From Antiquaquibacter oligotrophicus (GTDB lineage Bacteria; Actinomycetota; Actinomycetes; Actinomycetales; Microbacteriaceae), in NCBI RefSeq assembly GCF_020535405.1, contig NZ_CP085036.1:2831553-2895552 (forward strand): a DNA stretch of 64,000 nt, read 5' to 3'. The notes under the pieces were generated by a model that was given only the letters and a program-made list of their open reading frames with translations, searched no databases and was not told the DNA's origin. Of this stretch, positions 1 through 64,000 are shown one piece after another. Position 1 is the stretch's first letter. Each line of letters begins with the position of its first letter. Position numbers and translations under genes: made by a program.

Positions 1-615
1 CCCGTTCGGCCGGTACACGGCGCTCGATGTGTCCCAGCGAGAGAATCCCGCGCCCATCCGTTCGAGGTGCGACGCGGTGCGCGGGTCGAGCAGGAAGCCG
101 TCGCGTGCCAGGTCGATGGGGGCGGCGAGGATCTCGGGCAGGCTCATCGTGCCGAACCTGCTGAGCGACGTGAGCCACCCACTCACCGCGCCCGGCACGA
201 TCGACGGGACCCCGCCGAGCGGGAGGGCGCCGTCGTAGGCGTTCGCGATCTCGTTGAGGTCCGCGCGCGCTCCCCACGTGCCAACACCGGCGACGGCCTG
301 CACATCGGATGCCCCCGCCTCACGAACGAGGATCGGGGCGATCCCGCCCAGGTTGCACATCTCGACCTGCACGACGTTCGAAGCAAAGCCGGCCGCGACA
401 CCGGCGTCGATCGCGTTACCGCCGCGCCGCAGAATGTCGGCCCCGACCTCGCTCACGAGTGGATGCCCACCGACGATCGCCCAGCGCTCACCGTAGATCG
501 TGGGGCGCATGGATTCCGCCTGGTCGAACACGCCGGGCACGATGCCCCCGCCCATTCCCGACCCCCGTGGCAGGGAGATGCCGGAGCGGGTGCTCAATCC
601 GGTGTCGATGGTCAT
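1..615 (-). CDS. gamma-glutamyltranspeptidase-like protein (N-terminal part, runs off window)
   Basis: Partial CDS on the minus strand; 205 codons are visible and the 3' end lies left of the window. The N-terminal region has the GGT-family pattern: a GERWAIVGGHPLVSEVG segment, then RRGGNAIDAGVAAGFASNVV and NLGGIAPILV, which match the family's G-G-N-A-x-D-A and G-G motifs. GGT-family enzymes are Ntn hydrolases that cleave gamma-glutamyl or other amide bonds; the autoprocessing Thr and catalytic half are outside the window, so activity cannot be judged. The ATG overlaps the stop of the lactonase gene by four bases (ATGA), making it the last visible gene of the catabolic operon starting near 6988. 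No signal peptide is obvious, unlike the usual periplasmic GGT, so a cytoplasmic amide hydrolase acting on the imported substrate is plausible (inference). Confidence 0.82.
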   Translation of the reverse strand, partial: MTIDTGLSTRSGISLPRGSGMGGGIVPGVFDQAESMRPTIYGERWAIVGGHPLVSEVGADILRRGGNAIDAGVAAGFASNVVQVEMCNLGGIAPILVREAGASDVQAVAGVGTWGARADLNEIANAYDGALPLGGVPSIVPGAVSGWLTSLSRFGTMSLPEILAAPIDLARDGFLLDPRTASHLERMGAGFSRWDTSSAVYRPNG

Positions 616-1475
616 GCGATACGTCCTTCCCAGACGGGGCCGCCAGAGACGGACGTCTCGTAGCGGAAAAGTGAACCGGAGAGGGTGAACTCTGCGAGCT
701 CGAGATCAGACGCGCCGACGCGCGCCGTGGTGATGTAGAGGGTCGACCCCACGAACGTGCAGCTGCTCGTTCGCAGAGCGGGGACGAGCACGTTGTCGAC
801 GACGGCACCGTCGGTGTCGATGCAGACGACCTCACCGCCGCCGAAGAGGGCGACCCATACGCGGTCGCCGTCATCGAGACACAGGCCGTCCAACGCCCCC
901 GAGTTCTCGGGAACCCGGTAGAACTCCTCCGGGTCACCGACGTCGCCGGTGTGGGGGTCGTGGCTGCGGCGGAATATCGTGCCGGCGTCGCTGTCGATGT
1001 GGACCATGGTCGTTCCGTCGGACGAGAAGCCGAGACCGTTGGAAAAGCCGACACCGTCCTGAATGACCCGGACCCCATCGGCGCCGTAGCGCAGAAGGGC
1101 ACCGGGAAGCGGCTCGTCGCCCGCGGGAACCACCCCGATCCACAGGTGACCGGACGGGCCAGCCGTCGCGTCGGACAATCGCAGTCCCGGAGCCAGGTCG
1201 AGCGGGATGCGGTGGGCCTCGTTGCCCGCCTCGTCGAAGACGGCAAGGCTCCGGTGCAGCGCTACAACGGATCCGCCGTCGGCGAGGGGGATGACGGCGC
1301 TCACCGTTTCGCCGTCGAATGAACGCACGGGGGTCGTCTTGTCGCCGTCGAGCCGGAAGAGGACTCCCGAGAGGAGGTCGCTGAAGAGGAGCGAAGGTGG
1401 ACCACCAGCCCACGGCATCCATCGCGGCGCCTCACCGAGTAGGGCGGTGCCTCGTGCAGCGAGTTCGGCGATCAT
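612..1475 (-). CDS. SMP-30/gluconolactonase family protein
   Basis: 287-residue six-bladed beta-propeller of the SMP-30/regucalcin/gluconolactonase/LRE family, which hydrolyses lactones using one divalent metal. The family landmarks are visible: GEAPRW near residue 15 (metal-binding Glu), FSNGLGFSSDG in the middle (metal Asn) and GALDGLCLDDGDRVWVALFG (catalytic Asp region). The ATG at 1475 overlaps the upstream amidohydrolase stop by four bases and the gene ends in the same kind of overlap with the GGT-like gene, so translation is probably coupled. Its place in the operon suggests that it opens a lactone or related ring made during breakdown of the imported compound. The actual substrate cannot be read from sequence. 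Confidence 0.85.
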   Translation of the reverse strand: MIAELAARGTALLGEAPRWMPWAGGPPSLLFSDLLSGVLFRLDGDKTTPVRSFDGETVSAVIPLADGGSVVALHRSLAVFDEAGNEAHRIPLDLAPGLRLSDATAGPSGHLWIGVVPAGDEPLPGALLRYGADGVRVIQDGVGFSNGLGFSSDGTTMVHIDSDAGTIFRRSHDPHTGDVGDPEEFYRVPENSGALDGLCLDDGDRVWVALFGGGEVVCIDTDGAVVDNVLVPALRTSSCTFVGSTLYITTARVGASDLELAEFTLSGSLFRYETSVSGGPVWEGRIA

Positions 1476-2842
1476 GCGGCACCCCCCGCGATGGAGGTGA
1501 TGCGATCGAGGAGCGGTGCGAGTCGCACCAGGCGAGCTTCGCGCTCGGCGCGATCGTCGTTCAGGGCAGCGCGGAGGCGAGTGCGTGCTTCCGACGCATC
1601 GAAGACAGGGGAGCCATCGTCGACGACGCGTGCGCCGGCCACCCAACTCGACCGCACAGCGGTCGCCGTGCCCTGCTCAACGATGTCTGCGACACCGGCG
1701 CGTGTGAGGTCGAGTTCGATCAGATCTGCGGGGGCTCCGACGGCGATTCGACCGCCGAGGGGGATTCCGAGACAGGCGGCGCCACCGACTGTTGCCATGT
1801 CGAAGACCTGCTCGGCGGACAACGGCCGCGCCACGGAGTTCGAGGTTGTCAGGGCAGCTCGCATCACGTCGAAGTAGTCGGGCGCCCCGGTGTTCTGGCT
1901 ATCCACACCGAGACCCACGGAGATGCCCTCCTCGAGCCACTCGGCGACGTGCGCCGAACCCACCTCGAGAGCGGCATTCGACGCTGGGCAGTGCACGAGA
2001 CTGACCGAGGTCGCGGCGAGCCGAGACAGTTCGGAGCCAGTGAGGTGCACACCGTGCGCGGCGGAAAGCCGCTCGGACAGCAGCCCAGCTGCGGAGAGAC
2101 GGTCAACGGGGGATCGCTCACCCGTCAGCCACGTGCGGTGGTGCCTGCTCTCGTGGAGGTGCGTATGGGAGCGCATCGAGGGGCTGGCATCGCGGAATAC
2201 CTCGAGGAGGGCATCCGTTGACCAGTGCGCACCGATCGGGCCTGCACCGAGGTCAGTTGTGGGCGCGCTGGGTGTCGAGAGCCACGCGGCGACGAGTGCC
2301 GCGGTGTCATCGGGCGTGATCGTCGGTTCCGTGCGCGGTACAGCCGCCCATTCGCCCTCCGGCGGCTCGGGTGCTCCGAGGGCGCGGTCGGCGAATCCTA
2401 GGACGACGAGCCCGCGGATGCCCGTTGCTTCAAGTCCACGGAGTGCCGCCCGCGCACCCTCGACACCGAGGCCTTCCGGGTCGGCGTCGACGAAACCCTG
2501 CACCGCGGTCACACCGGTCGCGAGAAGTTCCGCGCACGCGAGGGCGGCCTCGTCTCCGGGGTCGAGGGTGGTCACGGCGGAGAGCGAAAGAATCCACGCC
2601 TCGAACTGGCGCGCACCGGCCCCGTGTTCTTCGAGCGAGATGCCCCGGAGGTGGGAGTGGGCGTCAACGAACCCGGGCGAGAGAAGTCCGTCGACGTCGA
2701 TCACCGGGCCATCTGTCGCTCCACGGATGCCCGACCTGACCTCGGTGATGACCCCGTCCTCGACGACGACGGTCGCGTCGTCGAGGGGTGCGGAGTGGGC
2801 GTCGACGATTACCCGACGCGCCCTGAAGGTGGACCTGCTCAC
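1472..2842 (-). CDS. metal-dependent amidohydrolase (cytosine/guanine deaminase, TrzA/SsnA type)
   Basis: About 456 residues; composite urease-fold domain plus TIM barrel. Metal-site motifs are complete: PGFVDAHSHLRG (HxH), SHTHLHES, AAHGVHL and GVDSQN (Asp), with the chlorohydrolase/deaminase signature LVHCPASN. The C-terminal GGRIAVGAPADLIELDL segment is the usual return to the beta-sandwich. These enzymes deaminate or hydrolyse heterocyclic or amide compounds such as guanine, triazines or N-formimino compounds. I place the start at GTG 2842 because it gives a GTGA overlap with the upstream permease stop, matching the rest of the operon; an in-frame ATG at 2857 is possible but has no better ribosome site. 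Substrate unknown. Confidence 0.85.
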   Translation of the reverse strand: MSRSTFRARRVIVDAHSAPLDDATVVVEDGVITEVRSGIRGATDGPVIDVDGLLSPGFVDAHSHLRGISLEEHGAGARQFEAWILSLSAVTTLDPGDEAALACAELLATGVTAVQGFVDADPEGLGVEGARAALRGLEATGIRGLVVLGFADRALGAPEPPEGEWAAVPRTEPTITPDDTAALVAAWLSTPSAPTTDLGAGPIGAHWSTDALLEVFRDASPSMRSHTHLHESRHHRTWLTGERSPVDRLSAAGLLSERLSAAHGVHLTGSELSRLAATSVSLVHCPASNAALEVGSAHVAEWLEEGISVGLGVDSQNTGAPDYFDVMRAALTTSNSVARPLSAEQVFDMATVGGAACLGIPLGGRIAVGAPADLIELDLTRAGVADIVEQGTATAVRSSWVAGARVVDDGSPVFDASEARTRLRAALNDDRAEREARLVRLAPLLDRITSIAGGAA

Positions 2843-3612
2843 GTACGCACCGCCCATCCGAGAAGAAGACGTTCGGCGATGCTCACGACGCTGAAGAGTG
2901 CCGAGGCGACGATGGCTGAGAGGATGACGGCCGCCCACATCGTTGTGATGTCGAGGCTCAGCCACGACTGCACAACCAAACGCCCTAGTCCGCTGCCTCC
3001 GATGATCCATTCCGCGGTCATGACGCCGAGCACGGCATTGGGTGCGGAGATTTTGAGGGCAGAAACGAAGGCAGGCATCGCGAACGGGATACGCACCGCG
3101 AGATATCCGAAGATCGTCGATGCGTTGATGACGGCCAACAGTTCGATCGCCTCGCGCGGGACCGATCGCAGGCCGAGGATGACGTTGACGAGGGTGGGGA
3201 AAAAGACGATGAGGGCGGCCACAACCACCGTGGCACCCGGACCTCGTCCGAACGCGAGAGTGATGAAGGGCGCCAGCGCAACGACGGGGATAGCGCGCAC
3301 GACCACGGCGATGGGATACACGATGTCGGAGAAGGTGCGCGACGCGCAGATGAGGATCGCGAGGGCGAGGCCAACCAGATTTCCGACAGCGAACCCCGCG
3401 AGAGTGGCGAGGATTGTGCTGGCGGCCGACTCCAGCACCACGGGCCAGTTCGCGTCAACGGCGATCTGGCTGGGTGTCGGCAGGATGTTCGGTGACACTC
3501 CGAGGAGCACAACGGCGAGCTGCCAGATGAGAAGCACCGCCCCGACAACAATGGCGGTCATCACCCACGCGGGGAGGGACGTGCGACGGCGGACGTGCGT
3601 CAGGATGCTCAT
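2839..3612 (-). CDS. ABC transporter permease (SsuC/TauC/ThiX type)
   Basis: 257-residue inner-membrane permease of the binding-protein-dependent family. It has about six hydrophobic segments (first at residues 15-37) and the cytoplasmic EAA loop represented by ELLAVINASTIFGYLAVRIPFAMP (EAA...G...I.LP pattern), through which it contacts the ATPase. It starts with an ATGA overlap with the other permease and ends overlapping the deaminase start. Two different permease genes in tandem imply a heterodimeric channel, an arrangement common in nitrate/sulfonate/taurine and HMP-type (ThiXYZ) importers with NMT1-like binding proteins. Confidence 0.88.
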   Translation of the reverse strand: MSILTHVRRRTSLPAWVMTAIVVGAVLLIWQLAVVLLGVSPNILPTPSQIAVDANWPVVLESAASTILATLAGFAVGNLVGLALAILICASRTFSDIVYPIAVVVRAIPVVALAPFITLAFGRGPGATVVVAALIVFFPTLVNVILGLRSVPREAIELLAVINASTIFGYLAVRIPFAMPAFVSALKISAPNAVLGVMTAEWIIGGSGLGRLVVQSWLSLDITTMWAAVILSAIVASALFSVVSIAERLLLGWAVRT

Positions 3613-4373
3613 GCTTCACCCCGACTCGATACGTGCCACGGTGCCGCCAGGCGGCCCGCGACATCGAACAAGAGCACGATGAGTCCATTGAGCGCGGTCG
3701 CCACGACGAGCACGGTCCAGAGAACGGGAACGGAGAAGGTGAACATTGCCTGGATGAGCATGACCCCGAGCCCTGCCTCGGCGCCCATCCATTCGGCGAT
3801 GATCGCGCCGATGAAGGCTGCGGGGCCAGCGATCTTGAACGACGAGAAGAGGGCTGGCACTACTGCCGGTGCTCGCATGCTCACGAGTGTTCTGGTGTAG
3901 CCCATGGCGAGGACTCGACTGAGTTCGTCGATTCGGGGGTCGAGGGTGCGCAGTGCTCCCGTGAGGTTGACAAGCACCGGGAAGTAGGCAGACAGTGCGG
4001 CCACGGCGATTTTGCTTTCGGCTCCGAGCCCGAGCGTCGCGGTGAGTGGCGCCGCGATGGCGATCACGGGAATCGCGTAGATGACGAGAGCGAGTCGGTA
4101 CAGTCCCTCGCCGAGCACGCGGAACCTATCCACAACAATGGCCAGCACGATGGCGGCCGCAGAACCGTACACAAACCCGAGGCCTGCCTCACTGAGGGTG
4201 ATCCCTGCGTTCAGGAGCAGCGCGTACCAACGGGTGCCGAAGGTTTCGACGATGGTGGATGGCGGTACGAGAACGGCGCCGGGTCCCGCGAGTGACTGGC
4301 CCGCCCACTGCCACGCAACGAGCAGGAGGACGAAGAACACCGCCGGGATGAGCGGACGGGGGAGGGCTCTCAT
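3609..4373 (-). CDS. ABC transporter permease (SsuC/TauC/ThiX type), second subunit
   Basis: 254 residues, about six transmembrane segments, starting ATG at 4373 within a four-base overlap with the ATPase gene. The EAA-type loop is visible around DELSRVLAMGYTRTLVSMRAP followed by a VPALFSSFKIAGPAAFIGAI segment typical of the SsuC/TauC branch. It is clearly a paralogue of the next gene downstream, not a duplicate: the two share overall layout but little identity. Likely partner of that permease in a heterodimeric import channel. No truncation or missing part is apparent. Confidence 0.88.
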   Translation of the reverse strand: MRALPRPLIPAVFFVLLLVAWQWAGQSLAGPGAVLVPPSTIVETFGTRWYALLLNAGITLSEAGLGFVYGSAAAIVLAIVVDRFRVLGEGLYRLALVIYAIPVIAIAAPLTATLGLGAESKIAVAALSAYFPVLVNLTGALRTLDPRIDELSRVLAMGYTRTLVSMRAPAVVPALFSSFKIAGPAAFIGAIIAEWMGAEAGLGVMLIQAMFTFSVPVLWTVLVVATALNGLIVLLFDVAGRLAAPWHVSSRGEA

Positions 4374-5182
4374 CCGTCTGACGTCCCGGTGTCATCGATG
4401 CCGGCCTCATGGGCGCTCAACAGGTCGGTCAATGCGCGCTCGTGCGCGATGAACTCGGGCGAGAGGGCATCGTCGATGTTGCGAGGTCGCGGCAGGTCAA
4501 TCGTGCGTTCCGTGAGGATGTGGCCGGGATTGCGCCCCATCACGACAACGGTGTCCGAGAGAAATACGGCCTCGGCGACGTTGTGGGTCACGAGCAGCGC
4601 GGTGGTTCCACTCGCACTCCAGATGCGTTGGAGTTCCACGTTCATCTGACGCCTGCGAAGTTCGTCCAGTCCGTTGAACGGCTCGTCGAGAAACAGGATG
4701 CTCGGCTGCACAACGAGCGCACGTGCAATGGCCACCCTCCTGGCCATTCCGCCGGAGAGTTTCGCGGGAAGGTGGTTCTCGAAGCCGTCGAGGCCGACGA
4801 GTCTGAGCTGTTCCATCGCGCGCTCTCGCCGCTCGGACTTGCTGACTCCCTGAGCTTCCAGCGGCAGTTCGACGTTGCCGAGCGCCGACCGCCACGGCAG
4901 GAGCACCGGGTCCTGGAACACGAAACCGAACAAACCGCTCGTGCGTGCTTGGTGAGGAGTCATCCCGAACAGATCGACCGAGCCACGGGTGGGCTGGATG
5001 ACGTCCGCGATGATCCGGAGGAGAGTGGATTTGCCGCAGCCAGAGGGGCCGAGGAGTGTCGTGAATCCACGCTCGGGAAGCGAGAGGCTGACACCGTCGA
5101 GCGCGGTGAAGGTCGTGCGTCCGACGGGGAAGTCCATCCCGACGGAGTCGAGAGTGACGGTCGGTGCCGTGCCGGTGCTCAT
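4370..5182 (-). CDS. ABC transporter ATP-binding protein (SsuB/TauB type)
   Basis: 270-residue nucleotide-binding subunit with all motifs: Walker A GPSGCGKST near residue 45, Q-loop FVFQDPVLLPW, signature LSGGMARRVAIARAL, Walker B ILFLDEPFNGLD and the switch His in LLVTHNVAEA. The short FQDPVLLPW Q-loop is characteristic of the nitrate/sulfonate/taurine importer branch. It energises uptake by the two permeases directly downstream. It overlaps both neighbours by four bases, consistent with fixed stoichiometry. Confidence 0.93.
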   Translation of the reverse strand: MSTGTAPTVTLDSVGMDFPVGRTTFTALDGVSLSLPERGFTTLLGPSGCGKSTLLRIIADVIQPTRGSVDLFGMTPHQARTSGLFGFVFQDPVLLPWRSALGNVELPLEAQGVSKSERRERAMEQLRLVGLDGFENHLPAKLSGGMARRVAIARALVVQPSILFLDEPFNGLDELRRRQMNVELQRIWSASGTTALLVTHNVAEAVFLSDTVVVMGRNPGHILTERTIDLPRPRNIDDALSPEFIAHERALTDLLSAHEAGIDDTGTSDG

Positions 5183-5910
5183 GAGAGGCGCAGGATGCGG
5201 GCGAGGTTGTCACCTTCGATGAGGGCGCGATCCGCGTCGTTGGGGATCGCGCGCGCGATCTTCGCCCTCTCGAGGGCGGGAACACTTCCCGGCCAGTCGG
5301 TACCCATGACGATCTTCTCCGGGCCGACCCGCTTGTACGCCGTCTGCACTTCAAGCAACTGGGTGCTCGAGGTCTCGAGGTAGATGTGCGGGTTGCGCTC
5401 GGAGACGATGAGCGCCTCCGTGGTGTTCCATACCGTTCCCATATGCGCGATGAGAAGCGGTGCCTCGGGGAAGTTCTTCGAGATCTCCTCGATCGACAGC
5501 GGTGCACACCACGGGTCGTCGAGGGCGTTCACCAGAATCACGAGACCGGCATCGGTCACGGCCTTGAAGATCGGGTCGAGCAGTCCGTGGTCGGCGAAGT
5601 GATAGCCGTGCAGGGTGGGGTGGAGTTTCACACCCTTGAGGCCGAGGCGAGCGCACTCGGCGACCGTTTCGAGCGCATCGGGCAGTCGTGGGTTCACTCC
5701 GCCGAAGCCGATGAACCGGTCGGGGTACTTACCCACGACTGCCGCGATGTACTCGTTGTTGATTGCTTGGCCGAGCGAGCAGCCCACGGCCATGTCAACG
5801 CCAGCCTCATCGAGGAAGGGGATGAGGTCCTCCGCGGTGAAGGATTCACCGGTGAGGTAGTCGGAGTTACCCGACGCTTCCCAGATGTTGTTGTAGGCAT
5901 CGATGATCAT
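5179..5910 (-). CDS. amidohydrolase-2 (PF04909-like) TIM-barrel protein lacking the HxH motif
   Basis: 243 residues with the fold signature of the amidohydrolase-2/decarboxylase family: FIGFGGVNPRLPDAL, GLKGVKLHPTLHGY, LLIAHMGT and IVMGTDWPGS at the C-terminal end of the barrel. The N-terminal metal motif, normally D-x-H-x-H, here reads MIIDAYNNIW: His positions 6 and 8 are Tyr and Asn. The other metal or catalytic residues (His of KLHP, His of IAHMG, Asp of GTDW) are kept. The protein may use a different metal arrangement, no metal, or act as a binding protein. It lies between the binding protein and the ATPase, so it belongs to the import/catabolic operon. Not recognised beyond family level. 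Confidence 0.78.
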   Translation of the reverse strand: MIIDAYNNIWEASGNSDYLTGESFTAEDLIPFLDEAGVDMAVGCSLGQAINNEYIAAVVGKYPDRFIGFGGVNPRLPDALETVAECARLGLKGVKLHPTLHGYHFADHGLLDPIFKAVTDAGLVILVNALDDPWCAPLSIEEISKNFPEAPLLIAHMGTVWNTTEALIVSERNPHIYLETSSTQLLEVQTAYKRVGPEKIVMGTDWPGSVPALERAKIARAIPNDADRALIEGDNLARILRLS

Positions 5911-5938
5911 GAGCTGTCGCCCTTCCTAGTTGTGGTGG

Positions 5939-6988
5939 TTAGCGCAGGAGCGCGGTCTTGTCGCCGAAGACCTCGTCGAGCACCGAGGTGTCCACGACGT
6001 CGGCGGCATCGAGTGGAGCCGACAGGGTTCCGGCCTCGACGAGTGAATCGATAATGGTCTGGAATTTGTCGACGTCGAGCCGCAGGACGCCGTTCTCGCC
6101 GGCGATGAGGTCGGCCTGGATACCCGCGGCCGCAGTCTCGGTCTCAAGGTCGAGGCCACCGGTGGGGTTGACCTCGTTAACTACGAGTGCCGCGCCATCC
6201 TCCGGGTTGGCGTTCATCCACTCGTAGCCCTTGACGGTCGCGCGGAGGAACTTCACGATGAGGTCGCGGTTCTCCTCGAGATTGGTCTTCGTGGTGATGA
6301 TGACGTTGCCGTAGCTCGGGATACCGAGGTCCTCGAAGTAGAGATACTCGACATCGAGGCCCTGGAGCTCGAGGGCGGCACCCTGGGCTGTGGCGTAGCC
6401 GGCGTAACCGTCGACCTGGCCCGTGACCAACTGGGTGGGGTCGGCGCCCGCGGGGACCACGGTGACCGTCGACATGTCGACACCCTGCGATTCGAGAACG
6501 GCGGTGTACTGCTCGATGCCGTTGTCGGGGAACGCGAGCGTCTTTCCTTCGAAGTCCGACGGTTCGAGCAGCGGATCCTCGGACAGGCTCATGATCGCCA
6601 TCGGGGACTTCTGGAAGACGGCGCCGAGGGCGACGAGGTCCTCGCCACTCTCGATGGCCTGGAGGAGCAGCGTGTTGTCCTCGTCGCCGAGGAGCGCGGC
6701 GCCACCGGTGACCTGCTGCCAGGCGAGGATGTTCGCACCGCCCGCCGTGAACGTCGGAGCGATTCCCTCCTCCTCGTAGAAACCCTCAGCCTCACCGGCG
6801 AAGAAGCCACCGAACTGGGTGATCTTCAGCCAGCTGAGCTGGTAGTTGACGGGGGTCAGGTCGCCGCCGGAGCCGGCGTCGTCAGTGCTGGGCGCTGCGC
6901 AACCGGCGAGGCCGATGGCCACGGCTGCGGCAGCAGCGACGACGCTCGCGATTCGACGTCGCCGTGCTGATGGTGCGGTGTGCTTCAT
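5939..6988 (-). CDS. ABC transporter substrate-binding lipoprotein (NMT1/THI5-like)
   Basis: About 349 residues. ATG 6988 is chosen because it begins a lipoprotein signal: basic SARRRR, a hydrophobic Ala/Val stretch and the lipobox LAGC, so the mature protein is anchored outside the membrane by lipidated Cys. The mature part has the NMT1/SsuA pattern: YQLSWLKITQFGGFFAGEA, GFYEEEGI, GGANILAWQQV and GYAGYATAQG. This family binds small N- or S-containing organics (thiamine pyrimidine precursors, riboflavin, sulfonates, nitrilotriacetate-like compounds). First gene of the operon; 28 bases separate it from the next gene, so its message may be made in excess, as is usual for binding proteins. Confidence 0.9.
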   Translation of the reverse strand: MKHTAPSARRRRIASVVAAAAAVAIGLAGCAAPSTDDAGSGGDLTPVNYQLSWLKITQFGGFFAGEAEGFYEEEGIAPTFTAGGANILAWQQVTGGAALLGDEDNTLLLQAIESGEDLVALGAVFQKSPMAIMSLSEDPLLEPSDFEGKTLAFPDNGIEQYTAVLESQGVDMSTVTVVPAGADPTQLVTGQVDGYAGYATAQGAALELQGLDVEYLYFEDLGIPSYGNVIITTKTNLEENRDLIVKFLRATVKGYEWMNANPEDGAALVVNEVNPTGGLDLETETAAAGIQADLIAGENGVLRLDVDKFQTIIDSLVEAGTLSAPLDAADVVDTSVLDEVFGDKTALLR

Positions 6989-7260
6989 GTCGTTGCATCC
7001 AATCGGGTCAAGGTGATGGAGACGGCGTGAGCGTCGCACCGTTCGGTGCGGGCGGATCGTTCGCTCGTGCCGCAGCGGTGCGGGAACTACGCGGGCGGGG
7101 CCCTTAGACCGATGTTCCGCTCTGGATCGCAGGGGCGGCAATCGACAAGGTGGTTCGTCTCCGTCAAGTCGAGGCTACGGAGTGTAAAGTCCACGCGAGT
7201 TTCGGCAGTGCGTCAACCCTGTAAATCACGCTCTCGCGCCCGAGATTGCGCGATGAGCGA
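6989..7260. promoter_or_regulatory. leader/promoter region of the catabolic ABC operon
   Basis: The 272 bases between the binding-protein start and the DUF72 stop must hold the operon's promoter, since the DUF72 gene on the same strand ends at 7261. On the minus strand a TTGACG hexamer near 7215 is a candidate -35, but no -10 hexamer at 16-18 bases is convincing. GC-rich short inverted repeats near 7030-7080 (for example the CGCACC / GGTGCG pair at 7035-7050) may form a leader hairpin. No known riboswitch consensus was recognised. Confidence 0.3.
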
Positions 7261-8124
7261 CTACGAAATGTCGTCGTCGCGGTGATGTAACACGTTCGAT
7301 ACATCGGGCTGCAGGGCGGCGAGAAGCGACTGCGCGTCGTGCGGGGCGCGCACCTTGGAGTCGTCGTCGAAGTACACGAAGACGTCGTCACCGGAGCGTG
7401 ACCAGGTGACGGTTCGCTCCGCCCATTCGGCTATGCCGTCCCCGTCGTAGCTGCCGTGGGGATGCAGAGAGGTGTGAGCGTGCAGGCGCGCATACCTGAA
7501 GTCCGCGGTGCGCTCGTCGATGACCGGCCAGCGTGAGTCGGAATCGCCGTAGACGATCGCGATTCCGTGGCCGCGCGCGAGCTCCGTGAACTCCGGGCTG
7601 GCAAAACTGTGGTGACGCACCTCGATCGCATGACGGACGGTGCGATGTGCGTCGGTCAGGAGATACTCGCTTCCGTGCATCCGGTCACTTCGTTTAGCAG
7701 CGAGCGCCGCCGCGGCTGTCGTGTCGTGGGGGAGGAGGGAGAAGAACCGCTCGAGGAGGAACGGCTCGAACTCCTGGCTGGGCGGTAGCTGCCACAGGAT
7801 CGGGCCCAGCTTCGCGCCCAACGCGAGGATGCCCGAGGCAAAGAAGTTCGAGAGCGGTTCTGCCACATCGTCCAACCGCCTGATGTGGGTAATGAACCTC
7901 GGTGCCTTGACCGCGAAAACAAAATCGTCAGGGGTGGCGTCCCGCCACGACAGCCAACTCGTTGGTTTCTGTAGCGAGTAGAACGAGCCGTTGAGCTCGA
8001 TTGATGTCACGTGCCGACTCGCGTACTCCAACTCCCGTTTCTGGGTGAGTCCCGCGGGGTAAAAGGTTCCGCGCCAATCGGGGTAGACCCAGCCGGCCAT
8101 GCCAACTCGAATCTGCCCCGCCAC
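7261..8124 (-). CDS. DUF72 domain-containing protein (YecE-like)
   Basis: 287-residue TIM-barrel protein of the DUF72 family. The N-terminal IRVGMAGWVYPDWRGTFYP is the family hallmark, followed by LEYASRHVTSIELNGSFYSL, DFVFAVKAPRFITH, LGPILWQLPP and the C-terminal VFVYFDDDSKVRAPHDA block. The biochemical role of DUF72 is not established; its barrel has been compared with TIM-barrel nucleases and isomerases. I choose GTG 8124 because it begins just ahead of the conserved IRVG motif and lies three bases after the panB stop; the next in-frame ATG (8100) would cut into the motif. Same strand as panB and probably cotranscribed. Confidence 0.82.
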   Translation of the reverse strand: MAGQIRVGMAGWVYPDWRGTFYPAGLTQKRELEYASRHVTSIELNGSFYSLQKPTSWLSWRDATPDDFVFAVKAPRFITHIRRLDDVAEPLSNFFASGILALGAKLGPILWQLPPSQEFEPFLLERFFSLLPHDTTAAAALAAKRSDRMHGSEYLLTDAHRTVRHAIEVRHHSFASPEFTELARGHGIAIVYGDSDSRWPVIDERTADFRYARLHAHTSLHPHGSYDGDGIAEWAERTVTWSRSGDDVFVYFDDDSKVRAPHDAQSLLAALQPDVSNVLHHRDDDIS

Positions 8125-8126
8125 GA

Positions 8127-8942
8127 TCAGTCCTCGTAGGAGTGCTCGGGTCCGGGGTAGCTGCCGGTCTCCACGTCCTCCCGATATGCCGAGACGGCAT
8201 CCGTGAGGGTCTTGCGCAGGTTGGCGTACTGCTTCACGAACTTCGGGATCCTGCCCTTGGTGAACCCTGCCCAATCCGTCCACACGAGGAGTTGACCATC
8301 GACGTGTGGACCAGCGCCGACGCCGATGGTCGGGATACGCAGTTCGGACGTCACGCGTGCCGCGGCTTCGGCCGGCACCATCTCGAGTACGACGGCGAAG
8401 GCTCCGGCATCCTCGACAGCGTGGGCATCCGCGAGGAGCTGCTCTACCTGTTCGCCTCGACCCTGAATGACGTGGCCGCCCAGCCCGTGCTCACTCTGAG
8501 GTGTGAACCCGATGTGGGCCATGACCGGGATGCCCGCCGAAACGATCCTGCGAATCTGCTCGGCACTGCGCACACCCCCCTCTAGCTTCACCGCGTGGGC
8601 GCCGGTTTCTTTCATGAACCGGAACGCCGTGTGCAAGGCCTCGTCTGGTCCGGTCTCGTATGAGCCGAAGGGCATATCGGCAACAACAAACGCGCGATTG
8701 ACGGCTCCGGCGACGGCACGCGCGAGCGGAATGAGGTCGTCGATGGAGACCGGCAGTGTGGTGTCGTAGCCGTAGACGTTGTTGCCCGCGGAGTCACCGA
8801 CCAGGAGGAAGTCGATTCCGGCCTCGTCGAAGATGCCGGCGGTGAGTTGGTCGTAGCTGGTCAGCCCGGTGAACTTGATCCCGTTCTCCTTGGCGCGCTG
8901 GAAATGCCGGGTTCGAACGCGCTTGAGCGCCTGCTCTGCCAT
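8127..8942 (-). CDS. panB: 3-methyl-2-oxobutanoate hydroxymethyltransferase
   Basis: 271 residues; catalyses transfer of the hydroxymethyl group from 5,10-methylene-THF to 2-oxoisovalerate to give ketopantoate, the first step of pantothenate/CoA synthesis (EC 2.1.2.11). Family motifs are clear: [39 protein letters not shown] (metal Asp), [25 protein letters not shown] and LEMVPAE (catalytic Glu), then [18 protein letters not shown]. Length is normal. panB next to glnA2 is the same neighbourhood as in mycobacteria, which supports orthology. It is divergent from glnA2, with an 86-base shared intergenic region. Confidence 0.95.
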
Positions 8943-9028
8943 GCAGTAAGTCTAGGGCGGAGCAAGTAGCCTATGAGGGTGCCGCTGGCACGCTCCCGGT
9001 GTCTACCGGATCAGTCGAAAGGGTAGTG

Positions 9029-10366
9029 ATGGACAAGCAGCGCGACTTCGTTCTTCGGACGATCGAAGAACGTGGAGTGAAGTTCGTACGGCTCTGGTTC
9101 ACAGATGTCGTCGGAACTCTCAAGAGTGTCGCGATCACCCCGGCAGAGGTGGAGGGTGCCTTTGCCGAGGGCCTCGGTTTCGACGGCTCCGCGCTCGAAG
9201 GTTTCACGCGCGCCTACGAAGCTGACCTGCTTGCCGCTCCCGACCCCGCGACCTTCCAGATACTCCCGTGGCGCGGGGAGATCGACCCGACCGGGCGCAT
9301 GTTCTGCGACATCCTCACGCCCGATGGTCAGCCGTCGTTCTCCGACCCCCGCAACGTCCTGAAGCGCACCCTAGCCAAGGCCGCCGACCGCGGTTTCTCC
9401 TTCTACACGCACCCGGAGATCGAGTTCTACCTGCTCAAGTCCTCAAAGCTCAAGGGTGGCGCACCCGAGCCCGTGGACTCCGCCGGATTCTTCGACAACG
9501 TACCCGGCGGAACTGCCCACGACTTCCGTCGCCGTTCCGTGCGGATGCTCGAGGACCTGGGTATCTCCGTCGAGTTCAGCCACCACGAGGCTGGCCCCGG
9601 TCAGAACGAGATCGACCTGCGTTACGCAGACGCTCTGACGACCGCGGACAACATCATGACCTTCCGCACCGTCATCAAGGAGGTGGCGATCGAGCAGGGT
9701 GTCTACGCGACGTTTATGCCGAAGCCGCTCTCCGGCCACCCCGGTTCCGGCATGCACACCCACATGTCGCTGTTCGAAGGTGACACCAACGCGTTCTACG
9801 ACGCGAGCGGCCACTACCAGCTCTCGAAAATCGGGCGTCAGTTCGTTGCGGGGCTCCTGCGTCACGCGCCCGAGATCACCGCCGTCACCAACCAGTTCGT
9901 GAACTCCTACAAACGACTGTGGGGCGGCGACGAGGCCCCGAGCTTTGTGACGTGGGGCCACAACAACCGCTCGGCCCTCGTCCGTGTTCCTCTCTACAAG
10001 CCCGGCAAGGGCCAGAGCGCGCGCGTCGAGTACCGTGCGATGGACTCGGCCGCCAACCCGTACCTCGCCTTCTCGTTGCTCCTCGCAGCGGGGCTCAAGG
10101 GTATTGAGGAGGGCTACGAACTCCCGCCCGAGGCGGAGAACAACGTGTGGGAGCTTTCCGATTCGGAGCGCCGCGCACTCGGGTACGAGGCGCTCCCCGC
10201 GAGCCTCGACCACGCCATCACCCTGATGCAGGATTCGGAACTCGTTGCGGAGACGCTCGGCGAGCAGGTCTTCAACTACGTGCTGCTGAACAAGCGACGC
10301 GAGTGGCGCGAGTACCGCGCTCAGGTAACCCCCTACGAGCTGGAGAGCAGCCTCGAGATCCTCTAG
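9029..10366 (+). CDS. glnA2: glutamine synthetase type I, GlnA2-like
   Basis: 445 residues. Glutamine synthetase beta-grasp and catalytic domains are present: LGFDGSALEGF, THPEIEFYL, SHHEAGPGQNEID, TFMPKPL, GSGMHTHMS, NRSALVRVP and VEYRAMDSAANPYL. It matches the mycobacterial GlnA2 type in size and in lying directly before glnE. The adenylylation loop, where GlnA has a Tyr in an LYELPPEE context, here reads NNVWELSDSERR: Trp replaces the modifiable Tyr, so it should escape GlnE control. Start ATG 9029 follows GAAAGGG at a good distance; an in-frame GTG sits one codon earlier. In some actinomycetes such paralogues act on polyamines rather than glutamate, so the substrate is less certain than the fold. 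Confidence 0.9.
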   Translation: MDKQRDFVLRTIEERGVKFVRLWFTDVVGTLKSVAITPAEVEGAFAEGLGFDGSALEGFTRAYEADLLAAPDPATFQILPWRGEIDPTGRMFCDILTPDGQPSFSDPRNVLKRTLAKAADRGFSFYTHPEIEFYLLKSSKLKGGAPEPVDSAGFFDNVPGGTAHDFRRRSVRMLEDLGISVEFSHHEAGPGQNEIDLRYADALTTADNIMTFRTVIKEVAIEQGVYATFMPKPLSGHPGSGMHTHMSLFEGDTNAFYDASGHYQLSKIGRQFVAGLLRHAPEITAVTNQFVNSYKRLWGGDEAPSFVTWGHNNRSALVRVPLYKPGKGQSARVEYRAMDSAANPYLAFSLLLAAGLKGIEEGYELPPEAENNVWELSDSERRALGYEALPASLDHAITLMQDSELVAETLGEQVFNYVLLNKRREWREYRAQVTPYELESSLEIL

Positions 10367-10397
10367 GCGCGCGGCCGACCGCCGACGCTGGTGAACC

Positions 10398-13337
10398 ATG
10401 ACGCGAGCACAGACAACGCTGACCGAACTGGCGCGCCTCGGGTTCACCGATCTCGGGGGAGCGTCCACACTCCTCGCCGAACTGGGTGCCCCCGACCTCG
10501 TGCCGGTTTTCGCGAAGGCGGCTGATCCGGACCAAGCACTGCGCCTCCTGATCGACCTTCGCGAGCGTGCACCCCAGCCCGTGGAAGCGGTGATGGGGAA
10601 TCCGGATGCCTCGGCCCTCCTCATTCGCATCCTCGGGGCCTCCGAGGGCCTCGGGTCGTTCTTCTCACGGCACCCCGGCGAACTCGATGTGCTGGCGGAA
10701 CACCTCGCCGCACCTCTCAGCGCTGAGGAGTACGCCGCGGATCTTTCCGCGGCGACGGAAGGTCTGAGCGGCGAACCCGCATGGATTGCGCTCAGAGTCC
10801 GGTATCGACGACACCTGGCACGACTGGCAGGCTGGGACCTCTCGCATCCGGACCCGCTTGCGGCCCTGGACACGGTCGCGGCCGCATTGGCCGACCTCGC
10901 TGGCGCGGCCCTCGACGCGTCGCTCGCGATCGCGCGTCGCGACAGCACACTCCCGGCCGACGATGTGTCCCGCACGCGCCTGGCCATCATCGGAATGGGC
11001 AAGGCGGGCGCGCGCGAACTGAACTACGTGTCCGACGTCGACGTGATCTTCGTGGCACAAGGTTCCGATGGTCTCTCGGACGACCGGGCCGTGGAGATCG
11101 CGACACGACTCGCCATGCACACCATGCGCGGGATCAACGAGCTCACCTCCGAACCATCGCTGTGGGAGGTCGACGCCAACCTGCGCCCGGAGGGTAAGGA
11201 CGGCGCGCTCGTACGTACCCTCGCCTCTCACGTCGCCTACTACGACCGATGGGCGCGCAGTTGGGAGTTTCAGGCGCTCCTCAAAGCGCGACCCCTCGCG
11301 GGCGACCGAGAGCTCGGTGACGACTACGTCGAGGCGTTGGCGCCCAAGGTCTGGTCGAGCGCATCCCGAGATAACTTCGTCGAGTCCGTTCAGCGCATGA
11401 GGGAGCGTGTCACCGAGCACATTCCGAGCTCCGAGATCGACGTGCAATTGAAGCTCGGCCCCGGCGGTTTGCGCGACGTCGAGTTCACGATCCAGCTGCT
11501 TCAACTGGTTCACGGTCAATCGGATGCCGGAGTGCGTCAGCGTGCGACGCTGCCCGCCCTTGTCGCCCTCGCCGAACAGGGTTACATCGGTCGAGTTGAG
11601 GCAGCGGAGTTCTCGGAGGACTACCGGTTTCTCAGGGTCCTCGAACATCGCCTGCAGCTGTCACGACTTCGACGGACCCACCTCATGCCGACCGACCCGG
11701 AGGCGCTGCGTGTGCTGGCCAGGGCATCCGGGCTCGCGACCAACGCCAGCGATCTCACGGAGCAGTGGCAGCGGACCAAAAACGCGGTACGCAGGCTTCA
11801 CGAGCGGCTGTTCTATCGCCCACTCCTGTCGGCTGTTGCGGCGCTCCCCGAGGACGGCCTCGTGCTCTCGAGCGAGCAGGCGGAGGCCCGCCTCGCGGCG
11901 ATCGGATTCCGTGATCCACGCGGTGCGCTTGCCCACATCGCGGCACTGACGGGTGGCGTTTCTCGCCGCGCCACGATTCAACGCAACCTGCTGCCCGTCA
12001 TGCTGCAGTGGTTTGCCGAAGGTGCCGACCCGGATTACGGGCTGCTCGCGTTCCGGCGCCTGAGCGAGGACCTGGGGGAGGCGTACTGGTTCCTGCGGAT
12101 GCTGCGCGACTCATCGGGCGCGGCCCAGCGTCTCACCCATGTACTCGCGGGGTCAAAGTTCGTTGGCTCGCTGTTCGAGCGGATCCCCGAAGCGGCGGCG
12201 TGGCTCGAGAACGAGGACGAGTTGCGACCGCGACCGCTCGATCAGCTCCTCGAGGAGACTCACGCCACGGTCGCTCGACACCGCGACGACGAGGATGCCG
12301 CAGCCCTGGCGCTCCGCACGGCGCGGCGACGTGAGATCCTGCGCCTGGCCCTCGCGGGCATCGTGGGGAACATCACCATCGGGCAGCTCGGTAGAGCACT
12401 CTCGGACATCACGACCGCCATCCTCACGGGAGCCCTTGCCCTCGCCCATCGATACGGTGACGGGATCGAGTTCGGCATCATCGCGATGGGCCGATACGGC
12501 GGACAGGAACTCGGTTTCGGCTCGGACGCCGACGTCATGTACGTCTATCGGCCGGCAGGAGCCGACGGCGAGGAAGCCCAGCGCCGCGCCGAGCGCATCG
12601 TGCACGCCCTCAGTCGCTACACGGAAGATCTTCGAGTCCCTCTCGATCTCGACATCGGTCTACGACCCGAGGGTCGCAACGGGGCGATCGTTCGTTCGCT
12701 CGACTCGTACCGCGCGTACTACGCGCGGTGGTCGCTGACCTGGGAGGCGCAGGCGCTCCTCAGAGCGCGCGGCGCCGTGGGTGATGCCGACCTGCTCGCC
12801 GCTTTCGAGGAGCTCGCCGACTCTGTCCGCTATCCGGAATCCATCTCCGAGAACGACATCCGCGAGATCAAACGCATCAAGGCGCGGGTCGAAAACGAAC
12901 GCCTCCCGCAAGCGGCCGACCCCACGCGACACTTGAAGCTCGGCCGCGGATCGCTCAGTGATGTCGAATGGTTTGTGCAATTGCTGGAGCTCGAGCACGG
13001 TGCTCGAGTGCCCGGCCTGCGCACGACGTCCACGCTCGGCGCGCTGGCCGCGGCCGAAGCCGCAGGACTAGTCGACACCGAGGATGCCCACAAGCTGAGA
13101 GACGCGTGGATTCTCGCATCGCGCGCGCGGTCGGCGATGACTCTGTGGACCGCCAAAACCTCGGATGTGCTGCCGAAGGACCTCCTCCAACTCGAGGGCG
13201 TCGCGCGGCTGCTCGAGTACCCACCGGGATCGGCAGGCGTGTTCGAGGAGCAGTACCTCCGGGTGACGCGGCTGGCACGCCAGGTGTTCGAGCGCCGCTT
13301 CTACGGCACCACGTCGAAGCCGCCGCCCACGACCTGA
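10398..13337 (+). CDS. glnE: bifunctional glutamine synthetase adenylyltransferase / adenylyl-removing enzyme
   Basis: 979 residues, the usual size. It has two nucleotidyltransferase domains in tandem: the N-terminal one around GMGKAGARELNYVSDVDVIF (de-adenylylating half) and the C-terminal one around AMGRYGGQELGFGSDADVMY (adenylylating half), each with the GS-D-x-D metal pair, and repeated KLGPGGLRDVEF / KLGRGSLSDVEW motifs. It controls GlnA by AMP transfer to a tyrosine in response to nitrogen state. It is 31 bases after glnA2 and probably cotranscribed; its target glnA lies convergently downstream. No catalytic residue is missing. Confidence 0.96.
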   Translation: MTRAQTTLTELARLGFTDLGGASTLLAELGAPDLVPVFAKAADPDQALRLLIDLRERAPQPVEAVMGNPDASALLIRILGASEGLGSFFSRHPGELDVLAEHLAAPLSAEEYAADLSAATEGLSGEPAWIALRVRYRRHLARLAGWDLSHPDPLAALDTVAAALADLAGAALDASLAIARRDSTLPADDVSRTRLAIIGMGKAGARELNYVSDVDVIFVAQGSDGLSDDRAVEIATRLAMHTMRGINELTSEPSLWEVDANLRPEGKDGALVRTLASHVAYYDRWARSWEFQALLKARPLAGDRELGDDYVEALAPKVWSSASRDNFVESVQRMRERVTEHIPSSEIDVQLKLGPGGLRDVEFTIQLLQLVHGQSDAGVRQRATLPALVALAEQGYIGRVEAAEFSEDYRFLRVLEHRLQLSRLRRTHLMPTDPEALRVLARASGLATNASDLTEQWQRTKNAVRRLHERLFYRPLLSAVAALPEDGLVLSSEQAEARLAAIGFRDPRGALAHIAALTGGVSRRATIQRNLLPVMLQWFAEGADPDYGLLAFRRLSEDLGEAYWFLRMLRDSSGAAQRLTHVLAGSKFVGSLFERIPEAAAWLENEDELRPRPLDQLLEETHATVARHRDDEDAAALALRTARRREILRLALAGIVGNITIGQLGRALSDITTAILTGALALAHRYGDGIEFGIIAMGRYGGQELGFGSDADVMYVYRPAGADGEEAQRRAERIVHALSRYTEDLRVPLDLDIGLRPEGRNGAIVRSLDSYRAYYARWSLTWEAQALLRARGAVGDADLLAAFEELADSVRYPESISENDIREIKRIKARVENERLPQAADPTRHLKLGRGSLSDVEWFVQLLELEHGARVPGLRTTSTLGALAAAEAAGLVDTEDAHKLRDAWILASRARSAMTLWTAKTSDVLPKDLLQLEGVARLLEYPPGSAGVFEEQYLRVTRLARQVFERRFYGTTSKPPPTT

Positions 13338-13445
13338 CCGGATGCCCGGCATCCCGGGACATCGCACCCTGTACTTCAGGCTGCGAGGACCGACAGCGTG
13401 ATGGATGCCGCGACCGCGGCGAACATCCGAAAGGAAAGGTCTCCC

Positions 13446-14144
13446 ATGTCAACACCCGTCTCGACTGATGCCCCCGTTCCGGTACCCGCGGCGCCGACAG
13501 TGGTCAGCCGCGGCTGGGCGGTGGTAGGAATCGTCGCCGCACTGACCTCGGGGGCAAGCGTCTTCCTCTCCATGAGCCTGTCGCCGGAGTACGTGCCAGG
13601 CTCGGTCATCACGTCCGAGATCATGGACGCAGGTTTCGCCGAGAAGCGACCGCTACTCGTCGCGTTCCACATCACGACCGTGGTCTCCGCACTGCTCCTG
13701 GTTGTGTTCGCAGCTGGCCTCCACCGGAGGCTCCAGAGTGTCCACCGAACGCAGACGCTCGCGCCGACCATCGCGCTGGTGGGCATCGCTCTGGTGTCTG
13801 TGGCTCAGCTCCTCGGCAGTGGCCTCGATACCGAGTTCTTGTTCGGTGTGGGGGATACCGCCATCAACCTTCCGTCCGATATCGGCATGTACTCGCACTG
13901 GATCGCCACGATCCCGTGGCTGTGGGCTGGCGCCGGCATCGCTGCCCTCGCCGCAGGGGCTTCACGACGCGGGGCGCTCGTGCCCGCGTGGCTCGCCGTC
14001 GTCAGCATCATCCTCGGCGGGCTCACCGTGCTCATCGCCGTGTCGCCGCTGCAGTACATGTCGGCGGGCCCCGGCATCCTGTGGCTCCTCATCGCATCGC
14101 TGGGGTTCACGCTGGGGGACCGGGCGCTGCGTCGAAAGAGCTAA
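13446..14144 (+). CDS. hypothetical six-helix membrane protein
   Basis: 232 residues, not recognised beyond a general resemblance to small actinobacterial membrane proteins. An N-terminal Pro/Ala-rich tail of about 28 residues precedes roughly six hydrophobic segments (WAVVGIVAALTSGASVFL, TVVSALLLVVFAAGL, TIALVGIALVSVAQLLG, a WIATIPWLWAGAGIAALAAG segment, WLAVVSIILGGLTVLIAV and GILWLLIASLGFTLG). ATG 13446 is preferred over an upstream GTG because AAAGGAAAGG lies just before it. It sits between glnE and a strong bidirectional terminator. No catalytic motif is visible. Confidence 0.72.
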   Translation: MSTPVSTDAPVPVPAAPTVVSRGWAVVGIVAALTSGASVFLSMSLSPEYVPGSVITSEIMDAGFAEKRPLLVAFHITTVVSALLLVVFAAGLHRRLQSVHRTQTLAPTIALVGIALVSVAQLLGSGLDTEFLFGVGDTAINLPSDIGMYSHWIATIPWLWAGAGIAALAAGASRRGALVPAWLAVVSIILGGLTVLIAVSPLQYMSAGPGILWLLIASLGFTLGDRALRRKS

Positions 14145-14159
14145 ACCGCCACGAACGCG

Positions 14160-14194
14160 CACGAGCCCGCCACGATTGACGTGGCGGGCTCGTG
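14160..14194. terminator. bidirectional terminator between the membrane-protein gene and glnA
   Basis: Perfect 15-bp inverted repeat (left arm 14160-14174, loop ATTGA, right arm 14180-14194), very GC rich, between the convergent ends of the membrane-protein gene (14144) and glnA (14213). It has no T-run on either side, so it fits the GC-stem, tail-less terminators common in actinobacteria. Confidence 0.75.
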
Positions 14195-14212
14195 TGACTG
14201 ACGTCGCAGCGA

Positions 14213-15637
14213 TTAGACCGAGAAGTACAGCTCGTACTCGAACGGGTGCGGACGCTGGGAAGCGGGAATGATCTCCTTCTCCCACTTGTAGGCGATCCAC
14301 GTGTCGATGAGGTCCTTCGTGAAGACGTTGCCCTCCATCAGGAACTCGTGGTCGGCCTCGAGCGCCTTGAGGCACTCAGCGAGCGAACCGGGAACCTGCG
14401 GGATGAGCTTGGCCTCCTCGGGCGGGAGTTCGTAGAGGTCCTTGTCGACGGGCTCGTGCGGCTCGATCTTGTTCTTGATTCCGTCGAGGCCAGCCATGAG
14501 CTGCGCCGCGAAGGCCAGGTACGGGTTACCTGATGCGTCCGGCGCGCGGAACTCGATGCGCTTGGCCTTCGGGTTGGTTCCCGTGATCGGGATACGGATC
14601 GAGGCCGAACGGTTACCGGCCGAGTAGACCAGGTTGACCGGAGCCTCGAAGCCCGGAACCAGGCGGTGGAACGAGTTGAGCGTCGGGTTGGTGAACGCGA
14701 GCACCGCGGGGGCGTGCTTGAGCAGACCACCGATGTACCAGCGAGCAACGTCGCTGAGGCCACCGTAGCCCTGCTCGTCGTAGAAGAGCGGCTTGCCGTC
14801 GTTCCACAGCGACTGGTGCGTGTGCATGCCCGAACCGTTGTCGCCGAAGAGCGGCTTCGGCATGAAGGTTGCGACCTTGCCCCACTCGAGGGCGGTGTTC
14901 TTGACGATGTACTTGAACTTGAGGATGTCGTCTGCCGCGTGCACCATCGTGTCGAAGCGGTAGTTGATCTCAGCCTGACCACCCGTTCCCACCTCGTGGT
15001 GGGCGCGCTCGAGGATGAGGCCGGCGTCGATCAGCTTGAGGCTGATGTCGTCACGCAGGTCGGCCTGCTTGTCGATGGGGCTGACGGGGAAGTAGCCACC
15101 CTTGTACGGGGTCTTGTTGGCGAGGTTTCCGCCCTCCTCGACGCGACCGGTGTTCCAGGCGCCTTCCTCGGAGTCCACCGAGTAGAAGCTCTGGTTCTGA
15201 GTCACGGAGTAACGAACATCGTCGAAGATGTAGAACTCGGCCTCAGGGGCGAAGTACGCGGTGTCTGCGATGCCGGTCGAGGCGAGGTACTTCTCAGCCT
15301 TCTTGGCGACCTGACGGGGGTCCTTGCCGTAGATCTCGCCGTTACGCGGGTTGTAAATGTCGAACACCATGATGAGCGTGCGCTCAGTGCGGAACGGGTC
15401 GACGTACGCGGTCGTGACATCGGGGATCAGCTGCATGTCCGACTCGTGGATGTTCGCGAACCCGCGGATCGACGAACCGTCGAAGAGCTGGCCGACGGAG
15501 AAGAACTCCTCGTCGACGGTGGACGCCGGGATGTTGAAGTGCTGCTGGACCCCGGGTAGGTCCGTGAAGCGAATATCAAGGAACTTGACGTCGGTGTCCT
15601 TGATGAACTTGAGCACTTCTGAAGAATCACTGAACAT
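14213..15637 (-). CDS. glnA: glutamine synthetase type I (adenylylatable, GlnA)
   Basis: 474 residues; the main ammonium-assimilating enzyme (glutamate + NH4+ + ATP to glutamine). Motifs: [61 protein letters not shown] and [14 protein letters not shown]. Tyr402 in the [10 protein letters not shown] loop is the adenylylation site acted on by GlnE. Start ATG 15637 is preceded by GGAG at nine bases; a longer frame exists upstream but would add a non-conserved tail. A textbook GlnR box lies 70-107 bases upstream. The 3' end meets a strong bidirectional terminator. Confidence 0.97.
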
Positions 15638-15706
15638 GTGAAGGACTCCAATGAGCTTGGTGCTGAACGGCAGCAGACGCGGCCACAACGAGGTTATGGT
15701 GCAGGG

Positions 15707-15744
15707 GTTTCGCGAGGGTCACGCAAATGTTTCCGGCATGTTAC
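15707..15744 (-). promoter_or_regulatory. GlnR operator upstream of glnA
   Basis: Read on the minus strand the site is GTAAC-n6-GAAAC-n6-GTGAC-n6-GAAAC, with all four half-elements and all three six-base spacers matching the published actinobacterial GlnR consensus (gTnAC-n6-GaAAC, repeated). It lies 70-107 bases upstream of the glnA start, in the 134-base region shared with the divergent RDD gene. GlnR usually activates glnA under nitrogen limitation. Confidence 0.8.
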
Positions 15745-15771
15745 GCGTCGGTGCCGCGATAGTCTCGAAGC

Positions 15772-16176
15772 ATGTCATCGAGCTCGTCCGTGTCGTCCGA
15801 TTGGCCGGGCAAACGTCTCGGACTTCCCGAGACGGGGCCGCGCTCGGTGGGGCGTATCGGTCGTCGCATCGCTGCCCTCGCGATCGACTGGGGAGCCGCT
15901 GTTCTCATCTCGGTTGCGTTCTTCCGCTACGACCCGTGGGCGACTCTCGCGATCTTTGCGGTCACGCAGATCGTGTTCTTGCTGACTGTTTCGGGGAGTG
16001 TTGGACACCTCATCTTGGGCCTCCGGGTGGTACCCATCGCGGGAGGCTATCTCGGTGCGTGGCGCCCGTTCGTCCGCACCGCTTTGCTCTGCCTCGTCAT
16101 CCCCGCGGTGATTTGGGACAAGGACCAGCGAGGGATGCACGACAGGCTGGCCGGCACCGTTCTGGTGCGTCGCTAA
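15772..16176 (+). CDS. RDD family membrane protein
   Basis: 134 residues. An RDD domain is visible: VGRIGRRIAALAIDWGAAVLI (the R..D pair at the first helix) and, at the end, DKDQRGMHDRLAGTVLVRR, with two or three hydrophobic segments between. Function of RDD proteins is mostly unknown; some act in Na+/H+ exchange. It is divergent from glnA across the GlnR box, an arrangement also seen in mycobacteria, where an RDD gene lies between DUF4191 and glnA. GTG and ATG starts are both near; ATG 15772 gives the usual Ser-rich start. Confidence 0.85.
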   Translation: MSSSSSVSSDWPGKRLGLPETGPRSVGRIGRRIAALAIDWGAAVLISVAFFRYDPWATLAIFAVTQIVFLLTVSGSVGHLILGLRVVPIAGGYLGAWRPFVRTALLCLVIPAVIWDKDQRGMHDRLAGTVLVRR

Positions 16177-16197
16177 CGAACGAGCGCTGATCGGCCG

Positions 16198-16914
16198 TTA
16201 GCGCGGGCGAGGCGCACGGGCCTTCATCGGGTCCATTCCCTTCGGGATCGGCAGTCCGTTCTTGCCGAGGGAGTTCAGTCGATTGGAGACTGCGAGCACC
16301 TCGTTCTTGCGGAGGGCCGACTTGAAACTGTTGAGCTTGGCCGGCAGCTTGTGCAGAGCTGTCGAGTCCTCGTCCGGACCCACGAAGACGAAGTTGATCG
16401 GCACGTTCGGGAGGATGCGTGCCACAACCTTGCGCTGGTCCTCGAGCATCGGGCGGGTTCGGCTCTGGGGGCCCTCGCCGATGAGCGCAACCCCTCCACG
16501 CCCTACCGCGCGGTAGACGGCATCCTGAGTCTTCGGGCTCACGGTGATGGGCATCTCGCTTGCCGTCCATCCACGACGGAGCGAACTCTTGAGTACCGCG
16601 CCCACCGCACCGGGCTGTCCCGCGATCTGTGAGTACGCCGCCCGCTCGGCACGACGGCCAAGCACGATGAGGAAAAGCAGAATTCCGCCCAGCAGGCCGG
16701 CGACGATGTAGAGGATCAGGCCGACGACGTTGGCGCCGGAGAGAAGGACGCCGAGGCCGATACCCGCAACGAGCGGCAGAACGAAGCTCGCCAGGAGGTA
16801 CCAGATCGCCCTCTTGTCGTAGCGTGTGGTCATCTGGAAGACCTGGTACATCTGCTTGAGACGACCGGGCTCCTTCGGTGCCTTTGACGGGGACGAGGAG
16901 GAGGTGCGAGCCAT
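16198..16914 (-). CDS. DUF4191 domain-containing membrane protein
   Basis: 238 residues. Start ATG 16914 (MARTSSSSPSKAPKEPG) matches the conserved Lys/Ser N-terminus of DUF4191; upstream codons of the open frame are not conserved. Two adjacent transmembrane segments (AIWYLLASFVLPLVAGIGLG and NVVGLILYIVAGLLGGILLF) are followed by a cytoplasmic part with RRAERAAYSQIAGQPGAVGA and GVALIGEGP. Function unknown. It is the orthologue of the gene that normally sits between lipA and glnA in mycobacteria. The gene is convergent with the RDD gene across 21 bases. Confidence 0.88.
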   Translation of the reverse strand: MARTSSSSPSKAPKEPGRLKQMYQVFQMTTRYDKRAIWYLLASFVLPLVAGIGLGVLLSGANVVGLILYIVAGLLGGILLFLIVLGRRAERAAYSQIAGQPGAVGAVLKSSLRRGWTASEMPITVSPKTQDAVYRAVGRGGVALIGEGPQSRTRPMLEDQRKVVARILPNVPINFVFVGPDEDSTALHKLPAKLNSFKSALRKNEVLAVSNRLNSLGKNGLPIPKGMDPMKARAPRPR

Positions 16915-17090
16915 ACTCTCTAGGATACCGTCCTTCCGGAACCCGCCCGGCGGCGGCCATCGGGGGCCGGAGGCTACGTGGGGTGAGTGCGGGAGGGGGA
17001 CTTCTCCTCCACAACGCTGCCGCGGAGCGATGTCTCTCGGAGTTCTTGTCATGGTGATGCGAGCACACCGAGGCTTGGCACGATCGGCGA

Positions 17091-18401
17091 ATGGGCAGTG
17101 ACATCGTCGGTGGATACCGGTTGACCCGCCTTCTCGCTGAGGGAAGGCGTGCCGAGGTTTACCTCGCTCACTGTGCGGAGCCCTCTGGCGAGGCCGAACC
17201 CGTTGCCGTCAAGCTCTACCGATCGGTTGCCGAACTCGCGGAGATCCAGGCCGAAATGGATGTCCTCGCTGCGGCGGCGGGTCCGCACGTTGTGCGCCTC
17301 ATCGATGTCGCGTCAGCGCCGGACCGACGACCGGCGCTGATCATGGAGCGGCACGGGCCGCGAACTCTCGGGGAATTGCTCGCGTCGAGAACGCGCCTCG
17401 AGATCGGAGAAGCGGCAACGATACTGGTGCCCCTCGCGCGCGCAGTGGAGCGGATGCACGGTACTGGCGCCGTGCACGGTCGGATCTCACCGGAGAGTGT
17501 GCTGTTCTCGGCGGACGGCGCCCCCGTCCTCGCGAGGTTCGGCCGGGGACAGGTGACGGATGCATCGACCCCAGCCGAAAGGGACGCCAATCCTCTTTTC
17601 GCCGCCGACCTCGAGAGCTATCGCCGACTCGCCGAGGCAGTTCTCGCGCTGGCGGATGCTCATGAACTCGCCACTACCCTGATGCCCTCCACTTCGTCGG
17701 AGAGCTGGGCTGACCTTTTCTCGGCGCGGCTCTTCGAGCGAGACCGTCCTCGAGCTGTCGATTTTGAGGGCGCGGAGGACCGCCAGTCCTTCGCAATCGT
17801 GTCACACGCGAGCGGCCAGAACCCCGGACGGCGACGGGATATCCACACTGATCGCCGACCCGCTGCGGGGGCGGCGGATCGATGGGCGCGTGCCCTGCGT
17901 GTGACGCGGACCATGGCAGCCACCGTGCGCCCCCGCTTTTGGATAGTCGGCGCCGCTGCACTGGCTACATTGCTTATTGCCGTCATCGCGGTACCTCCGC
18001 CCGCCACCGACGCCGTGCCACCCGCGAGTCCGCGGGCGTCTCCGTCGACTACGTTGCCGCCGAGTGGAGTGGTGGTCTCAGACGATCCCGTTGAGGCAGT
18101 CGGGGAGCTACTGCTGGAGCGTGAGAAGTGCTTCGAGCAGGCGTCACTGCTGTGCCTCGACGGTGTCGATCATCTCGGATCGGCTGCGATGGAAGCCGAT
18201 TCGCGGGCAATTCAGATGCTCCACGATGGAGCGGACGACGACGGTACCGTGCCGAGATTCAGGCACCCTGTCCAGGCAGAGCTCCGAGAGCAGCTCGGCG
18301 GTTCGGTAGTGGTCTCTCTGACGTTGGCAGAAAAACAACCGGCTTCGGTCCTGATGATCAGGACCGAAGCCGGTTGGAGGATCAGAGCGTTTCTGCTGTG
18401 A
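17091..18401 (+). CDS. membrane-anchored serine/threonine pseudokinase
   Basis: 436 residues: a kinase-fold domain (about 5-215), a transmembrane helix (about 283-301) and a Pro/Ser-rich stalk leading to an outer domain with two Cys that could pair. The VAVK lysine (Lys41) is kept, but the glycine loop is degenerate (LAEGRRAEVY), the catalytic HRD is HGR (Arg131 in the Asp position, followed by ISPESV) and DFG is RFG (Arg149). It should therefore not transfer phosphate, yet may bind nucleotide or act as a regulatory receptor like actinobacterial FhaB/MviN-type pseudokinases. It lies between DUF4191 and sucB, where lipA/lipB are usually found. The last 70 bases also encode the sucB terminator. 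Confidence 0.8.
   Translation: MGSDIVGGYRLTRLLAEGRRAEVYLAHCAEPSGEAEPVAVKLYRSVAELAEIQAEMDVLAAAAGPHVVRLIDVASAPDRRPALIMERHGPRTLGELLASRTRLEIGEAATILVPLARAVERMHGTGAVHGRISPESVLFSADGAPVLARFGRGQVTDASTPAERDANPLFAADLESYRRLAEAVLALADAHELATTLMPSTSSESWADLFSARLFERDRPRAVDFEGAEDRQSFAIVSHASGQNPGRRRDIHTDRRPAAGAADRWARALRVTRTMAATVRPRFWIVGAAALATLLIAVIAVPPPATDAVPPASPRASPSTTLPPSGVVVSDDPVEAVGELLLEREKCFEQASLLCLDGVDHLGSAAMEADSRAIQMLHDGADDDGTVPRFRHPVQAELREQLGGSVVVSLTLAEKQPASVLMIRTEAGWRIRAFLL
18331..18375 (-). terminator. intrinsic terminator of sucB, inside the pseudokinase reading frame
   Basis: Perfect 18-bp inverted repeat (arms 18337-18354 and 18358-18375, three-base loop). Read on the minus strand it is followed by G and five T (complement of 18331-18336), a classical Rho-independent terminator 27 bases after the sucB stop. 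The whole hairpin is coding sequence for the C-terminus of the convergent pseudokinase. Confidence 0.88.
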
Positions 18402-18402
18402 T

Positions 18403-19905
18403 TCAGATGCCCAGGTTCGCGGCGAAGTCGCCCGACTCGAGACGCTTCTTCACCGCGGTGAGGAAGCGGGCAGCATCTGCGCCGTCAACGATGCGGTGGT
18501 CGTAGGAGAGAGCCAGGTAAACCATCGAACGAATGGCGATCGCATCGCCGCCAGCGTCGGTGACGACGACAGGCTTCTTGGTCACGATTCCCGTTCCGAG
18601 GATTGCGGACTGCGGGAGGAACACGATCGGTGTATCGAAGAGCGCCCCGCGCGAACCCGTGTTCGTGAGGGTGAACGTGCCACCTGCGAGCTCGTCGGGC
18701 TTGAGCTTGTTGTCACGCGTACGCTCGGCGAGATCGGCAATCTGAGTGGCAAGGCCTGCGAGGTCGAGCTCGCCGGCATCGCGCACCACGGGCGTCAGAA
18801 GACCACGCTCGGTGTCAACGGCGATGCTGAGGTTCTCCTGCGCGGGGTACACGATGGAATCGCCGTCAACGGTGGCGTTGATGATCGGATAGGTACGGAG
18901 GGCTTCGGCGGCCGCGAGGGCGAAGAACGGCAGGAACGAGAGCTTGACGCCGGTCTTCTGCTGGAAGTCGCCCTTCACCTTGTCGCGGAACTGAGCGACA
19001 GCCGTGACATCCACCTCGACAACGGACGTCAGCTGAGCGGACGACTGCATGGAGATGACGGCACGCTCGGCGATCACCTTACGCAAGCGGGACATGGGAG
19101 CGGTGGTACCGCGCAGCGGAGAAACCTCGACAGCGGTGGGCGCACTCGGTGCACTCTCCACCTGAGCCTCCGGTGCCGAGGTCGGCGCGGAGGCTTCGAG
19201 GATGTCCTGCTTGCGGATGCGTCCTCCGACACCCGTTCCCGTCACCGTGGCGAGATCGATGCCCTTGTCGTGGGCGAGCTTGCGCACGATCGGGGTCACA
19301 TAGCCAGCAAACGAACCACTCGCTGCGGGAGCGGCCTCGGCTGCGGGTGCAGGCGCGGCGGGTGCAGGTGTCGACTCCGGGGCGGGCGCTGGTGCCGCCT
19401 CGGGCGCGGGAGCCGGTGCCGACTCGGGTGCGGGCGTTGCCTCCGGTGCAGGAGCGGCCTGAGGAGCGGGTGCTGCCTCGGGCGCGGGTGCCGCCTCCGG
19501 TGCGGGAGCGGGAGCCTCAGCGGCGGGAGCAGGTGCGACCTCAGCGGCGGGAGCAGGTGCGGCCTCGGGTGCGGGAGCGGGCTCCTCAGCTGCGGGGGCC
19601 GCCTCGGCTGCGGGAGCCGGTGCTGCTTCCGCAGCAGGCTCGGCCGGTGCAGCGTCGCCGCCACCCGAGCCATCACCGATCGTCACGAGCGCAGTGCCGA
19701 CCTCAACGGTCTCGTCCTCGGCGACCAGGATCGCCTCGATCACGCCCGCGATCGGGGAAGGGATCTCAGTGTCTACCTTGTCCGTTGAAACCTCGAGCAG
19801 TGGCTCGTCGACCTCGACTCGATCGCCGACCTGCTTGAGCCAGCGGGTAACCGTACCCTCGGTGACACTCTCGCCGAGTGCCGGAAGGTTGACGGATTCG
19901 CTCAT
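18403..19905 (-). CDS. sucB: 2-oxoglutarate dehydrogenase E2 (dihydrolipoamide acyltransferase)
   Basis: 500 residues; E2 core of a 2-oxoacid dehydrogenase complex. One lipoyl domain (1-77) with the modified Lys in TDKVDTEIPSP, a very long Ala/Pro/Glu linker (about 80-193), a peripheral subunit-binding domain (YVTPIVRKLAHDKGID...GVGGRIRKQDIL) and a catalytic domain ending with SYDHRIVDGADAARFL (His and Asp of the acyltransferase site). In actinomycetes the orthologue (DlaT) can serve both pyruvate and oxoglutarate complexes, so substrate preference is open. It precedes lpd in reverse order (lpd is 60 bases upstream), giving an E3-E2 operon. Confidence 0.92.
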   Translation of the reverse strand: MSESVNLPALGESVTEGTVTRWLKQVGDRVEVDEPLLEVSTDKVDTEIPSPIAGVIEAILVAEDETVEVGTALVTIGDGSGGGDAAPAEPAAEAAPAPAAEAAPAAEEPAPAPEAAPAPAAEVAPAPAAEAPAPAPEAAPAPEAAPAPQAAPAPEATPAPESAPAPAPEAAPAPAPESTPAPAAPAPAAEAAPAASGSFAGYVTPIVRKLAHDKGIDLATVTGTGVGGRIRKQDILEASAPTSAPEAQVESAPSAPTAVEVSPLRGTTAPMSRLRKVIAERAVISMQSSAQLTSVVEVDVTAVAQFRDKVKGDFQQKTGVKLSFLPFFALAAAEALRTYPIINATVDGDSIVYPAQENLSIAVDTERGLLTPVVRDAGELDLAGLATQIADLAERTRDNKLKPDELAGGTFTLTNTGSRGALFDTPIVFLPQSAILGTGIVTKKPVVVTDAGGDAIAIRSMVYLALSYDHRIVDGADAARFLTAVKKRLESGDFAANLGI

Positions 19906-19965
19906 CAGTGATGCTCCTTATAACGCTTCTCGAATGAAAGCTTAGTTCGTGGGGTGGTGGACGGG

Positions 19966-21339
19966 TCAGATTCCGTGGAGCGGCTTGCCCGCGAGCGCGA
20001 GGAATGCCTCGCCGAGCGCCTCGTTCTGAGTCGGGTGCGCGTGGATGAAGGGCGCGATGTCCTCCGGGTACGCTTCCCAGTTCACGGCGAGCTGAGCTTC
20101 GCCGATGAGCTCACCGACGCGAGCGCCGATCATGTGCACGCCGACAACCGGGCCGTCGACAACACGTACGACCTTGACAGAACCGGACGTGCCGATGATG
20201 TGGCTCTTGCCGTTTCCGGCCAGGTTGTAGTCGTAGGCCTTGACCGACTCGGCACCGTACTTCTCGACAGCCTTGGCCTGGCTGAGACCGATCGATGCGA
20301 CCTCGGGGTCGCTGTACGTGACCTTGGGGATGTTGAGGTCGTCGACGACGATCGGGTTGAGACCCGCGATCTCCTCGGCGACAAAGATGCCCTGCTGGAA
20401 TCCGCGGTGCGCCAACTGCAGGCCGGGCACGATGTCTCCGACGGCGTAGACCCCGGGGACGTTGGTGGCGAGCCGCTCATTGGTGAGCACAAAACCGCGG
20501 TCCATCGCGATGCCCGCTTCCTCGAAGCCGAGACCAGCGGTGCTGGGGCCGCGCCCGACGGCAACCAGGAGGAGCTCAGCCTCGACGGTTTCACCGTTCT
20601 CGAGGGTCACGACAACGCCGTTGTCATCCTGGGTCACCGACTGGAAACGCACGCCGAGCTTGAAGTTGATTCCGCGCTTGCGGAAGGCACGCTCGAACTG
20701 CTTGGAGATCGCCTCGTCCTCGTTGGGCACAAGGTGGGGGAGAGCCTCGATGATCGTGACATCCGCGCCCCATGACTTCCATACGCTCGAGAACTCGACA
20801 CCGATCACACCGCCACCGAGAACGGCAACCTTGCTGGGCACGAAGTCGAGCTCGAGCGCCTGCTCTGACGTGATGACTCGACCACCGATCTCCAGGCCGG
20901 GGAGCGTGCGGGAGTAGGACCCAGTCGCCAGGATCACGTTCTTGCCGGTGTAGGTGTCGTCACCGACCTGAACGGTCGTGGGCGAGACCAGGCGGCCAGC
21001 CCCCTCGACAACGGTGATGCCGCGGGACTTGATGAGGCCCTGGAGTCCCTTGTACTTGCTGGCGACGACCTCTTCGCGGTATCCGGTGACCGCGGCGATG
21101 TCGATACCGCCGAACGTTGTGGTGACTCCGTACTTGGCGGACTCACGCGAGACATCCGCCACCTCGGCGGAGTGCAGGAGGGCCTTGGTGGGGATACACC
21201 CGACGTGGAGGCAGGTACCGCCGAGCTTGTTCTTCTCGATCAACGCGACAGACATACCCAGTTGCGTGGCGCGCAGAGCTGCGGCGTAGCCGCCACTCCC
21301 GCCGCCGAGGACTACGAGGTCAAAAGTGTGCTCAGACAA
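19966..21339 (-). CDS. lpdA: dihydrolipoyl dehydrogenase (E3)
   Basis: 457 residues, normal length. FAD motif VVLGGGSGGYAAA at the N-terminus, redox-active disulfide GGTCLHVGCIPTK, NAD motif VAVLGGGVIGVEF, the second FAD block AVGDI and the C-terminal HAHPTQNEALGEA with the catalytic His-Glu pair. It re-oxidises the lipoyl group of SucB. The only start compatible with the family N-terminus is TTG 21339, which has GAGGAG about ten bases upstream; no ATG or GTG lies near. The 110 bases between it and pepA contain no gene. Confidence 0.93.
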   Translation of the reverse strand: MSEHTFDLVVLGGGSGGYAAALRATQLGMSVALIEKNKLGGTCLHVGCIPTKALLHSAEVADVSRESAKYGVTTTFGGIDIAAVTGYREEVVASKYKGLQGLIKSRGITVVEGAGRLVSPTTVQVGDDTYTGKNVILATGSYSRTLPGLEIGGRVITSEQALELDFVPSKVAVLGGGVIGVEFSSVWKSWGADVTIIEALPHLVPNEDEAISKQFERAFRKRGINFKLGVRFQSVTQDDNGVVVTLENGETVEAELLLVAVGRGPSTAGLGFEEAGIAMDRGFVLTNERLATNVPGVYAVGDIVPGLQLAHRGFQQGIFVAEEIAGLNPIVVDDLNIPKVTYSDPEVASIGLSQAKAVEKYGAESVKAYDYNLAGNGKSHIIGTSGSVKVVRVVDGPVVGVHMIGARVGELIGEAQLAVNWEAYPEDIAPFIHAHPTQNEALGEAFLALAGKPLHGI

Positions 21340-21449
21340 TGTGCAGCTACTCCTCTGTGGGGATCCATCGGTGAGGACCCGTGGCGTCGGATCCCGTGGT
21401 GTGTTCGGGCCCGAATTGAGAGGCGGACCATTCCGCCTAAAAAACCTTA

Positions 21450-22940
21450 CTACCTGGCTGTCAACGACTCGGCCAGTTCGATGAGGGCTCTCACGGCGAC
21501 CCCCGTCGGTCCCTTGCCGGTAAAGCCCCATCCCGCTGCGCCGTTGTTGGCGGGCCCCGCGATGTCGAGATGTGCCCACGGGATCGTGCGGCGGTTGTCC
21601 TCGGGGCCAGAGGATCCGACGAAGTCCCGCAGGAATGCCGCGGCAATGAGCATGCCGCCCGCTGTGTTGCCCGGCTTGATGTTCGCGATGTCCGCGATGT
21701 CCGAGTTGAGTAGCGGCCGCACCTCGGAGGGGATGGGCATGGGCCAGAGCGTCTCACCAACGCGAGTCCCGGCATCCACAACCTGGGTGACGAGGTCGGT
21801 GTCGCCCATGGTCCCGACATAACGATTACCGAGGGCGACGGATGCTGCCCCGGTGAGTGTCGCGACGTCGATGATGGCGTCGGGCTCCTCCTCGCTGGCC
21901 GCGACGAGCCCGTCAGCGAGGACGAGCCGGCCCTCCGCATCGGTATTGAGCACTTCAACGGTCTTGCCGCCACGGATGCGAATGACGTCGCCCGGACGTG
22001 TCGCGGTGCCCGACGGCATGTTCTCAGCGAGGCACATCCACGCTGTGATCTGAATCGGCGCTTTGAGTGCTGCTGCGGCGATCGTCACGGCGAGCACGGT
22101 TGCCGCGCCCGTCATGTCGTACTTCATCCCGATCATCGAGGTCGGAGGCTTGAGCGAAAGACCACCCGTGTCAAACGTGATGCCCTTTCCGACGAGGGCA
22201 AGGTGAGTGGTCGCCCCGGCCGGCGAGTAGGTGATCTTCACGAGGCGGGGCCCACGGCTGGATCCCTGACCGACGCCGACGAGTCCACCGAAGCCACCTG
22301 CGGCGAGCGCGTCGTCGTCGAGGATGTCGACGGAGAGGCCGGCGTCGGTTGCCAGCACACGGGCGCGATCGGCGAGGGTCTCCGGGTACAGGTCGGATGC
22401 CGGGGTGTTCACGAGATCGCGAACGGTGTGGACTGCCGTAGCGATAATGTGTGCGCGCTCGGCGAGCTCATCGTCGCCAGCAGCCGCCACGACGATGGAC
22501 GACGCGGGTTCCTTTGTGCCCTGTAGCGACGCAGACCGATACTCAGTAAACGAGTAGGCGCCCAACGCTGCCCCCTCGAGAATCGCGAGTGTCTCCTCGG
22601 GGCTTTCGGACGGCAGGCCGAAGACGATGGACTCGATCCCGCGCAACTGGCGTGTTGCCGACCCAGCGGCGTAACGAAGATCATCCACCGTCACCGCGCC
22701 AGAACCTACGCCGACGAGCGCGAGACTCTCCGTCGCTGCAACATCACTGGGAATGCGTCGCACCTCGTCGAGCGCTCCCGTGACGCCGATGCTGTCGAGC
22801 GCCAGCGCGAGGGTTGCGAGCTCGGGGAAGTTGCCGAGGAGCTCTGGTCCCTCTTCCGTCTTTCGCACCCCCAGGACGAGGACGTCACCCTCGATGGAGA
22901 GCGGGGATTCAGAGGTGAGCGAGAGCGCTGGCACAGTCAT
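21450..22940 (-). CDS. pepA: leucyl aminopeptidase (M17)
   Basis: 496 residues; two-metal cytosolic exopeptidase with a hexameric M17 fold. The C-terminal catalytic domain shows VGKGITFDTGGLSLK (metal Lys and Asp), KYDMTGAATV, and the M17 signature NTDAEGRLVLAD. The N-terminal domain is variable as usual. The orthologue in mycobacteria also neighbours dlaT, supporting vertical inheritance. No regulatory site is obvious in the 79 bases to the divergent PAC2 gene. Confidence 0.94.
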   Translation of the reverse strand: MTVPALSLTSESPLSIEGDVLVLGVRKTEEGPELLGNFPELATLALALDSIGVTGALDEVRRIPSDVAATESLALVGVGSGAVTVDDLRYAAGSATRQLRGIESIVFGLPSESPEETLAILEGAALGAYSFTEYRSASLQGTKEPASSIVVAAAGDDELAERAHIIATAVHTVRDLVNTPASDLYPETLADRARVLATDAGLSVDILDDDALAAGGFGGLVGVGQGSSRGPRLVKITYSPAGATTHLALVGKGITFDTGGLSLKPPTSMIGMKYDMTGAATVLAVTIAAAALKAPIQITAWMCLAENMPSGTATRPGDVIRIRGGKTVEVLNTDAEGRLVLADGLVAASEEEPDAIIDVATLTGAASVALGNRYVGTMGDTDLVTQVVDAGTRVGETLWPMPIPSEVRPLLNSDIADIANIKPGNTAGGMLIAAAFLRDFVGSSGPEDNRRTIPWAHLDIAGPANNGAAGWGFTGKGPTGVAVRALIELAESLTAR

Positions 22941-23019
22941 CCGGCCATCGTACGGCGTGTTCGCTCACGGCATGTTTCTAGGCCCGAGGTGCGTGGTGGG
23001 GCGCAGTTACAGTTGAGTT

Positions 23020-23943
23020 ATGCAAGATCCAGCGGGACTTTTCGACTTGTCGCTCGATGCGAATGAGGTTCCGAGCGGTCTCCCACTCGTTGCCGCACTG
23101 ACCGGGTTTGCGGATGCCGGATCCGCGGTCACGCAGTTCAGCTCGCACTTGCTCGAGACCCTGCAGCACCGACCGATCGCGACATTCGACTCGGACGCCC
23201 TGCTCGATTACCGTGCGCGGCGCCCGACGATCTACTTCGATCAGGATCACGTGTCGGAGTACCGACCCCCGTCCCTCGCTCTGTACCTTGCAGAAGACGA
23301 ACTCGAGCAGCCCTTCCTTTTTCTGACCGGTTACGAGCCCGACTTCCAGTGGGAGCGCTTCACGGCAGCGGTGCTCTCCCTGATCGATCGATTCCAGGTG
23401 CGTACGACCACGTGGGTACACGCGATTCCGATGCCCGTGCCTCACACGAGACCCATTGGCGTCACCGTGAGTGGCAACCGCTCCGAGCTGACCGACGCAA
23501 TGTCGATTTGGAAGCCGCGCACGCAAGCGCCGGCTAACGCCCTGCACCTCATCGAGTATCGGTTGCAGGAGGTCGGGCACCCGATCGCCGGATTTGTTCT
23601 CCTGGTTCCCCACTACTTGGCGGAGACGGAGTTCCCGAGTGCGGTCGTGGCAGCTCTGGAAAGCGTGAGCGCCGCGACGGGGCTTCTCTTCGCCACCGAT
23701 CAGCTCCGCGAGGAGGGCCGCGACTTCATTGCGCGGATCGAAAGCCAGGTGGAAGGCAACCAAGAGCTCGCCCGTCTCGTGGGCACGCTCGAAGAGCGCC
23801 ACGACAGTTACATGCAAGACAACCCGCTCCGCTCGCCGCTTATCGACGAGGACGGCGAGTTGCCGACCGCCGACGAGATTGCGGCCGAGCTCCAGAACTT
23901 CCTGGCGTCGCGAAGCGACGGGGGAGAGGAACCCACCCCGTAG
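23020..23943 (+). CDS. PAC2 family protein (proteasome assembly chaperone-like)
   Basis: 307 residues of the PAC2 fold. Diagnostic segments are LPLVAALTGFADAGSAVTQF near the N-terminus, RRPTIYFDQDHVSEYRPP, PFLFLTGYEPDFQWERF, and the C-terminal YMQDNPLRSPLIDEDGELP. Actinobacterial PAC2 proteins are widespread, and their role is unsettled; several are linked to proteasome or ATPase function. No proteasome genes are visible here. It ends 22 bases before the MFS gene, probably one transcript. Confidence 0.85.
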   Translation: MQDPAGLFDLSLDANEVPSGLPLVAALTGFADAGSAVTQFSSHLLETLQHRPIATFDSDALLDYRARRPTIYFDQDHVSEYRPPSLALYLAEDELEQPFLFLTGYEPDFQWERFTAAVLSLIDRFQVRTTTWVHAIPMPVPHTRPIGVTVSGNRSELTDAMSIWKPRTQAPANALHLIEYRLQEVGHPIAGFVLLVPHYLAETEFPSAVVAALESVSAATGLLFATDQLREEGRDFIARIESQVEGNQELARLVGTLEERHDSYMQDNPLRSPLIDEDGELPTADEIAAELQNFLASRSDGGEEPTP

Positions 23944-23965
23944 CGGTGCGGCTAGCATTGCGTCG

Positions 23966-25285
23966 GTGAACTCGCGGCGCTCCTGGCTCGTTTTCGCCGT
24001 CGCCATGACGGCGTATTTCGTCGCTGTGCTGCACCGTACGTCGCTGGGCGTTGCAGCCGTGGAAGCGACCGAGCGCTTCGGCGTCACCGCCGCGGCACTA
24101 TCGAGCCTGGCAGTCGTTCAACTCGTCGTCTACGCCGCGCTGCAGGTGCCCGTCGGGGTCATGATCGACCGCGTCGGGCCACGATTTCTTATCGTCGTCG
24201 GCGCGGCACTGATGTGCATCGGTCAGGCGGTCCTAGCCCTCGCGCCGTCAATCGAGATCGCGGTGCTCGGTCGTGTGGGTGTGGGCGCGGGCGACGCCAT
24301 GACGTTTCTGTCGTGCATCCGGCTCCTTGCGACATGGTTCGAAGGCAAAACTCTCCCGATCGTCACTCAAGTTCTCGGCACCGGGGGCCAGGTCGGTCAG
24401 ATCCTCTCTGCGCTTCCCCTCGTGGCGGCTCTGCACACGTGGGGCTGGGAGTGGACCTACCTCGGTATCGCGAGTCTGTCCGTCATCGTTATCGTTGTGG
24501 TGCTCGTCGCGGTGCAAGGAAAACCACGCACCACCGACAGTGACGTGTCCTGGGGAGCTTCCCTTCGGCAACTCCGCGAGTCGCTCTCGAGACCAGGGAC
24601 GCAACTGGGCTTCTGGTCACACTTCGTCTCGCAGCCCTCCGTCACGATGTTCTCGCTTCTGTGGGGTTTCCCCTTCCTGTCCATTGGACTCGGATACGGT
24701 CCAGAAGCCGCGGCGCTTCTCCTCACTCTCGTTGTGGTGGTCGCCGCAGTGTCGGGCCCGATCTTGGGTTTGCTCTCGGCGCGCTTCCCGCTGAGGCGGT
24801 CCTCGCTCGTGCTCGGCATCGTCGCTGCGATGGGGATCCTGTGGGCGCTCGTTCTGCTCTGGCCCGGCGCTGCTCCGGTATGGCTGATCGTTGCGCTCGT
24901 TGTCGCGATTGCCGTCGGTGGGCCGGGTTCCCTGATCGGATTCGATTTCGCGCGGACGTTCAATCCCCTCCGATCAATGGGGTCGGCCACGGGGGTTGTC
25001 AATGCTGGCGGGTTCACGGCGAGCTTCACCATCATGCTTCTTGTTGGCTTCGCGCTGGACGAGATCGACCGTGTGCGAGGGGGAACGGGCATCCCGGCCG
25101 AGCTCTATTCGCTGGACTCATTCCGAATCGCGTTCGTTGCGCAGTACCTCGTGATCGGTTTCGGAGTGGTCATGCTGTTGCGTGCTCGGCGACGCACTCG
25201 TGCGCGACTGCATGAGGAGGAGGGAATAACTGTCGCCCCCCTCTGGGTTGTACTGGTGAGACGCTGGCGCCGGCGCGAGAAATAG
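23966..25285 (+). CDS. MFS transporter
   Basis: About 439 residues with 12 predicted transmembrane segments. The first helix (WLVFAVAMTAYFVAVLHRTSLG) and the GVMIDRVGPRFLIVVGAAL loop between helices 2 and 3 carry the MFS signature; FARTFNPLRSMGSATGVVNAGG near helix 10 is typical of the nitrate/sugar-phosphate-like branch. Substrate unknown. GTG 23966 is chosen as start because it is the first start codon after the PAC2 stop and directly precedes the first helix. An arginine-rich cytoplasmic tail (RARRRTRARLHEEEG) ends the protein. Confidence 0.85.
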   Translation: MNSRRSWLVFAVAMTAYFVAVLHRTSLGVAAVEATERFGVTAAALSSLAVVQLVVYAALQVPVGVMIDRVGPRFLIVVGAALMCIGQAVLALAPSIEIAVLGRVGVGAGDAMTFLSCIRLLATWFEGKTLPIVTQVLGTGGQVGQILSALPLVAALHTWGWEWTYLGIASLSVIVIVVVLVAVQGKPRTTDSDVSWGASLRQLRESLSRPGTQLGFWSHFVSQPSVTMFSLLWGFPFLSIGLGYGPEAAALLLTLVVVVAAVSGPILGLLSARFPLRRSSLVLGIVAAMGILWALVLLWPGAAPVWLIVALVVAIAVGGPGSLIGFDFARTFNPLRSMGSATGVVNAGGFTASFTIMLLVGFALDEIDRVRGGTGIPAELYSLDSFRIAFVAQYLVIGFGVVMLLRARRRTRARLHEEEGITVAPLWVVLVRRWRRREK

Positions 25286-25493
25286 TGGGCGACGGCGAGG
25301 CCGCGACGACACCGCCTCGCGTCGAGTTCTCTAGGGCTATTCACACCGCGTGTCAAGAGCGCAGCCAAAGCGTGCAATAATTGTGGACAAGACCCGGTCT
25401 GTCTATGGGTGGATCATCTCGCGAGAGGTGGCCGTCGGCCCAAGACTTGACATGGGTCTTAGTACTGCCCTGAAACCCCTGAAAGGTGTTGGA
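25286..25493 (+). promoter_or_regulatory. sigA upstream region
   Basis: 208 bases without a gene between the MFS stop and the sigA start, which must contain the sigA promoter. A consensus TTGACA lies at 25447-25452, but no good -10 hexamer follows at 16-18 bases; an alternative TTGTGG / TATGGG pair with a 17-base spacer lies at about 25381-25409. Neither is strong. GAAAGG at 25481-25486 is the sigA ribosome site. Confidence 0.3.
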
Positions 25494-26864
25494 ATGGCAA
25501 CCCGAACGACGACTGCTTCCGCCGAAAAGAAGGCTCCGAGAACGCGCAAGGCCGCCAGTGCCGAGCCCGAGGCGACAGTCGAGAGTGATAAGGACGAGCC
25601 GAAGGCCGCTCCCGCCAAGAAGACGGCAGCAGCGAAGGCTCCGGCGAGCAAGAAGCCTGCAGCCAAGAAGCCTGCAGCCAAGTCGACGCGCGCTTCCAAG
25701 TCCGCGAAGGACGATCCTGAGATCGACGCCGAGGACGCCGAAGATATCGAGGACGAAGAAGAAGTTGTTGTGGCGGATGAGACGCCGGACGAGGGCGAGG
25801 CGGTAGTCGAGGGCGCTGAGACCGCGAGCGACGACGAGGACGAGGAGAAGTCGACGGGCAAGGACGAGGAGCTTCCGACCGGGGCGCTTGTTCTGTCGCT
25901 TGTTGATGACGAGGACGAGGTCCCGGTCTACTCCGCGGCCATCACCGGTGCAACGGCTGATCCCGTCAAGGACTACCTCAAGCAGATCGGTAAGGTCGCC
26001 CTCCTTAACGCCGCTGAAGAGGTTGAACTCGCGATGCGCATCGAGGCCGGCCTCTTCGCTGAGGACAAGCTCTCGACGATGTCGGCCAGTGAGCAGCGCT
26101 CCCAGTTGGGTCGCGAGCTGCAGTGGGTCGCCAAGGACGGTCAGCGCGCGAAGAGCCACCTGCTCGGTGCGAACCTCCGTCTCGTGGTGTCGCTCGCTAA
26201 GCGTTACACCGGACGCGGGATGCAGTTCCTGGACCTGATCCAGGAAGGAAACCTGGGACTCATCCGTGCGGTCGAGAAGTTCGACTACACCAAGGGCTTC
26301 AAGTTCTCGACCTACGCGACATGGTGGATCCGCCAGGCGATCACCCGCGCGATGGCCGACCAGGCTCGCACCATCCGTATCCCGGTGCACATGGTGGAGG
26401 TCATCAATAAGCTTGCGCGCGTCCAGCGCCAGATGCTGCAGGACCTGGGACGCGAGCCCACCCCAGAGGAACTCAGCCGCGAGTTGGACATGACGCCCGA
26501 AAAGGTCATCGAGGTCCAGAAGTACGGCCGCGAGCCCATTTCGTTGCACACGCCTCTTGGCGAGGACGGCGACAGTGAGTTCGGTGATCTCATCGAGGAC
26601 ACCGAGGCGGTCGTCCCCGCGGATGCTGTCGGCTTCACGATGCTGCAGAAGCAGCTGGAAAGTCTCCTCGATTCGCTGTCCGAGCGTGAGGCCGGAGTGA
26701 TCCGGATGCGCTTTGGTCTGGGCGACGGTATGCCGAAGACCCTGGACCAGATCGGCGACACGTTTGGCGTCACGCGCGAGCGTATCCGTCAGATCGAGTC
26801 CAAGACGATGGCGAAGCTCCGGCACCCCTCGCGGTCACAGTCGCTGCGCGACTACCTCGAGTAG
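25494..26864 (+). CDS. sigA: RNA polymerase principal sigma factor (RpoD/SigA)
   Basis: 456 residues. After a low-complexity N-terminus (residues 10-150: Lys/Ala/Pro-rich with [12 protein letters not shown], then strongly acidic) come region 1.2 ([16 protein letters not shown]), region 2 ([20 protein letters not shown] and [19 protein letters not shown], the -10 recognition helix), region 3 ([13 protein letters not shown]) and region 4 ([20 protein letters not shown], the -35 helix-turn-helix) ending SQSLRDYLE. All conserved group 1 features are intact. ATG 25494 follows GAAAGG; an earlier in-frame ATG at 25452 is less likely. Confidence 0.96.
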
Positions 26865-26874
26865 GAACACGATC

Positions 26875-28143
26875 CTGACGGCCGTCGCAATCCTCGCTGG
26901 CCGCCTCGCACGGTGGCTGCTGCGCCTGCGCGGCGGCGGTTCAGCGGTGCCCGGGCGCGTGCTGCTCGCGCTGTCGCCTCGTTTTCTCTCTCGCGCTGTC
27001 GAGCGGATGCCCCTCGGGGTGGTGTTCGTGTCGGGTTCCAACGGCAAGTCGACCACGACGCACATGCTCGTGAGCATTCTGCGAGCCCACGGGGTGTCGG
27101 TGTTCTCCAATCCCACCGGCGCCAATCTTCCGCAGGGCATCGCGTCAGCGATGCTGGCATCCGTCCCTCTTGACGGCAGGCTTCGCGAGGACGTTGCCGT
27201 GCTCGAGGTCGACGAGGCCTTCGGGCCGCGCCTCGCCCGCCAGCTCGCGCCCCACAGCGTTCTGCTCGTCAACCTGCAAGTGGATCAGCTCAATCGGTTC
27301 TACGAGCCCGCGCGAGTTGCCGGGATGCTCGAAGACTTCGCGCGCGCTGCGACTGGTCACCTCGTTGTGAACGGGGACGATCAGAACCTCGTGGCACTCG
27401 CTGACCGGATCTCGGGATCGGGAGCGGTGCGGACAGAATTCGCCGTGGAACCGTCCCTGCTCGCGGCAGGTCCTGCGTGGCTCGCGCGTGGGGACAACCC
27501 GGCTCTCGCCGTGGCCACTGCGCGCAAGAACGCCGCGGTCACCGTCGAGGCGCTTACAGGTCGTTCGGCCACTCTCAGCGCTGCGGGCGAGGAGTTCAGC
27601 GTCTCGCTTCCGGCGCGCGGCCTCCACTACGCGGTTGACGCTGCCGCAGCATCCGCGATGGCTCTCGCACTCCTGGGTGACTCGTTCGAATCGGACGCGG
27701 TTTCGGCAGGACTCGCGGCAATGGAGCCCGTGTACGGACGCGGCGAAGTGCTCCGCGTCGGTGACGAGGACGTCGAGCTCCTGACGATGAAAAACCCGCC
27801 GAGTCTTCAGGTCAACCTCGACTATCTCGAGCGCTTCCCGGAGCAGGTCATGGTTGCCGTGGACGAGGGGACACCCGATCCTTCATGGATCTACGGGTCC
27901 GACCTGTCCATGCTCGACCACGTCGATGTCGTGACGGGAACAAAGGCGTGGCAGCTGGCCACACGATTCGGGTATTCCGAGATTGCCGTTCATCACGTGA
28001 TACCCGACCTGGGTCCTGCGCTGGCTGCGTTCCTCGCGCTACCCCCACCGACGCGGGGCATGAAGACGATGATCCTCAACTACGAGCAGATGATGCTCGT
28101 GCGTAAACACCTGGGATACCTGGAGCTGGAGGGTTCGGCGTGA
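26875..28143 (+). CDS. murT: MurT-like Mur ligase (lipid II isoglutaminyl synthase subunit family)
   Basis: About 422 residues. Mur ligase core with P-loop VFVSGSNGKSTTTHML, VAVLEVDEAFGPRLA, LVNLQVDQLNRFYEP and the C-terminal DUF1727 part (PPSLQVNLDYLERFP, SWIYGSDLSML, MKTMILNYEQMMLVRKHLG). MurT normally activates the D-Glu alpha-carboxyl of lipid II with ATP so that ammonia from GatD makes D-isoglutamine. Oddities: no Cys anywhere, so the four-Cys zinc ribbon of characterised MurT is missing; the Asp of the SWxWD element is Gly. No ATG/GTG/TTG occurs in the right place: the best start is CTG 26875, eight bases after AGGA. It overlaps gatD by four bases. Confidence 0.85.
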   Translation: MTAVAILAGRLARWLLRLRGGGSAVPGRVLLALSPRFLSRAVERMPLGVVFVSGSNGKSTTTHMLVSILRAHGVSVFSNPTGANLPQGIASAMLASVPLDGRLREDVAVLEVDEAFGPRLARQLAPHSVLLVNLQVDQLNRFYEPARVAGMLEDFARAATGHLVVNGDDQNLVALADRISGSGAVRTEFAVEPSLLAAGPAWLARGDNPALAVATARKNAAVTVEALTGRSATLSAAGEEFSVSLPARGLHYAVDAAAASAMALALLGDSFESDAVSAGLAAMEPVYGRGEVLRVGDEDVELLTMKNPPSLQVNLDYLERFPEQVMVAVDEGTPDPSWIYGSDLSMLDHVDVVTGTKAWQLATRFGYSEIAVHHVIPDLGPALAAFLALPPPTRGMKTMILNYEQMMLVRKHLGYLELEGSA

Positions 28144-28799
28144 TCTCCATCCTTCACCTTTATCCTCGGGAGCTGGGCATCAACGGCGACGTCGGAAACG
28201 TTCTCGCGCTGACCAAACGTGCGCAATGGCGGGGTGTCGACGTGTCCGTGCACAACCACGACGTCGGAGATGAGCTTCCCGACGAGGTTCACGTGGTTCA
28301 CATCGGTAGTGGGCCAGCGTCGGGGGTGGACCTTGTCCGCTCTGATCTCGCGCGTATTGCCCCGCGCCTGCGTGAGTGGGCAGACGAGGGTGTGCCGTTC
28401 TTGGCCGTGGCGGCCGGTTGGCAGCTGCTTGGCCGCACCTTCACGGCGGAAAACGGCGAGCTTGTTGATGGCGCGGGAGTTCTTCCCACGGATGCCCGTG
28501 CGCGCGACAACCGCGTTGTGCGAGAAGTGTGGCGTGACGGAGTCGCCGGCTTCGAGAACCACGGTGTGAGCTTCACGACCGATGGGGTCGCCGCTGAGTG
28601 GCCGGTTGCGCGCTTCGGCTCCTCGCTGGCCACCACCTTGCACGGGCCATTCCTCCCCATGAACCCGGCCTTCGCGGACGACGTGCTCACGGTTGCCGCC
28701 GACCTGTCGGGCGATGTGCTCGGACAGCCAGAACCCGCTTTGGCAGAGGTGGACGAGCGTGCTCGGCTCTCGCGTGAGGCGGTCCGTTCGCGCGTCTAG
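28140..28799 (+). CDS. gatD: GatD-like class I glutamine amidotransferase homologue without catalytic Cys
   Basis: 219 residues; clearly GatD/CobQ2-type: ISILHLYPRELGINGDVGNVL at the N-terminus, GFENHGVSF, and LHGPFLPMNPAFADD carrying the catalytic His168. The nucleophile elbow, normally C-G-G-[YFW]-Q-L-L-G, reads AVAAGWQLLG: Ala91 replaces Cys and Ala92 replaces Gly (codons GCG GCC). The upstream GGGQD-type element is also changed (GSGPASG). Glutamine hydrolysis should therefore be impossible. The gene is intact and overlaps murT, so the complex is probably retained with a different amine source or a structural role for GatD. Confidence 0.85.
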   Translation: MISILHLYPRELGINGDVGNVLALTKRAQWRGVDVSVHNHDVGDELPDEVHVVHIGSGPASGVDLVRSDLARIAPRLREWADEGVPFLAVAAGWQLLGRTFTAENGELVDGAGVLPTDARARDNRVVREVWRDGVAGFENHGVSFTTDGVAAEWPVARFGSSLATTLHGPFLPMNPAFADDVLTVAADLSGDVLGQPEPALAEVDERARLSREAVRSRV

Positions 28800-28806
28800 T
28801 CGGGGC

Positions 28807-29850
28807 TCAGTCCCGATAGAACCGCGGCAGTCTTTCGCCTGCACGCGCGACGATCTCGTCTCCGATCGTCTCGCACCAGCGAGCCCATTCCTCAGCGGTC
28901 GCCTCGCCGTCGTCGCCCGGGCCGAACACGATGACGTCGTCGCCGGCCTCCGCGGCGGACTCGCCCAACTCGAAAGCGAGTCGATCGATGTCGACGGAGA
29001 CGACACGGTGGCGGCGCCCTCGCACGGTGACTTCCCCCCGACCGGCGGCGTTCGGCGGGACGCCATCGGCGGTGCCGAGAGCAATGATGCCTTCGCCACC
29101 TTCCGTCTTTGACAGCGGTGCGCGCATGGTCATGACTCCGCGCAGTCCGAGGTCGCGCCCGCTTTCGTCGTCGAAGGGCGAAATGCCGTAGGCAGCGATT
29201 CCGAAACGCACGAGGTCCAGTCGAGCTTCTGGTTCGCGAATACCCGCAGAGCTCGCAGCCAAGTGGAGCAGGGGTGGGGTGCATCCGAGATCACGTGCGG
29301 TCTCCACAGCCTCCAGTAGTTTTGTGAGCGCCTCGGCATCGTCTTCGGGCGACGCGTCTGCAAGATGCGACCAGATTCCTTCGATGCGAAGGTAACCGTC
29401 ACGCGCTGCGACCATGGCGGCCGACACGAGAGCGGGCCAGTCCTCGGGTCGAGCCCCGTTGCGGTGAAGCCCGGTGTCGATCTTCAGGTGCACACGAGCC
29501 GGCTTACCGTGCCACGCAGCCACGATGGCCTCGAGTTCCCACAGAGAGGAGATGCCGAGGTCGACGTCGGCTTCGATGGCACGTTCGAAGTCGGTCTCGG
29601 GGGAGTGGAGCCAGGCGAAGAGCTGGGCGTCGATACCGTCGCGTCGAAGCGCGAGCGCAGCCGGAACGTCGAGAACGGCGAGACTGTCGGCACCCGACTC
29701 GAGCGCGCGACGCGCCAGCGGTACCATCCCGTGGCCGTAGGCGTTCGCCTTGACAGCGAGCATGGTGCGCGAGGGCTTTGCGATCTCCGAAAGCACCCCC
29801 ACGTTGTGCGCGAAGGCGCCGAGATCGATGTCGAGGCGAGGGCTGGTCAT
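28807..29850 (-). CDS. alanine racemase-like protein, lysine-bearing barrel subunit
   Basis: 347 residues, fold-type III PLP enzyme. The barrel is complete: PLP lysine Lys34 in VKANAYGHG, HLKIDTGLHRNG (Lys123, Arg130), His162 in IWSHLAD and Arg215 in DLVRFGIAAYG. The C-terminal domain is shortened and degenerate: the GYADG motif that carries the second catalytic base (Tyr265 of Geobacillus Alr) is GTADG (Thr260), the YG element before it is missing, and the GRxCMD substrate element is not kept. Alone, a homodimer would lack the Tyr base. The ATG overlaps the stop of the next racemase-like gene by four bases, so both are made together. Probably one half of a heterodimeric racemase (inference). 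Confidence 0.85.
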   Translation of the reverse strand: MTSPRLDIDLGAFAHNVGVLSEIAKPSRTMLAVKANAYGHGMVPLARRALESGADSLAVLDVPAALALRRDGIDAQLFAWLHSPETDFERAIEADVDLGISSLWELEAIVAAWHGKPARVHLKIDTGLHRNGARPEDWPALVSAAMVAARDGYLRIEGIWSHLADASPEDDAEALTKLLEAVETARDLGCTPPLLHLAASSAGIREPEARLDLVRFGIAAYGISPFDDESGRDLGLRGVMTMRAPLSKTEGGEGIIALGTADGVPPNAAGRGEVTVRGRRHRVVSVDIDRLAFELGESAAEAGDDVIVFGPGDDGEATAEEWARWCETIGDEIVARAGERLPRFYRD

Positions 29851-30542
29851 GAGTGCACCCGAGTGATTCTCGATCCCAGACCTGCGGTGAGGTCGAGTGC
29901 CCGGCGTTCGGTCACGACACCCCAATCGGTCGCTGTCGGATGCCCGAATCCCGGGTCGCCCCACAGCGTGACGTCGTCACCGACCGACACGCGCGCGCTC
30001 CCGCAGTCCACAACAAACTGGTCCATGGCAATGCGGCCGACGATCGGCGCGAATCGTCCACCGATCGCAACCGTGGCGCGGTTGGATGCCAGACGCGGGA
30101 TACCGTCCGCATACCCGAGTCCGACGAGGGCGAGCGTTGTGGGCTCTTCGGTCCGATAGGTGTACCCGTAGGAGACTCCAGCTCCCTCCTCTGTGGGTTT
30201 AACAGCGATCACTTCGCCGACCAGTGTCATGACGGGTTTGGCTACGCCGTCGAACCCGTACGCGGCGTCGGCCGCGGTCGGTCGCACCGAGGGTACGGTC
30301 ATGAGCATCGACCGCCGGATGCCGCGGGGCGGCGTATCACGCAGGCCGATGCGAATCGTCCCGATGCCAGCATCCACTGCTGCCTGTGCGACGTGGGTCA
30401 GACCGTGTCCGTAGGCGTCGGCGCGAGCATCCAGAACCACGGAGGAGTCCTCTGCCACGAGCGCGGCGAGGTTCGCCCGTAACGCTTCGAGGTCGATGCG
30501 TGCAACGCGCCTGACCCCAGAGGCAACGGTGCCCTGGCTCAT
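29847..30542 (-). CDS. truncated alanine racemase-like protein, tyrosine-bearing subunit
   Basis: 231 residues, about 140 shorter than Alr. The first strands of the barrel are present but the PLP lysine is Arg40 (DARADAYGHG, codon CGC) and the central barrel strands are missing; at about residue 73 the sequence jumps to the region just before the C-terminal domain. That domain is well kept: VSYGYTYRTEEP, Tyr144 in LVGLGYADGIPR, FAPIVGRIAMDQFVVDCG (Met173, Asp174). It thus supplies exactly what its overlapping neighbour lacks. The frame is intact, arguing against decay. It follows DUF7455 by 23 bases in one operon. Confidence 0.82.
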   Translation of the reverse strand: MSQGTVASGVRRVARIDLEALRANLAALVAEDSSVVLDARADAYGHGLTHVAQAAVDAGIGTIRIGLRDTPPRGIRRSMLMTVPSVRPTAADAAYGFDGVAKPVMTLVGEVIAVKPTEEGAGVSYGYTYRTEEPTTLALVGLGYADGIPRLASNRATVAIGGRFAPIVGRIAMDQFVVDCGSARVSVGDDVTLWGDPGFGHPTATDWGVVTERRALDLTAGLGSRITRVHS

Positions 30543-30565
30543 CGAACTCTCGTGGTACTCCGCGA

Positions 30566-30799
30566 TTACTCGGCGGAAGCGTTCTCGAGGAGCTTCGAGG
30601 ACTCGTCGTGCCATGACAGAGCGTTCGGGTACAGCTTCTCCTTGAACTTCGCCGCGTGGTGCGCACAGAAGAGAAGCTCGCCACTGGCGAGGGTCACCCG
30701 AACGTAGGCCTGGGCTCCGCAGCTGTCGCAGCGATCGAGCGCCGTGAGGTTGCGCTCCAGTTCGTCGGTGCCGATGTTCTCGCTGGTGATCTGAGACAT
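30566..30799 (-). CDS. DUF7455 family small zinc-ribbon-like protein
   Basis: 77 residues. Two Cys pairs, DRCDSCGAQAYVRV and LFCAHHAAKF (CxxC...CxxH), suggest one zinc-binding ribbon of the DUF7455 type; LERNLTALDRCDSCGAQAYV is the family hallmark. Function unknown; the family is common in actinobacteria, often near sigA or topoisomerase genes. ATG 30799 follows AAGGAG at about seven bases, a strong ribosome site. It is divergent from parE (156-base gap) and leads into the two racemase genes. Confidence 0.85.
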   Translation of the reverse strand: MSQITSENIGTDELERNLTALDRCDSCGAQAYVRVTLASGELLFCAHHAAKFKEKLYPNALSWHDESSKLLENASAE

Positions 30800-30955
30800 G
30801 ATCTGCTCCTTACGACTGAATGCCCGGGTGGCGTGTATCAATACAAGCACGCCCGTGTTACCGCATTGCGTCATGAGACGGGTATTTCGCTGAACGCGTA
30901 CGTCGTCCCCGCCGCTTAGGGTTGAGTGCCCGGCCTGTCAGATCGAGGAGAACGA

Positions 30956-33034
30956 ATGGCATCGAACGACTATTCCGCACGGCATCTCTCGGTGCTCGAA
31001 GGCCTCGAAGCTGTGCGGAAGCGTCCGGGAATGTACATCGGTTCGACGGACTCGCGTGGGCTCATGCACTGCCTCTGGGAGATCATCGATAACTCGGTGG
31101 ACGAGGCCCTCGGCGGTTTCGGTACCCGCATCGGCGTCATCCTTCATCCCGACGGGAGTGTCGAGGTGCGCGACACGGCGCGAGGCATTCCTGTCGATAT
31201 CGAGCCCAAGACTGGCCTCACCGGAGTCGAGGTCGTCTTCACGAAGCTGCACGCTGGTGGCAAGTTCGGTTCTGGTTCGTACGCGGCCTCCGGTGGACTG
31301 CACGGCGTCGGGGCTTCTGTGGTCAACGCACTCTCCGAGCGACTCGATGTTGAGGTCGATCGCGACGGCAAAACCTGGGCGATGTCGTTCCATCGCGGCG
31401 AACCGGGTGTGTTCGCCGACGAGGGCGCTCCCACCCCGGACGCGCCGTTTACGCCGTTCATCTCGGGAAGTGAGCTCCGTGTGATCGGCCGCGTGGCCAA
31501 GGGCGTGACCGGCACGCGGGTGCGCTACTGGGCCGACCGTCAGATTTTTACCAAGGGCGCGTCGTTCCAGACCGACGATCTGGTCGACCGCTTGCGGCAG
31601 ACCGCTTTTCTGGTGCCATCGCTCGCACTAGAACTGAGCGACCTCCGCGGCGAGGAGCCTCGCGCCGAATCGTTCCACTTCGAGGGCGGGATCGCGGAGT
31701 TCGTTGAGCACCTTGCCCAGGATGCCCCGATCACCGACACGTGGCGTCTGACAGGCGACGGTGCCTTCACTGAGACCGTGCCCGTGCTTCAGGACAACGG
31801 CGCAATGGTGCCCACGGAACTCCAGCGTGAGTGCACCGTCGACATCGCTCTTCGGTGGGGAACCGGCTACGACACCGTTTTCAAGAGTTTTGTGAACATC
31901 ATCGCGACCCCGAAGGGTGGAACCCACCAGTCCGGATTCGAGCAGGGCCTCCTGAAGTTCCTCAGGTCCGAGGTGGAGAAGAACGCCCGTCGGCTGAAGG
32001 CGGGTAACGACAAGCTCGAGAAAGACGATGTGCTCGCTGGGCTGACGGCGGTACTGACCGTTCGCCTACCGGAACCGCAGTTCGAGGGGCAGACCAAGGA
32101 GGTGCTGGGCACGCCAGCTGTGCGTTCCATCGTCTCGAGTGTTGTGGCCAAGCAGCTGGCGGCACGATTTGGGTCGCCGAAGCGCGACGATAAGGCGCAG
32201 ACATCCCTCGTCCTCGACAAGATCGTGTCGGAGATGAAGTCGCGCATCTCGGCGCGCGCACACAAGGAGACTCAGCGTCGCAAGAACGCGCTCGAAAGCT
32301 CGACCCTCCCGGCGAAGCTTGTCGATTGTCGGTCACACGATGTAGCGAATAGCGAGCTTTTTATCGTCGAGGGTGATTCCGCGCTCGGTACAGCCAAACT
32401 CGCGCGAGACAGTGAGTACCAGGCGTTGTTGCCCATCCGAGGCAAAATCCTCAACGTGCAGAAGGCCTCTGTGTCGGACATGCTCTCGAACACCGAATGC
32501 GCGTCGATCATTCAGGTGATCGGTGCGGGATCGGGGCGCAGCTTCGACCTCGAATCGGCCCGATACGGCAAGGTCATCATCATGAGTGATGCCGACGTGG
32601 ACGGCGCCCACATCCGCACGCTTCTGCTCACCCTCTTCTTCCGGTATATGCCGGACATGATTCGTGACGGACGGGTGTACGCCGCCGTGCCGCCGTTGCA
32701 CCGCGTTGTCGTCATCAACCCGGGCTCGAAACCGAACGAGACGATCTACACCTACTCCGAGGCCGAGCTGACCGCGGTTCTGGCGGGCCTGCGGAAGTCA
32801 GGAAAGAAATACCAGGACCCCATCCAGCGCTATAAGGGTTTGGGTGAGATGGATGCCGATCAGCTCGCCATCACGACGATGGACCGCACTCATCGCACCC
32901 TTCGTCGCGTAAATATCGGTGACGCGGAGATGGCCACCTCGGTGTTCGAGTTGCTCATGGGCAACGAAGTGGCTCCGCGCAAAGAGTTCATCATCGCGGG
33001 TCAGGGATTGAATCGCGACCGTATCGACGTGTGA
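30956..33034 (+). CDS. parE: DNA topoisomerase IV subunit B / GyrB paralogue
   Basis: 692 residues. GHKL ATPase at the N-terminus (IIDNSVDEALGGF, GRGIPVD-like RGIPVDIEPKTG, GGLHGVGASVVNALS), transducer domain, TOPRIM motifs (VEGDSALGTAKLARD, IIMSDADVDGAHIRTLL) and C-terminal RYKGLGEMDADQL. Presence of parC in the same window (35708-38179) supports a second type II topoisomerase besides gyrase, as usual in Micrococcales. ATG 30956 follows GAGGAG. No unusual insertions. Confidence 0.92.
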   Translation: MASNDYSARHLSVLEGLEAVRKRPGMYIGSTDSRGLMHCLWEIIDNSVDEALGGFGTRIGVILHPDGSVEVRDTARGIPVDIEPKTGLTGVEVVFTKLHAGGKFGSGSYAASGGLHGVGASVVNALSERLDVEVDRDGKTWAMSFHRGEPGVFADEGAPTPDAPFTPFISGSELRVIGRVAKGVTGTRVRYWADRQIFTKGASFQTDDLVDRLRQTAFLVPSLALELSDLRGEEPRAESFHFEGGIAEFVEHLAQDAPITDTWRLTGDGAFTETVPVLQDNGAMVPTELQRECTVDIALRWGTGYDTVFKSFVNIIATPKGGTHQSGFEQGLLKFLRSEVEKNARRLKAGNDKLEKDDVLAGLTAVLTVRLPEPQFEGQTKEVLGTPAVRSIVSSVVAKQLAARFGSPKRDDKAQTSLVLDKIVSEMKSRISARAHKETQRRKNALESSTLPAKLVDCRSHDVANSELFIVEGDSALGTAKLARDSEYQALLPIRGKILNVQKASVSDMLSNTECASIIQVIGAGSGRSFDLESARYGKVIIMSDADVDGAHIRTLLLTLFFRYMPDMIRDGRVYAAVPPLHRVVVINPGSKPNETIYTYSEAELTAVLAGLRKSGKKYQDPIQRYKGLGEMDADQLAITTMDRTHRTLRRVNIGDAEMATSVFELLMGNEVAPRKEFIIAGQGLNRDRIDV

Positions 33035-33063
33035 TGTTCACCCGCGCTTCCTAGGATGCGCGC

Positions 33064-34587
33064 ATGCGTGTGGAGGTCACGGGGGGTGTCGTCGAGGGCG
33101 CCATGCGTCGCGGTCTGCGAATGTGGCGTGGGATACCGTACGCCGCGCCACCGATCGACGATCTCCGCTTTCGAGCACCCGCCCCGGTTGTGCCGTGGAC
33201 CCGGATTCGTTCGGCCGCCGCGTTTGGCCCGGTAGCACCCCAGGACCGCAATGGACAGTTCGCCGGGCCACCAACGCACGTACCGATGTCAGAAGATTGT
33301 TTGACCATCAATGTGATCGCGCCGCCGTCTACGCAACAGGCGCCGCGACCGGTGATGGTATTCATCCACGGTGGCGCATACAGCGTCGGCTCCGCTCGCG
33401 AGATCCATGGTCAGGGTGAGGGGCTGGTGCGCGAAGGCGGCGTCGTATTCGTGAACATGAACTATCGCCTCGGCGCGCTCGGGTATCTCGACTTCTCCGC
33501 GTGGTCCACGCCAGAACGTCGCCTGGACAACAATCTTGGTTTGCGCGATCAGCTCGCGGCACTCGAATGGGTGCGCGACAACATCGCAGCATTCGGTGGA
33601 GACCCGGAGTGCGTCACCGTCTTCGGCGAATCGGCCGGGGCGAATGCCGTGACGACCCTCATGGCCGTGCCGAGAGCGGCCGGACTGTTCCAGCGCGCGA
33701 TCGCTCAAAGTGCGCCAGCAAATGCGGTGTATCCAGCCGAGGTGGCCGCCGAGTGGGCGAGGGACTACCTCGAACTACTGAGCGAAGCTGTCGACGACAG
33801 CGATACCGAGAGTACGTCGGTCGAGGACGCGGCGTCGCTCCTCATGACGGCACCGGTCGACGCGATTGTTGCGGCGACAACACGGATGCAGCGTTCCGTG
33901 CCCGATTCCAGGCCCGGCACCATGCCTCTGGCCCCCGTCATCGACGGCGATCTTGTGACCGAACGCCCGCTCGATGTATTCCGAGCCGGACGACAGCACC
34001 CCGTTCCGCTCATCATCGGAACCAACGATCGGGAGGGTTCGCTGTTCCGCGGACGCCTTGACATCCTTGCGAGCAACCCGCGGCGCATTCGCGCCATCTT
34101 CTCTCGAACCAAAAAGAAAGCCAGAAAGGCACTCAAGGCACAGTATCCGGGCCTACCCGCGAGGCGCCCCGCTGCCGATTTCGGCGGAGATTTTGCCTTC
34201 TGGTACCCGAGCGTCAAACTCGCCGAGCGCCACAGCAGCATAGGCGCCACCTTCATGTATCGGTTTGATGCCACGACCCGACTTCTCAAGCTCACCGGCC
34301 ACGACGCCACCCATGGCCTCGAACTCTTCGCGCTCTTCGAACGAATGAACGGTGCGTTCGGACGTGTGCTCGGGGCACTGGGTGGGCGACGAGGGTTCAT
34401 CCGCGCGGGCGAACGGATGCGGGAACACTGGATCGCCTTCGCCCGCACAGGTCGTCCGCTCGAGTCGTGGCCGCGGTACACGAAGCGGCGGCGTCGAACG
34501 CTCATCATCGGCGAACGTGATCGGGTCGAAGAGGACCCTCGACACGACAAGCGCATCGCATGGCAGGCGTTCGTCCCGCACGTGTAG
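33064..34587 (+). CDS. carboxylesterase type B family protein
   Basis: 507 residues, alpha/beta hydrolase. GIPYAAPPIDDLRFRAPAPV at the N-terminus, SEDCLTINV, oxyanion-hole HGGAY, nucleophile elbow FGESAGANAV (Ser) and a late HDATHGLELFALF region giving the probable catalytic His. Type B esterases hydrolyse carboxylic esters; no signal peptide is seen, so it is likely cytoplasmic. It starts 29 bases after parE. Several Arg/Lys-rich segments (SRTKKKARKALK) are unusual for the family. Substrate unknown. Confidence 0.85.
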   Translation: MRVEVTGGVVEGAMRRGLRMWRGIPYAAPPIDDLRFRAPAPVVPWTRIRSAAAFGPVAPQDRNGQFAGPPTHVPMSEDCLTINVIAPPSTQQAPRPVMVFIHGGAYSVGSAREIHGQGEGLVREGGVVFVNMNYRLGALGYLDFSAWSTPERRLDNNLGLRDQLAALEWVRDNIAAFGGDPECVTVFGESAGANAVTTLMAVPRAAGLFQRAIAQSAPANAVYPAEVAAEWARDYLELLSEAVDDSDTESTSVEDAASLLMTAPVDAIVAATTRMQRSVPDSRPGTMPLAPVIDGDLVTERPLDVFRAGRQHPVPLIIGTNDREGSLFRGRLDILASNPRRIRAIFSRTKKKARKALKAQYPGLPARRPAADFGGDFAFWYPSVKLAERHSSIGATFMYRFDATTRLLKLTGHDATHGLELFALFERMNGAFGRVLGALGGRRGFIRAGERMREHWIAFARTGRPLESWPRYTKRRRRTLIIGERDRVEEDPRHDKRIAWQAFVPHV

Positions 34588-34657
34588 CGTTCTGGTCGGT
34601 CCACGTTCTCTCAATCGGACGTGGCGCCCACCGCCAACACGGTGCAAGAGTGAGTCG

Positions 34658-35386
34658 GTGAGTCGGGACCTTTCAGCGCGCGAGCCACTTCGTTCGGTCA
34701 GACTGTCTGCGGCGAGGGACGCGGGCCTCGTTGTTCTCGGCTACATACCGTTCGGTCTTGCCGCTGGCGCCGCCATGGCCTCGACCGGGGTCGATCCCGT
34801 GCTGGCCTTTCTCAGTTCGCCGCTGATCTTCGCGGGAGCGGCGCAATTGGCAGCGGTGCAATTGCTTGGCATGGGAACGGGAATCGCCCTTGTCGTCGCT
34901 ACGGTCGCGATCATCAACGCTCGCCACCTGCTCTACAGCGCGGCACTCGCTCCGCACCTCGCAGAGTGGACTCCGCTGCAACGTTTCGCTGCCGCGTATC
35001 TGCTGGCAGACCCGGTCTACGCTCTTGCTGCAGCCCGGTTTGACGGTGAGGGCGGGGGAGGGGACGCCGATCGGAAGCGTGCCTACTACTTCACCGCCGG
35101 CCTGACGTGTCTCGTGGGGTGGACGGCTCTCGTCACCATAGGACTGGCCGTTGGCGGGCTCATCCCGGTGTGGGTGCCCCTCGAGCTGGCGATCCCGCTG
35201 ACATTCCTTCTGCTCGCTCTGCCACTCATTCGCGACATGCCTGGGCTCGTCGCGGCAACGGTCGGCGGAGTGGCTGCCCTCGCAGCTCACGATCTGCCCT
35301 TCGGAGTGGGGATCCTCGTCGGCGCGGCTGCGGGGATCGCGGCGGGAGTTGTGGCGATGAATGTGAAGGACCGACGCGATGCATGA
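34658..35386 (+). CDS. AzlC family branched-chain amino acid exporter subunit
   Basis: 242 residues. AzlC family: GLVVLGYIPFGLAAGAAMAS, FAGAAQLAAVQLLGMG, IINARHLLYSAALAPHL and YLLADPVYALA are diagnostic; about eight hydrophobic segments in total. AzlC with the small AzlD exports branched-chain amino acids and analogues such as azaleucine. GTG 34658 is taken as the start, just before a positively charged RDLSAREPLRSVR leader. It overlaps azlD by eight bases. Substrate specificity is from family knowledge only. Confidence 0.88.
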   Translation: MSRDLSAREPLRSVRLSAARDAGLVVLGYIPFGLAAGAAMASTGVDPVLAFLSSPLIFAGAAQLAAVQLLGMGTGIALVVATVAIINARHLLYSAALAPHLAEWTPLQRFAAAYLLADPVYALAAARFDGEGGGGDADRKRAYYFTAGLTCLVGWTALVTIGLAVGGLIPVWVPLELAIPLTFLLLALPLIRDMPGLVAATVGGVAALAAHDLPFGVGILVGAAAGIAAGVVAMNVKDRRDA

Positions 35387-35711
35387 GCTGCTCGCCCTCA
35401 TTGCATCGGGAGTAGTGACGTTCGCCTCTCGGGTGGTCTTCCTCGTCAACAGGAAGGTCCGACCTCCCCAGCGTGTCGCGAAGTACCTCCCCCTCATCGG
35501 CCCTGCCGTACTCGCTGCCATCGCTGTGCCCGGAATTCTCGCGCCGCGCGGTTCCCTCAGTCTCGCCGAAACGGTTCCGGCCATCGTGGCTGCCGTGGCC
35601 AGCTGGCTGTCGTGGCGCGCAAGCAAACAAATCTGGGTCGGTCTGCTCGCAGGCCTCGCGAGTTGGTGGGGAATCCTCGCGGTGCTCGCTGCGATGGGGG
35701 TCGACCGTTAG
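35379..35711 (+). CDS. AzlD domain-containing protein
   Basis: 110 residues, four predicted transmembrane segments. AzlD hallmarks: VTFASRVVFLVNRKVRPPQ, YLPLIGPAVLAAIAVPGIL. It is the small partner of AzlC, with which it overlaps. Its stop overlaps the convergent parC stop (35708-35710) by two bases, leaving no space for a separate terminator. Confidence 0.87.
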   Translation: MHELLALIASGVVTFASRVVFLVNRKVRPPQRVAKYLPLIGPAVLAAIAVPGILAPRGSLSLAETVPAIVAAVASWLSWRASKQIWVGLLAGLASWWGILAVLAAMGVDR

Positions 35712-38179
35712 CCCGAGGTAGTCTCCGGGCTCAGCGCTTGTCCGATCGATCCCACAACCGCATCCAGTGGTGTACCGGATGCATCACGTCGAGCGCCGCT
35801 CGCGGGCAGAGTACGTGCGGCACCGTCGGTTCCTACCGCGAGTGCGGGAGACGGACCCGCCCAGGCGAGGCCGAGCACATCTTCGCCCTTGAGGAAGGCG
35901 TGCGCTCTCACGCCGCCCGTTGCGCGGCCCTTGCCGGGAAACTCGGACAGGTCGGAAACCTTCGCTCGACCAGCATCCGTGCCTGCAATCGTGGACGACG
36001 ACGTCGATACTGTGGCCACGACGTTCTCGACTGCCGGATCGACGACTCCGAAATAGATGACGTTCGCACCGGCGGCAAGCGAAATACCCGCCATCCCTCC
36101 AGCCGCGAGACCCTGCGGACGGACCGTTGACGCGCCGAAACGGAGAAGCTGTGCGGAGGACGTGATGAACACGAGTTCCCGGTCGTCGGGGGCGAGGGCG
36201 GCACCGACAACATCATCACCGGGCTTCAGGCTCACGACCTCGAACTCCGGCCGCGAGGGCCACGCCCCCGGGGTCACCCGCTTGACGACACCCTGCCGGG
36301 TGCCAAGAGCAATCGGTATCTCGGATGAGAGCGGGACAAGCGCGACGATTGTCTCTTTCGCGCTGAGGGCGAGGTAGTCGGTGATGCGAGCGCCCGCGGC
36401 GAGCTGAATCGAGTTGGCGGGCACACTGGGAAGATCGACCGCCGTGAAGCGCACGAGTTTGCCGCTCGCCGTGATCGCACCGATCTCGGATCGTGTTGTC
36501 GTCACCACGCGTGATCTGATCGCGTCGTGTTTGCTGCGCCGGCGGGCTACCGCGGTCACAGGTTCTTCACCGATGTCGACGCGAATCGCTCGTCCTGTCG
36601 TCGACAGGAGCACCTCACACGGTGCATCGACGATCTCTAGCACGGGGGCGTTCTTCCGCGCCGATGACGTAGCGACGGAGGGGCGCGCCTCCGTGAGAAG
36701 GGTGCGTCGAGGTGTGCCGAACTTCTCGGCAACCTCATCGAGCTCTGCGGATACGAGAGCACGGATCCTCGCGGGGTCGGCAAGGATGGCCTGAAGCTCA
36801 GCGATCTCGGTGCGCAGGCGGTCACGCTCTGCCTCGAGTTCGATACGGCTAAAGCGCGTCAGTCGGCGTAAACGAAGTTCAAGGATGTAGTCGGCCTGGA
36901 GCTCACTGAGGTCGAAGACATCGATGAGCCTCGACTTTGCTTGCTCGCCGTCGTCGCTCGAGCGGATGACTTGAATGACCTCGTCGATGTCCAGGATCGC
37001 GACGAGGAGACCTTCGACGAGGTGGAGCCTTTCGAGGCGTCGTGCAAGCCGGTACTCGCTTCGGCGACGCACAACGTCGAGTCGGTGCTCGATATAGACC
37101 GTGAGGAGGTCTTTTAGGCCAAGCGTGCGGGGCTGACCCTCCACCAGTGCGACGTTGTTGATCGAAAAGCTGTCTTCGAGTGGGGTGAGTCGATACAGCT
37201 GTTCCAGGACGGCATCGGGGCTGAAACCCGTCTTGATGCCGATGACCAGCCGCATACCGTGTTTGCGGTCCGTGAGATCGGTGACGTCGGAGATGCCGTT
37301 GATCTTCTTGGCGTTGACGCCGTCCTTGATTTTTTCGATCACTCGTTCGGTGCCGACGAGATACGGAAGCTCGGTGACGATGAGTCCCGTCTTCCGAGCC
37401 GTAATCGGTTCGATGGACACGCGAGCTCGCGTTTTGAACGCTCCGCGACCCGTTGCGTAGGCGTCCTTGATTCCCTCGAGGCCGATGATCGTGCCGCCGG
37501 AAGGCAGGTCCGGTCCCGGCACGAAGCTCATGAGTTCGTCGAGCGTGGCATCCGGATTCTCGAGGAGGTGTCGCGCCGCGCCCACTACTTCGATGAGGTT
37601 GTGGGGTGCCATGTTCGTCGCCATGCCGACCGCAATCCCGGACGCGCCATTGACGAGCAGGTTCGGGAAGGCAGCAGGCAGGACACCCGGCTGCTGAAAG
37701 GAGTTGTCGTAGTTCGGAACGAAATCGACGACATCTTCGTCGAGGTTGTCGGTGAGCGCCAGCGCGGCCGCTTGAAGCCGCGCCTCTGTGTAGCGCGGGG
37801 CGGCTGGACCGTCGTCCAGTGAACCAAAGTTGCCGTGTCCGTCAATAAGCGGAACACGCATCACGAAGTCCTGCGCGAGGCGGACCATGGCGTCGTAGAT
37901 GGGGGCGTCGCCGTGCGGATGCAGTTTTCCCATAACGTCGCCGACGACGCGCGAGGACTTCACGTGTCCACGATCGGGTCGCAGGCCCATCTCGGTCATC
38001 TGGAAGAGGATCCTGCGCTGGACCGGCTTCAGACCGTCTCGCGCATCCGGCAGGGCGCGTGAATGGATGACCGAATAGGCGTATTCGAGGAACGAACCCT
38101 GCATCTCGGCCGATACATCGACGTCCTCGATGCGTTCGCCAGCGGGCACGACTGTGGGGGGATTATCACGGGTAGCCAT
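35708..38179 (-). CDS. parC: DNA topoisomerase IV subunit A / GyrA paralogue
   Basis: 823 residues. Winged-helix and tower with the active-site Tyr in AAPRYTEARLQ, the QRRILFQMTEMGLRPDRGHVKSSRVVG block (quinolone-determining region with VVGDVMGKLHPHGD), and C-terminal beta-pinwheel repeats. The GyrA box (QRRGGRG-like) needed for negative supercoiling is not found; FPGKGRATGGVRAH is the only distant resemblance, so a ParC-type decatenase is favoured. The start ATG 38179 is 12 bases from the divergent phosphodiesterase gene. Confidence 0.9.
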   Translation of the reverse strand: MATRDNPPTVVPAGERIEDVDVSAEMQGSFLEYAYSVIHSRALPDARDGLKPVQRRILFQMTEMGLRPDRGHVKSSRVVGDVMGKLHPHGDAPIYDAMVRLAQDFVMRVPLIDGHGNFGSLDDGPAAPRYTEARLQAAALALTDNLDEDVVDFVPNYDNSFQQPGVLPAAFPNLLVNGASGIAVGMATNMAPHNLIEVVGAARHLLENPDATLDELMSFVPGPDLPSGGTIIGLEGIKDAYATGRGAFKTRARVSIEPITARKTGLIVTELPYLVGTERVIEKIKDGVNAKKINGISDVTDLTDRKHGMRLVIGIKTGFSPDAVLEQLYRLTPLEDSFSINNVALVEGQPRTLGLKDLLTVYIEHRLDVVRRRSEYRLARRLERLHLVEGLLVAILDIDEVIQVIRSSDDGEQAKSRLIDVFDLSELQADYILELRLRRLTRFSRIELEAERDRLRTEIAELQAILADPARIRALVSAELDEVAEKFGTPRRTLLTEARPSVATSSARKNAPVLEIVDAPCEVLLSTTGRAIRVDIGEEPVTAVARRRSKHDAIRSRVVTTTRSEIGAITASGKLVRFTAVDLPSVPANSIQLAAGARITDYLALSAKETIVALVPLSSEIPIALGTRQGVVKRVTPGAWPSRPEFEVVSLKPGDDVVGAALAPDDRELVFITSSAQLLRFGASTVRPQGLAAGGMAGISLAAGANVIYFGVVDPAVENVVATVSTSSSTIAGTDAGRAKVSDLSEFPGKGRATGGVRAHAFLKGEDVLGLAWAGPSPALAVGTDGAARTLPASGARRDASGTPLDAVVGSIGQALSPETTSG

Positions 38180-38191
38180 AAGATTGCCCCC

Positions 38192-39313
38192 ATGCTACCG
38201 GCGCCCAAACCGCATGCGCCGAGCCTTGCCGACGTTCTGCCAAGTTGCCTCGCGAGCATCGGGGCGCAGCCGGGAACACTGGACCTGCCGCCCGCGGAGA
38301 AGGCGCTCGTCGTCCTCGTGGACGGCCTTGGAGCAGACGTGCTCGCGGCCCGCTCAGGGCACGCTCGCACCCTCGCTCGAGGCTTGGGTCGCACAACCAT
38401 CATCGAGTCGGGGTTTCCTTCGACGACGGCCGCGGGTATCGCGTCACTCACCACGGGAGCATTGCCGGGAAGCCATGGGTTATTCGGCTACAGCGTGCTC
38501 GACCCTGTGCGTGACAGGGTTGTCAATCAGCTCAGCGGCTGGGACAGCGCCATGGACCCCCTGACGTGGCAGCCGCTTCTCACGCAGTTCGAGGTCGCGG
38601 TCGGCAACGGGTGGGATGCCGTGGCCATTGGGCCGCGACGCTACAGTGACTCGGGCTTCACGCGAGCGGTGCTGAGGGGAGCGCGGTACGTGGCGGGCGA
38701 ATCGGTCGAGGATCGGGTGGACCGGGCGCTTGCGTGGCTGCGGCAGCCCGGACCGGGAATCGGGTACCTCTACGTTCCAGAACTCGATGTCGTCGCCCAT
38801 GCGAAAGGGGTCGAGTCGGTCGAGTGGACGGCGGGACTGGAACTCGTGGATTTGGCAGTCCGGCGACTGGTCGGAGGTTTGGGGTCGCGAGACGGGCTTA
38901 TCGTCACTGCTGACCATGGCGTGCTCGACGTCCCGCGGCACGCGCATGTCCTCGTTGACGAGCAGGAGGGCCTCCTCGACGGCGTACGGCACATTGCTGG
39001 CGAACCGAGGTGCCTCCAACTTCACCTCGATGAAACGGTTGACCTCGAGGTCGTCCTCGACCGTTGGAGGGACGCCGAAGGCAGTCGAGCGTGGATTGCC
39101 TCGAGAGCAGAGGTCGAGGCATCCGGATGGTGGGGCCCTGTGGCCCCGTCGTTGTCAGGTCGTCCCGGCGATGTCTTTGTGGCTGCGCGCAAAGCGGTCG
39201 CCTACTACGATTCGCGAACCGCCGGCTCTGCGCGATCGATGGTCGGTCAGCACGGCTCGCTCTCCCCAGCGGAGCTCAGAGTGCCGCTTCTGCGATTCGG
39301 AGCGTTCGCCTAG
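38192..39313 (+). CDS. alkaline phosphatase / nucleotide pyrophosphatase superfamily protein
   Basis: 373 residues. Phosphodiesterase/NPP fold: LVVLVDGLGADVL (first metal Asp), SGFPSTTAAGIASLTTGALP (nucleophile Thr region), GSHGLFGY, YVPELDVVAHAKG (metal Asp/His) and LIVTADHGVLDVP (metal Asp-His). These match the two-zinc NPP-type site. Adjacent to sepH, as often in actinobacteria. Substrate unknown. The start at ATG 38192 leaves only 12 bases to the divergent parC, so its promoter must lie inside parC coding sequence, or the true start lies upstream in the same open frame. Confidence 0.85.
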   Translation: MLPAPKPHAPSLADVLPSCLASIGAQPGTLDLPPAEKALVVLVDGLGADVLAARSGHARTLARGLGRTTIIESGFPSTTAAGIASLTTGALPGSHGLFGYSVLDPVRDRVVNQLSGWDSAMDPLTWQPLLTQFEVAVGNGWDAVAIGPRRYSDSGFTRAVLRGARYVAGESVEDRVDRALAWLRQPGPGIGYLYVPELDVVAHAKGVESVEWTAGLELVDLAVRRLVGGLGSRDGLIVTADHGVLDVPRHAHVLVDEQEGLLDGVRHIAGEPRCLQLHLDETVDLEVVLDRWRDAEGSRAWIASRAEVEASGWWGPVAPSLSGRPGDVFVAARKAVAYYDSRTAGSARSMVGQHGSLSPAELRVPLLRFGAFA

Positions 39314-40320
39314 GCGGGATCCTCGTCAGGTCGAGCACCGAATACGATCTCGTCCCAGCTGGGCATCGACGCTCTGCCTTTCTTTCGCGCGGTCGGCTGA
39401 GGTGCGGTGGACCGCATCGACGAGTCGTCTTCCATGGGGGACAGAGGAACGTCGATTACCCGCACGGATCCCGTCGAGGGATGCTGCGAGCGGCCGCCAT
39501 CGTCCGCGACGTCGCCTTCGACCATGGGTGCGGACTCTCGCTCACCGCGTCGACGGCGGAGTGCCTCGAGGAGATCTGCCGTCTGATTGCCGTGAACGGC
39601 CTCATCCATTCGAGCGCGTGCGATCGGCACCGGCTCGGGCGACGGAGAAACCGCCTCGGGTGCGCTGCTCTCGACGAGGAAGGCGCCGCTGTCGAATCGA
39701 TCGCCCTCTGACGTAGTTTCTCCCGGAGCAACCGCGCGCAATCGAGGCACGAGTCCCGAGGCGGAATCGCCCTGCTGCGACAGCGTCACCGCTTCGGTGT
39801 TGAGCGGCACAAGCGACTGCTTCCGCGGGTCGAACTGCCACCGAGCATCCCGCTCGATTTGGTCTGCGATGAAGGACAGTTTCACGACCCAGCCGCTACC
39901 CGCTTCCTTCCAGCTTGCCCAACGCTCTCCGGAGCCTCCGAGGGCAGCCAGTCGTTGACGAATGACGATGCCGAACGTCGTGGGTTCTGCAAGCGGGTCA
40001 TTGTCGGCGGCCGTTCGCACAGGGACGTCGAGCGCGGACTGGACCACAAATTCTCGTTCCGCAACGACAGGACCCTCAAACCGTTGGATGTAGTCCAGCG
40101 GTGCACCGGTGATCGCGGCGACGTCCTGTGCCGACATTCCGGACCGAATGTGGGCCTGAATGTCCTTGGGCGCGATCTTACGATCGGAGCCGATGTCTTG
40201 CTGGGGGATACGTAGTCTCGCCTGCAGCACATCCTCGACGGGGATGCTGTAACGCGTCCCTTCCGCGGACGCCACGATGAGCGAGGCCTCTTCGACCCCG
40301 ATTACCCGTAGTTCTTGCAT
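39310..40320 (-). CDS. sepH: septation protein SepH (DUF3071)
   Basis: 336 residues. N-terminal DUF3071 domain: MQELRVIGVEEASLIVAS, YSIPVEDVLQARLR, then the helix-turn-helix SDRKIAPKDIQAHIRSGMS and SAQDVAAITGAPLDYIQRFEGPV. A long disordered middle and the conserved C-terminal tail RASMPSWDEIVFGARPDED follow. SepH binds and stimulates FtsZ assembly in actinobacteria. ATG 40320 starts the conserved domain; the longer frame upstream is not conserved. Convergent four-base overlap with the phosphodiesterase gene. Confidence 0.92.
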   Translation of the reverse strand: MQELRVIGVEEASLIVASAEGTRYSIPVEDVLQARLRIPQQDIGSDRKIAPKDIQAHIRSGMSAQDVAAITGAPLDYIQRFEGPVVAEREFVVQSALDVPVRTAADNDPLAEPTTFGIVIRQRLAALGGSGERWASWKEAGSGWVVKLSFIADQIERDARWQFDPRKQSLVPLNTEAVTLSQQGDSASGLVPRLRAVAPGETTSEGDRFDSGAFLVESSAPEAVSPSPEPVPIARARMDEAVHGNQTADLLEALRRRRGERESAPMVEGDVADDGGRSQHPSTGSVRVIDVPLSPMEDDSSMRSTAPQPTARKKGRASMPSWDEIVFGARPDEDPA

Positions 40321-40531
40321 GCTGAACGACCTCCAGCCCTCACGACTCGGCTCAAGGATGACACGCACAGGGCACTATTCCCGGGAATAGAAAGGGCGTG
40401 CCGGAAGTTGGTGGGTGGGGTCGGATCGAAGCGGCAACAACGGTTTGCTATTCCCTACGGATTGATGCACACTGTCCCCGCCGTTTTCGATACGGCCCCC
40501 TCGTGAGTGGTGAATACAGAAGTGGAATGGC

Positions 40532-40828
40532 ATGGCAACCGACTATGACGCCCCCCGGAAGACCGACGACGATTCTGAGTCGATCGAGGCACTGAAGGAG
40601 CGCGTTCCGGATAAGGCTTCGGCCTCGATCGATGCCGAGGATGCCGATAACCCGGGTAGCTTCGAGCTCGCTGGCGGCGACCTGTCAGACCTCGATGATC
40701 TTGACGTTGTGGTGCTCCCTCCGCAGGCCGACGAGTTCACGTGCGTCAGCTGCTTCCTGGTGAAGCACCGCTCGCAGATCGATCACGAGTCGAAGCTCGG
40801 CCCGATCTGCCTGGAGTGCGCCGCTTAG
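40532..40828 (+). CDS. DUF4193 family protein
   Basis: 98 residues. MATDYDAPRKTDDDSESIEAL is the strongly conserved DUF4193 start; acidic middle; C-terminal CVSCFLVKHRSQ and CLECAA give two CxxC pairs, probably one zinc site. Function unknown; adjacent to DUF3093 and dut in most actinobacteria. Its stop overlaps the convergent DUF3093 stop. The 211 bases upstream of it (to sepH) hold the divergent promoters; nothing more specific was recognised there. Confidence 0.92.
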   Translation: MATDYDAPRKTDDDSESIEALKERVPDKASASIDAEDADNPGSFELAGGDLSDLDDLDVVVLPPQADEFTCVSCFLVKHRSQIDHESKLGPICLECAA

Positions 40829-41274
40829 GAACTCGTTGATCGCACCTCGCGCACCACGCGCGCAAGTTCCTCGGGGTGACGCGACGACACGAGCCAGTAC
40901 GGCGTCGGGTCGTTGTTGTCATCGATCGTCAGTCGAACGACGGGATCGACCCAGCCGCGAAGGAGCAGCCACGCTCGCGCGTCGAGTCCTGGGCCGCGCT
41001 GCCAGGTCGCATCTTCGCGGCGGTACACGCTCGTCTCGCCAATGAGCTCGATCGGGATACTCGCCTTCCCCGCACGAAAAACGCCGTCGACGACCGAGAT
41101 GGTGGGCGATGCGGCGAGGAGAACCCCGATGCATCCGGCATACAGCACGAGTGCGACAACCACTCCCGCGACAAAGTTGATGGGGAGAAACACGAGAAGG
41201 CTCGCGGGTATCACGAGCGCAACCGCGACGAACATCCACGGGGCGGGCCACAAGCGCTCTCGGTAGGACGGCAT
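40825..41274 (-). CDS. DUF3093 domain-containing membrane protein
   Basis: 149 residues. YRERLWPAPWMFVAVALVIP and a second helix (VVVALVLYAGCIGVLLA) form a hairpin membrane anchor; the cytosolic part has LIGETSVYRREDATWQRGPG and DPTPYWLVSSRHPEELA, all typical of DUF3093. Function unknown. ATG 41274 starts the conserved MPSYRERLW. Divergent from dut with 71 bases between. Confidence 0.9.
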   Translation of the reverse strand: MPSYRERLWPAPWMFVAVALVIPASLLVFLPINFVAGVVVALVLYAGCIGVLLAASPTISVVDGVFRAGKASIPIELIGETSVYRREDATWQRGPGLDARAWLLLRGWVDPVVRLTIDDNNDPTPYWLVSSRHPEELARVVREVRSTSS

Positions 41275-41345
41275 ACCTCCATTCGACCAGAGTTCCCTGC
41301 GGCGAGCGAACTGACGTGTCCAGACTTCTGCACTAGCCTCGATGC

Positions 41346-41780
41346 GTGGAATCACGTGTGGACGTCCTCATCTCGGCAGAGTACGTACCTGTCTACGCGC
41401 ACCCGGGGGATGCGGGTGCGGATCTCCGGGCGGCTGAGTCGGTTGATCTGGCTCCCGGAGCCCGAGCGACTGTCCCCACGGGTGTAGCCATCGCCCTTCC
41501 CGACGGTTTTGCCGCTTTTGTGCTGCCGCGAAGCGGTCTCGCCGCCAAACACGGCATCACGATCGTCAACGCGCCGGGAACGGTGGATGCTGGCTATCGC
41601 GGGGAGATCCGCGTGACACTCCTCAACACCGACACCGAGGAGACGTTCTCCATTACCGCGGGGGACCGCATCGCGCAGCTTGTTGTGATGCCTGTCACCC
41701 GCGTCAACTTTGTGCCCGTCGAGACGCTCCCGGGCAGCCACCGCGGTGAGTCGGGCTTCGGCTCGACTGGCCGCCTCTGA
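41346..41780 (+). CDS. dut: deoxyuridine 5'-triphosphate nucleotidohydrolase
   Basis: 144 residues; trimeric dUTPase, removing dUTP and providing dUMP. All five motifs: HPGDAGADL (I), LPRSGLAAKHG (II), VDAGYRGEI (III), GDRIAQLVVMPV (IV) and the Gly/Ser-rich C-terminal arm RGESGFGSTGRL (V). GTG start at 41346. Same genomic place as in mycobacteria, facing DUF3093. Confidence 0.95.
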   Translation: MESRVDVLISAEYVPVYAHPGDAGADLRAAESVDLAPGARATVPTGVAIALPDGFAAFVLPRSGLAAKHGITIVNAPGTVDAGYRGEIRVTLLNTDTEETFSITAGDRIAQLVVMPVTRVNFVPVETLPGSHRGESGFGSTGRL

Positions 41781-41809
41781 CCACCACCAGTGAGAAATCA
41801 GGAGACATC

Positions 41810-42397
41810 GTGACCGATACGGCGCCCGAAGCCGCTGAGCAGCCGAAGTCCGCTCCCACAGATCGCGCGAGTGCTGGCCCTCTCGACGAATCCGAGGCGA
41901 ATCCGGTGCGACCCTACGTCGATCTGGGTGGCGTCAAAGTGCTACCGCGCACGGATCTCGCTCTTCGACTCGAGGTCGAGGAGGGCACAAAACGTGTTGT
42001 CGCCGTGAGCCTGGATTACGCCGGTTCGACGCTTCAGGTGCAGCCGTTCGCTGCGCCGCGTTCCAGCGGGCTGTGGCACGAGATCATGGCCCAGATTATC
42101 GAGCAGATCGACCGGCAGGGAGGCACCACCGTGGTGCAGCAGGGGCCGTTCGGTCCTGAGGTTGTCGCCCAGATTCCTGTGGCGGGGGCCGAGCCGCGGG
42201 CGGCGCGGTTCGTGGGAGTCGATGGCCCACGATGGTTCCTGCGTGGCGTGATTGCGGGGGAGGGAGTCTCAAACCCCGAGGCTGCAGCGAAGATCGAGGA
42301 TCTCTTCCGTTCGATTGTTGTCGTGCGTGGCAACACGCCCATGCCGCCCCGCGACCTCATTCCGCTGTCGATGCCAGCCACGGGAGCTGGCGCGTGA
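41810..42397 (+). CDS. DUF3710 domain-containing protein
   Basis: 195 residues. GPLDESEANPVRPYVDLGGVKV, the LQVQPFAAPRSSGLWHEI segment and GPFGPEVVAQIPV are DUF3710 hallmarks, then VDGPRWFLRGVI and LPLSMP-like C-terminus. Function unknown, invariably between dut and DUF3159 in actinobacteria. GTG 41810 follows AGGAGA. The stop overlaps the DUF3159 start (GTGA). Confidence 0.9.
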   Translation: MTDTAPEAAEQPKSAPTDRASAGPLDESEANPVRPYVDLGGVKVLPRTDLALRLEVEEGTKRVVAVSLDYAGSTLQVQPFAAPRSSGLWHEIMAQIIEQIDRQGGTTVVQQGPFGPEVVAQIPVAGAEPRAARFVGVDGPRWFLRGVIAGEGVSNPEAAAKIEDLFRSIVVVRGNTPMPPRDLIPLSMPATGAGA

Positions 42398-43134
42398 GCA
42401 CGCCCGACGACTCGAACGAGCAGTCAACTACCCCGAGCCTCAGCGAGAACCTCGCCATCGCTGCTCGCCGCTCCGGGCTGGGACGAGTTGCTCCCGGTGA
42501 GGCACCGAGCTCGCAGGCACTTCTGGCGGCAATGGGCGGTGTTCGCGGGATCGTGGAGTCGGTCTTACCGGGGGTTGGCTTCGTCGTTATCTACGCCATC
42601 ACCGGGCTAGTGCTCCCGTCTGTGCTGATCCCCCTGGCCTTGGCCGTGGTGTTCATCATTGCCCGCGTGATCGCGCGGCAGCCCTGGACTTCATCAGTGG
42701 CTGGAGTACTGCTTCTCGGCGTCTCCGCGGGACTCGCTCTCATCACGGGGCGCGCGGAGGACAACTTCCTCATCGGTTTTTTCATCAACGGCATCTTCCT
42801 GATCGCTCTCGTGATCAGCATCGTGGTGCGTTGGCCGCTCATCGGAATCGTTGCCGCGCTCATCACGGGCGAGGGCACACAGTGGCGAGTAGACAGAGCA
42901 AAGTTCCGCGTCGCGCTCATCGCGACGATCCTGTGGTGCGGACTTTTCGCCACTCGACTGATCGTGGAGCTGCCGCTGTACTTCGCCGGAAACGCCGGGG
43001 CTCTCGCTACCGCGAAGCTCATTCTCGGTGTGCCTTTCTACGCTGCGATGCTCTGGGTGACGTGGCTCTTGGTGCGTACTGCGTGGTCCCGTCCCAGTGA
43101 GGACGAGGATGTCGCTGAGTCGGAAACATCGTGA
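42394..43134 (+). CDS. DUF3159 domain-containing membrane protein
   Basis: 246 residues, about six transmembrane segments. LAAMGGVRGIVESVLPGVGF is the conserved opening, followed by RAEDNFLIGFFINGIFLI and the TKF-like RAKFRVALIATILWCGLFATR region. DUF3159 is of unknown function and always travels with DUF3710. GTG 42394 lies in a four-base overlap with DUF3710. Confidence 0.9.
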   Translation: MSTPDDSNEQSTTPSLSENLAIAARRSGLGRVAPGEAPSSQALLAAMGGVRGIVESVLPGVGFVVIYAITGLVLPSVLIPLALAVVFIIARVIARQPWTSSVAGVLLLGVSAGLALITGRAEDNFLIGFFINGIFLIALVISIVVRWPLIGIVAALITGEGTQWRVDRAKFRVALIATILWCGLFATRLIVELPLYFAGNAGALATAKLILGVPFYAAMLWVTWLLVRTAWSRPSEDEDVAESETS

Positions 43135-43137
43135 GGT

Positions 43138-43163
43138 AAAGTATCTTGATGTCAAGATACTTT
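43138..43163. promoter_or_regulatory. MarR/TamR-like palindromic operator upstream of acnA
   Basis: Perfect 12-bp inverted repeat with a two-base centre (AAAGTATCTTGA, TG, TCAAGATACTTT), markedly AT-rich against the surrounding sequence, located 112-137 bases upstream of the acnA start. TATCTTGA...TCAAGATA is the half-site type bound by MarR-family regulators; in streptomycetes the MarR homologue TamR controls aconitase, so aconitase control is a natural guess (inference). With AT-rich arms it would not act as a terminator of DUF3159. Confidence 0.65.
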
Positions 43164-43274
43164 GATCGCTCATTCGACATATCCGTCATGATGCAGCGGT
43201 CTTAGGCTTACCTTGCTGGAACCCGTCGTTGGGTGGCCAGCAAGATGGACGCAGCCTCAGCAAGGGAGACCACC

Positions 43275-46106
<2,832 letters not shown>

Positions 46107-46115
46107 GGTTGGGTC

Positions 46116-48065
46116 ATGAGCTTGCTCGAGGGAATCCACGGACCACGAGACCTCGATGATCTGAGTGTCGATCAGCTCACCGAGCTCGCTGCGGAGATAC
46201 GCGAGTTCCTCGTTCGCGAGGTGTCGAAAACCGGTGGCCACCTGGGTCCGAATCTCGGTGTCGTCGAGCTGACGATCGCCATGCACCGCGTGTTCGACTC
46301 ACCGCGTGACGCCATGATCTTCGACACCGGGCACCAGTCGTACGTCCACAAACTCCTCACGGGCCGGCAAGATTTCAGCCGACTGCGTCAGGAAGGCGGA
46401 CTGGCCGGTTATCCGCAAAGGTCGGAGTCCATCCACGACATCGTCGAGAGCTCACACGCCTCAAGCTCGCTCTCGTGGGCTGACGGGATTTCTCGGGCAT
46501 TCACCATGGTCGGCGAGGGTGATCGTCACGTGGTGGCCGTAGTAGGTGACGGTGCGCTCACGGGTGGCATGACGTGGGAAGCCCTCAACAACATCAGCGA
46601 TGACAACAGTCGCAATCTCGTAATCATCGTCAACGACAATGGTCGGTCGTACGCCCCCACGATCGGTGGCATGGCGCACTTCCTCAATAACGTGCGCACG
46701 CGCCGCTCGTACCGCAACCTGTACTCGTCGAGCCGACGCCTGTTCGACAAGTTCGGCGCTCCGGGGAGGGCCTTCTACCGAGGCGTTCGCGGCGGCCTCC
46801 GTGGCTTCCTCGCTCGATTCAGCAACAACGAGGCCTTGTACTCAAACCTCGACATCAAGTACCTCGGGCCGGTCCACGGTCATGACGTTCGCGCGCTCAT
46901 CGAGGTTCTCGAGCAGGCCAAGAACTACGGCGCTCCTGTGATCGTCCACGCGATCACAGAAAAGGGCAGGGGCTACGAGCCGGCGCTCATGGACGTGGCC
47001 GACCAGTTCCATGCGGTCGGGCAAATCGATCCGGAGACAGGCGAGCCCATCGAGGTGGCGAGCAAGCCGTCATGGACGAGTGTTTTCGCCGACGAGATCG
47101 TGCGGCTGGCCGACACCAATCCGCGGATCGTGGGTATCACCGCGGCAATGCTTCGCCCAACCGGCCTGCATCACTTGGCTGAGAGATATCCCGAGCGGGT
47201 ACTCGATGTCGGGATCGCCGAACAGCACGCGGTCACGTCCGCGGCAGGGCTCGCATTCGGCGGGCTGCATCCGGTCGTCGCGGTCTATGCGACCTTCGTC
47301 AACCGTGCGTTCGACCAGATGCTCATGGATGTCGCGCTCCATCGCGCCGGGGTCACCTTCGTCCTGGACCGAGCCGGAGTGACCGGTCCCGACGGTCCGA
47401 GCCACCACGGGATGTGGGACCTCGCGATTCTGCAAGTTGTGCCGGGCATCCGTATTGCGGCACCGCGGGATGCGACTCGGCTGCGGGAGGAACTGGCCGA
47501 AGCGGTCGCTATCGAAGACGGACCGACGGTTATCCGTTTCTCGAAGGGCAGTGTCGGTACCGAGTACGACGCCGTGCGGCGAACGGACGATGGTGTCGAT
47601 GTCCTGGTCGAGGCGCCACACAAGGACGTACTCATCGTCGCGGTCGGCTCCATGGCGAAGCTCGGCCTCGAGGTGGCACAGCGCCTTGCCGCTCAGGGCA
47701 TCGGCGCCACCGTCGTTGATCCGCGCTGGGTGGTTCCCGTACCCGAAAGCATCATCGGGTTGGCCGCCGAACACCGGATTCTCGTGAGCATCGAGGACGG
47801 CGTCCGTGTTGGTGGCATCGGTACTCGTATTCGTCAGGATCTGCGTGCCGCAGGTGTTGACACGGCAGTCACCGAGCTGGGTCTGCCCGATGAGTTCCTC
47901 GATCACGGGAGTCGGGACTACATTCTCGAGCAGGTCGGACTCACGTCACAAGCCATCGCTCGCGATGTCGTGGCCCAAGTACTGGGAAGCAAAATCCCTG
48001 TCGCTCGCCCCCTCCCCGCCGACGTACCGGCGGAGAGGGAGACGAGCTACGACAACCCCTCGTAG
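46116..48065 (+). CDS. dxs: 1-deoxy-D-xylulose-5-phosphate synthase
   Basis: 649 residues; thiamine-diphosphate enzyme making DXP from pyruvate and glyceraldehyde 3-phosphate, first step of the MEP isoprenoid pathway. TGGHLGPNLGVVELTIA, FDTGHQSYVHK, GDGALTGGM...VNDN (TPP-Mg site), YLGPVHGHD, DVGIAEQHAVT (catalytic Glu) and DRAGVTGPDGPSHHG are present. It lies ten bases after acnA and probably shares its transcript. No anomaly. Confidence 0.96.
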   Translation: MSLLEGIHGPRDLDDLSVDQLTELAAEIREFLVREVSKTGGHLGPNLGVVELTIAMHRVFDSPRDAMIFDTGHQSYVHKLLTGRQDFSRLRQEGGLAGYPQRSESIHDIVESSHASSSLSWADGISRAFTMVGEGDRHVVAVVGDGALTGGMTWEALNNISDDNSRNLVIIVNDNGRSYAPTIGGMAHFLNNVRTRRSYRNLYSSSRRLFDKFGAPGRAFYRGVRGGLRGFLARFSNNEALYSNLDIKYLGPVHGHDVRALIEVLEQAKNYGAPVIVHAITEKGRGYEPALMDVADQFHAVGQIDPETGEPIEVASKPSWTSVFADEIVRLADTNPRIVGITAAMLRPTGLHHLAERYPERVLDVGIAEQHAVTSAAGLAFGGLHPVVAVYATFVNRAFDQMLMDVALHRAGVTFVLDRAGVTGPDGPSHHGMWDLAILQVVPGIRIAAPRDATRLREELAEAVAIEDGPTVIRFSKGSVGTEYDAVRRTDDGVDVLVEAPHKDVLIVAVGSMAKLGLEVAQRLAAQGIGATVVDPRWVVPVPESIIGLAAEHRILVSIEDGVRVGGIGTRIRQDLRAAGVDTAVTELGLPDEFLDHGSRDYILEQVGLTSQAIARDVVAQVLGSKIPVARPLPADVPAERETSYDNPS

Positions 48066-48071
48066 AGACCG

Positions 48072-50219
48072 TTACGCGACGCCGCGGATGGGCGGGTGGT
48101 GGAACGTGTCCCCGAAGGCTCGCTCTGACGCACCGACACGGTCCAGGTACGGCGTGACGCCGCCCATCTGGAAAGGATAACCAGCGCCCAGGATCATGCA
48201 AAGGTCGATGTCTTCGGCGGCCGCGACGACCTTGTCCTCGAGCATCCGATGTATCTCATCGGCGAGACCGTCTTCGAAGCGCACCCTGAGCTCCTCGGCC
48301 GAGAGCGGTTTGGCATCGGCGGGGCGGTGCCGGTCGACTATTGCTTGAGCCTTCGGATCGATGCCTTTGACTTTGCCCTTGCCATCCTTCTCCAGGATGT
48401 GACCGTAGTCGGCGAGCTCGTGCAGTGCTGCACTTTCGAAGAAGCGCTCGGGGAAAGCAGCGTGATGTGTGTCGAGAACGTGCGCGCCAACCTTGAGCCC
48501 CACGAGCTCGAGCAGCACAAAGGGATCCATGGGAAGCCCGAACGGTCGAACTGCCTCGACGACCGTCTCGAACGACGTACCCTGCTCGACGGCGTGCATC
48601 GCCTCACCGAGCACCTTCGCGAGGACACGGTTGACGACGAAGCCGGGAGTATCGCGAGTGATAACCGCGTTCTTTCGGAGGTTCTTCGCCGTCTCCATGG
48701 CTGTCGCGAGCGCCGCATCCGTCGTGTGCGGGGTCTTGACGACCTCGATGAGTGGCATCACGGCGACAGGGTTGAAGAAGTGGAAGCCCACGACCCGCTC
48801 GGGGTTCTTGAGCTTCGCACCAATCTGCTCCACCGAGAGAGAGGAGGTGTTGGTCGCGAGGATGGTCTCGGGTGAGATGTACTGCTCGACGTCGGCGAAA
48901 ACGGTCTGCTTGGCCTCGAGCTCCTCGAAGATCGCCTCGATCACCCAATCGCACTGAGCGAAATCGGCCTTGTCGGTTGTGCCCGTGATGAGGGCCTTGA
49001 GCCGGTTGGCTTCGTCGCCGGAGATTCGACCCTTCCCCAGCAGTTCGTCGATCTCACCGCGGATCCACGCGACACCTTCGTCGACACGGGCCTGATCGAG
49101 GTCTGTGATGATCACGGGCACCTGCAGGCGACGTACGAAGAGCAGTGCGAACTGGCGAGCCATGAGACCGGCGCCGATCACGCCCACCTGGGTTACCTTC
49201 TGCGCAAGTTCCCTGTCAGGAGCCCCGGCCGGCCGCTTGGCACGCTTCTGTACGAGGTTGAACGCGTAGATGCTCGCGCGAAACTGGTCGCCAGAGATGA
49301 GATCGGCCAAAGCCTCGTCCTCGGCCGCGAAACCAGTTTTCTTGTCGGTGTTCTTCGCAGCCTTGAGCAGCTCGAGTGCGCGGTACGGCGACTTCGCAAC
49401 GCGACCGATGCGGCTTGCGAGCATCTTCTCGGCGATGCCGATGGCGATATCCCACTTGGCGACCCGCTCGATCTTGCCCGGCTCGTTCTTGCGCTTGACC
49501 TTGATCTTTCCGGAGATCACTCCGTCAGCCCAGCGGATCGAGTCCTCGAGGAAGTTCGCGGGTTCAAACATCGCGTCCGCGATGCCGAGTTCGAAGGCCT
49601 CAGGACCCTTGAGCATCCGGTTGTTCTTGAGCGGATTCTCGATGATGACCTTGAGCGCGTTCTCGATGCCGATCAGGTTGGGCAGCAGCCACGCGCCACC
49701 CCAGCCAGGGATGATACCCAGAAAAACCTCAGGTAGAGCCAACGCCGGAACCGAGCTGTCGATGGTGCGGTAATCCGCATTGAGCGGGATCTCCACACCG
49801 CCACCGAGGGCGAGTCCGTTGATGAACACAAACGACGGGACTCCGAGTTCGGACAGCTTCCCCAGTGCCCAGTGGCCCAGCTGAGCCATCTGGAGCCCTG
49901 TTTCGCGATCGGGGATCTCACTGACCTTCGAGAGGTCAGCGCCGGCAGCGAAGATGAACGGCTTACCCGTGACGGCGAGACCGGCGATCTCCCCCCGTGA
50001 TGCCCGTTCCTTCTGCTCATCGAGGACTCCGGCGAACTCGAGAAGAGTCTGGGGTCCGAGAGTGTTCGGCCGCGTGTGGTCCTTACCGTTATCCAGGGTC
50101 ACGAGAGCGAGAGTTTTGCCTCCTGAGAGGGGGATATCGCGAACGTAGGAGTGCGTGACGACTTCGTCGGTCGACAGCGCGGCAAGCTTGGCGAACCGTT
50201 CTGACGTGGCGATGGACAT
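48072..50219 (-). CDS. fadB: fatty-acid oxidation multifunctional protein (enoyl-CoA hydratase / 3-hydroxyacyl-CoA dehydrogenase)
   Basis: 715 residues, FadB/FadJ type. The N-terminal crotonase part includes KPFIFAAGADLSKVS (oxyanion) and the catalytic Glu region EVFLGIIPGWGGAWLLP; the dehydrogenase part begins QVGVIGAGLMARQFALLF (NAD) and includes NTSSLSVEQIGAKLKNPERV, GFHFFNPVAVMPLIEV (catalytic His) and TRDTPGFVVNRVL. It forms the beta-oxidation trifunctional set with fadA, whose TAA overlaps the ATG by one base. The dxs gene ends six bases away, convergently. Confidence 0.93.
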   Translation of the reverse strand: MSIATSERFAKLAALSTDEVVTHSYVRDIPLSGGKTLALVTLDNGKDHTRPNTLGPQTLLEFAGVLDEQKERASRGEIAGLAVTGKPFIFAAGADLSKVSEIPDRETGLQMAQLGHWALGKLSELGVPSFVFINGLALGGGVEIPLNADYRTIDSSVPALALPEVFLGIIPGWGGAWLLPNLIGIENALKVIIENPLKNNRMLKGPEAFELGIADAMFEPANFLEDSIRWADGVISGKIKVKRKNEPGKIERVAKWDIAIGIAEKMLASRIGRVAKSPYRALELLKAAKNTDKKTGFAAEDEALADLISGDQFRASIYAFNLVQKRAKRPAGAPDRELAQKVTQVGVIGAGLMARQFALLFVRRLQVPVIITDLDQARVDEGVAWIRGEIDELLGKGRISGDEANRLKALITGTTDKADFAQCDWVIEAIFEELEAKQTVFADVEQYISPETILATNTSSLSVEQIGAKLKNPERVVGFHFFNPVAVMPLIEVVKTPHTTDAALATAMETAKNLRKNAVITRDTPGFVVNRVLAKVLGEAMHAVEQGTSFETVVEAVRPFGLPMDPFVLLELVGLKVGAHVLDTHHAAFPERFFESAALHELADYGHILEKDGKGKVKGIDPKAQAIVDRHRPADAKPLSAEELRVRFEDGLADEIHRMLEDKVVAAAEDIDLCMILGAGYPFQMGGVTPYLDRVGASERAFGDTFHHPPIRGVA

Positions 50220-51415
50220 TACTTTGCTCCCTTGTAGTGCGGGTTCTCCCAAATGACACTGCCGCCCTGGCCGAGGCCGATGCACATCGCGGTGAGCCCG
50301 TAACGGACATCCGGTCGCTCGGCAAACTGAGCCGCGAGCTGAATCATGAGGCGCACGCCGGAGGAGGCGAGCGGATGCCCCATCGCGATAGCACCGCCCC
50401 ACTGATTCACACGGGGGTCGTCGTCGTCGATTCCAAAGTGATCGAGGAGGGAAAGCACCTGCACGGCGAAAGCCTCGTTGAGTTCGAACAAACCGATGTC
50501 GTCGATGGTGAGACCAGCTTTGCGCAAGGCCTTCTCCGTCGAGGGCACGGGACCGATACCCATGATCTCGGGCTCGACCCCGGCGAAAGCGAAACTCACC
50601 ATGCGCATCTTGGGGGCGAGCCCAAGTTCCTTTGCCGCGTCGGCGCTGGCGATGATGCTTGCCGTTGCTCCATCGTTGAGGCCGGATGAGTTGCCCGCGG
50701 TCACTCGACCGTGTGGGCGGAACGGAGTCTTGAGTCCGGCGAGGCCTTCCATGGTGGTCTCGGGGCGTAGCGCTTCGTCGCGGGTCGCGAGACCCCAGCC
50801 CTCCGCGCTTCGGATCGCCACCGGGATGAGGTCGGGCTGGATCTTTCCGGCCTCGTATGCCGCTGCGGCCTTGTGCTGACTCAGCATCGCGAAACGGTCG
50901 GCACGCTCCTTGGTGAGCTGTGGGAATCGGTCGTGGATACGTTCGGCCGTGTTACCCATGTTCAGGGCATCCGCGCTTACGAGCTTCTCCGCGAGGAATC
51001 GCGGGTTCGGGTCGGCTCCGAAGCCCATGGGGTGGCGCCCCATGTGCTCGACACCGCCAGCGATGCCAATGTCGTAGGCGCCAAAAGCGATTGCTCCCGC
51101 GATGGTGGTGACGGATGTCATCGCGCCGGCGCACATACGGTCGATGGCGTAACCCGGCACGGAGCGGGGGAGGCCTGCGAGAAGTGCGGCCGTGCGACCG
51201 AGGGTCAGCCCCTGATCTCCGGTCTGCGTCGTGGCGGCAATGGCCACGTCATCGAAACGTTCCTTGGGGATGGACGGGTTGCGTTCCAGTAGACCGATCA
51301 TCGCCTTGACGACGAGATCGTCCGCTCTCGTCTCCCAGAACATACCCTTTTCGCCAGCACGCCCAAATGGTGTGCGGACGCCATCGACGAACACGATGTC
51401 ACGTGTCTCGGCCAC
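50219..51415 (-). CDS. fadA: acetyl-CoA acyltransferase (thiolase)
   Basis: 398 residues; thiolytic cleavage in beta-oxidation. Active-site Cys in YAIDRMCAGAMTSVT, the second His in GHPLASSGVRLMIQ and the C-terminal Cys in AMCIGLGQGGSVIWE. The His loop differs slightly from the usual GHPxGxSG (Ala for the second Gly), found in some thiolases. Overlaps fadB, forming the FadAB operon; RNase D gene lies upstream with a 78-base gap. Confidence 0.93.
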   Translation of the reverse strand: MAETRDIVFVDGVRTPFGRAGEKGMFWETRADDLVVKAMIGLLERNPSIPKERFDDVAIAATTQTGDQGLTLGRTAALLAGLPRSVPGYAIDRMCAGAMTSVTTIAGAIAFGAYDIGIAGGVEHMGRHPMGFGADPNPRFLAEKLVSADALNMGNTAERIHDRFPQLTKERADRFAMLSQHKAAAAYEAGKIQPDLIPVAIRSAEGWGLATRDEALRPETTMEGLAGLKTPFRPHGRVTAGNSSGLNDGATASIIASADAAKELGLAPKMRMVSFAFAGVEPEIMGIGPVPSTEKALRKAGLTIDDIGLFELNEAFAVQVLSLLDHFGIDDDDPRVNQWGGAIAMGHPLASSGVRLMIQLAAQFAERPDVRYGLTAMCIGLGQGGSVIWENPHYKGAK

Positions 51416-51493
51416 GGTGCCTCCCTTACGACTTCGTTGGTCGACACGATCCTAGATTCGGCCCTGTGGGCGACCGTGATCCTTTGATTCTTC

Positions 51494-52750
51494 CTACGAG
51501 GTGGGTTCGCTCGGCCGCTCGGCGTTTTGGTCGGCCTCGACAAAGGCTTGCGCGATTACCTGTGCTGTTGCCGCAATCTGCCAGGGTCGCGCGCCAAGCT
51601 CCTCGAGTGCGAGCCCCACGGCTTCGGGCGTCACGGCCGTTGGCGGTGTCCATGCGACCCGGCGCAGGGTCTCCGGCGTCAGGAGATTCTCGACGGGAAG
51701 CGACATCTCCGTCGCGATCGTCGTAACCGCGAGGCGGGCTTTCTTGAGCCGGGCATCCGCGACCGGGTTCTTCTCCGCCCACACCCGGGGTGGGGGGACG
51801 CTGTCACCTTGGACACGAAGGGCGGGGAGGTCTGTGGTCGTTACTCCAGCCTGGATCGCATTCCACCAGCGGTCGATCTGAGAGCGGCTGGCTCGTCCGG
51901 TGAACTCTTTCATTCCCGCGAGTTGACGTTTGCTCTCCGGCAACACTCGAGCTACTGCTGACAGGGCTGAGTCGGGAACGAGCCGCCCGGGTGCCGTATC
52001 GATCTCTCGTGCGTAGGCGTCGCGTGCGATCCATAATTCACGAGCGACAGCGAGATTTCGCTGACCTCGGACCGTGTGGAGCCCGCCAAGGCGGCGCCAT
52101 GGCTCGGCACGCGTGATGACGAGGTCGCGACCGAGGACCGACTGGAACTCCTGCGCGGCAATCTCGGACTTTCCGGCCTCGGAGAGGATGTCATCCAATT
52201 TGTCGCGCACATCGACGAGCAACTCGACGTCGAGAGCGGCGTACACCAGCCACGATTGGGGGAGCGGGCGAGTGGACCAATCCGCGGCCGAGTGCTCCTT
52301 GGCAAGGTGGATGCCCAGCAGCTCTTCAACGACAGTGCCGAGGCCGACGCGAGGCATACCCGCGAGTCGAGCTGCGAGTTCGGTATCGAAAATTCGGCGA
52401 GGGTCCAGCCCAACTTCACGAAGACAGGTCAGATCCTGGCTTGCGGCATGGAGTACCCACTCCTCATCGATGATCGCCTCGTTGAGTTCGGAGAAGTCGC
52501 CGATCGCTGGGGGATCGAAGAGGAACGTGCCCGATCCACGGCGGAAGACCTGAATGAGATAAGCGCGCTGGGAGTAGCGGTAGCCGGATGCGCGTTCTGC
52601 ATCGATCGCGATCGGTCCGTGACCTTGTCGGATTGTGTCCACGGCCTCGAGATATCTTTCGCGGTCTGCGATGACGTCGACGAACTCGTGCTCGGCCTGA
52701 ACGGGTACCTCTGCCCGCTCCGTTGCGGGCGTCTCCTCCGGACTACTCAC
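51494..52750 (-). CDS. ribonuclease D-like 3'-5' exonuclease (HRDC domain)
   Basis: 418 residues. DEDDy exonuclease domain with PIAIDAERASGYRYSQRAYL (Exo I), LVGLDPRRIFDTELAARL-type Exo II and YAALDVELLVDVR (Exo III with Tyr), followed by two HRDC-like modules (LHTVRGQRNLAVARELWIAR and SQIDRWWNAIQAG). Degrades or trims RNA 3' ends. Same neighbourhood as the mycobacterial orthologue (DUF3000, dxs). ATG 52750 overlaps the DUF3000 stop by eight bases. Confidence 0.88.
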   Translation of the reverse strand: MSSPEETPATERAEVPVQAEHEFVDVIADRERYLEAVDTIRQGHGPIAIDAERASGYRYSQRAYLIQVFRRGSGTFLFDPPAIGDFSELNEAIIDEEWVLHAASQDLTCLREVGLDPRRIFDTELAARLAGMPRVGLGTVVEELLGIHLAKEHSAADWSTRPLPQSWLVYAALDVELLVDVRDKLDDILSEAGKSEIAAQEFQSVLGRDLVITRAEPWRRLGGLHTVRGQRNLAVARELWIARDAYAREIDTAPGRLVPDSALSAVARVLPESKRQLAGMKEFTGRASRSQIDRWWNAIQAGVTTTDLPALRVQGDSVPPPRVWAEKNPVADARLKKARLAVTTIATEMSLPVENLLTPETLRRVAWTPPTAVTPEAVGLALEELGARPWQIAATAQVIAQAFVEADQNAERPSEPTS

Positions 52751-53330
52751 GTCCTACTCGGCGGGCAGACAACAGACTCACTCCCTCAACGGCCGGCGGT
52801 AGGCCGGCAAGCATGCACAACAGGTCACCCCAGCTTTCCACATGCGACGCAACGAGTTCGTCCGCGGGTGTCCATGACGCACGTATTTCGACCTGGGCAC
52901 CGTCACCCTGGGCTGCGAGCTCGCCGAATCCCGTGGACAGGATGCGCGTGGCCGTGCCCGATGCGGCGCTATACGCCGCGCCGCGATTGTCGAGAGCGTC
53001 GATGAGCCACGACCATGCGACTTCAGCGAGGAAGGGATCGACCCCCATCTCGGTCTCGAGCGGGGCCTGCACGTAGCAGATTACGCGGAACACTCCGCCC
53101 CATGCCTCCGGTGCCGATGGGTCGTAGAGGAGCACAAACCGGCCGGTCCCCATGTCAGAATCGGCGCCGTGCCGAGCCGGTTTAACGTCCGCGGCAAGCG
53201 CGAAAGACCACGGAGCGAGAGTGCTGGGGGCAGGGATCTCCGAGAGCAGGAGTTCTGGCCGGAGTTCGGCCGAACGAATGGCCTCGATCGCACCAGCGAA
53301 GGGTCGCGGAGACTGCGGAGACTCAGACAC
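52743..53330 (-). CDS. DUF3000 domain-containing protein
   Basis: 195 residues. FAGAIEAIRSAELRPELLLSE, LAPWSFALAADV, GTGRFVLLYDPSAPEAWGGV and AEVAWSWLIDALD are DUF3000 hallmarks; HxSWTP-like RASWTPADELVASHVESWG follows. Function unknown; strictly conserved next to the HRDC nuclease in actinobacteria. ATG start; divergent from the hydrolase gene. Confidence 0.9.
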   Translation of the reverse strand: MSESPQSPRPFAGAIEAIRSAELRPELLLSEIPAPSTLAPWSFALAADVKPARHGADSDMGTGRFVLLYDPSAPEAWGGVFRVICYVQAPLETEMGVDPFLAEVAWSWLIDALDNRGAAYSAASGTATRILSTGFGELAAQGDGAQVEIRASWTPADELVASHVESWGDLLCMLAGLPPAVEGVSLLSARRVGRE

Positions 53331-53354
53331 AAGTGAAGATTATGCTTGCAGCCA

Positions 53355-54587
53355 ATGCAAAGCTCTGAGGCACGCCGGTCGTCGTCACTGCGGAGGGGAT
53401 CGTCGTCACTGCGGAGGGGATCGTTGTCACCGCGGGTGTCATTCCTTCGCGGTGCCTTGGTCGCCGGGGTGGTCCTCGGTGCGGTCGGGGTGGTTGCCGC
53501 GGCGAGCGCTGCGGCCGTTGCCGTGTACTTCGCCCGTCGCATAGTGACCCCGCCGCGGCGTCCTGCCGAAGACCAGGCAATTGTCTCTGCCGATTCCTCG
53601 ACTGTGCTGCTCACACGATCTCCCGACTCCCAGGTGCCGGGCCGATACAGTCTGTTTTTCGACGATACGCGTGGCCACGCGCGGATCGGAGCGATTGTCG
53701 AGCACACGCAATCCACGGTTCGCCGTGAGGTCATCACCGTTGATCGCGGGAATCTGAGTCTGGCGCGTCGAGGGCGGATCAGCGGGTGGTTTTATCTCGG
53801 GCCGGAAGAGTTCGGCCTCCCGTGGAGTGACGTCGACATTCCCACGGATCTGGGTCCAGCACCCGCGTGGTTGATCCCGGCACCCGACGAATCGACGCGC
53901 TGGGCGATCCACGTTCATGGTCGCGCAGTCCGCCGGGAAGAGACCCTCCGTTCCGTGCCGACGTTTCACAATGCTGGCTACTCATCGTTGTTGATCTCGT
54001 ATCGCAACGATGGCGATGCTCCACGATCGCCGGACCACCGATACGGGCTCGGAACGACGGAGTGGAGGGATGTCGACGCCGCGATACGGTTCGCCTTAGC
54101 TCGCGGTGCCCGGGAGATCGTCCTCGTGGGGTGGTCGATGGGTGGGGCTACGGTCCTCCAAACGCTCACACGATCCACGCTGGCAAGCTTCATCACCGGC
54201 ATCGTGCTCGATTCGCCCGTGATCGACTGGGTGACGACTCTGCAGTTTCAGGGGATCGAGAATAGGTTGCCACCGCTCGTTCGCGCTGGCGCGATAGGGC
54301 TCCTTCGCGAGACATGGGGTGGTGTTCTCACGGGCCAGGCGCAGCCGCTCGATCTCCATGGGCTCGATCTTGTGGCACGCGCCGACGAACTCACGTCACC
54401 GATCTTGCTCTTTCATAGTGAGGACGACGGCTACGTGCCTGTTACGGCATCGGATGCACTGGCCGAAGCGCGGCCTGACATCGTTACCTACGAGCGCTTT
54501 TCTGTGGCGAGGCACACGAAGCTCTGGAACTACGACGCCCCCCGGTGGGAGGGAGCGATCAGTCGTTGGTTGAACGACCTCGCGTGA
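53355..54587 (+). CDS. membrane-anchored alpha/beta hydrolase
   Basis: About 410 residues. The N-terminal 35 residues are Ser/Arg-rich with a duplicated SSSLRRG, followed by a transmembrane segment (GALVAGVVLGAVGVVAAASA). The hydrolase domain is in the extracytoplasmic part: AIHVHGRAVRREETLRSVP, the nucleophile elbow LVGWSMGGATV (Ser), Asp in LLFHSEDDGYVPV and a probable His in FSVARHTKLWNYD. A YTDL-type substrate cannot be assigned. ATG 53355 or TTG 53346 may start it. Its 3' end overlaps the convergent RibD_C gene by 29 bases. Confidence 0.82.
   Translation: MQSSEARRSSSLRRGSSSLRRGSLSPRVSFLRGALVAGVVLGAVGVVAAASAAAVAVYFARRIVTPPRRPAEDQAIVSADSSTVLLTRSPDSQVPGRYSLFFDDTRGHARIGAIVEHTQSTVRREVITVDRGNLSLARRGRISGWFYLGPEEFGLPWSDVDIPTDLGPAPAWLIPAPDESTRWAIHVHGRAVRREETLRSVPTFHNAGYSSLLISYRNDGDAPRSPDHRYGLGTTEWRDVDAAIRFALARGAREIVLVGWSMGGATVLQTLTRSTLASFITGIVLDSPVIDWVTTLQFQGIENRLPPLVRAGAIGLLRETWGGVLTGQAQPLDLHGLDLVARADELTSPILLFHSEDDGYVPVTASDALAEARPDIVTYERFSVARHTKLWNYDAPRWEGAISRWLNDLA
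53380..53421. repeat. two tandem copies of a 21-bp repeat in the hydrolase N-terminus
   Basis: Two identical 21-base units (53380-53400 and 53401-53421), with a third degenerate partial copy after them. Each encodes SSLRRGS-type residues, lengthening the basic cytoplasmic tail by seven residues per unit without shifting the frame. Confidence 0.8.
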
Positions 54588-55278
54588 GCCACCGCGCAAA
54601 AACGAAATCGTCGTCGTCGATCACGAGCTGTTCGAGGGACAAGGGATGCTCGCCAACGCCGGTGGCAGCAAAACCCGTGGGCGACGCATCCCGAAGTACC
54701 GGACTCGTGGTGATGCACAGCTCGTCGACGAGGCCCTCGTGCACGAGAAGAGAGGCGAGAGTCGGTCCGCCCTCGCAGACGATCGACCGGTAACCAGCCG
54801 ATCGCGCCGCCGACACGATGTCGACGCCACGGAGGGTGGTTTCCTCGGTCGGGACCGAGAGCACCTCGGCTCCGGGGAGAGAAGTTGCAACCCTGTCCGT
54901 CGCCGATTCTGGGCAGATCACGGTTACTGCCGATGGGTCAGAAAGTTGATGCCCGTCTAGGTTGCCGCTCGACGTGACGATCGCGAGGCGAGAGGAGCGC
55001 GGCAACTGGTAGCCCTCCGCTCGCACCGACTGCGCGCCCGCGAGAATCAGGTCGCCCAGCTGCCGTATCACGCCGAGTATGCGGCGGTCGGTGGGGCTGG
55101 ACAGCGACGTCGACGTGTGGTCGGAGCCCGTCGCGTTGCCGCTGATACCGAGGACGAGGTTGATCCTCAGCCAGTCGTGCGTCGGGGGCCGATACCACTC
55201 GAGTAGCCGATCGCGCGAGTCCGCGGCATCCGTATCGATTTGCTCGGTCGGAGCCGGATGCACGCGCGTGAGGATCAC
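54559..55278 (-). CDS. pyrimidine reductase family protein (RibD C-terminal domain-like)
   Basis: 239 residues with the RibD_C/DHFR-like fold: RINLVLGISGNATG, DRRILGVIRQLGDLILAGAQSV and the NADPH-binding IVCEGGPTLASLLVHEGLVDEL. These standalone proteins reduce pyrimidine-like substrates; no deaminase domain is attached. It overlaps sufE by four bases at its start and the hydrolase gene by 29 bases at its end. Role not assignable beyond family. Confidence 0.85.
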   Translation of the reverse strand: MILTRVHPAPTEQIDTDAADSRDRLLEWYRPPTHDWLRINLVLGISGNATGSDHTSTSLSSPTDRRILGVIRQLGDLILAGAQSVRAEGYQLPRSSRLAIVTSSGNLDGHQLSDPSAVTVICPESATDRVATSLPGAEVLSVPTEETTLRGVDIVSAARSAGYRSIVCEGGPTLASLLVHEGLVDELCITTSPVLRDASPTGFAATGVGEHPLSLEQLVIDDDDFVFARWLTRGRSTND

Positions 55279-55712
55279 GCGTCGATCTTCTCTCGCACCT
55301 GGCGTTTGGTTCGACCAAGAAGTGCTGTCATACCCCTGATCCGCAGAGGGCTCACGGCTTGAGTGAGACCGATGGTGTCCGGGTAGTCGTCGGGAACGGC
55401 GAGTACTTGTTCCGCGCTCAATCCCGCCAGCCCCTGCACCAGGATCGAGGCGAAGCCGCGAGTCGTCGGTGCTTCACGAGGCGCGGTGGCGAAGAGATGC
55501 ACGATCCGGTTGTCGTCGACCTCGACGAAAATGAACACGGGGGACTGGCACTCCTCAACACGTTCGAGGAGATCCGGATGCTCGGCATAGCGGCCGGGAA
55601 GCTCAGGAAGCTCGTTGGCGAATTCCAAGAGCAACTGCAGGCGGTCTCGAACCTCGAGCGACAGGAACTCCTCGCGGATTGCCGCCAGTTGCGCCGGTAA
55701 TGGGTCAGTCAC
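55275..55712 (-). CDS. sufE: SufE family cysteine desulfuration protein
   Basis: 145 residues. LQLLLEFANELPELP, VEECQSPVFIFVE (persulfide-accepting Cys) and GFASILVQGLAGLSAEQVLAVP are SufE landmarks. SufE takes persulfide sulfur from a desulfurase for Fe-S assembly. The neighbour is sseA, as in mycobacteria, suggesting sulfur transfer between them. Start ATG 55712; nine bases after the sseA stop. Confidence 0.93.
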   Translation of the reverse strand: MTDPLPAQLAAIREEFLSLEVRDRLQLLLEFANELPELPGRYAEHPDLLERVEECQSPVFIFVEVDDNRIVHLFATAPREAPTTRGFASILVQGLAGLSAEQVLAVPDDYPDTIGLTQAVSPLRIRGMTALLGRTKRQVREKIDA

Positions 55713-55721
55713 GGCTTCACC

Positions 55722-56624
55722 CTACTTCGAGGAGGGAACCTCACCCGGTTCTACGCCCTTAACGATGGGAACACGCACCGCCGATCCCCACTCTGTCCAT
55801 GAGCCGTCGTAGTTGCGTACCTTCTCGAAGCCGAGGAGGTGCTTCAACACAAACCACGTGTGACTCGACCGCTCACCGATGCGGCAGTAGGCGACGATGT
55901 CGTCGCCCTCGTTGAGGCCCGCACCCGTGCGGTAGATCTCGTCGAGTTCAGCGACGGCGCGGAACGTGCCATCGTCAGCAACGGCCTTGGCCCAGGGAAC
56001 GTTCTGCGCGCTGGGGATGTGTCCCGCGCGCAGGGCGCCTTCCTCCGGGTATGCGGGGGCCGTCGTGCGCTCACCGCTGTATTCCTCCGGCGATCGAACG
56101 TCGACGAGCGGGTTGCCGAGGTGGGCGAGAACGTCGTCTTTGTAGGCACGGATGCCCGAGTCGTCGCGCTCGACGACGGGATAGTCGACCGGTGCAGGAG
56201 TGGGTACCTCCGTCGTGTACGGGCGGCCCTCCGCCTCCCACTTCGCGCGGCCACCGTCGAGCAGTCGGACATCCTCGTGGCCGAAGAGGCTGAACACCCA
56301 GAGCGCGTACGCCGCCCACCAGTTGTTTTTGTCACCGTAAATGACGACGGTTGTGTCACGTGAGATGCCGCGAGATCCGAGGAGCTCCGAGAATCCCTGG
56401 CCGTCGATGTAGTCGCGCTGGACCGGGTCATTGAGGTCGGTGTGCCAGTCGATCTTCACTGCCCCCGGGATGTGGCCGGTCTCGTACAACAGCACATCCT
56501 CGTCTGACTCGACGACAACGAGCCCGGGTGTGCCCAGGTGCTCCTGCAGCCACTCCGTTGTGACGAGGCGTTCCGGGTGCGCGAACTGCGCGAGTTGCGG
56601 TGCGGGATCGAGTTCGACGGCCAT
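55722..56624 (-). CDS. sseA: thiosulfate/3-mercaptopyruvate sulfurtransferase (rhodanese)
   Basis: 300 residues, two rhodanese domains; the N-terminal one is inactive ([20 protein letters not shown]), the C-terminal one has the active loop [15 protein letters not shown] with the persulfide Cys. [13 protein letters not shown] closes the family signature. It moves sulfur from a donor to an acceptor, here probably via SufE. Divergent from zapE (160 bases). Confidence 0.92.
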
Positions 56625-56784
56625 GGTGACTCCGGATCTGTCGTGGAAGAACGAGCGCTAGTCTTGGAGCGCCCGCTGTCGAATCTACGCGTCCCTGACC
56701 GAGCATTCAGCGGTGCCTGTAAGAGTTCGACACAATGACTTGCACCGGCTCGGCCACGCCGATCGGTGGGACCGGACCCAACCC

Positions 56785-57795
56785 ATGACTGTGCCGCATC
56801 AGACGGCTCCCACGCGTCTCGTCGACCGGCTACCCGAACTCTCGGGCGACCAGATGGTTGCCCAGCTTGTACCTCCGCCGCAGTTCGCCGGGGCGACTCT
56901 CGAGTCCTACCGACCGGATCGCGACTATCCCTCCCAGGGAGCCGCGGTCGCGGCCGTGCGTGCCTTCGCGACGGGCGGTGGCGCCGGCGGCGGGCTTTTC
57001 AGCAGGCGTAAGCCAGTGGCCAAGCCCGGAATCTACCTCGATGGCGGCTTCGGGGTCGGCAAGACCCATTTGCTCGCGGCCCTGTGGAGCATGGTGAAAG
57101 GGCGTAAGTACTTCGGGACGTTCATCGAGTACACCTCTCTCGTCGGAGCGCTGGGATACGCCCGAGCCGTCGAACTCTTTCGGGGTGCCTCCCTGTTGTG
57201 CATCGACGAGTTCGAGCTGGACGACCCGGGGGACACTCGCCTTATGGCGAGGCTGCTAGGGGAGCTCGTCGCATCCGGAACTCGCATCGCGGCGACGTCG
57301 AACACTCCGCCCAATGCACTCGGGGAGGGTCGATTCGCCGCGCAGGACTTCTTGAGGGAGATCGATTCCCTCGCGGCGAAGTTCGAGACGTTGCGTATCG
57401 ATGGACTGGACTACCGCCGCCGGTCGACGGATGCCCACGCCACAGTCTCGGCGGATGTCTCTGAAGATCTCGCCGCGGTGAGCGGCGCGACGACCCTCGA
57501 CGACTTCACGGAGTTGCTCGCCCACCTGGCGCGTGTGCACCCCTCACGTTATGTCGCGCTCGTTGACGGGCTCTCCGCGATCGGCCTGACGGGAGTGCAC
57601 GAACTGACAAGTCAGACGGATGCTTTGCGCTTCGTTGCCTTCGTCGACCGCCTCTACGACGCGCAGGTCCGTGTCATCGCGGACGGTGTTGCATTGGATG
57701 CGATCTTCCCCGAAGAAATGCTCTCCGGCGGATACCGCAAGAAGTATCTGCGGGCAACGTCCCGCTTAGTGGCGCTCACCAATATCGACGCTTAA
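56785..57795 (+). CDS. zapE: ZapE/AFG1-type cell-division ATPase
   Basis: 336 residues, AFG1-like AAA ATPase. Walker A GGFGVGKTHLLAALW, Walker B LLCIDEFELDDPGDT, sensor region ATSNTPPNALGEGRF, and the C-terminal EMLSGGYRKKYLRATSRL. In proteobacteria ZapE binds FtsZ; in actinobacteria the role is less studied. ATG 56785 starts the conserved TRLVDRLPELS region; the upstream open frame is not conserved. Confidence 0.9.
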   Translation: MTVPHQTAPTRLVDRLPELSGDQMVAQLVPPPQFAGATLESYRPDRDYPSQGAAVAAVRAFATGGGAGGGLFSRRKPVAKPGIYLDGGFGVGKTHLLAALWSMVKGRKYFGTFIEYTSLVGALGYARAVELFRGASLLCIDEFELDDPGDTRLMARLLGELVASGTRIAATSNTPPNALGEGRFAAQDFLREIDSLAAKFETLRIDGLDYRRRSTDAHATVSADVSEDLAAVSGATTLDDFTELLAHLARVHPSRYVALVDGLSAIGLTGVHELTSQTDALRFVAFVDRLYDAQVRVIADGVALDAIFPEEMLSGGYRKKYLRATSRLVALTNIDA

Positions 57796-57850
57796 CTCAC
57801 AGCACCTCGGCCGGTCCGCGAAACACAGTGTTTACATTTCGCCCTTTCGC

Positions 57851-57889
57851 GTAACAGAACCGAAACACCCGAGGCACATCGGGCGAAAC
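57851..57889 (+). promoter_or_regulatory. candidate GlnR site upstream of amtB
   Basis: GTAAC-n6-GAAAC (57851-57866) is a perfect GlnR half, followed by a poorer second half GGCAC-n7-GAAAC (to 57889). It lies 94-132 bases upstream of amtB, a frequent GlnR target. A short palindromic AAACAC/GTGTTT sits just upstream (57821-57833). Weaker than the glnA site because the second half is degenerate. Confidence 0.55.
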
Positions 57890-57982
57890 CTCTCGTGACC
57901 AAACTGGTCGGCGTACCCGAGGTGAGATCCCGCCTATGGACCCAACGGTGCATCCTTCGCAGCAACAAAGAGAGGTACACAC

Positions 57983-59248
57983 ATGGATCAGGGCAACACC
58001 GCCTTCATTCTCCTGGCAGCAGCACTCGTGCTGTTGATGACCCCAGGCCTGGCATTCTTCTACGGCGGCCTCGTCAAGGCGAAGAGCGTCATCAGCATGA
58101 TGATGATGAGCTTCGGTGCGATCGGCCTCATTGGAGTTCTTTGGGCGATCTACGGTTACGCGATCGCATTCCCGGGTGCTGAGGGGACACTCTTCCCCTG
58201 GGCGATCGACACCGGTGCGATCGGCCTTGCGAACGTGCTTGAGGCGCCCGAGGGGGCAGCATTCCCGCCGCTCGCCTTTGTCGCATTCCAGGCGACCTTC
58301 GCAATCATCACCGTCGCTCTCGTCTCCGGCGCCATCGCCGACCGCGCAAAGTTCGGCGCGTGGATGGTCTTCGCAGGCATCTGGGCGACGCTCGTGTACT
58401 TCCCGGTTGCGAGCTGGGTGTTCAACTTCGGCCTCGCTGAGGAGGGCGGATTCGCGTACGGCGGCTGGACCACGCATGGTCTGCAGGAGGTCTTCGGTCT
58501 CGGCGTCATCGACTTCGCCGGTGGTACCGCGGTGCACATCAACGCCGGTGCTGCGGCCCTGGCGCTCGCACTCGTCCTTGGCAAGCGTGTTGGTTTCGCC
58601 AAGGGTGCACACGTGCCGCACAACCCGCCGTTCGTTCTTCTCGGTGCTGGCCTCCTGTGGTTCGGATGGTTCGGTTTCAACGCCGGCTCCGAGCTTGCTG
58701 CCGACAACACTGCCGCGCTGGCATTCGTGAACACGATCGTCGCGCCCGCCGCTGCTCTGCTTGCCTGGCTCGTCGTGGAGAAGATCCGCGACGGCAAGCC
58801 GACGTCGATCGGCGCCGCTTCCGGTGCGGTTGCGGGTCTCGTCGCCATCACCCCCGCGTGTGGTTCGCTGACCCCGATGTGGGCGATCCTCCTTGGTGTC
58901 ATCGCCGGTGCCGTCTGTGCCCTGGCCATTGACCTCAAGTTCAAGCTCGGCTTCGACGACTCGCTCGACGTTGTGGGTATCCACCTCGTCGGTGGACTCA
59001 TCGGAACCCTGTACCTCGGCTTCTTCGCGACCGGCACCGGCATCTTCACCGGTGGAGACGGAACGCAGCTTCTGGTTCAGGCGATCGCGGCTCTCGCTGT
59101 GCTCGTGTACTCCTTCGTGCTCGCCTTCATCATCGGCTTCGTGATCGAGAAGACGATGGGCTTCCGCGTCAAGAACGAGGACGAGATCGCTGGCATCGAC
59201 ACCGTGGTTCACGGCGAAGAGGGCTACGTCCTCGCCGACACCAAGTAA
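57983..59248 (+). CDS. amtB: ammonium transporter (Amt/MEP/Rh)
   Basis: 421 residues, 11 transmembrane segments. Pore twin histidines His185 (GGTAVHINAGAA) and His334 (VVGIHLVGGLIG), FYGGLVKAKSVISMMMMS near helix 1-2, ADRAKFGAWMVFAG and GFNAGSELAADN are all conserved. Conducts ammonium in a trimer. AAAGAGAGG precedes ATG 57983. A GlnR-like site upstream and a strong terminator downstream make it a single-gene unit; no glnK follows, unusual for amtB. Confidence 0.96.
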   Translation: MDQGNTAFILLAAALVLLMTPGLAFFYGGLVKAKSVISMMMMSFGAIGLIGVLWAIYGYAIAFPGAEGTLFPWAIDTGAIGLANVLEAPEGAAFPPLAFVAFQATFAIITVALVSGAIADRAKFGAWMVFAGIWATLVYFPVASWVFNFGLAEEGGFAYGGWTTHGLQEVFGLGVIDFAGGTAVHINAGAAALALALVLGKRVGFAKGAHVPHNPPFVLLGAGLLWFGWFGFNAGSELAADNTAALAFVNTIVAPAAALLAWLVVEKIRDGKPTSIGAASGAVAGLVAITPACGSLTPMWAILLGVIAGAVCALAIDLKFKLGFDDSLDVVGIHLVGGLIGTLYLGFFATGTGIFTGGDGTQLLVQAIAALAVLVYSFVLAFIIGFVIEKTMGFRVKNEDEIAGIDTVVHGEEGYVLADTK

Positions 59249-59267
59249 CTCAGCACAGCGCTGACAC

Positions 59268-59301
59268 GAGAGGGTGTCGCTCCACGGAGCGGCACCCTCT
59301 C
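59268..59301 (+). terminator. terminator of amtB
   Basis: 16-bp stem (arms 59268-59283 and 59286-59301, one G-U wobble, tight loop), 20 bases after the amtB stop; GC-rich without a T-run, matching other stems in this window. It separates amtB from its degenerate paralogue. Confidence 0.65.
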
Positions 59302-59340
59302 TGCGTGTCCAGAGCCAATGACGGGTAGCGTGAGCACACG

Positions 59341-60396
59341 ATGAACAACGCGCAGTTGGTTCTCCCGGCATCCCTCGCTCTCATCGCCGTTCTCGCGAGT
59401 CTTGCCGTCGTGTACGCGCGCTTCGCTCCCGCCCGGTCGACAGGGTTCAGCATGACCGTATCGGCTCTCACAGCGGCGTTGGGGGCGGCAGCGTGGTTGT
59501 CCATCGCTCCGCTGGTTGCCCCCGGAGTTGTCTCGAGTCCGCTCTATGTGCCCATCGGACTTCTCGGCGCCATCGCCACCATGATCGCGTCGCTAGCTGT
59601 GCGATCGGGGAGTGGTTCTCTCATCACCACAAGCATCTTCGCCCTGTCGTGGGCGATCCTCGTGTCGGTTCCCGTCGAGATGGTCACCTTCTTCACGGGC
59701 CTCGGGGGTGTGGTGGCACTGGATTATGGTGGCTCGCTCATCATGAACGTCGCAGCTGGGGCTGCGGTCGCGGGTGTCCTCCTCATCGGGGTATCCCGGC
59801 CTCGGGGCCTCCGCGCGATCGTGCTCCCGCAAGCCTGGGTGGTCGTGGCCGTTGTCGTTCTCATGGTGGGGTGGATCGGCTGGCTCGTGGCGGGCGAACT
59901 CGCCATTGACGATCTGTCCACGGCCATATTGGTCAACGGTGCCCTGGGGGTGGCTGGTGGCGTGACGGGGTGGCTCGCCGTGCAGCGAATGAGTCATCAG
60001 AGCACAACCTGGGGAGGCTTGCTCGCGGGAGTGACAAGTGGACTCATTGCCGTGACGGCCGGGGCGCCCATCATTTCGCCGCTCGCCGCAGTCTCGTTCG
60101 GCATGCTCGCCGGGGGAGCAGCATGTATCGCGACTGTTCGCTGGATCAGCGTGACGCGTCAACCCCAGTGGTACTTGGTGGGTTCCCACCTGATCGCAGG
60201 CGCGGTTGGCGTTGTGCTCATCGGCATCCTCGCCAGTGGCACTGGCTTCGTTTTCACCGGCCAGATCCTGCCGGTTCAGAATCAGCTATTCGGAAGCATC
60301 GCCGTTGCCGCCTACTCCGGTGTCGTGGCCATGCTGCTGTGGTTGGGTCTCCGGACCGGCGAGAGGGCGATCATCCGCCGTCGCGAGGGCCACTGA
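59341..60396 (+). CDS. degenerate Amt-family membrane protein (ammonium transporter paralogue)
   Basis: 351 residues, about ten hydrophobic segments. It aligns with the adjacent AmtB: ALDYGGSLIMNVAAGAA matches VIDFAGGTAVHINAGAA, and YLVGSHLIAGAVG matches DVVGIHLVGGLIG. The first pore His is Asn (Asn136) while the second is kept (His283); the FYGG and ADRAKF regions are lost. So it is an Amt fold with half of the twin-His pair, unlikely to conduct ammonium normally. It may be a sensor or a decaying copy. Its 3' 111 bases overlap the convergent EI24 gene. Confidence 0.7.
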   Translation: MNNAQLVLPASLALIAVLASLAVVYARFAPARSTGFSMTVSALTAALGAAAWLSIAPLVAPGVVSSPLYVPIGLLGAIATMIASLAVRSGSGSLITTSIFALSWAILVSVPVEMVTFFTGLGGVVALDYGGSLIMNVAAGAAVAGVLLIGVSRPRGLRAIVLPQAWVVVAVVVLMVGWIGWLVAGELAIDDLSTAILVNGALGVAGGVTGWLAVQRMSHQSTTWGGLLAGVTSGLIAVTAGAPIISPLAAVSFGMLAGGAACIATVRWISVTRQPQWYLVGSHLIAGAVGVVLIGILASGTGFVFTGQILPVQNQLFGSIAVAAYSGVVAMLLWLGLRTGERAIIRRREGH

Positions 60397-61158
60397 CTCA
60401 CCGAGTGCCTCGCGTGCCAGGAGCGTGGCTCCTGCCACCGCGGCCGGCATCATGATGACCGCGCCGAACGGCACGAGGAAAGATATGTACGTCGCTGCGC
60501 CGAATCCGACCGTTCGCGCGCGGCGCTGCCTTAGTGCTGCGCGCCTGGCCCCGAACGTCATCCCGCGGCCGTCGAAGGCGAAACCCGTGAGTTCGAGCGC
60601 GAGAAACCAACCGCCAGCCAGGGCGCCCACAACGGGGGCGAGGATCGGCCCGACGAGCGGAATTGCTCCCACCACGAGCAGCAGGATGCCGAGCCCAACG
60701 GTCGGCACCGCCAGGCGGAGTCCGCCGAGAATCCCTCTCCACAGCCCCGTCCAAAAACCCACCGGGCTGCTCGGGACGGCACCGAATCGGCGTTCGACGT
60801 GAGTCCAGATCTTTTCGTAGAAGACGCTCCCGACCGCGAGCGTGAGTGTGGTGAACGCGTAGATGGCGATGAGGACGGCCGCCGCCAAAAGGGCCGCGCC
60901 TGCGAGCACACGAACACCGGTGAGAAAGGGCTCATCCCAGGTGTCTGCGAAGGGGGTGATGGCGGATGCCAATCCCTCGAGGTTCACTCCGAGCGCAATG
61001 ATTCCGATTCCGAGGGCTGCACCGACTATGAGGGCGGGGAGCATCCCCAGCACCATGAGCCTCGGCGCGGTCGCCCACACCCGCAGGCCGCGGAAGAGAA
61101 AACCGATCCCGGAGGCGAAGTCCCGGAGGACTCCTCGCCGTTGCTCGACCTTCGCCAC
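60286..61158 (-). CDS. EI24 domain-containing (CysZ-like) membrane protein
   Basis: 290 residues. EI24/CysZ-type: GFLFRGLRVWATAPRLMVLG, LGSVFYEKIWTHVE-like segment, PLVGPILAPVVGALAGGWFLA and LELTGFAFDGRGMTFGARRA are diagnostic; four to six hydrophobic segments. CysZ proteins take up sulfate in proteobacteria; in actinobacteria the role is not established. GTG 61158 precedes AKVEQRRG. The last 37 codons are a non-conserved hydrophilic tail that overlaps the Amt-like gene. Confidence 0.82.
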   Translation of the reverse strand: MAKVEQRRGVLRDFASGIGFLFRGLRVWATAPRLMVLGMLPALIVGAALGIGIIALGVNLEGLASAITPFADTWDEPFLTGVRVLAGAALLAAAVLIAIYAFTTLTLAVGSVFYEKIWTHVERRFGAVPSSPVGFWTGLWRGILGGLRLAVPTVGLGILLLVVGAIPLVGPILAPVVGALAGGWFLALELTGFAFDGRGMTFGARRAALRQRRARTVGFGAATYISFLVPFGAVIMMPAAVAGATLLAREALGESVALATADDRPLAGPETQPQQHGHDTGVGGNGDASE

Positions 61159-61201
61159 GGCACTCAGACTATGTGCTCTCGAAGCCGGAGGAGGGATGAT
61201 C

Positions 61202-61277
61202 TGGTGGGCGATACCGGACTCGAACCGATGACCTCTTCCGTGTGAAGGAAGCGCGCTACCAACTGCGCCAATCGCCC
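61202..61277 (-). tRNA. tRNA-Val(CAC)
   Basis: 76 nt including encoded CCA on the minus strand. Acceptor GGGCGAT pairs with ATCGCCC; anticodon loop TTCACAC gives CAC (codon GUG); TTCGAGT T-loop. All four arms fold without mismatches. Confidence 0.95.
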
Positions 61278-61323
61278 GCGGCCTCAATCTTGCCACAACT
61301 TCACGACCCGCCCGTCACACGAA

Positions 61324-61353
61324 TTGGCAGTGCCCGCCGTCATCGGCTACAGT
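61324..61353 (+). promoter_or_regulatory. promoter of the tRNA-Gly-Cys-Val cluster
   Basis: TTGGCA at 61324-61329 and TACAGT at 61348-61353, spaced by 18 bases, a good SigA-type promoter that would start transcription about 20 bases before tRNA-Gly. Confidence 0.65.
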
Positions 61354-61380
61354 CGTCTAGCACCCAGCAATGAGTGCAGT

Positions 61381-61452
61381 GCGGATGTGGCGCAGTGGTA
61401 GCGCATCACCTTGCCAAGGTGAGGGTCGCGAGTTCGAATCTCGTCATCCGCT
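61381..61452 (+). tRNA. tRNA-Gly(GCC)
   Basis: 72 nt, no encoded CCA. Acceptor GCGGATG/CATCCGC, anticodon loop TTGCCAA (GCC), T-loop TTCGAAT. First gene of the plus-strand tRNA cluster. Confidence 0.95.
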
Positions 61453-61501
61453 CGGAGTGAATCAGGTAACGACCCTCGGGTACCGGGCCTGAAACACACA
61501 C

Positions 61502-61572
61502 GGTGGCGTGGCCGAGAGGCGAGGCAACGGCCTGCAAAGCCGTGTACACGGGTTCGAATCCCGTCGCCACCT
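61502..61572 (+). tRNA. tRNA-Cys(GCA)
   Basis: 71 nt, no encoded CCA. Acceptor GGTGGCG/CGCCACC, anticodon loop CTGCAAA (GCA), T-loop TTCGAAT. 49 bases after tRNA-Gly. Confidence 0.95.
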
Positions 61573-61621
61573 CGGAGATGCTCCTGCATCTTCCACCTCG
61601 GAACCAGATCCGAAAAACTCT

Positions 61622-61696
61622 GGGCGATTGGCGCAGCGGTAGCGCGCTTCCCTGACACGGAAGAGGTCACTGGTTCGATCCCAGTATCGCCCACCA
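61622..61696 (+). tRNA. tRNA-Val(GAC)
   Basis: 75 nt including encoded CCA. Acceptor GGGCGAT/ATCGCCC, anticodon loop CTGACAC (GAC). Together with the minus-strand tRNA-Val(CAC) the locus supplies two valine isoacceptors. Confidence 0.95.
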
Positions 61697-61804
61697 CAAC
61701 ATGACTCCCGCAGTACGCCTCGTGAGTGCTCGCACGGTGGATAGCTCTGCTAGCGTCAACGTCAGGGGACTTCGGGGGCACTTCACCGTCGTGAGTGGAG
61801 TGAA

Positions 61805-63088
61805 ATGCCCCGTCGTACCCGTAGACGTCGCCTTGCAGTCAAAATCGCGCTAGGTGCCGTCGGCACGCTGGCTGTCGCTGGTCTCGTAGGTGTTGCCGTT
61901 TTCGGCTCTGCGCATCGCGTCCCTGCGCCCGAGCCGTCCCCCACGGACGCACAGACGACGCGCACCGGGTACACGTTCGGCGGTGCGACCTCGACGCACG
62001 TTTTCACCGAAGAGGAGGGCATCCTTCCTTTCATCCAGCGCATGCCCCTGCAGATCACCCAGGACGCCACACGTTTTCGTGTTCATGTCGCCAATCAGAA
62101 CCTCCGGCTCGACGAGGCCATCCCGGGGGAGGTCAGACTCGGCGGCATCTGGATCGCACCTGACGAGGTTGACCCACGGGCGACGGACAATGAGCCGAGC
62201 GGAGTGCTCAGTGAGCTTCCGGTCCGCATCATGTCTCCGATGCTCCTTGTCGACGGCGAGGAGTACGTGGGACCGTGGATCGACTCAAACCGCTACGAGC
62301 TGGATGCCGAGAGGTTTCACCTGCTGTCGATGGCGGCCGCCTTCGACGGTACGCAGCCGGTCGTCACCACGTTCTCAGGCTCCTGGATCTCTGGCGGTGC
62401 CGATTCGGTTGCCGAGGCTACGAGGCCCGGTGAATGGGGCAATGGGATCAGTCTTCTCGACATCTGGATCGAGTTCGACTACGAAGGGCGCGCTCCGACC
62501 TTGCTCGTCTACGGCAGTTCCCTCTCAACACCCGGCAATGGGGGAGAGGCTCCCACCTACGGAGAACCCGACGCGTGGCCGGGACGGTGGGCTCGGCTTG
62601 CCGACGGGGTGGCGCTGAACAGCGCAGTCTCGATGGGCACGATCGATCACTACGTCGACGACAACCGTCTCACCCGTCGTTTCGCCGAGTTCGCTACCGA
62701 CGCTGTTGTGCTCTGGACGGCTTCGAACAGCCTCGGCAGAGGGGACCCGTTCGACCAGGTCCGGGATGACACCCAAGCAACGGTCGATCGGCTGCGTGTT
62801 GCCCATCCCGAGGCGAAGATCGTCATCGCGACGGAGCCTGGCCGCAACGACTTCGTCATCCCCGATGAGTACTACCAGGATCGCCTGCGCTACAACGAGT
62901 GGGTGCGCTCTCTTCCGGACGGCGTTGACGGCTTCGTCGACCTCGATGTGCTTCTGAGTGACCCCGCCGACAACCATCTGTTGTCACAGGAGTACGATTC
63001 CGGAGATCTCGTGCATCTCAACGAGTCGGGGCACATCGCTGTTGCGGAGGCAGTTGACGAGGTCTTGCTCGAACTAGGAGTGTACTGA
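61805..63088 (+). CDS. secreted/membrane-anchored SGNH-hydrolase-like protein
   Basis: 427 residues. An Arg-rich start (RRTRRRRLAVKIALG) and a hydrophobic helix (VGTLAVAGLVGVAVFG) form a signal anchor; the rest is extracytoplasmic. SGNH traces: LLVYGSSLSTPG (nucleophile block), VLWTASNSLGRGDP (Asn block) and DLVHLNESGHIAVAEAV (Asp/His block), with a jelly-roll-like front half (IQRMPLQITQDATRFRVHVAN). Probably an esterase or deacetylase acting on envelope glycans or esters; substrate unknown. The 3' 224 bases are duplicated at 63433-63656. Confidence 0.7.
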   Translation: MPRRTRRRRLAVKIALGAVGTLAVAGLVGVAVFGSAHRVPAPEPSPTDAQTTRTGYTFGGATSTHVFTEEEGILPFIQRMPLQITQDATRFRVHVANQNLRLDEAIPGEVRLGGIWIAPDEVDPRATDNEPSGVLSELPVRIMSPMLLVDGEEYVGPWIDSNRYELDAERFHLLSMAAAFDGTQPVVTTFSGSWISGGADSVAEATRPGEWGNGISLLDIWIEFDYEGRAPTLLVYGSSLSTPGNGGEAPTYGEPDAWPGRWARLADGVALNSAVSMGTIDHYVDDNRLTRRFAEFATDAVVLWTASNSLGRGDPFDQVRDDTQATVDRLRVAHPEAKIVIATEPGRNDFVIPDEYYQDRLRYNEWVRSLPDGVDGFVDLDVLLSDPADNHLLSQEYDSGDLVHLNESGHIAVAEAVDEVLLELGVY

Positions 63089-63105
63089 TCGGGGAGGCGG
63101 ATGCC

Positions 63106-63363
63106 GTGTTGATTTCCGTCCACGTGCATCCCGGGTCACGCCGGCCCGGCGTCGGAGGCGAGCACGCTGGAGCGCTTGTGGTTCGCGTCGCCGAACGAGC
63201 GGTCGACGGACGGGCAACTCGCGCGGTCGAGGCGGCGCTGGCGAGCGCTTTCGGGGTCAGGCTCTCCGACGTTCACCTCGCTCACGGCGCACGAAGTCGT
63301 GAGAAGCGCTTCGAGGTGATCGGCGCAAGTGAAGCGCGTCTCACCGAGCTCTTGACCGCGTGA
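63106..63363 (+). CDS. DUF167 (YggU) family protein
   Basis: 85 residues. ISVHVHPGSRRPGVGGEHAG, VRVAERAVDGRATRAVEAAL and SREKRFEVIGASEARLTELL fit DUF167/YggU, a small alpha/beta protein of unknown function. GTG 63106 (or TTG 63109) start; 17 bases after the SGNH gene stop. First of two identical copies. Confidence 0.88.
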   Translation: MLISVHVHPGSRRPGVGGEHAGALVVRVAERAVDGRATRAVEAALASAFGVRLSDVHLAHGARSREKRFEVIGASEARLTELLTA

Positions 63364-63397
63364 CGAAGGGTGTGCCGCGCGCTACTAAAGTTGTTGC

Positions 63398-63436
63398 GTG
63401 AGTAAGACCGGATTCGACCTCTTCACCGACCGATGA
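63398..63436 (+). pseudogene. next gene, cut off after 12 codons by the repeat junction
   Basis: GTG 63398 opens a frame (VSKTGFDLFTDR) that runs directly into a TGA created at the duplication junction (63434-63436). The same start recurs at 63966 in the second copy, where the frame is still open at the window end. The gene product is not recognised from 11 residues. Confidence 0.55.
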
Positions 63437-63656
63437 GTACTACCAGGATCGCCTGCGCTACAACGAGTGGGTGCGCTCTCTTCCGGACGGCGTTGACGGC
63501 TTCGTCGACCTCGATGTGCTTCTGAGTGACCCCGCCGACAACCATCTGTTGTCACAGGAGTACGATTCCGGAGATCTCGTGCATCTCAACGAGTCGGGGC
63601 ACATCGCTGTTGCGGAGGCAGTTGACGAGGTCTTGCTCGAACTAGGAGTGTACTGA
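63433..63656 (+). pseudogene. 3' fragment of the SGNH-like gene (second copy)
   Basis: Identical to bases 62865-63088, i.e. the C-terminal 74 residues of the SGNH-like protein including the HLNESGH block. It lacks the N-terminal signal, the nucleophile motif and a promoter, so it is a non-functional remnant of the duplication. Confidence 0.85.
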
Positions 63657-63673
63657 TCGGGGAGGCGGATGCC

Positions 63674-63931
63674 GTGTTGATTTCCGTCCACGTGCATCCC
63701 GGGTCACGCCGGCCCGGCGTCGGAGGCGAGCACGCTGGAGCGCTTGTGGTTCGCGTCGCCGAACGAGCGGTCGACGGACGGGCAACTCGCGCGGTCGAGG
63801 CGGCGCTGGCGAGCGCTTTCGGGGTCAGGCTCTCCGACGTTCACCTCGCTCACGGCGCACGAAGTCGTGAGAAGCGCTTCGAGGTGATCGGCGCAAGTGA
63901 AGCGCGTCTCACCGAGCTCTTGACCGCGTGA
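63674..63931 (+). CDS. DUF167 family protein, second identical copy
   Basis: Base-for-base identical to 63106-63363, complete, with the same upstream spacing. If the duplication is real it doubles the dose of this gene; if it is an assembly error the gene is single. Confidence 0.75.
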   Translation: MLISVHVHPGSRRPGVGGEHAGALVVRVAERAVDGRATRAVEAALASAFGVRLSDVHLAHGARSREKRFEVIGASEARLTELLTA

Positions 63932-63965
63932 CGAAGGGTGTGCCGCGCGCTACTAAAGTTGTTGC

Positions 63966-64000
63966 GTGAGTAAGACCGGATTCGACCTCTTCACCGACCG
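63966..64000 (+). CDS. start of an unrecognised gene (partial, runs off window)
   Basis: GTG 63966 then SKTGFDLFTD with the frame open at the right edge. Probably the true next gene after DUF167. Eleven codons are too few to assign a family. Confidence 0.4.
   Translation, partial: MSKTGFDLFTD

Follow-up and report, generated by a model that had tools for sequence, protein, structure and literature searches.

Two adjacent genes of Antiquaquibacter oligotrophicus probably code for two dissimilar subunits of a single PLP-dependent racemase with the alanine racemase (Alr) fold, both the physical complex and the racemase activity being predicted from comparison of sequences. They lie on the minus strand of the window, a stretch of 64,000 nt (GCF_020535405.1, NZ_CP085036.1, positions 2,831,553-2,895,552 of the forward strand), with the gene of the smaller protein, the Tyr subunit, upstream and that of the larger one, the Lys subunit, downstream. 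The PLP lysine and the second catalytic base Tyr265 reside on separate polypeptides: Lys34 goes with Thr260 in one and Arg40 with Tyr144 in the other. On a wider scale, tandem racemase genes of Microbacteriaceae may have evolved, more than once and reciprocally, into obligate two-subunit racemases that have one composite site; one line, that of the window pair, would make the D-diamino acid of B-type peptidoglycan, and another would have replaced the only alanine racemase of its bearers. Taken as a whole, this scheme is put forward tentatively, with somewhat less than an even chance of being right.

Proposed division of the active site between two genes

Position numbers follow Geobacillus Alr unless a residue of the window is named. 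The features of the pair are the following:

28807..29850, minus strand: Lys subunit gene (P0002), 347 aa; every PLP-site residue of the barrel kept, VSYG segment missing from the C-domain
28858..28860, minus strand: codon of Asp331, Lys subunit, at the position of gate residue Tyr354
29071..29073, minus strand: codon of Thr260, Lys subunit, at the Tyr265 position
29749..29751, minus strand: codon of Lys34, Lys subunit, the PLP lysine
29847..29850, minus strand: overlap of both genes, 4 bases
29847..30542, minus strand: Tyr subunit gene (P0001), 231 aa; putative donor of the C-terminal Alr domain, with Arg40 for the PLP lysine and without the barrel core
30021..30026, minus strand: codons of Met173-Asp174, Tyr subunit, positions M312-D313
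30111..30113, minus strand: codon of Tyr144, Tyr subunit, equivalent to the second catalytic base Tyr265
30165..30176, minus strand: VSYG, Tyr subunit residues 123-126, in a segment absent from the Lys subunit
30423..30425, minus strand: codon of Arg40, Tyr subunit, at the PLP lysine position

An earlier, sequence-only reading of this DNA had described two adjacent Alr-like genes with a 4-base overlap, and the coordinates (29847-29850) agree. Its residue numbers all check as well, its "protein 1" being the downstream gene, i.e., the Lys subunit, in which K34, K123, R130, H162, R215 and T260 correspond to Geobacillus K39, K129, R136, H166, R219 and Y265; the key residues of the Tyr subunit are R40, Y144, R170, M173 and D174. 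The worn C-terminal domain reported for the 347-aa protein appears in Pfam as an incomplete Ala_racemase_C match (profile positions 35-127, 9.6e-16) beside a complete Ala_racemase_N (1.3e-57), and the missing central barrel of the 231-aa protein as an Ala_racemase_N match reduced to positions 1-49 of 220 and below the cut-off, beside a complete Ala_racemase_C (1.7e-35). Two changes come in addition: Asp331 at the gate position Tyr354, and the deletion of the entire VSYG segment from the C-domain of the Lys subunit.

Alr, a drug target, is a textbook case of a homodimer. Each of its active sites is made of the barrel of one protomer and the C-domain of the other (PMC3485190 and PMC3245724, in the sections available). 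In the pair, the Lys subunit would supply the barrel (the PLP lysine, K129, R136, H166 and R219) together with the gate residue Asp331, and the Tyr subunit would supply the C-terminal domain that normally comes from a second copy, including the VSYG segment, Tyr144, R170, M173 and D174. The active sites of a 1:1 complex would then number exactly one that is complete, and each protein by itself would have none.

Recurrence, fusions and probable origin of the split

Alr-type open reading frames aligned from 218 loci gave 60 distinct small proteins, exact repeats being merged by their last 150 residues. L054, the partner of which is cut at a contig end, was kept, and L065, a canonical gene cut at the locus edge, was left out; the remaining 59 Tyr subunits represent 20 genus codes among the genomes sampled, plus named loci. 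In the genus of the window itself, 5 of 27 genomes have a gene that matches the small protein along its length. The small protein also occurs in Leifsonia, Pseudoclavibacter, Pseudolysinimonas, Labedella and others, among the matches listed from the family and order samples and in a scan of named genomes (80 loci kept), and searches of named genomes located the pair in Microbacterium, Homoserinibacter and Protaetiibacter too. Outside the Microbacteriaceae, the order-sample matches listed are open frames of at least 353 aa. One locus, L070, is labelled Acidobacteria bacterium; its gene order and 52-96 % identity match the Microbacteriaceae locus, and it probably comes from a mislabelled bin.

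A Lys-bearing partner adjoins the Tyr subunit in all 59 distinct cases, which rules out chance pairing. Single genes of either type, which according to the sequence-only reading would, if functional alone, speak against its proposal, do not occur on the Tyr side (0 lone Tyr subunits among the 59). On the Lys side, in a survey seeded from the small gene, seven of nine unpaired secondary matches were read and all are the His354 paralogue, this reading covering 24 named genomes as distinct from the 59-genome Microbacterium search.

All 59 Lys subunits carry K39, K129, R136, H166 and R219. M312 is left in one of them (L170), R309 in five and the VSYG segment in none, a count that disregards matches of the VSYG pattern within the GYGDG/GYGHG loop of 13 Lys subunits and elsewhere in L245. 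Residue 354 is Asp in 36, Glu in 20, Tyr in 2 and cut off in 1 (n = 59). In the Tyr subunits, Lys is never found at position 39 (Arg in 52, Thr in 3, Ser, Ala, Asp and Met in one each) and the R136 and H166 positions are absent throughout; M312, SYG and the VSYG segment are present in 59 of 59, and R309 in 54. The split holds in every pair for the barrel versus the VSYG-M312 part of the C-domain, and Tyr265 follows in most. A chance or assembly artefact is ruled out for the window pair by the presence of the pattern in 59 distinct pairs together with the dN/dS values given below.

Position 265 of the Tyr subunit is Tyr in 52 cases and Phe in 7; pair by pair (Tyr subunit/Lys subunit), Tyr/other is found 37 times, Tyr/Tyr 15 times, Phe/Tyr four times and Phe/Phe three times. 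The complementary losses proposed from the sequence, and the expectation that the same pair with the same swaps would turn up in other Microbacteriaceae, are thus borne out for the PLP lysine (59 of 59) and for the recurrence of the pair, while the Tyr265 swap is not universal, Tyr being confined to the Tyr subunit in only 37 of 59. A strict partition of Tyr265 was abandoned as a general rule, with the residue in both subunits, in the Lys subunit only and in neither in 15, 4 and 3 of the 59 pairs, respectively. These pairs argue against a two-subunit racemase of the kind proposed here, and the three Phe/Phe pairs (L047, L048, L049), in which the second catalytic base is unexplained, count against a strict role of the Tyr subunit as Tyr donor.

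The Phe in seven Tyr subunits and the three pairs without any Tyr265 would also fit a Tyr subunit that is a regulatory or stabilising, prozyme-like partner and does not complete the active site of the Lys subunit; other PLP-type systems are known to have such pseudoenzyme activators. We consider this improbable, since the Tyr subunit keeps the second-protomer residues (M312 and SYG in all pairs, R309 in 54) that have been lost from the Lys subunit. The complex could also run some other PLP reaction, e.g., decarboxylation or transamination, in place of racemisation: the fold includes decarboxylases, the gate residue is changed and, again, three pairs have no Tyr265. This appears highly improbable with R219, at the PLP nitrogen, kept in 59 of 59 pairs along with R136 and H166. 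Ornithine decarboxylase has a Glu at the PLP nitrogen, in the R219 position (accessible part of PMC8142540).

A query in which the two proteins were joined (120 of 3967 matches listed) has two natural fusions, P0248 and P0243, among its matches; with the Lys subunit as sole query, no fusion was seen among the 120 of 2343 matches listed. In P0248 (652 aa, metagenome), the first module is of the Tyr type (Arg39, Tyr265, Met312, without the barrel core) and the second of the Lys type (Lys39, Phe265, Pro312, Asp354). In P0243 (732 aa, Parafrigoribacterium mesophilum), the first module is full-length but dead (Ser39, Ala129, Ala136, Ile166) and keeps Tyr265 and Met312, and the second has Lys39, Tyr265, Gln312 and Glu354. 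Both fusions support a physical 1:1 complex, the presence of Tyr265 in both modules of P0243 being a point against the proposed division of labour. A full-length dead partner exists as a separate gene in Humibacter albus (L223:3099-4415; Asp39, H166 missing) and likewise argues for a two-subunit racemase.

In 17 chosen comparisons, dN/dS was 0.10-0.43 for the Tyr subunit, where the rows of L166 and L172 include some frame upstream of the gene, and 0.09-0.28 for the Lys subunit. Such purifying selection is a further argument for the two-subunit racemase. Since catalytic parts are missing from each protein, one might see in them decaying duplicates without function; the dN/dS range of 0.09-0.43, the intact frames, the barrel residues in 59 of 59 and the fusions leave this next to no probability, and a pseudogene reading is ruled out by dN/dS and conservation.

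The ancestors of the split pairs were probably full-length racemase genes in tandem, from which complementary halves were lost on two or more occasions, with opposite outcomes. Tandem full-length pairs, a canonical Tyr354 gene with an Asp354 paralogue, are found in Herbiconiux, Subtercola and Planctomonas and at L055, L059, L060 and L063; two more occur at L179 (Asp354) and L178 (Glu354). The Herbiconiux-type Asp354 racemase is fused to TsaE (PF02367) in P0253 and P0254, at the would-be alr-tsaE junction. The Humibacter partner gene mentioned above resembles an intermediate toward the short Tyr subunit. The eroded Lys subunits of the Asp and Glu type form one group with full-length paralogues (SH-aLRT 96). 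Independent erosion of the Asp- and Glu-clade Lys subunits was suggested by the tree and set aside, a single clade not being rejected (AU p 0.223); as both clades have the sigA-murT-gatD/parE locus, one origin with an inversion is favoured.

A reciprocal split is found in genus code g78, where seven of eight genomes have, beside the Glu354 pair, a second pair of reversed order, with a Lys subunit carrying Tyr354 first and then a Tyr subunit with Thr39. In G165, this pair has the usual setting of alr, with TsaE and a TsaB-like gene behind it. No one-piece alanine racemase was found in these seven genomes: at E 1e-12 or better, each has only these two Lys subunits and one weaker Ala_racemase_N gene, which is YggS in the two where it was identified (G165 and G103), and these two have further weak Ala_racemase_N matches (E 2e-6 to 3e-5). 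The D-amino-acid transaminase model TIGR01121 reached its cut-off in none of the eight. In the eighth genome, G396 (260 contigs, 96 % complete), both genes of the tandem are full-length, with Tyr354 and Asp354. A tree of the C-domain, built on 134 columns and poorly resolved in its interior, groups the Thr39 subunits with full-length Asp354 paralogues (SH-aLRT 99), that of G396 being their neighbour (SH-aLRT 91), and the other Tyr subunits form a separate group (SH-aLRT 96), except the long-branched L170. From this placement, the decay of tandem copies seems to have gone both ways.

The Tyr354 pair of g78 is probably an alanine racemase, and these bacteria would then depend on a two-subunit enzyme for their D-Ala. 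A reciprocal split in seven of eight genomes in which no other Alr-type enzyme was found is independent support for a two-subunit racemase and, with the 59 of 59 pairing and the fusions, it favours the heterodimer envisaged in the sequence-only reading.

Genomic context and possible substrate

The pair has the following neighbours in the window:

26854..28799, plus strand: MurT-like and GatD-like genes converging on the pair; Mur_ligase_M and GATase_3 above cut-offs, start of the MurT-like gene not fixed
30566..30874, minus strand: DUF7455 gene directly upstream of the pair (Pfam PF24254, 1.8e-23)

The two plus-strand genes match the NCBIfam models of MurT and GatD with scores under the cut-off. 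Among 44 loci with an Asp354 or Glu354 pair (repeats of one genome included), 43 have a gyrB/parE-like neighbour, usually with DUF7455, and also murT-like, gatD-like and sigA genes where the flank reaches; the exception, L161, has none of these, and neither do the 14 loci at which full-length genes stand in tandem and a Tyr subunit is absent. In the window and in Leifsonia the pair runs toward gatD, and at Microbacterium-type loci (L162:2956-5451) it comes after the murT-like and gatD-like genes and shares their strand, an arrangement suggestive of a single operon. The DUF7455 gene adjoins the pair in most related loci, whichever way the pair is oriented.

The genome has two full-length Alr-like genes besides the pair, among them the normal alr that the sequence-only reading had proposed to look for. 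This canonical alr (L001) is followed by TsaE and a TsaD-family (TsaB-like) gene; the other (L003, C1:1258660-1259706) is a third paralogue with His at 129 and 354. The window pair is therefore not the sole candidate for an alanine racemase. Full-length paralogues of this third class, with His or Asn at 129, His354, Ser311 and mostly Phe43, are present in several Microbacteriaceae (L003, L224-L229, L232).

With a normal alr elsewhere and Asp at the gate, the label "alanine racemase" is probably wrong for the window pair, and the other amino acid that the sequence-only reading had left as an option is favoured. Specificity for alanine is gated by Tyr354, and lysine-preferring and broad racemases have Thr or Ala in its place, in the portions of the sources available. 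An acidic residue at 354 suggests a basic side chain. The substrate may be a basic diamino acid (ornithine, diaminobutyrate or lysine), the D-form of which would enter group-B peptidoglycan, with the acidic residue facing its side-chain amino group, a proposal that we regard as about evenly balanced.

It is unlikely, if worth weighing, that a heterodimer formed by the window pair has alanine (or serine) as its substrate and is a second alanine racemase. The Lys subunit exceeds the cut-off of the alanine racemase equivalog TIGR00492 (190.2 against 168 bits; Tyr subunit 127.9), and the g78 Tyr354 pair indicates that the architecture can serve alanine. To be set against this are the canonical alr beside tsaE in the same genome, the Asp at Tyr354, acidic in 56 of 59 pairs, and M. 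saccharophilum, which is without the pair yet must make D-Ala.

For the diamino acid proposal, the distribution of the pair can be compared with wall types, which are those of genera or type strains, at times other than the strain sequenced. In Microbacterium, D-Orn, L-Lys or Dab is found in the group-B wall (PMC10757982, in the part accessible). The pair is present in 8 of 10 named Microbacterium genomes, including M. algeriense, M. maritypicum and M. proteolyticum, and missing from M. saccharophilum and M. thalli. The type strains of M. algeriense and M. maritypicum have D-Orn (same part of PMC10757982), and M. proteolyticum belongs to a cluster given as D-Orn except for M. enclense. Lys walls were predicted for the two pair-less species before the wall data, though not blindly for M. 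saccharophilum; the prediction agrees for this species (Lys wall in the table of PMC10978784), and for M. thalli no wall type was found in the literature searched. By the table of PMC7033078, Compostimonas, without the pair, has L-Dab (B1), and Parafrigoribacterium, with the fused form, has Lys (B2-beta). Herbiconiux, with the full-length Asp354 paralogue, has D- and L-Dab (PMC10011130). The pair is absent from the genomes searched of Agromyces and Cryobacterium, and these genera, with their Dab walls, are counterexamples to a diamino acid substrate: Cryobacterium is listed as Dab, B2-gamma (table of PMC7033078) and Agromyces as B2-gamma, A. aureus being written D-Glu-L-Dab (PMC5217419). That the pair is needed by every Dab-type genus fails on these two. 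Among the papers listed from the literature searched, none names an enzyme for the D-Orn, D-Dab or D-Lys of group-B peptidoglycan, and the pairs are candidates for this function.

Relation to known racemases and PLP heterodimers

No two-subunit or split alanine racemase appears among the papers listed from the open-access literature searched, and the sequence-only reading had known of none either. The genes are known to databases, where the small protein is annotated as "alanine racemase" or "alanine racemase C-terminal domain-containing protein", and the split seems undescribed. If correct, the arrangement represents a natural form of Alr with its half-sites on different genes, in which clean complementary gene decay led to an obligate complex, in both directions, and it would permit the dissection of a single Alr site.

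Serine palmitoyltransferase LCB1/LCB2 and similar PLP heterodimers consist of a subunit with the PLP lysine and a paralogue that has lost it; unlike the pair, these enzymes are of the unrelated fold type I and are not truncated into complementary domains. The Streptoalloteichus diaminobutyrate racemase PddB resembles the pair in the diamino acid racemisation proposed here and in its actinobacterial origin, but is, by its description in the accessible part of PMC8225329, PLP-independent and DapF-like.

Within the Alr fold, VanT shares a changed specificity with the pair but is a single protein, and the two subunits stay far below the cut-off of its model (NF033131, serine racemase; 155.9 and 107.2 against 460 bits for Lys and Tyr subunit). 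They do so as well with the lysine/broad-specificity racemase model (NF009879; 67.3 and 48.2 against 434 bits). Lyr (4dza), Bar (4dyj) and BsrV (7agz) also have a replaced gate Tyr354 (Thr in Lyr, Ala in Bar), but the replacement is not acidic and they are single-gene homodimers. With Alr itself (TIGR00492; 1vfh, 1bd0; homodimer), the pair has in common the fold, the PLP-site residues of the barrel and the C-domain residues across the dimer interface. It differs from Alr in being encoded by two genes with complementary halves, in Asp or Glu for the gate Tyr354 (Asp331 in the window) and, probably, in having one active site per dimer where Alr has two. Fold and chemistry are known; as far as could be seen, the two-gene composite is a new variant.
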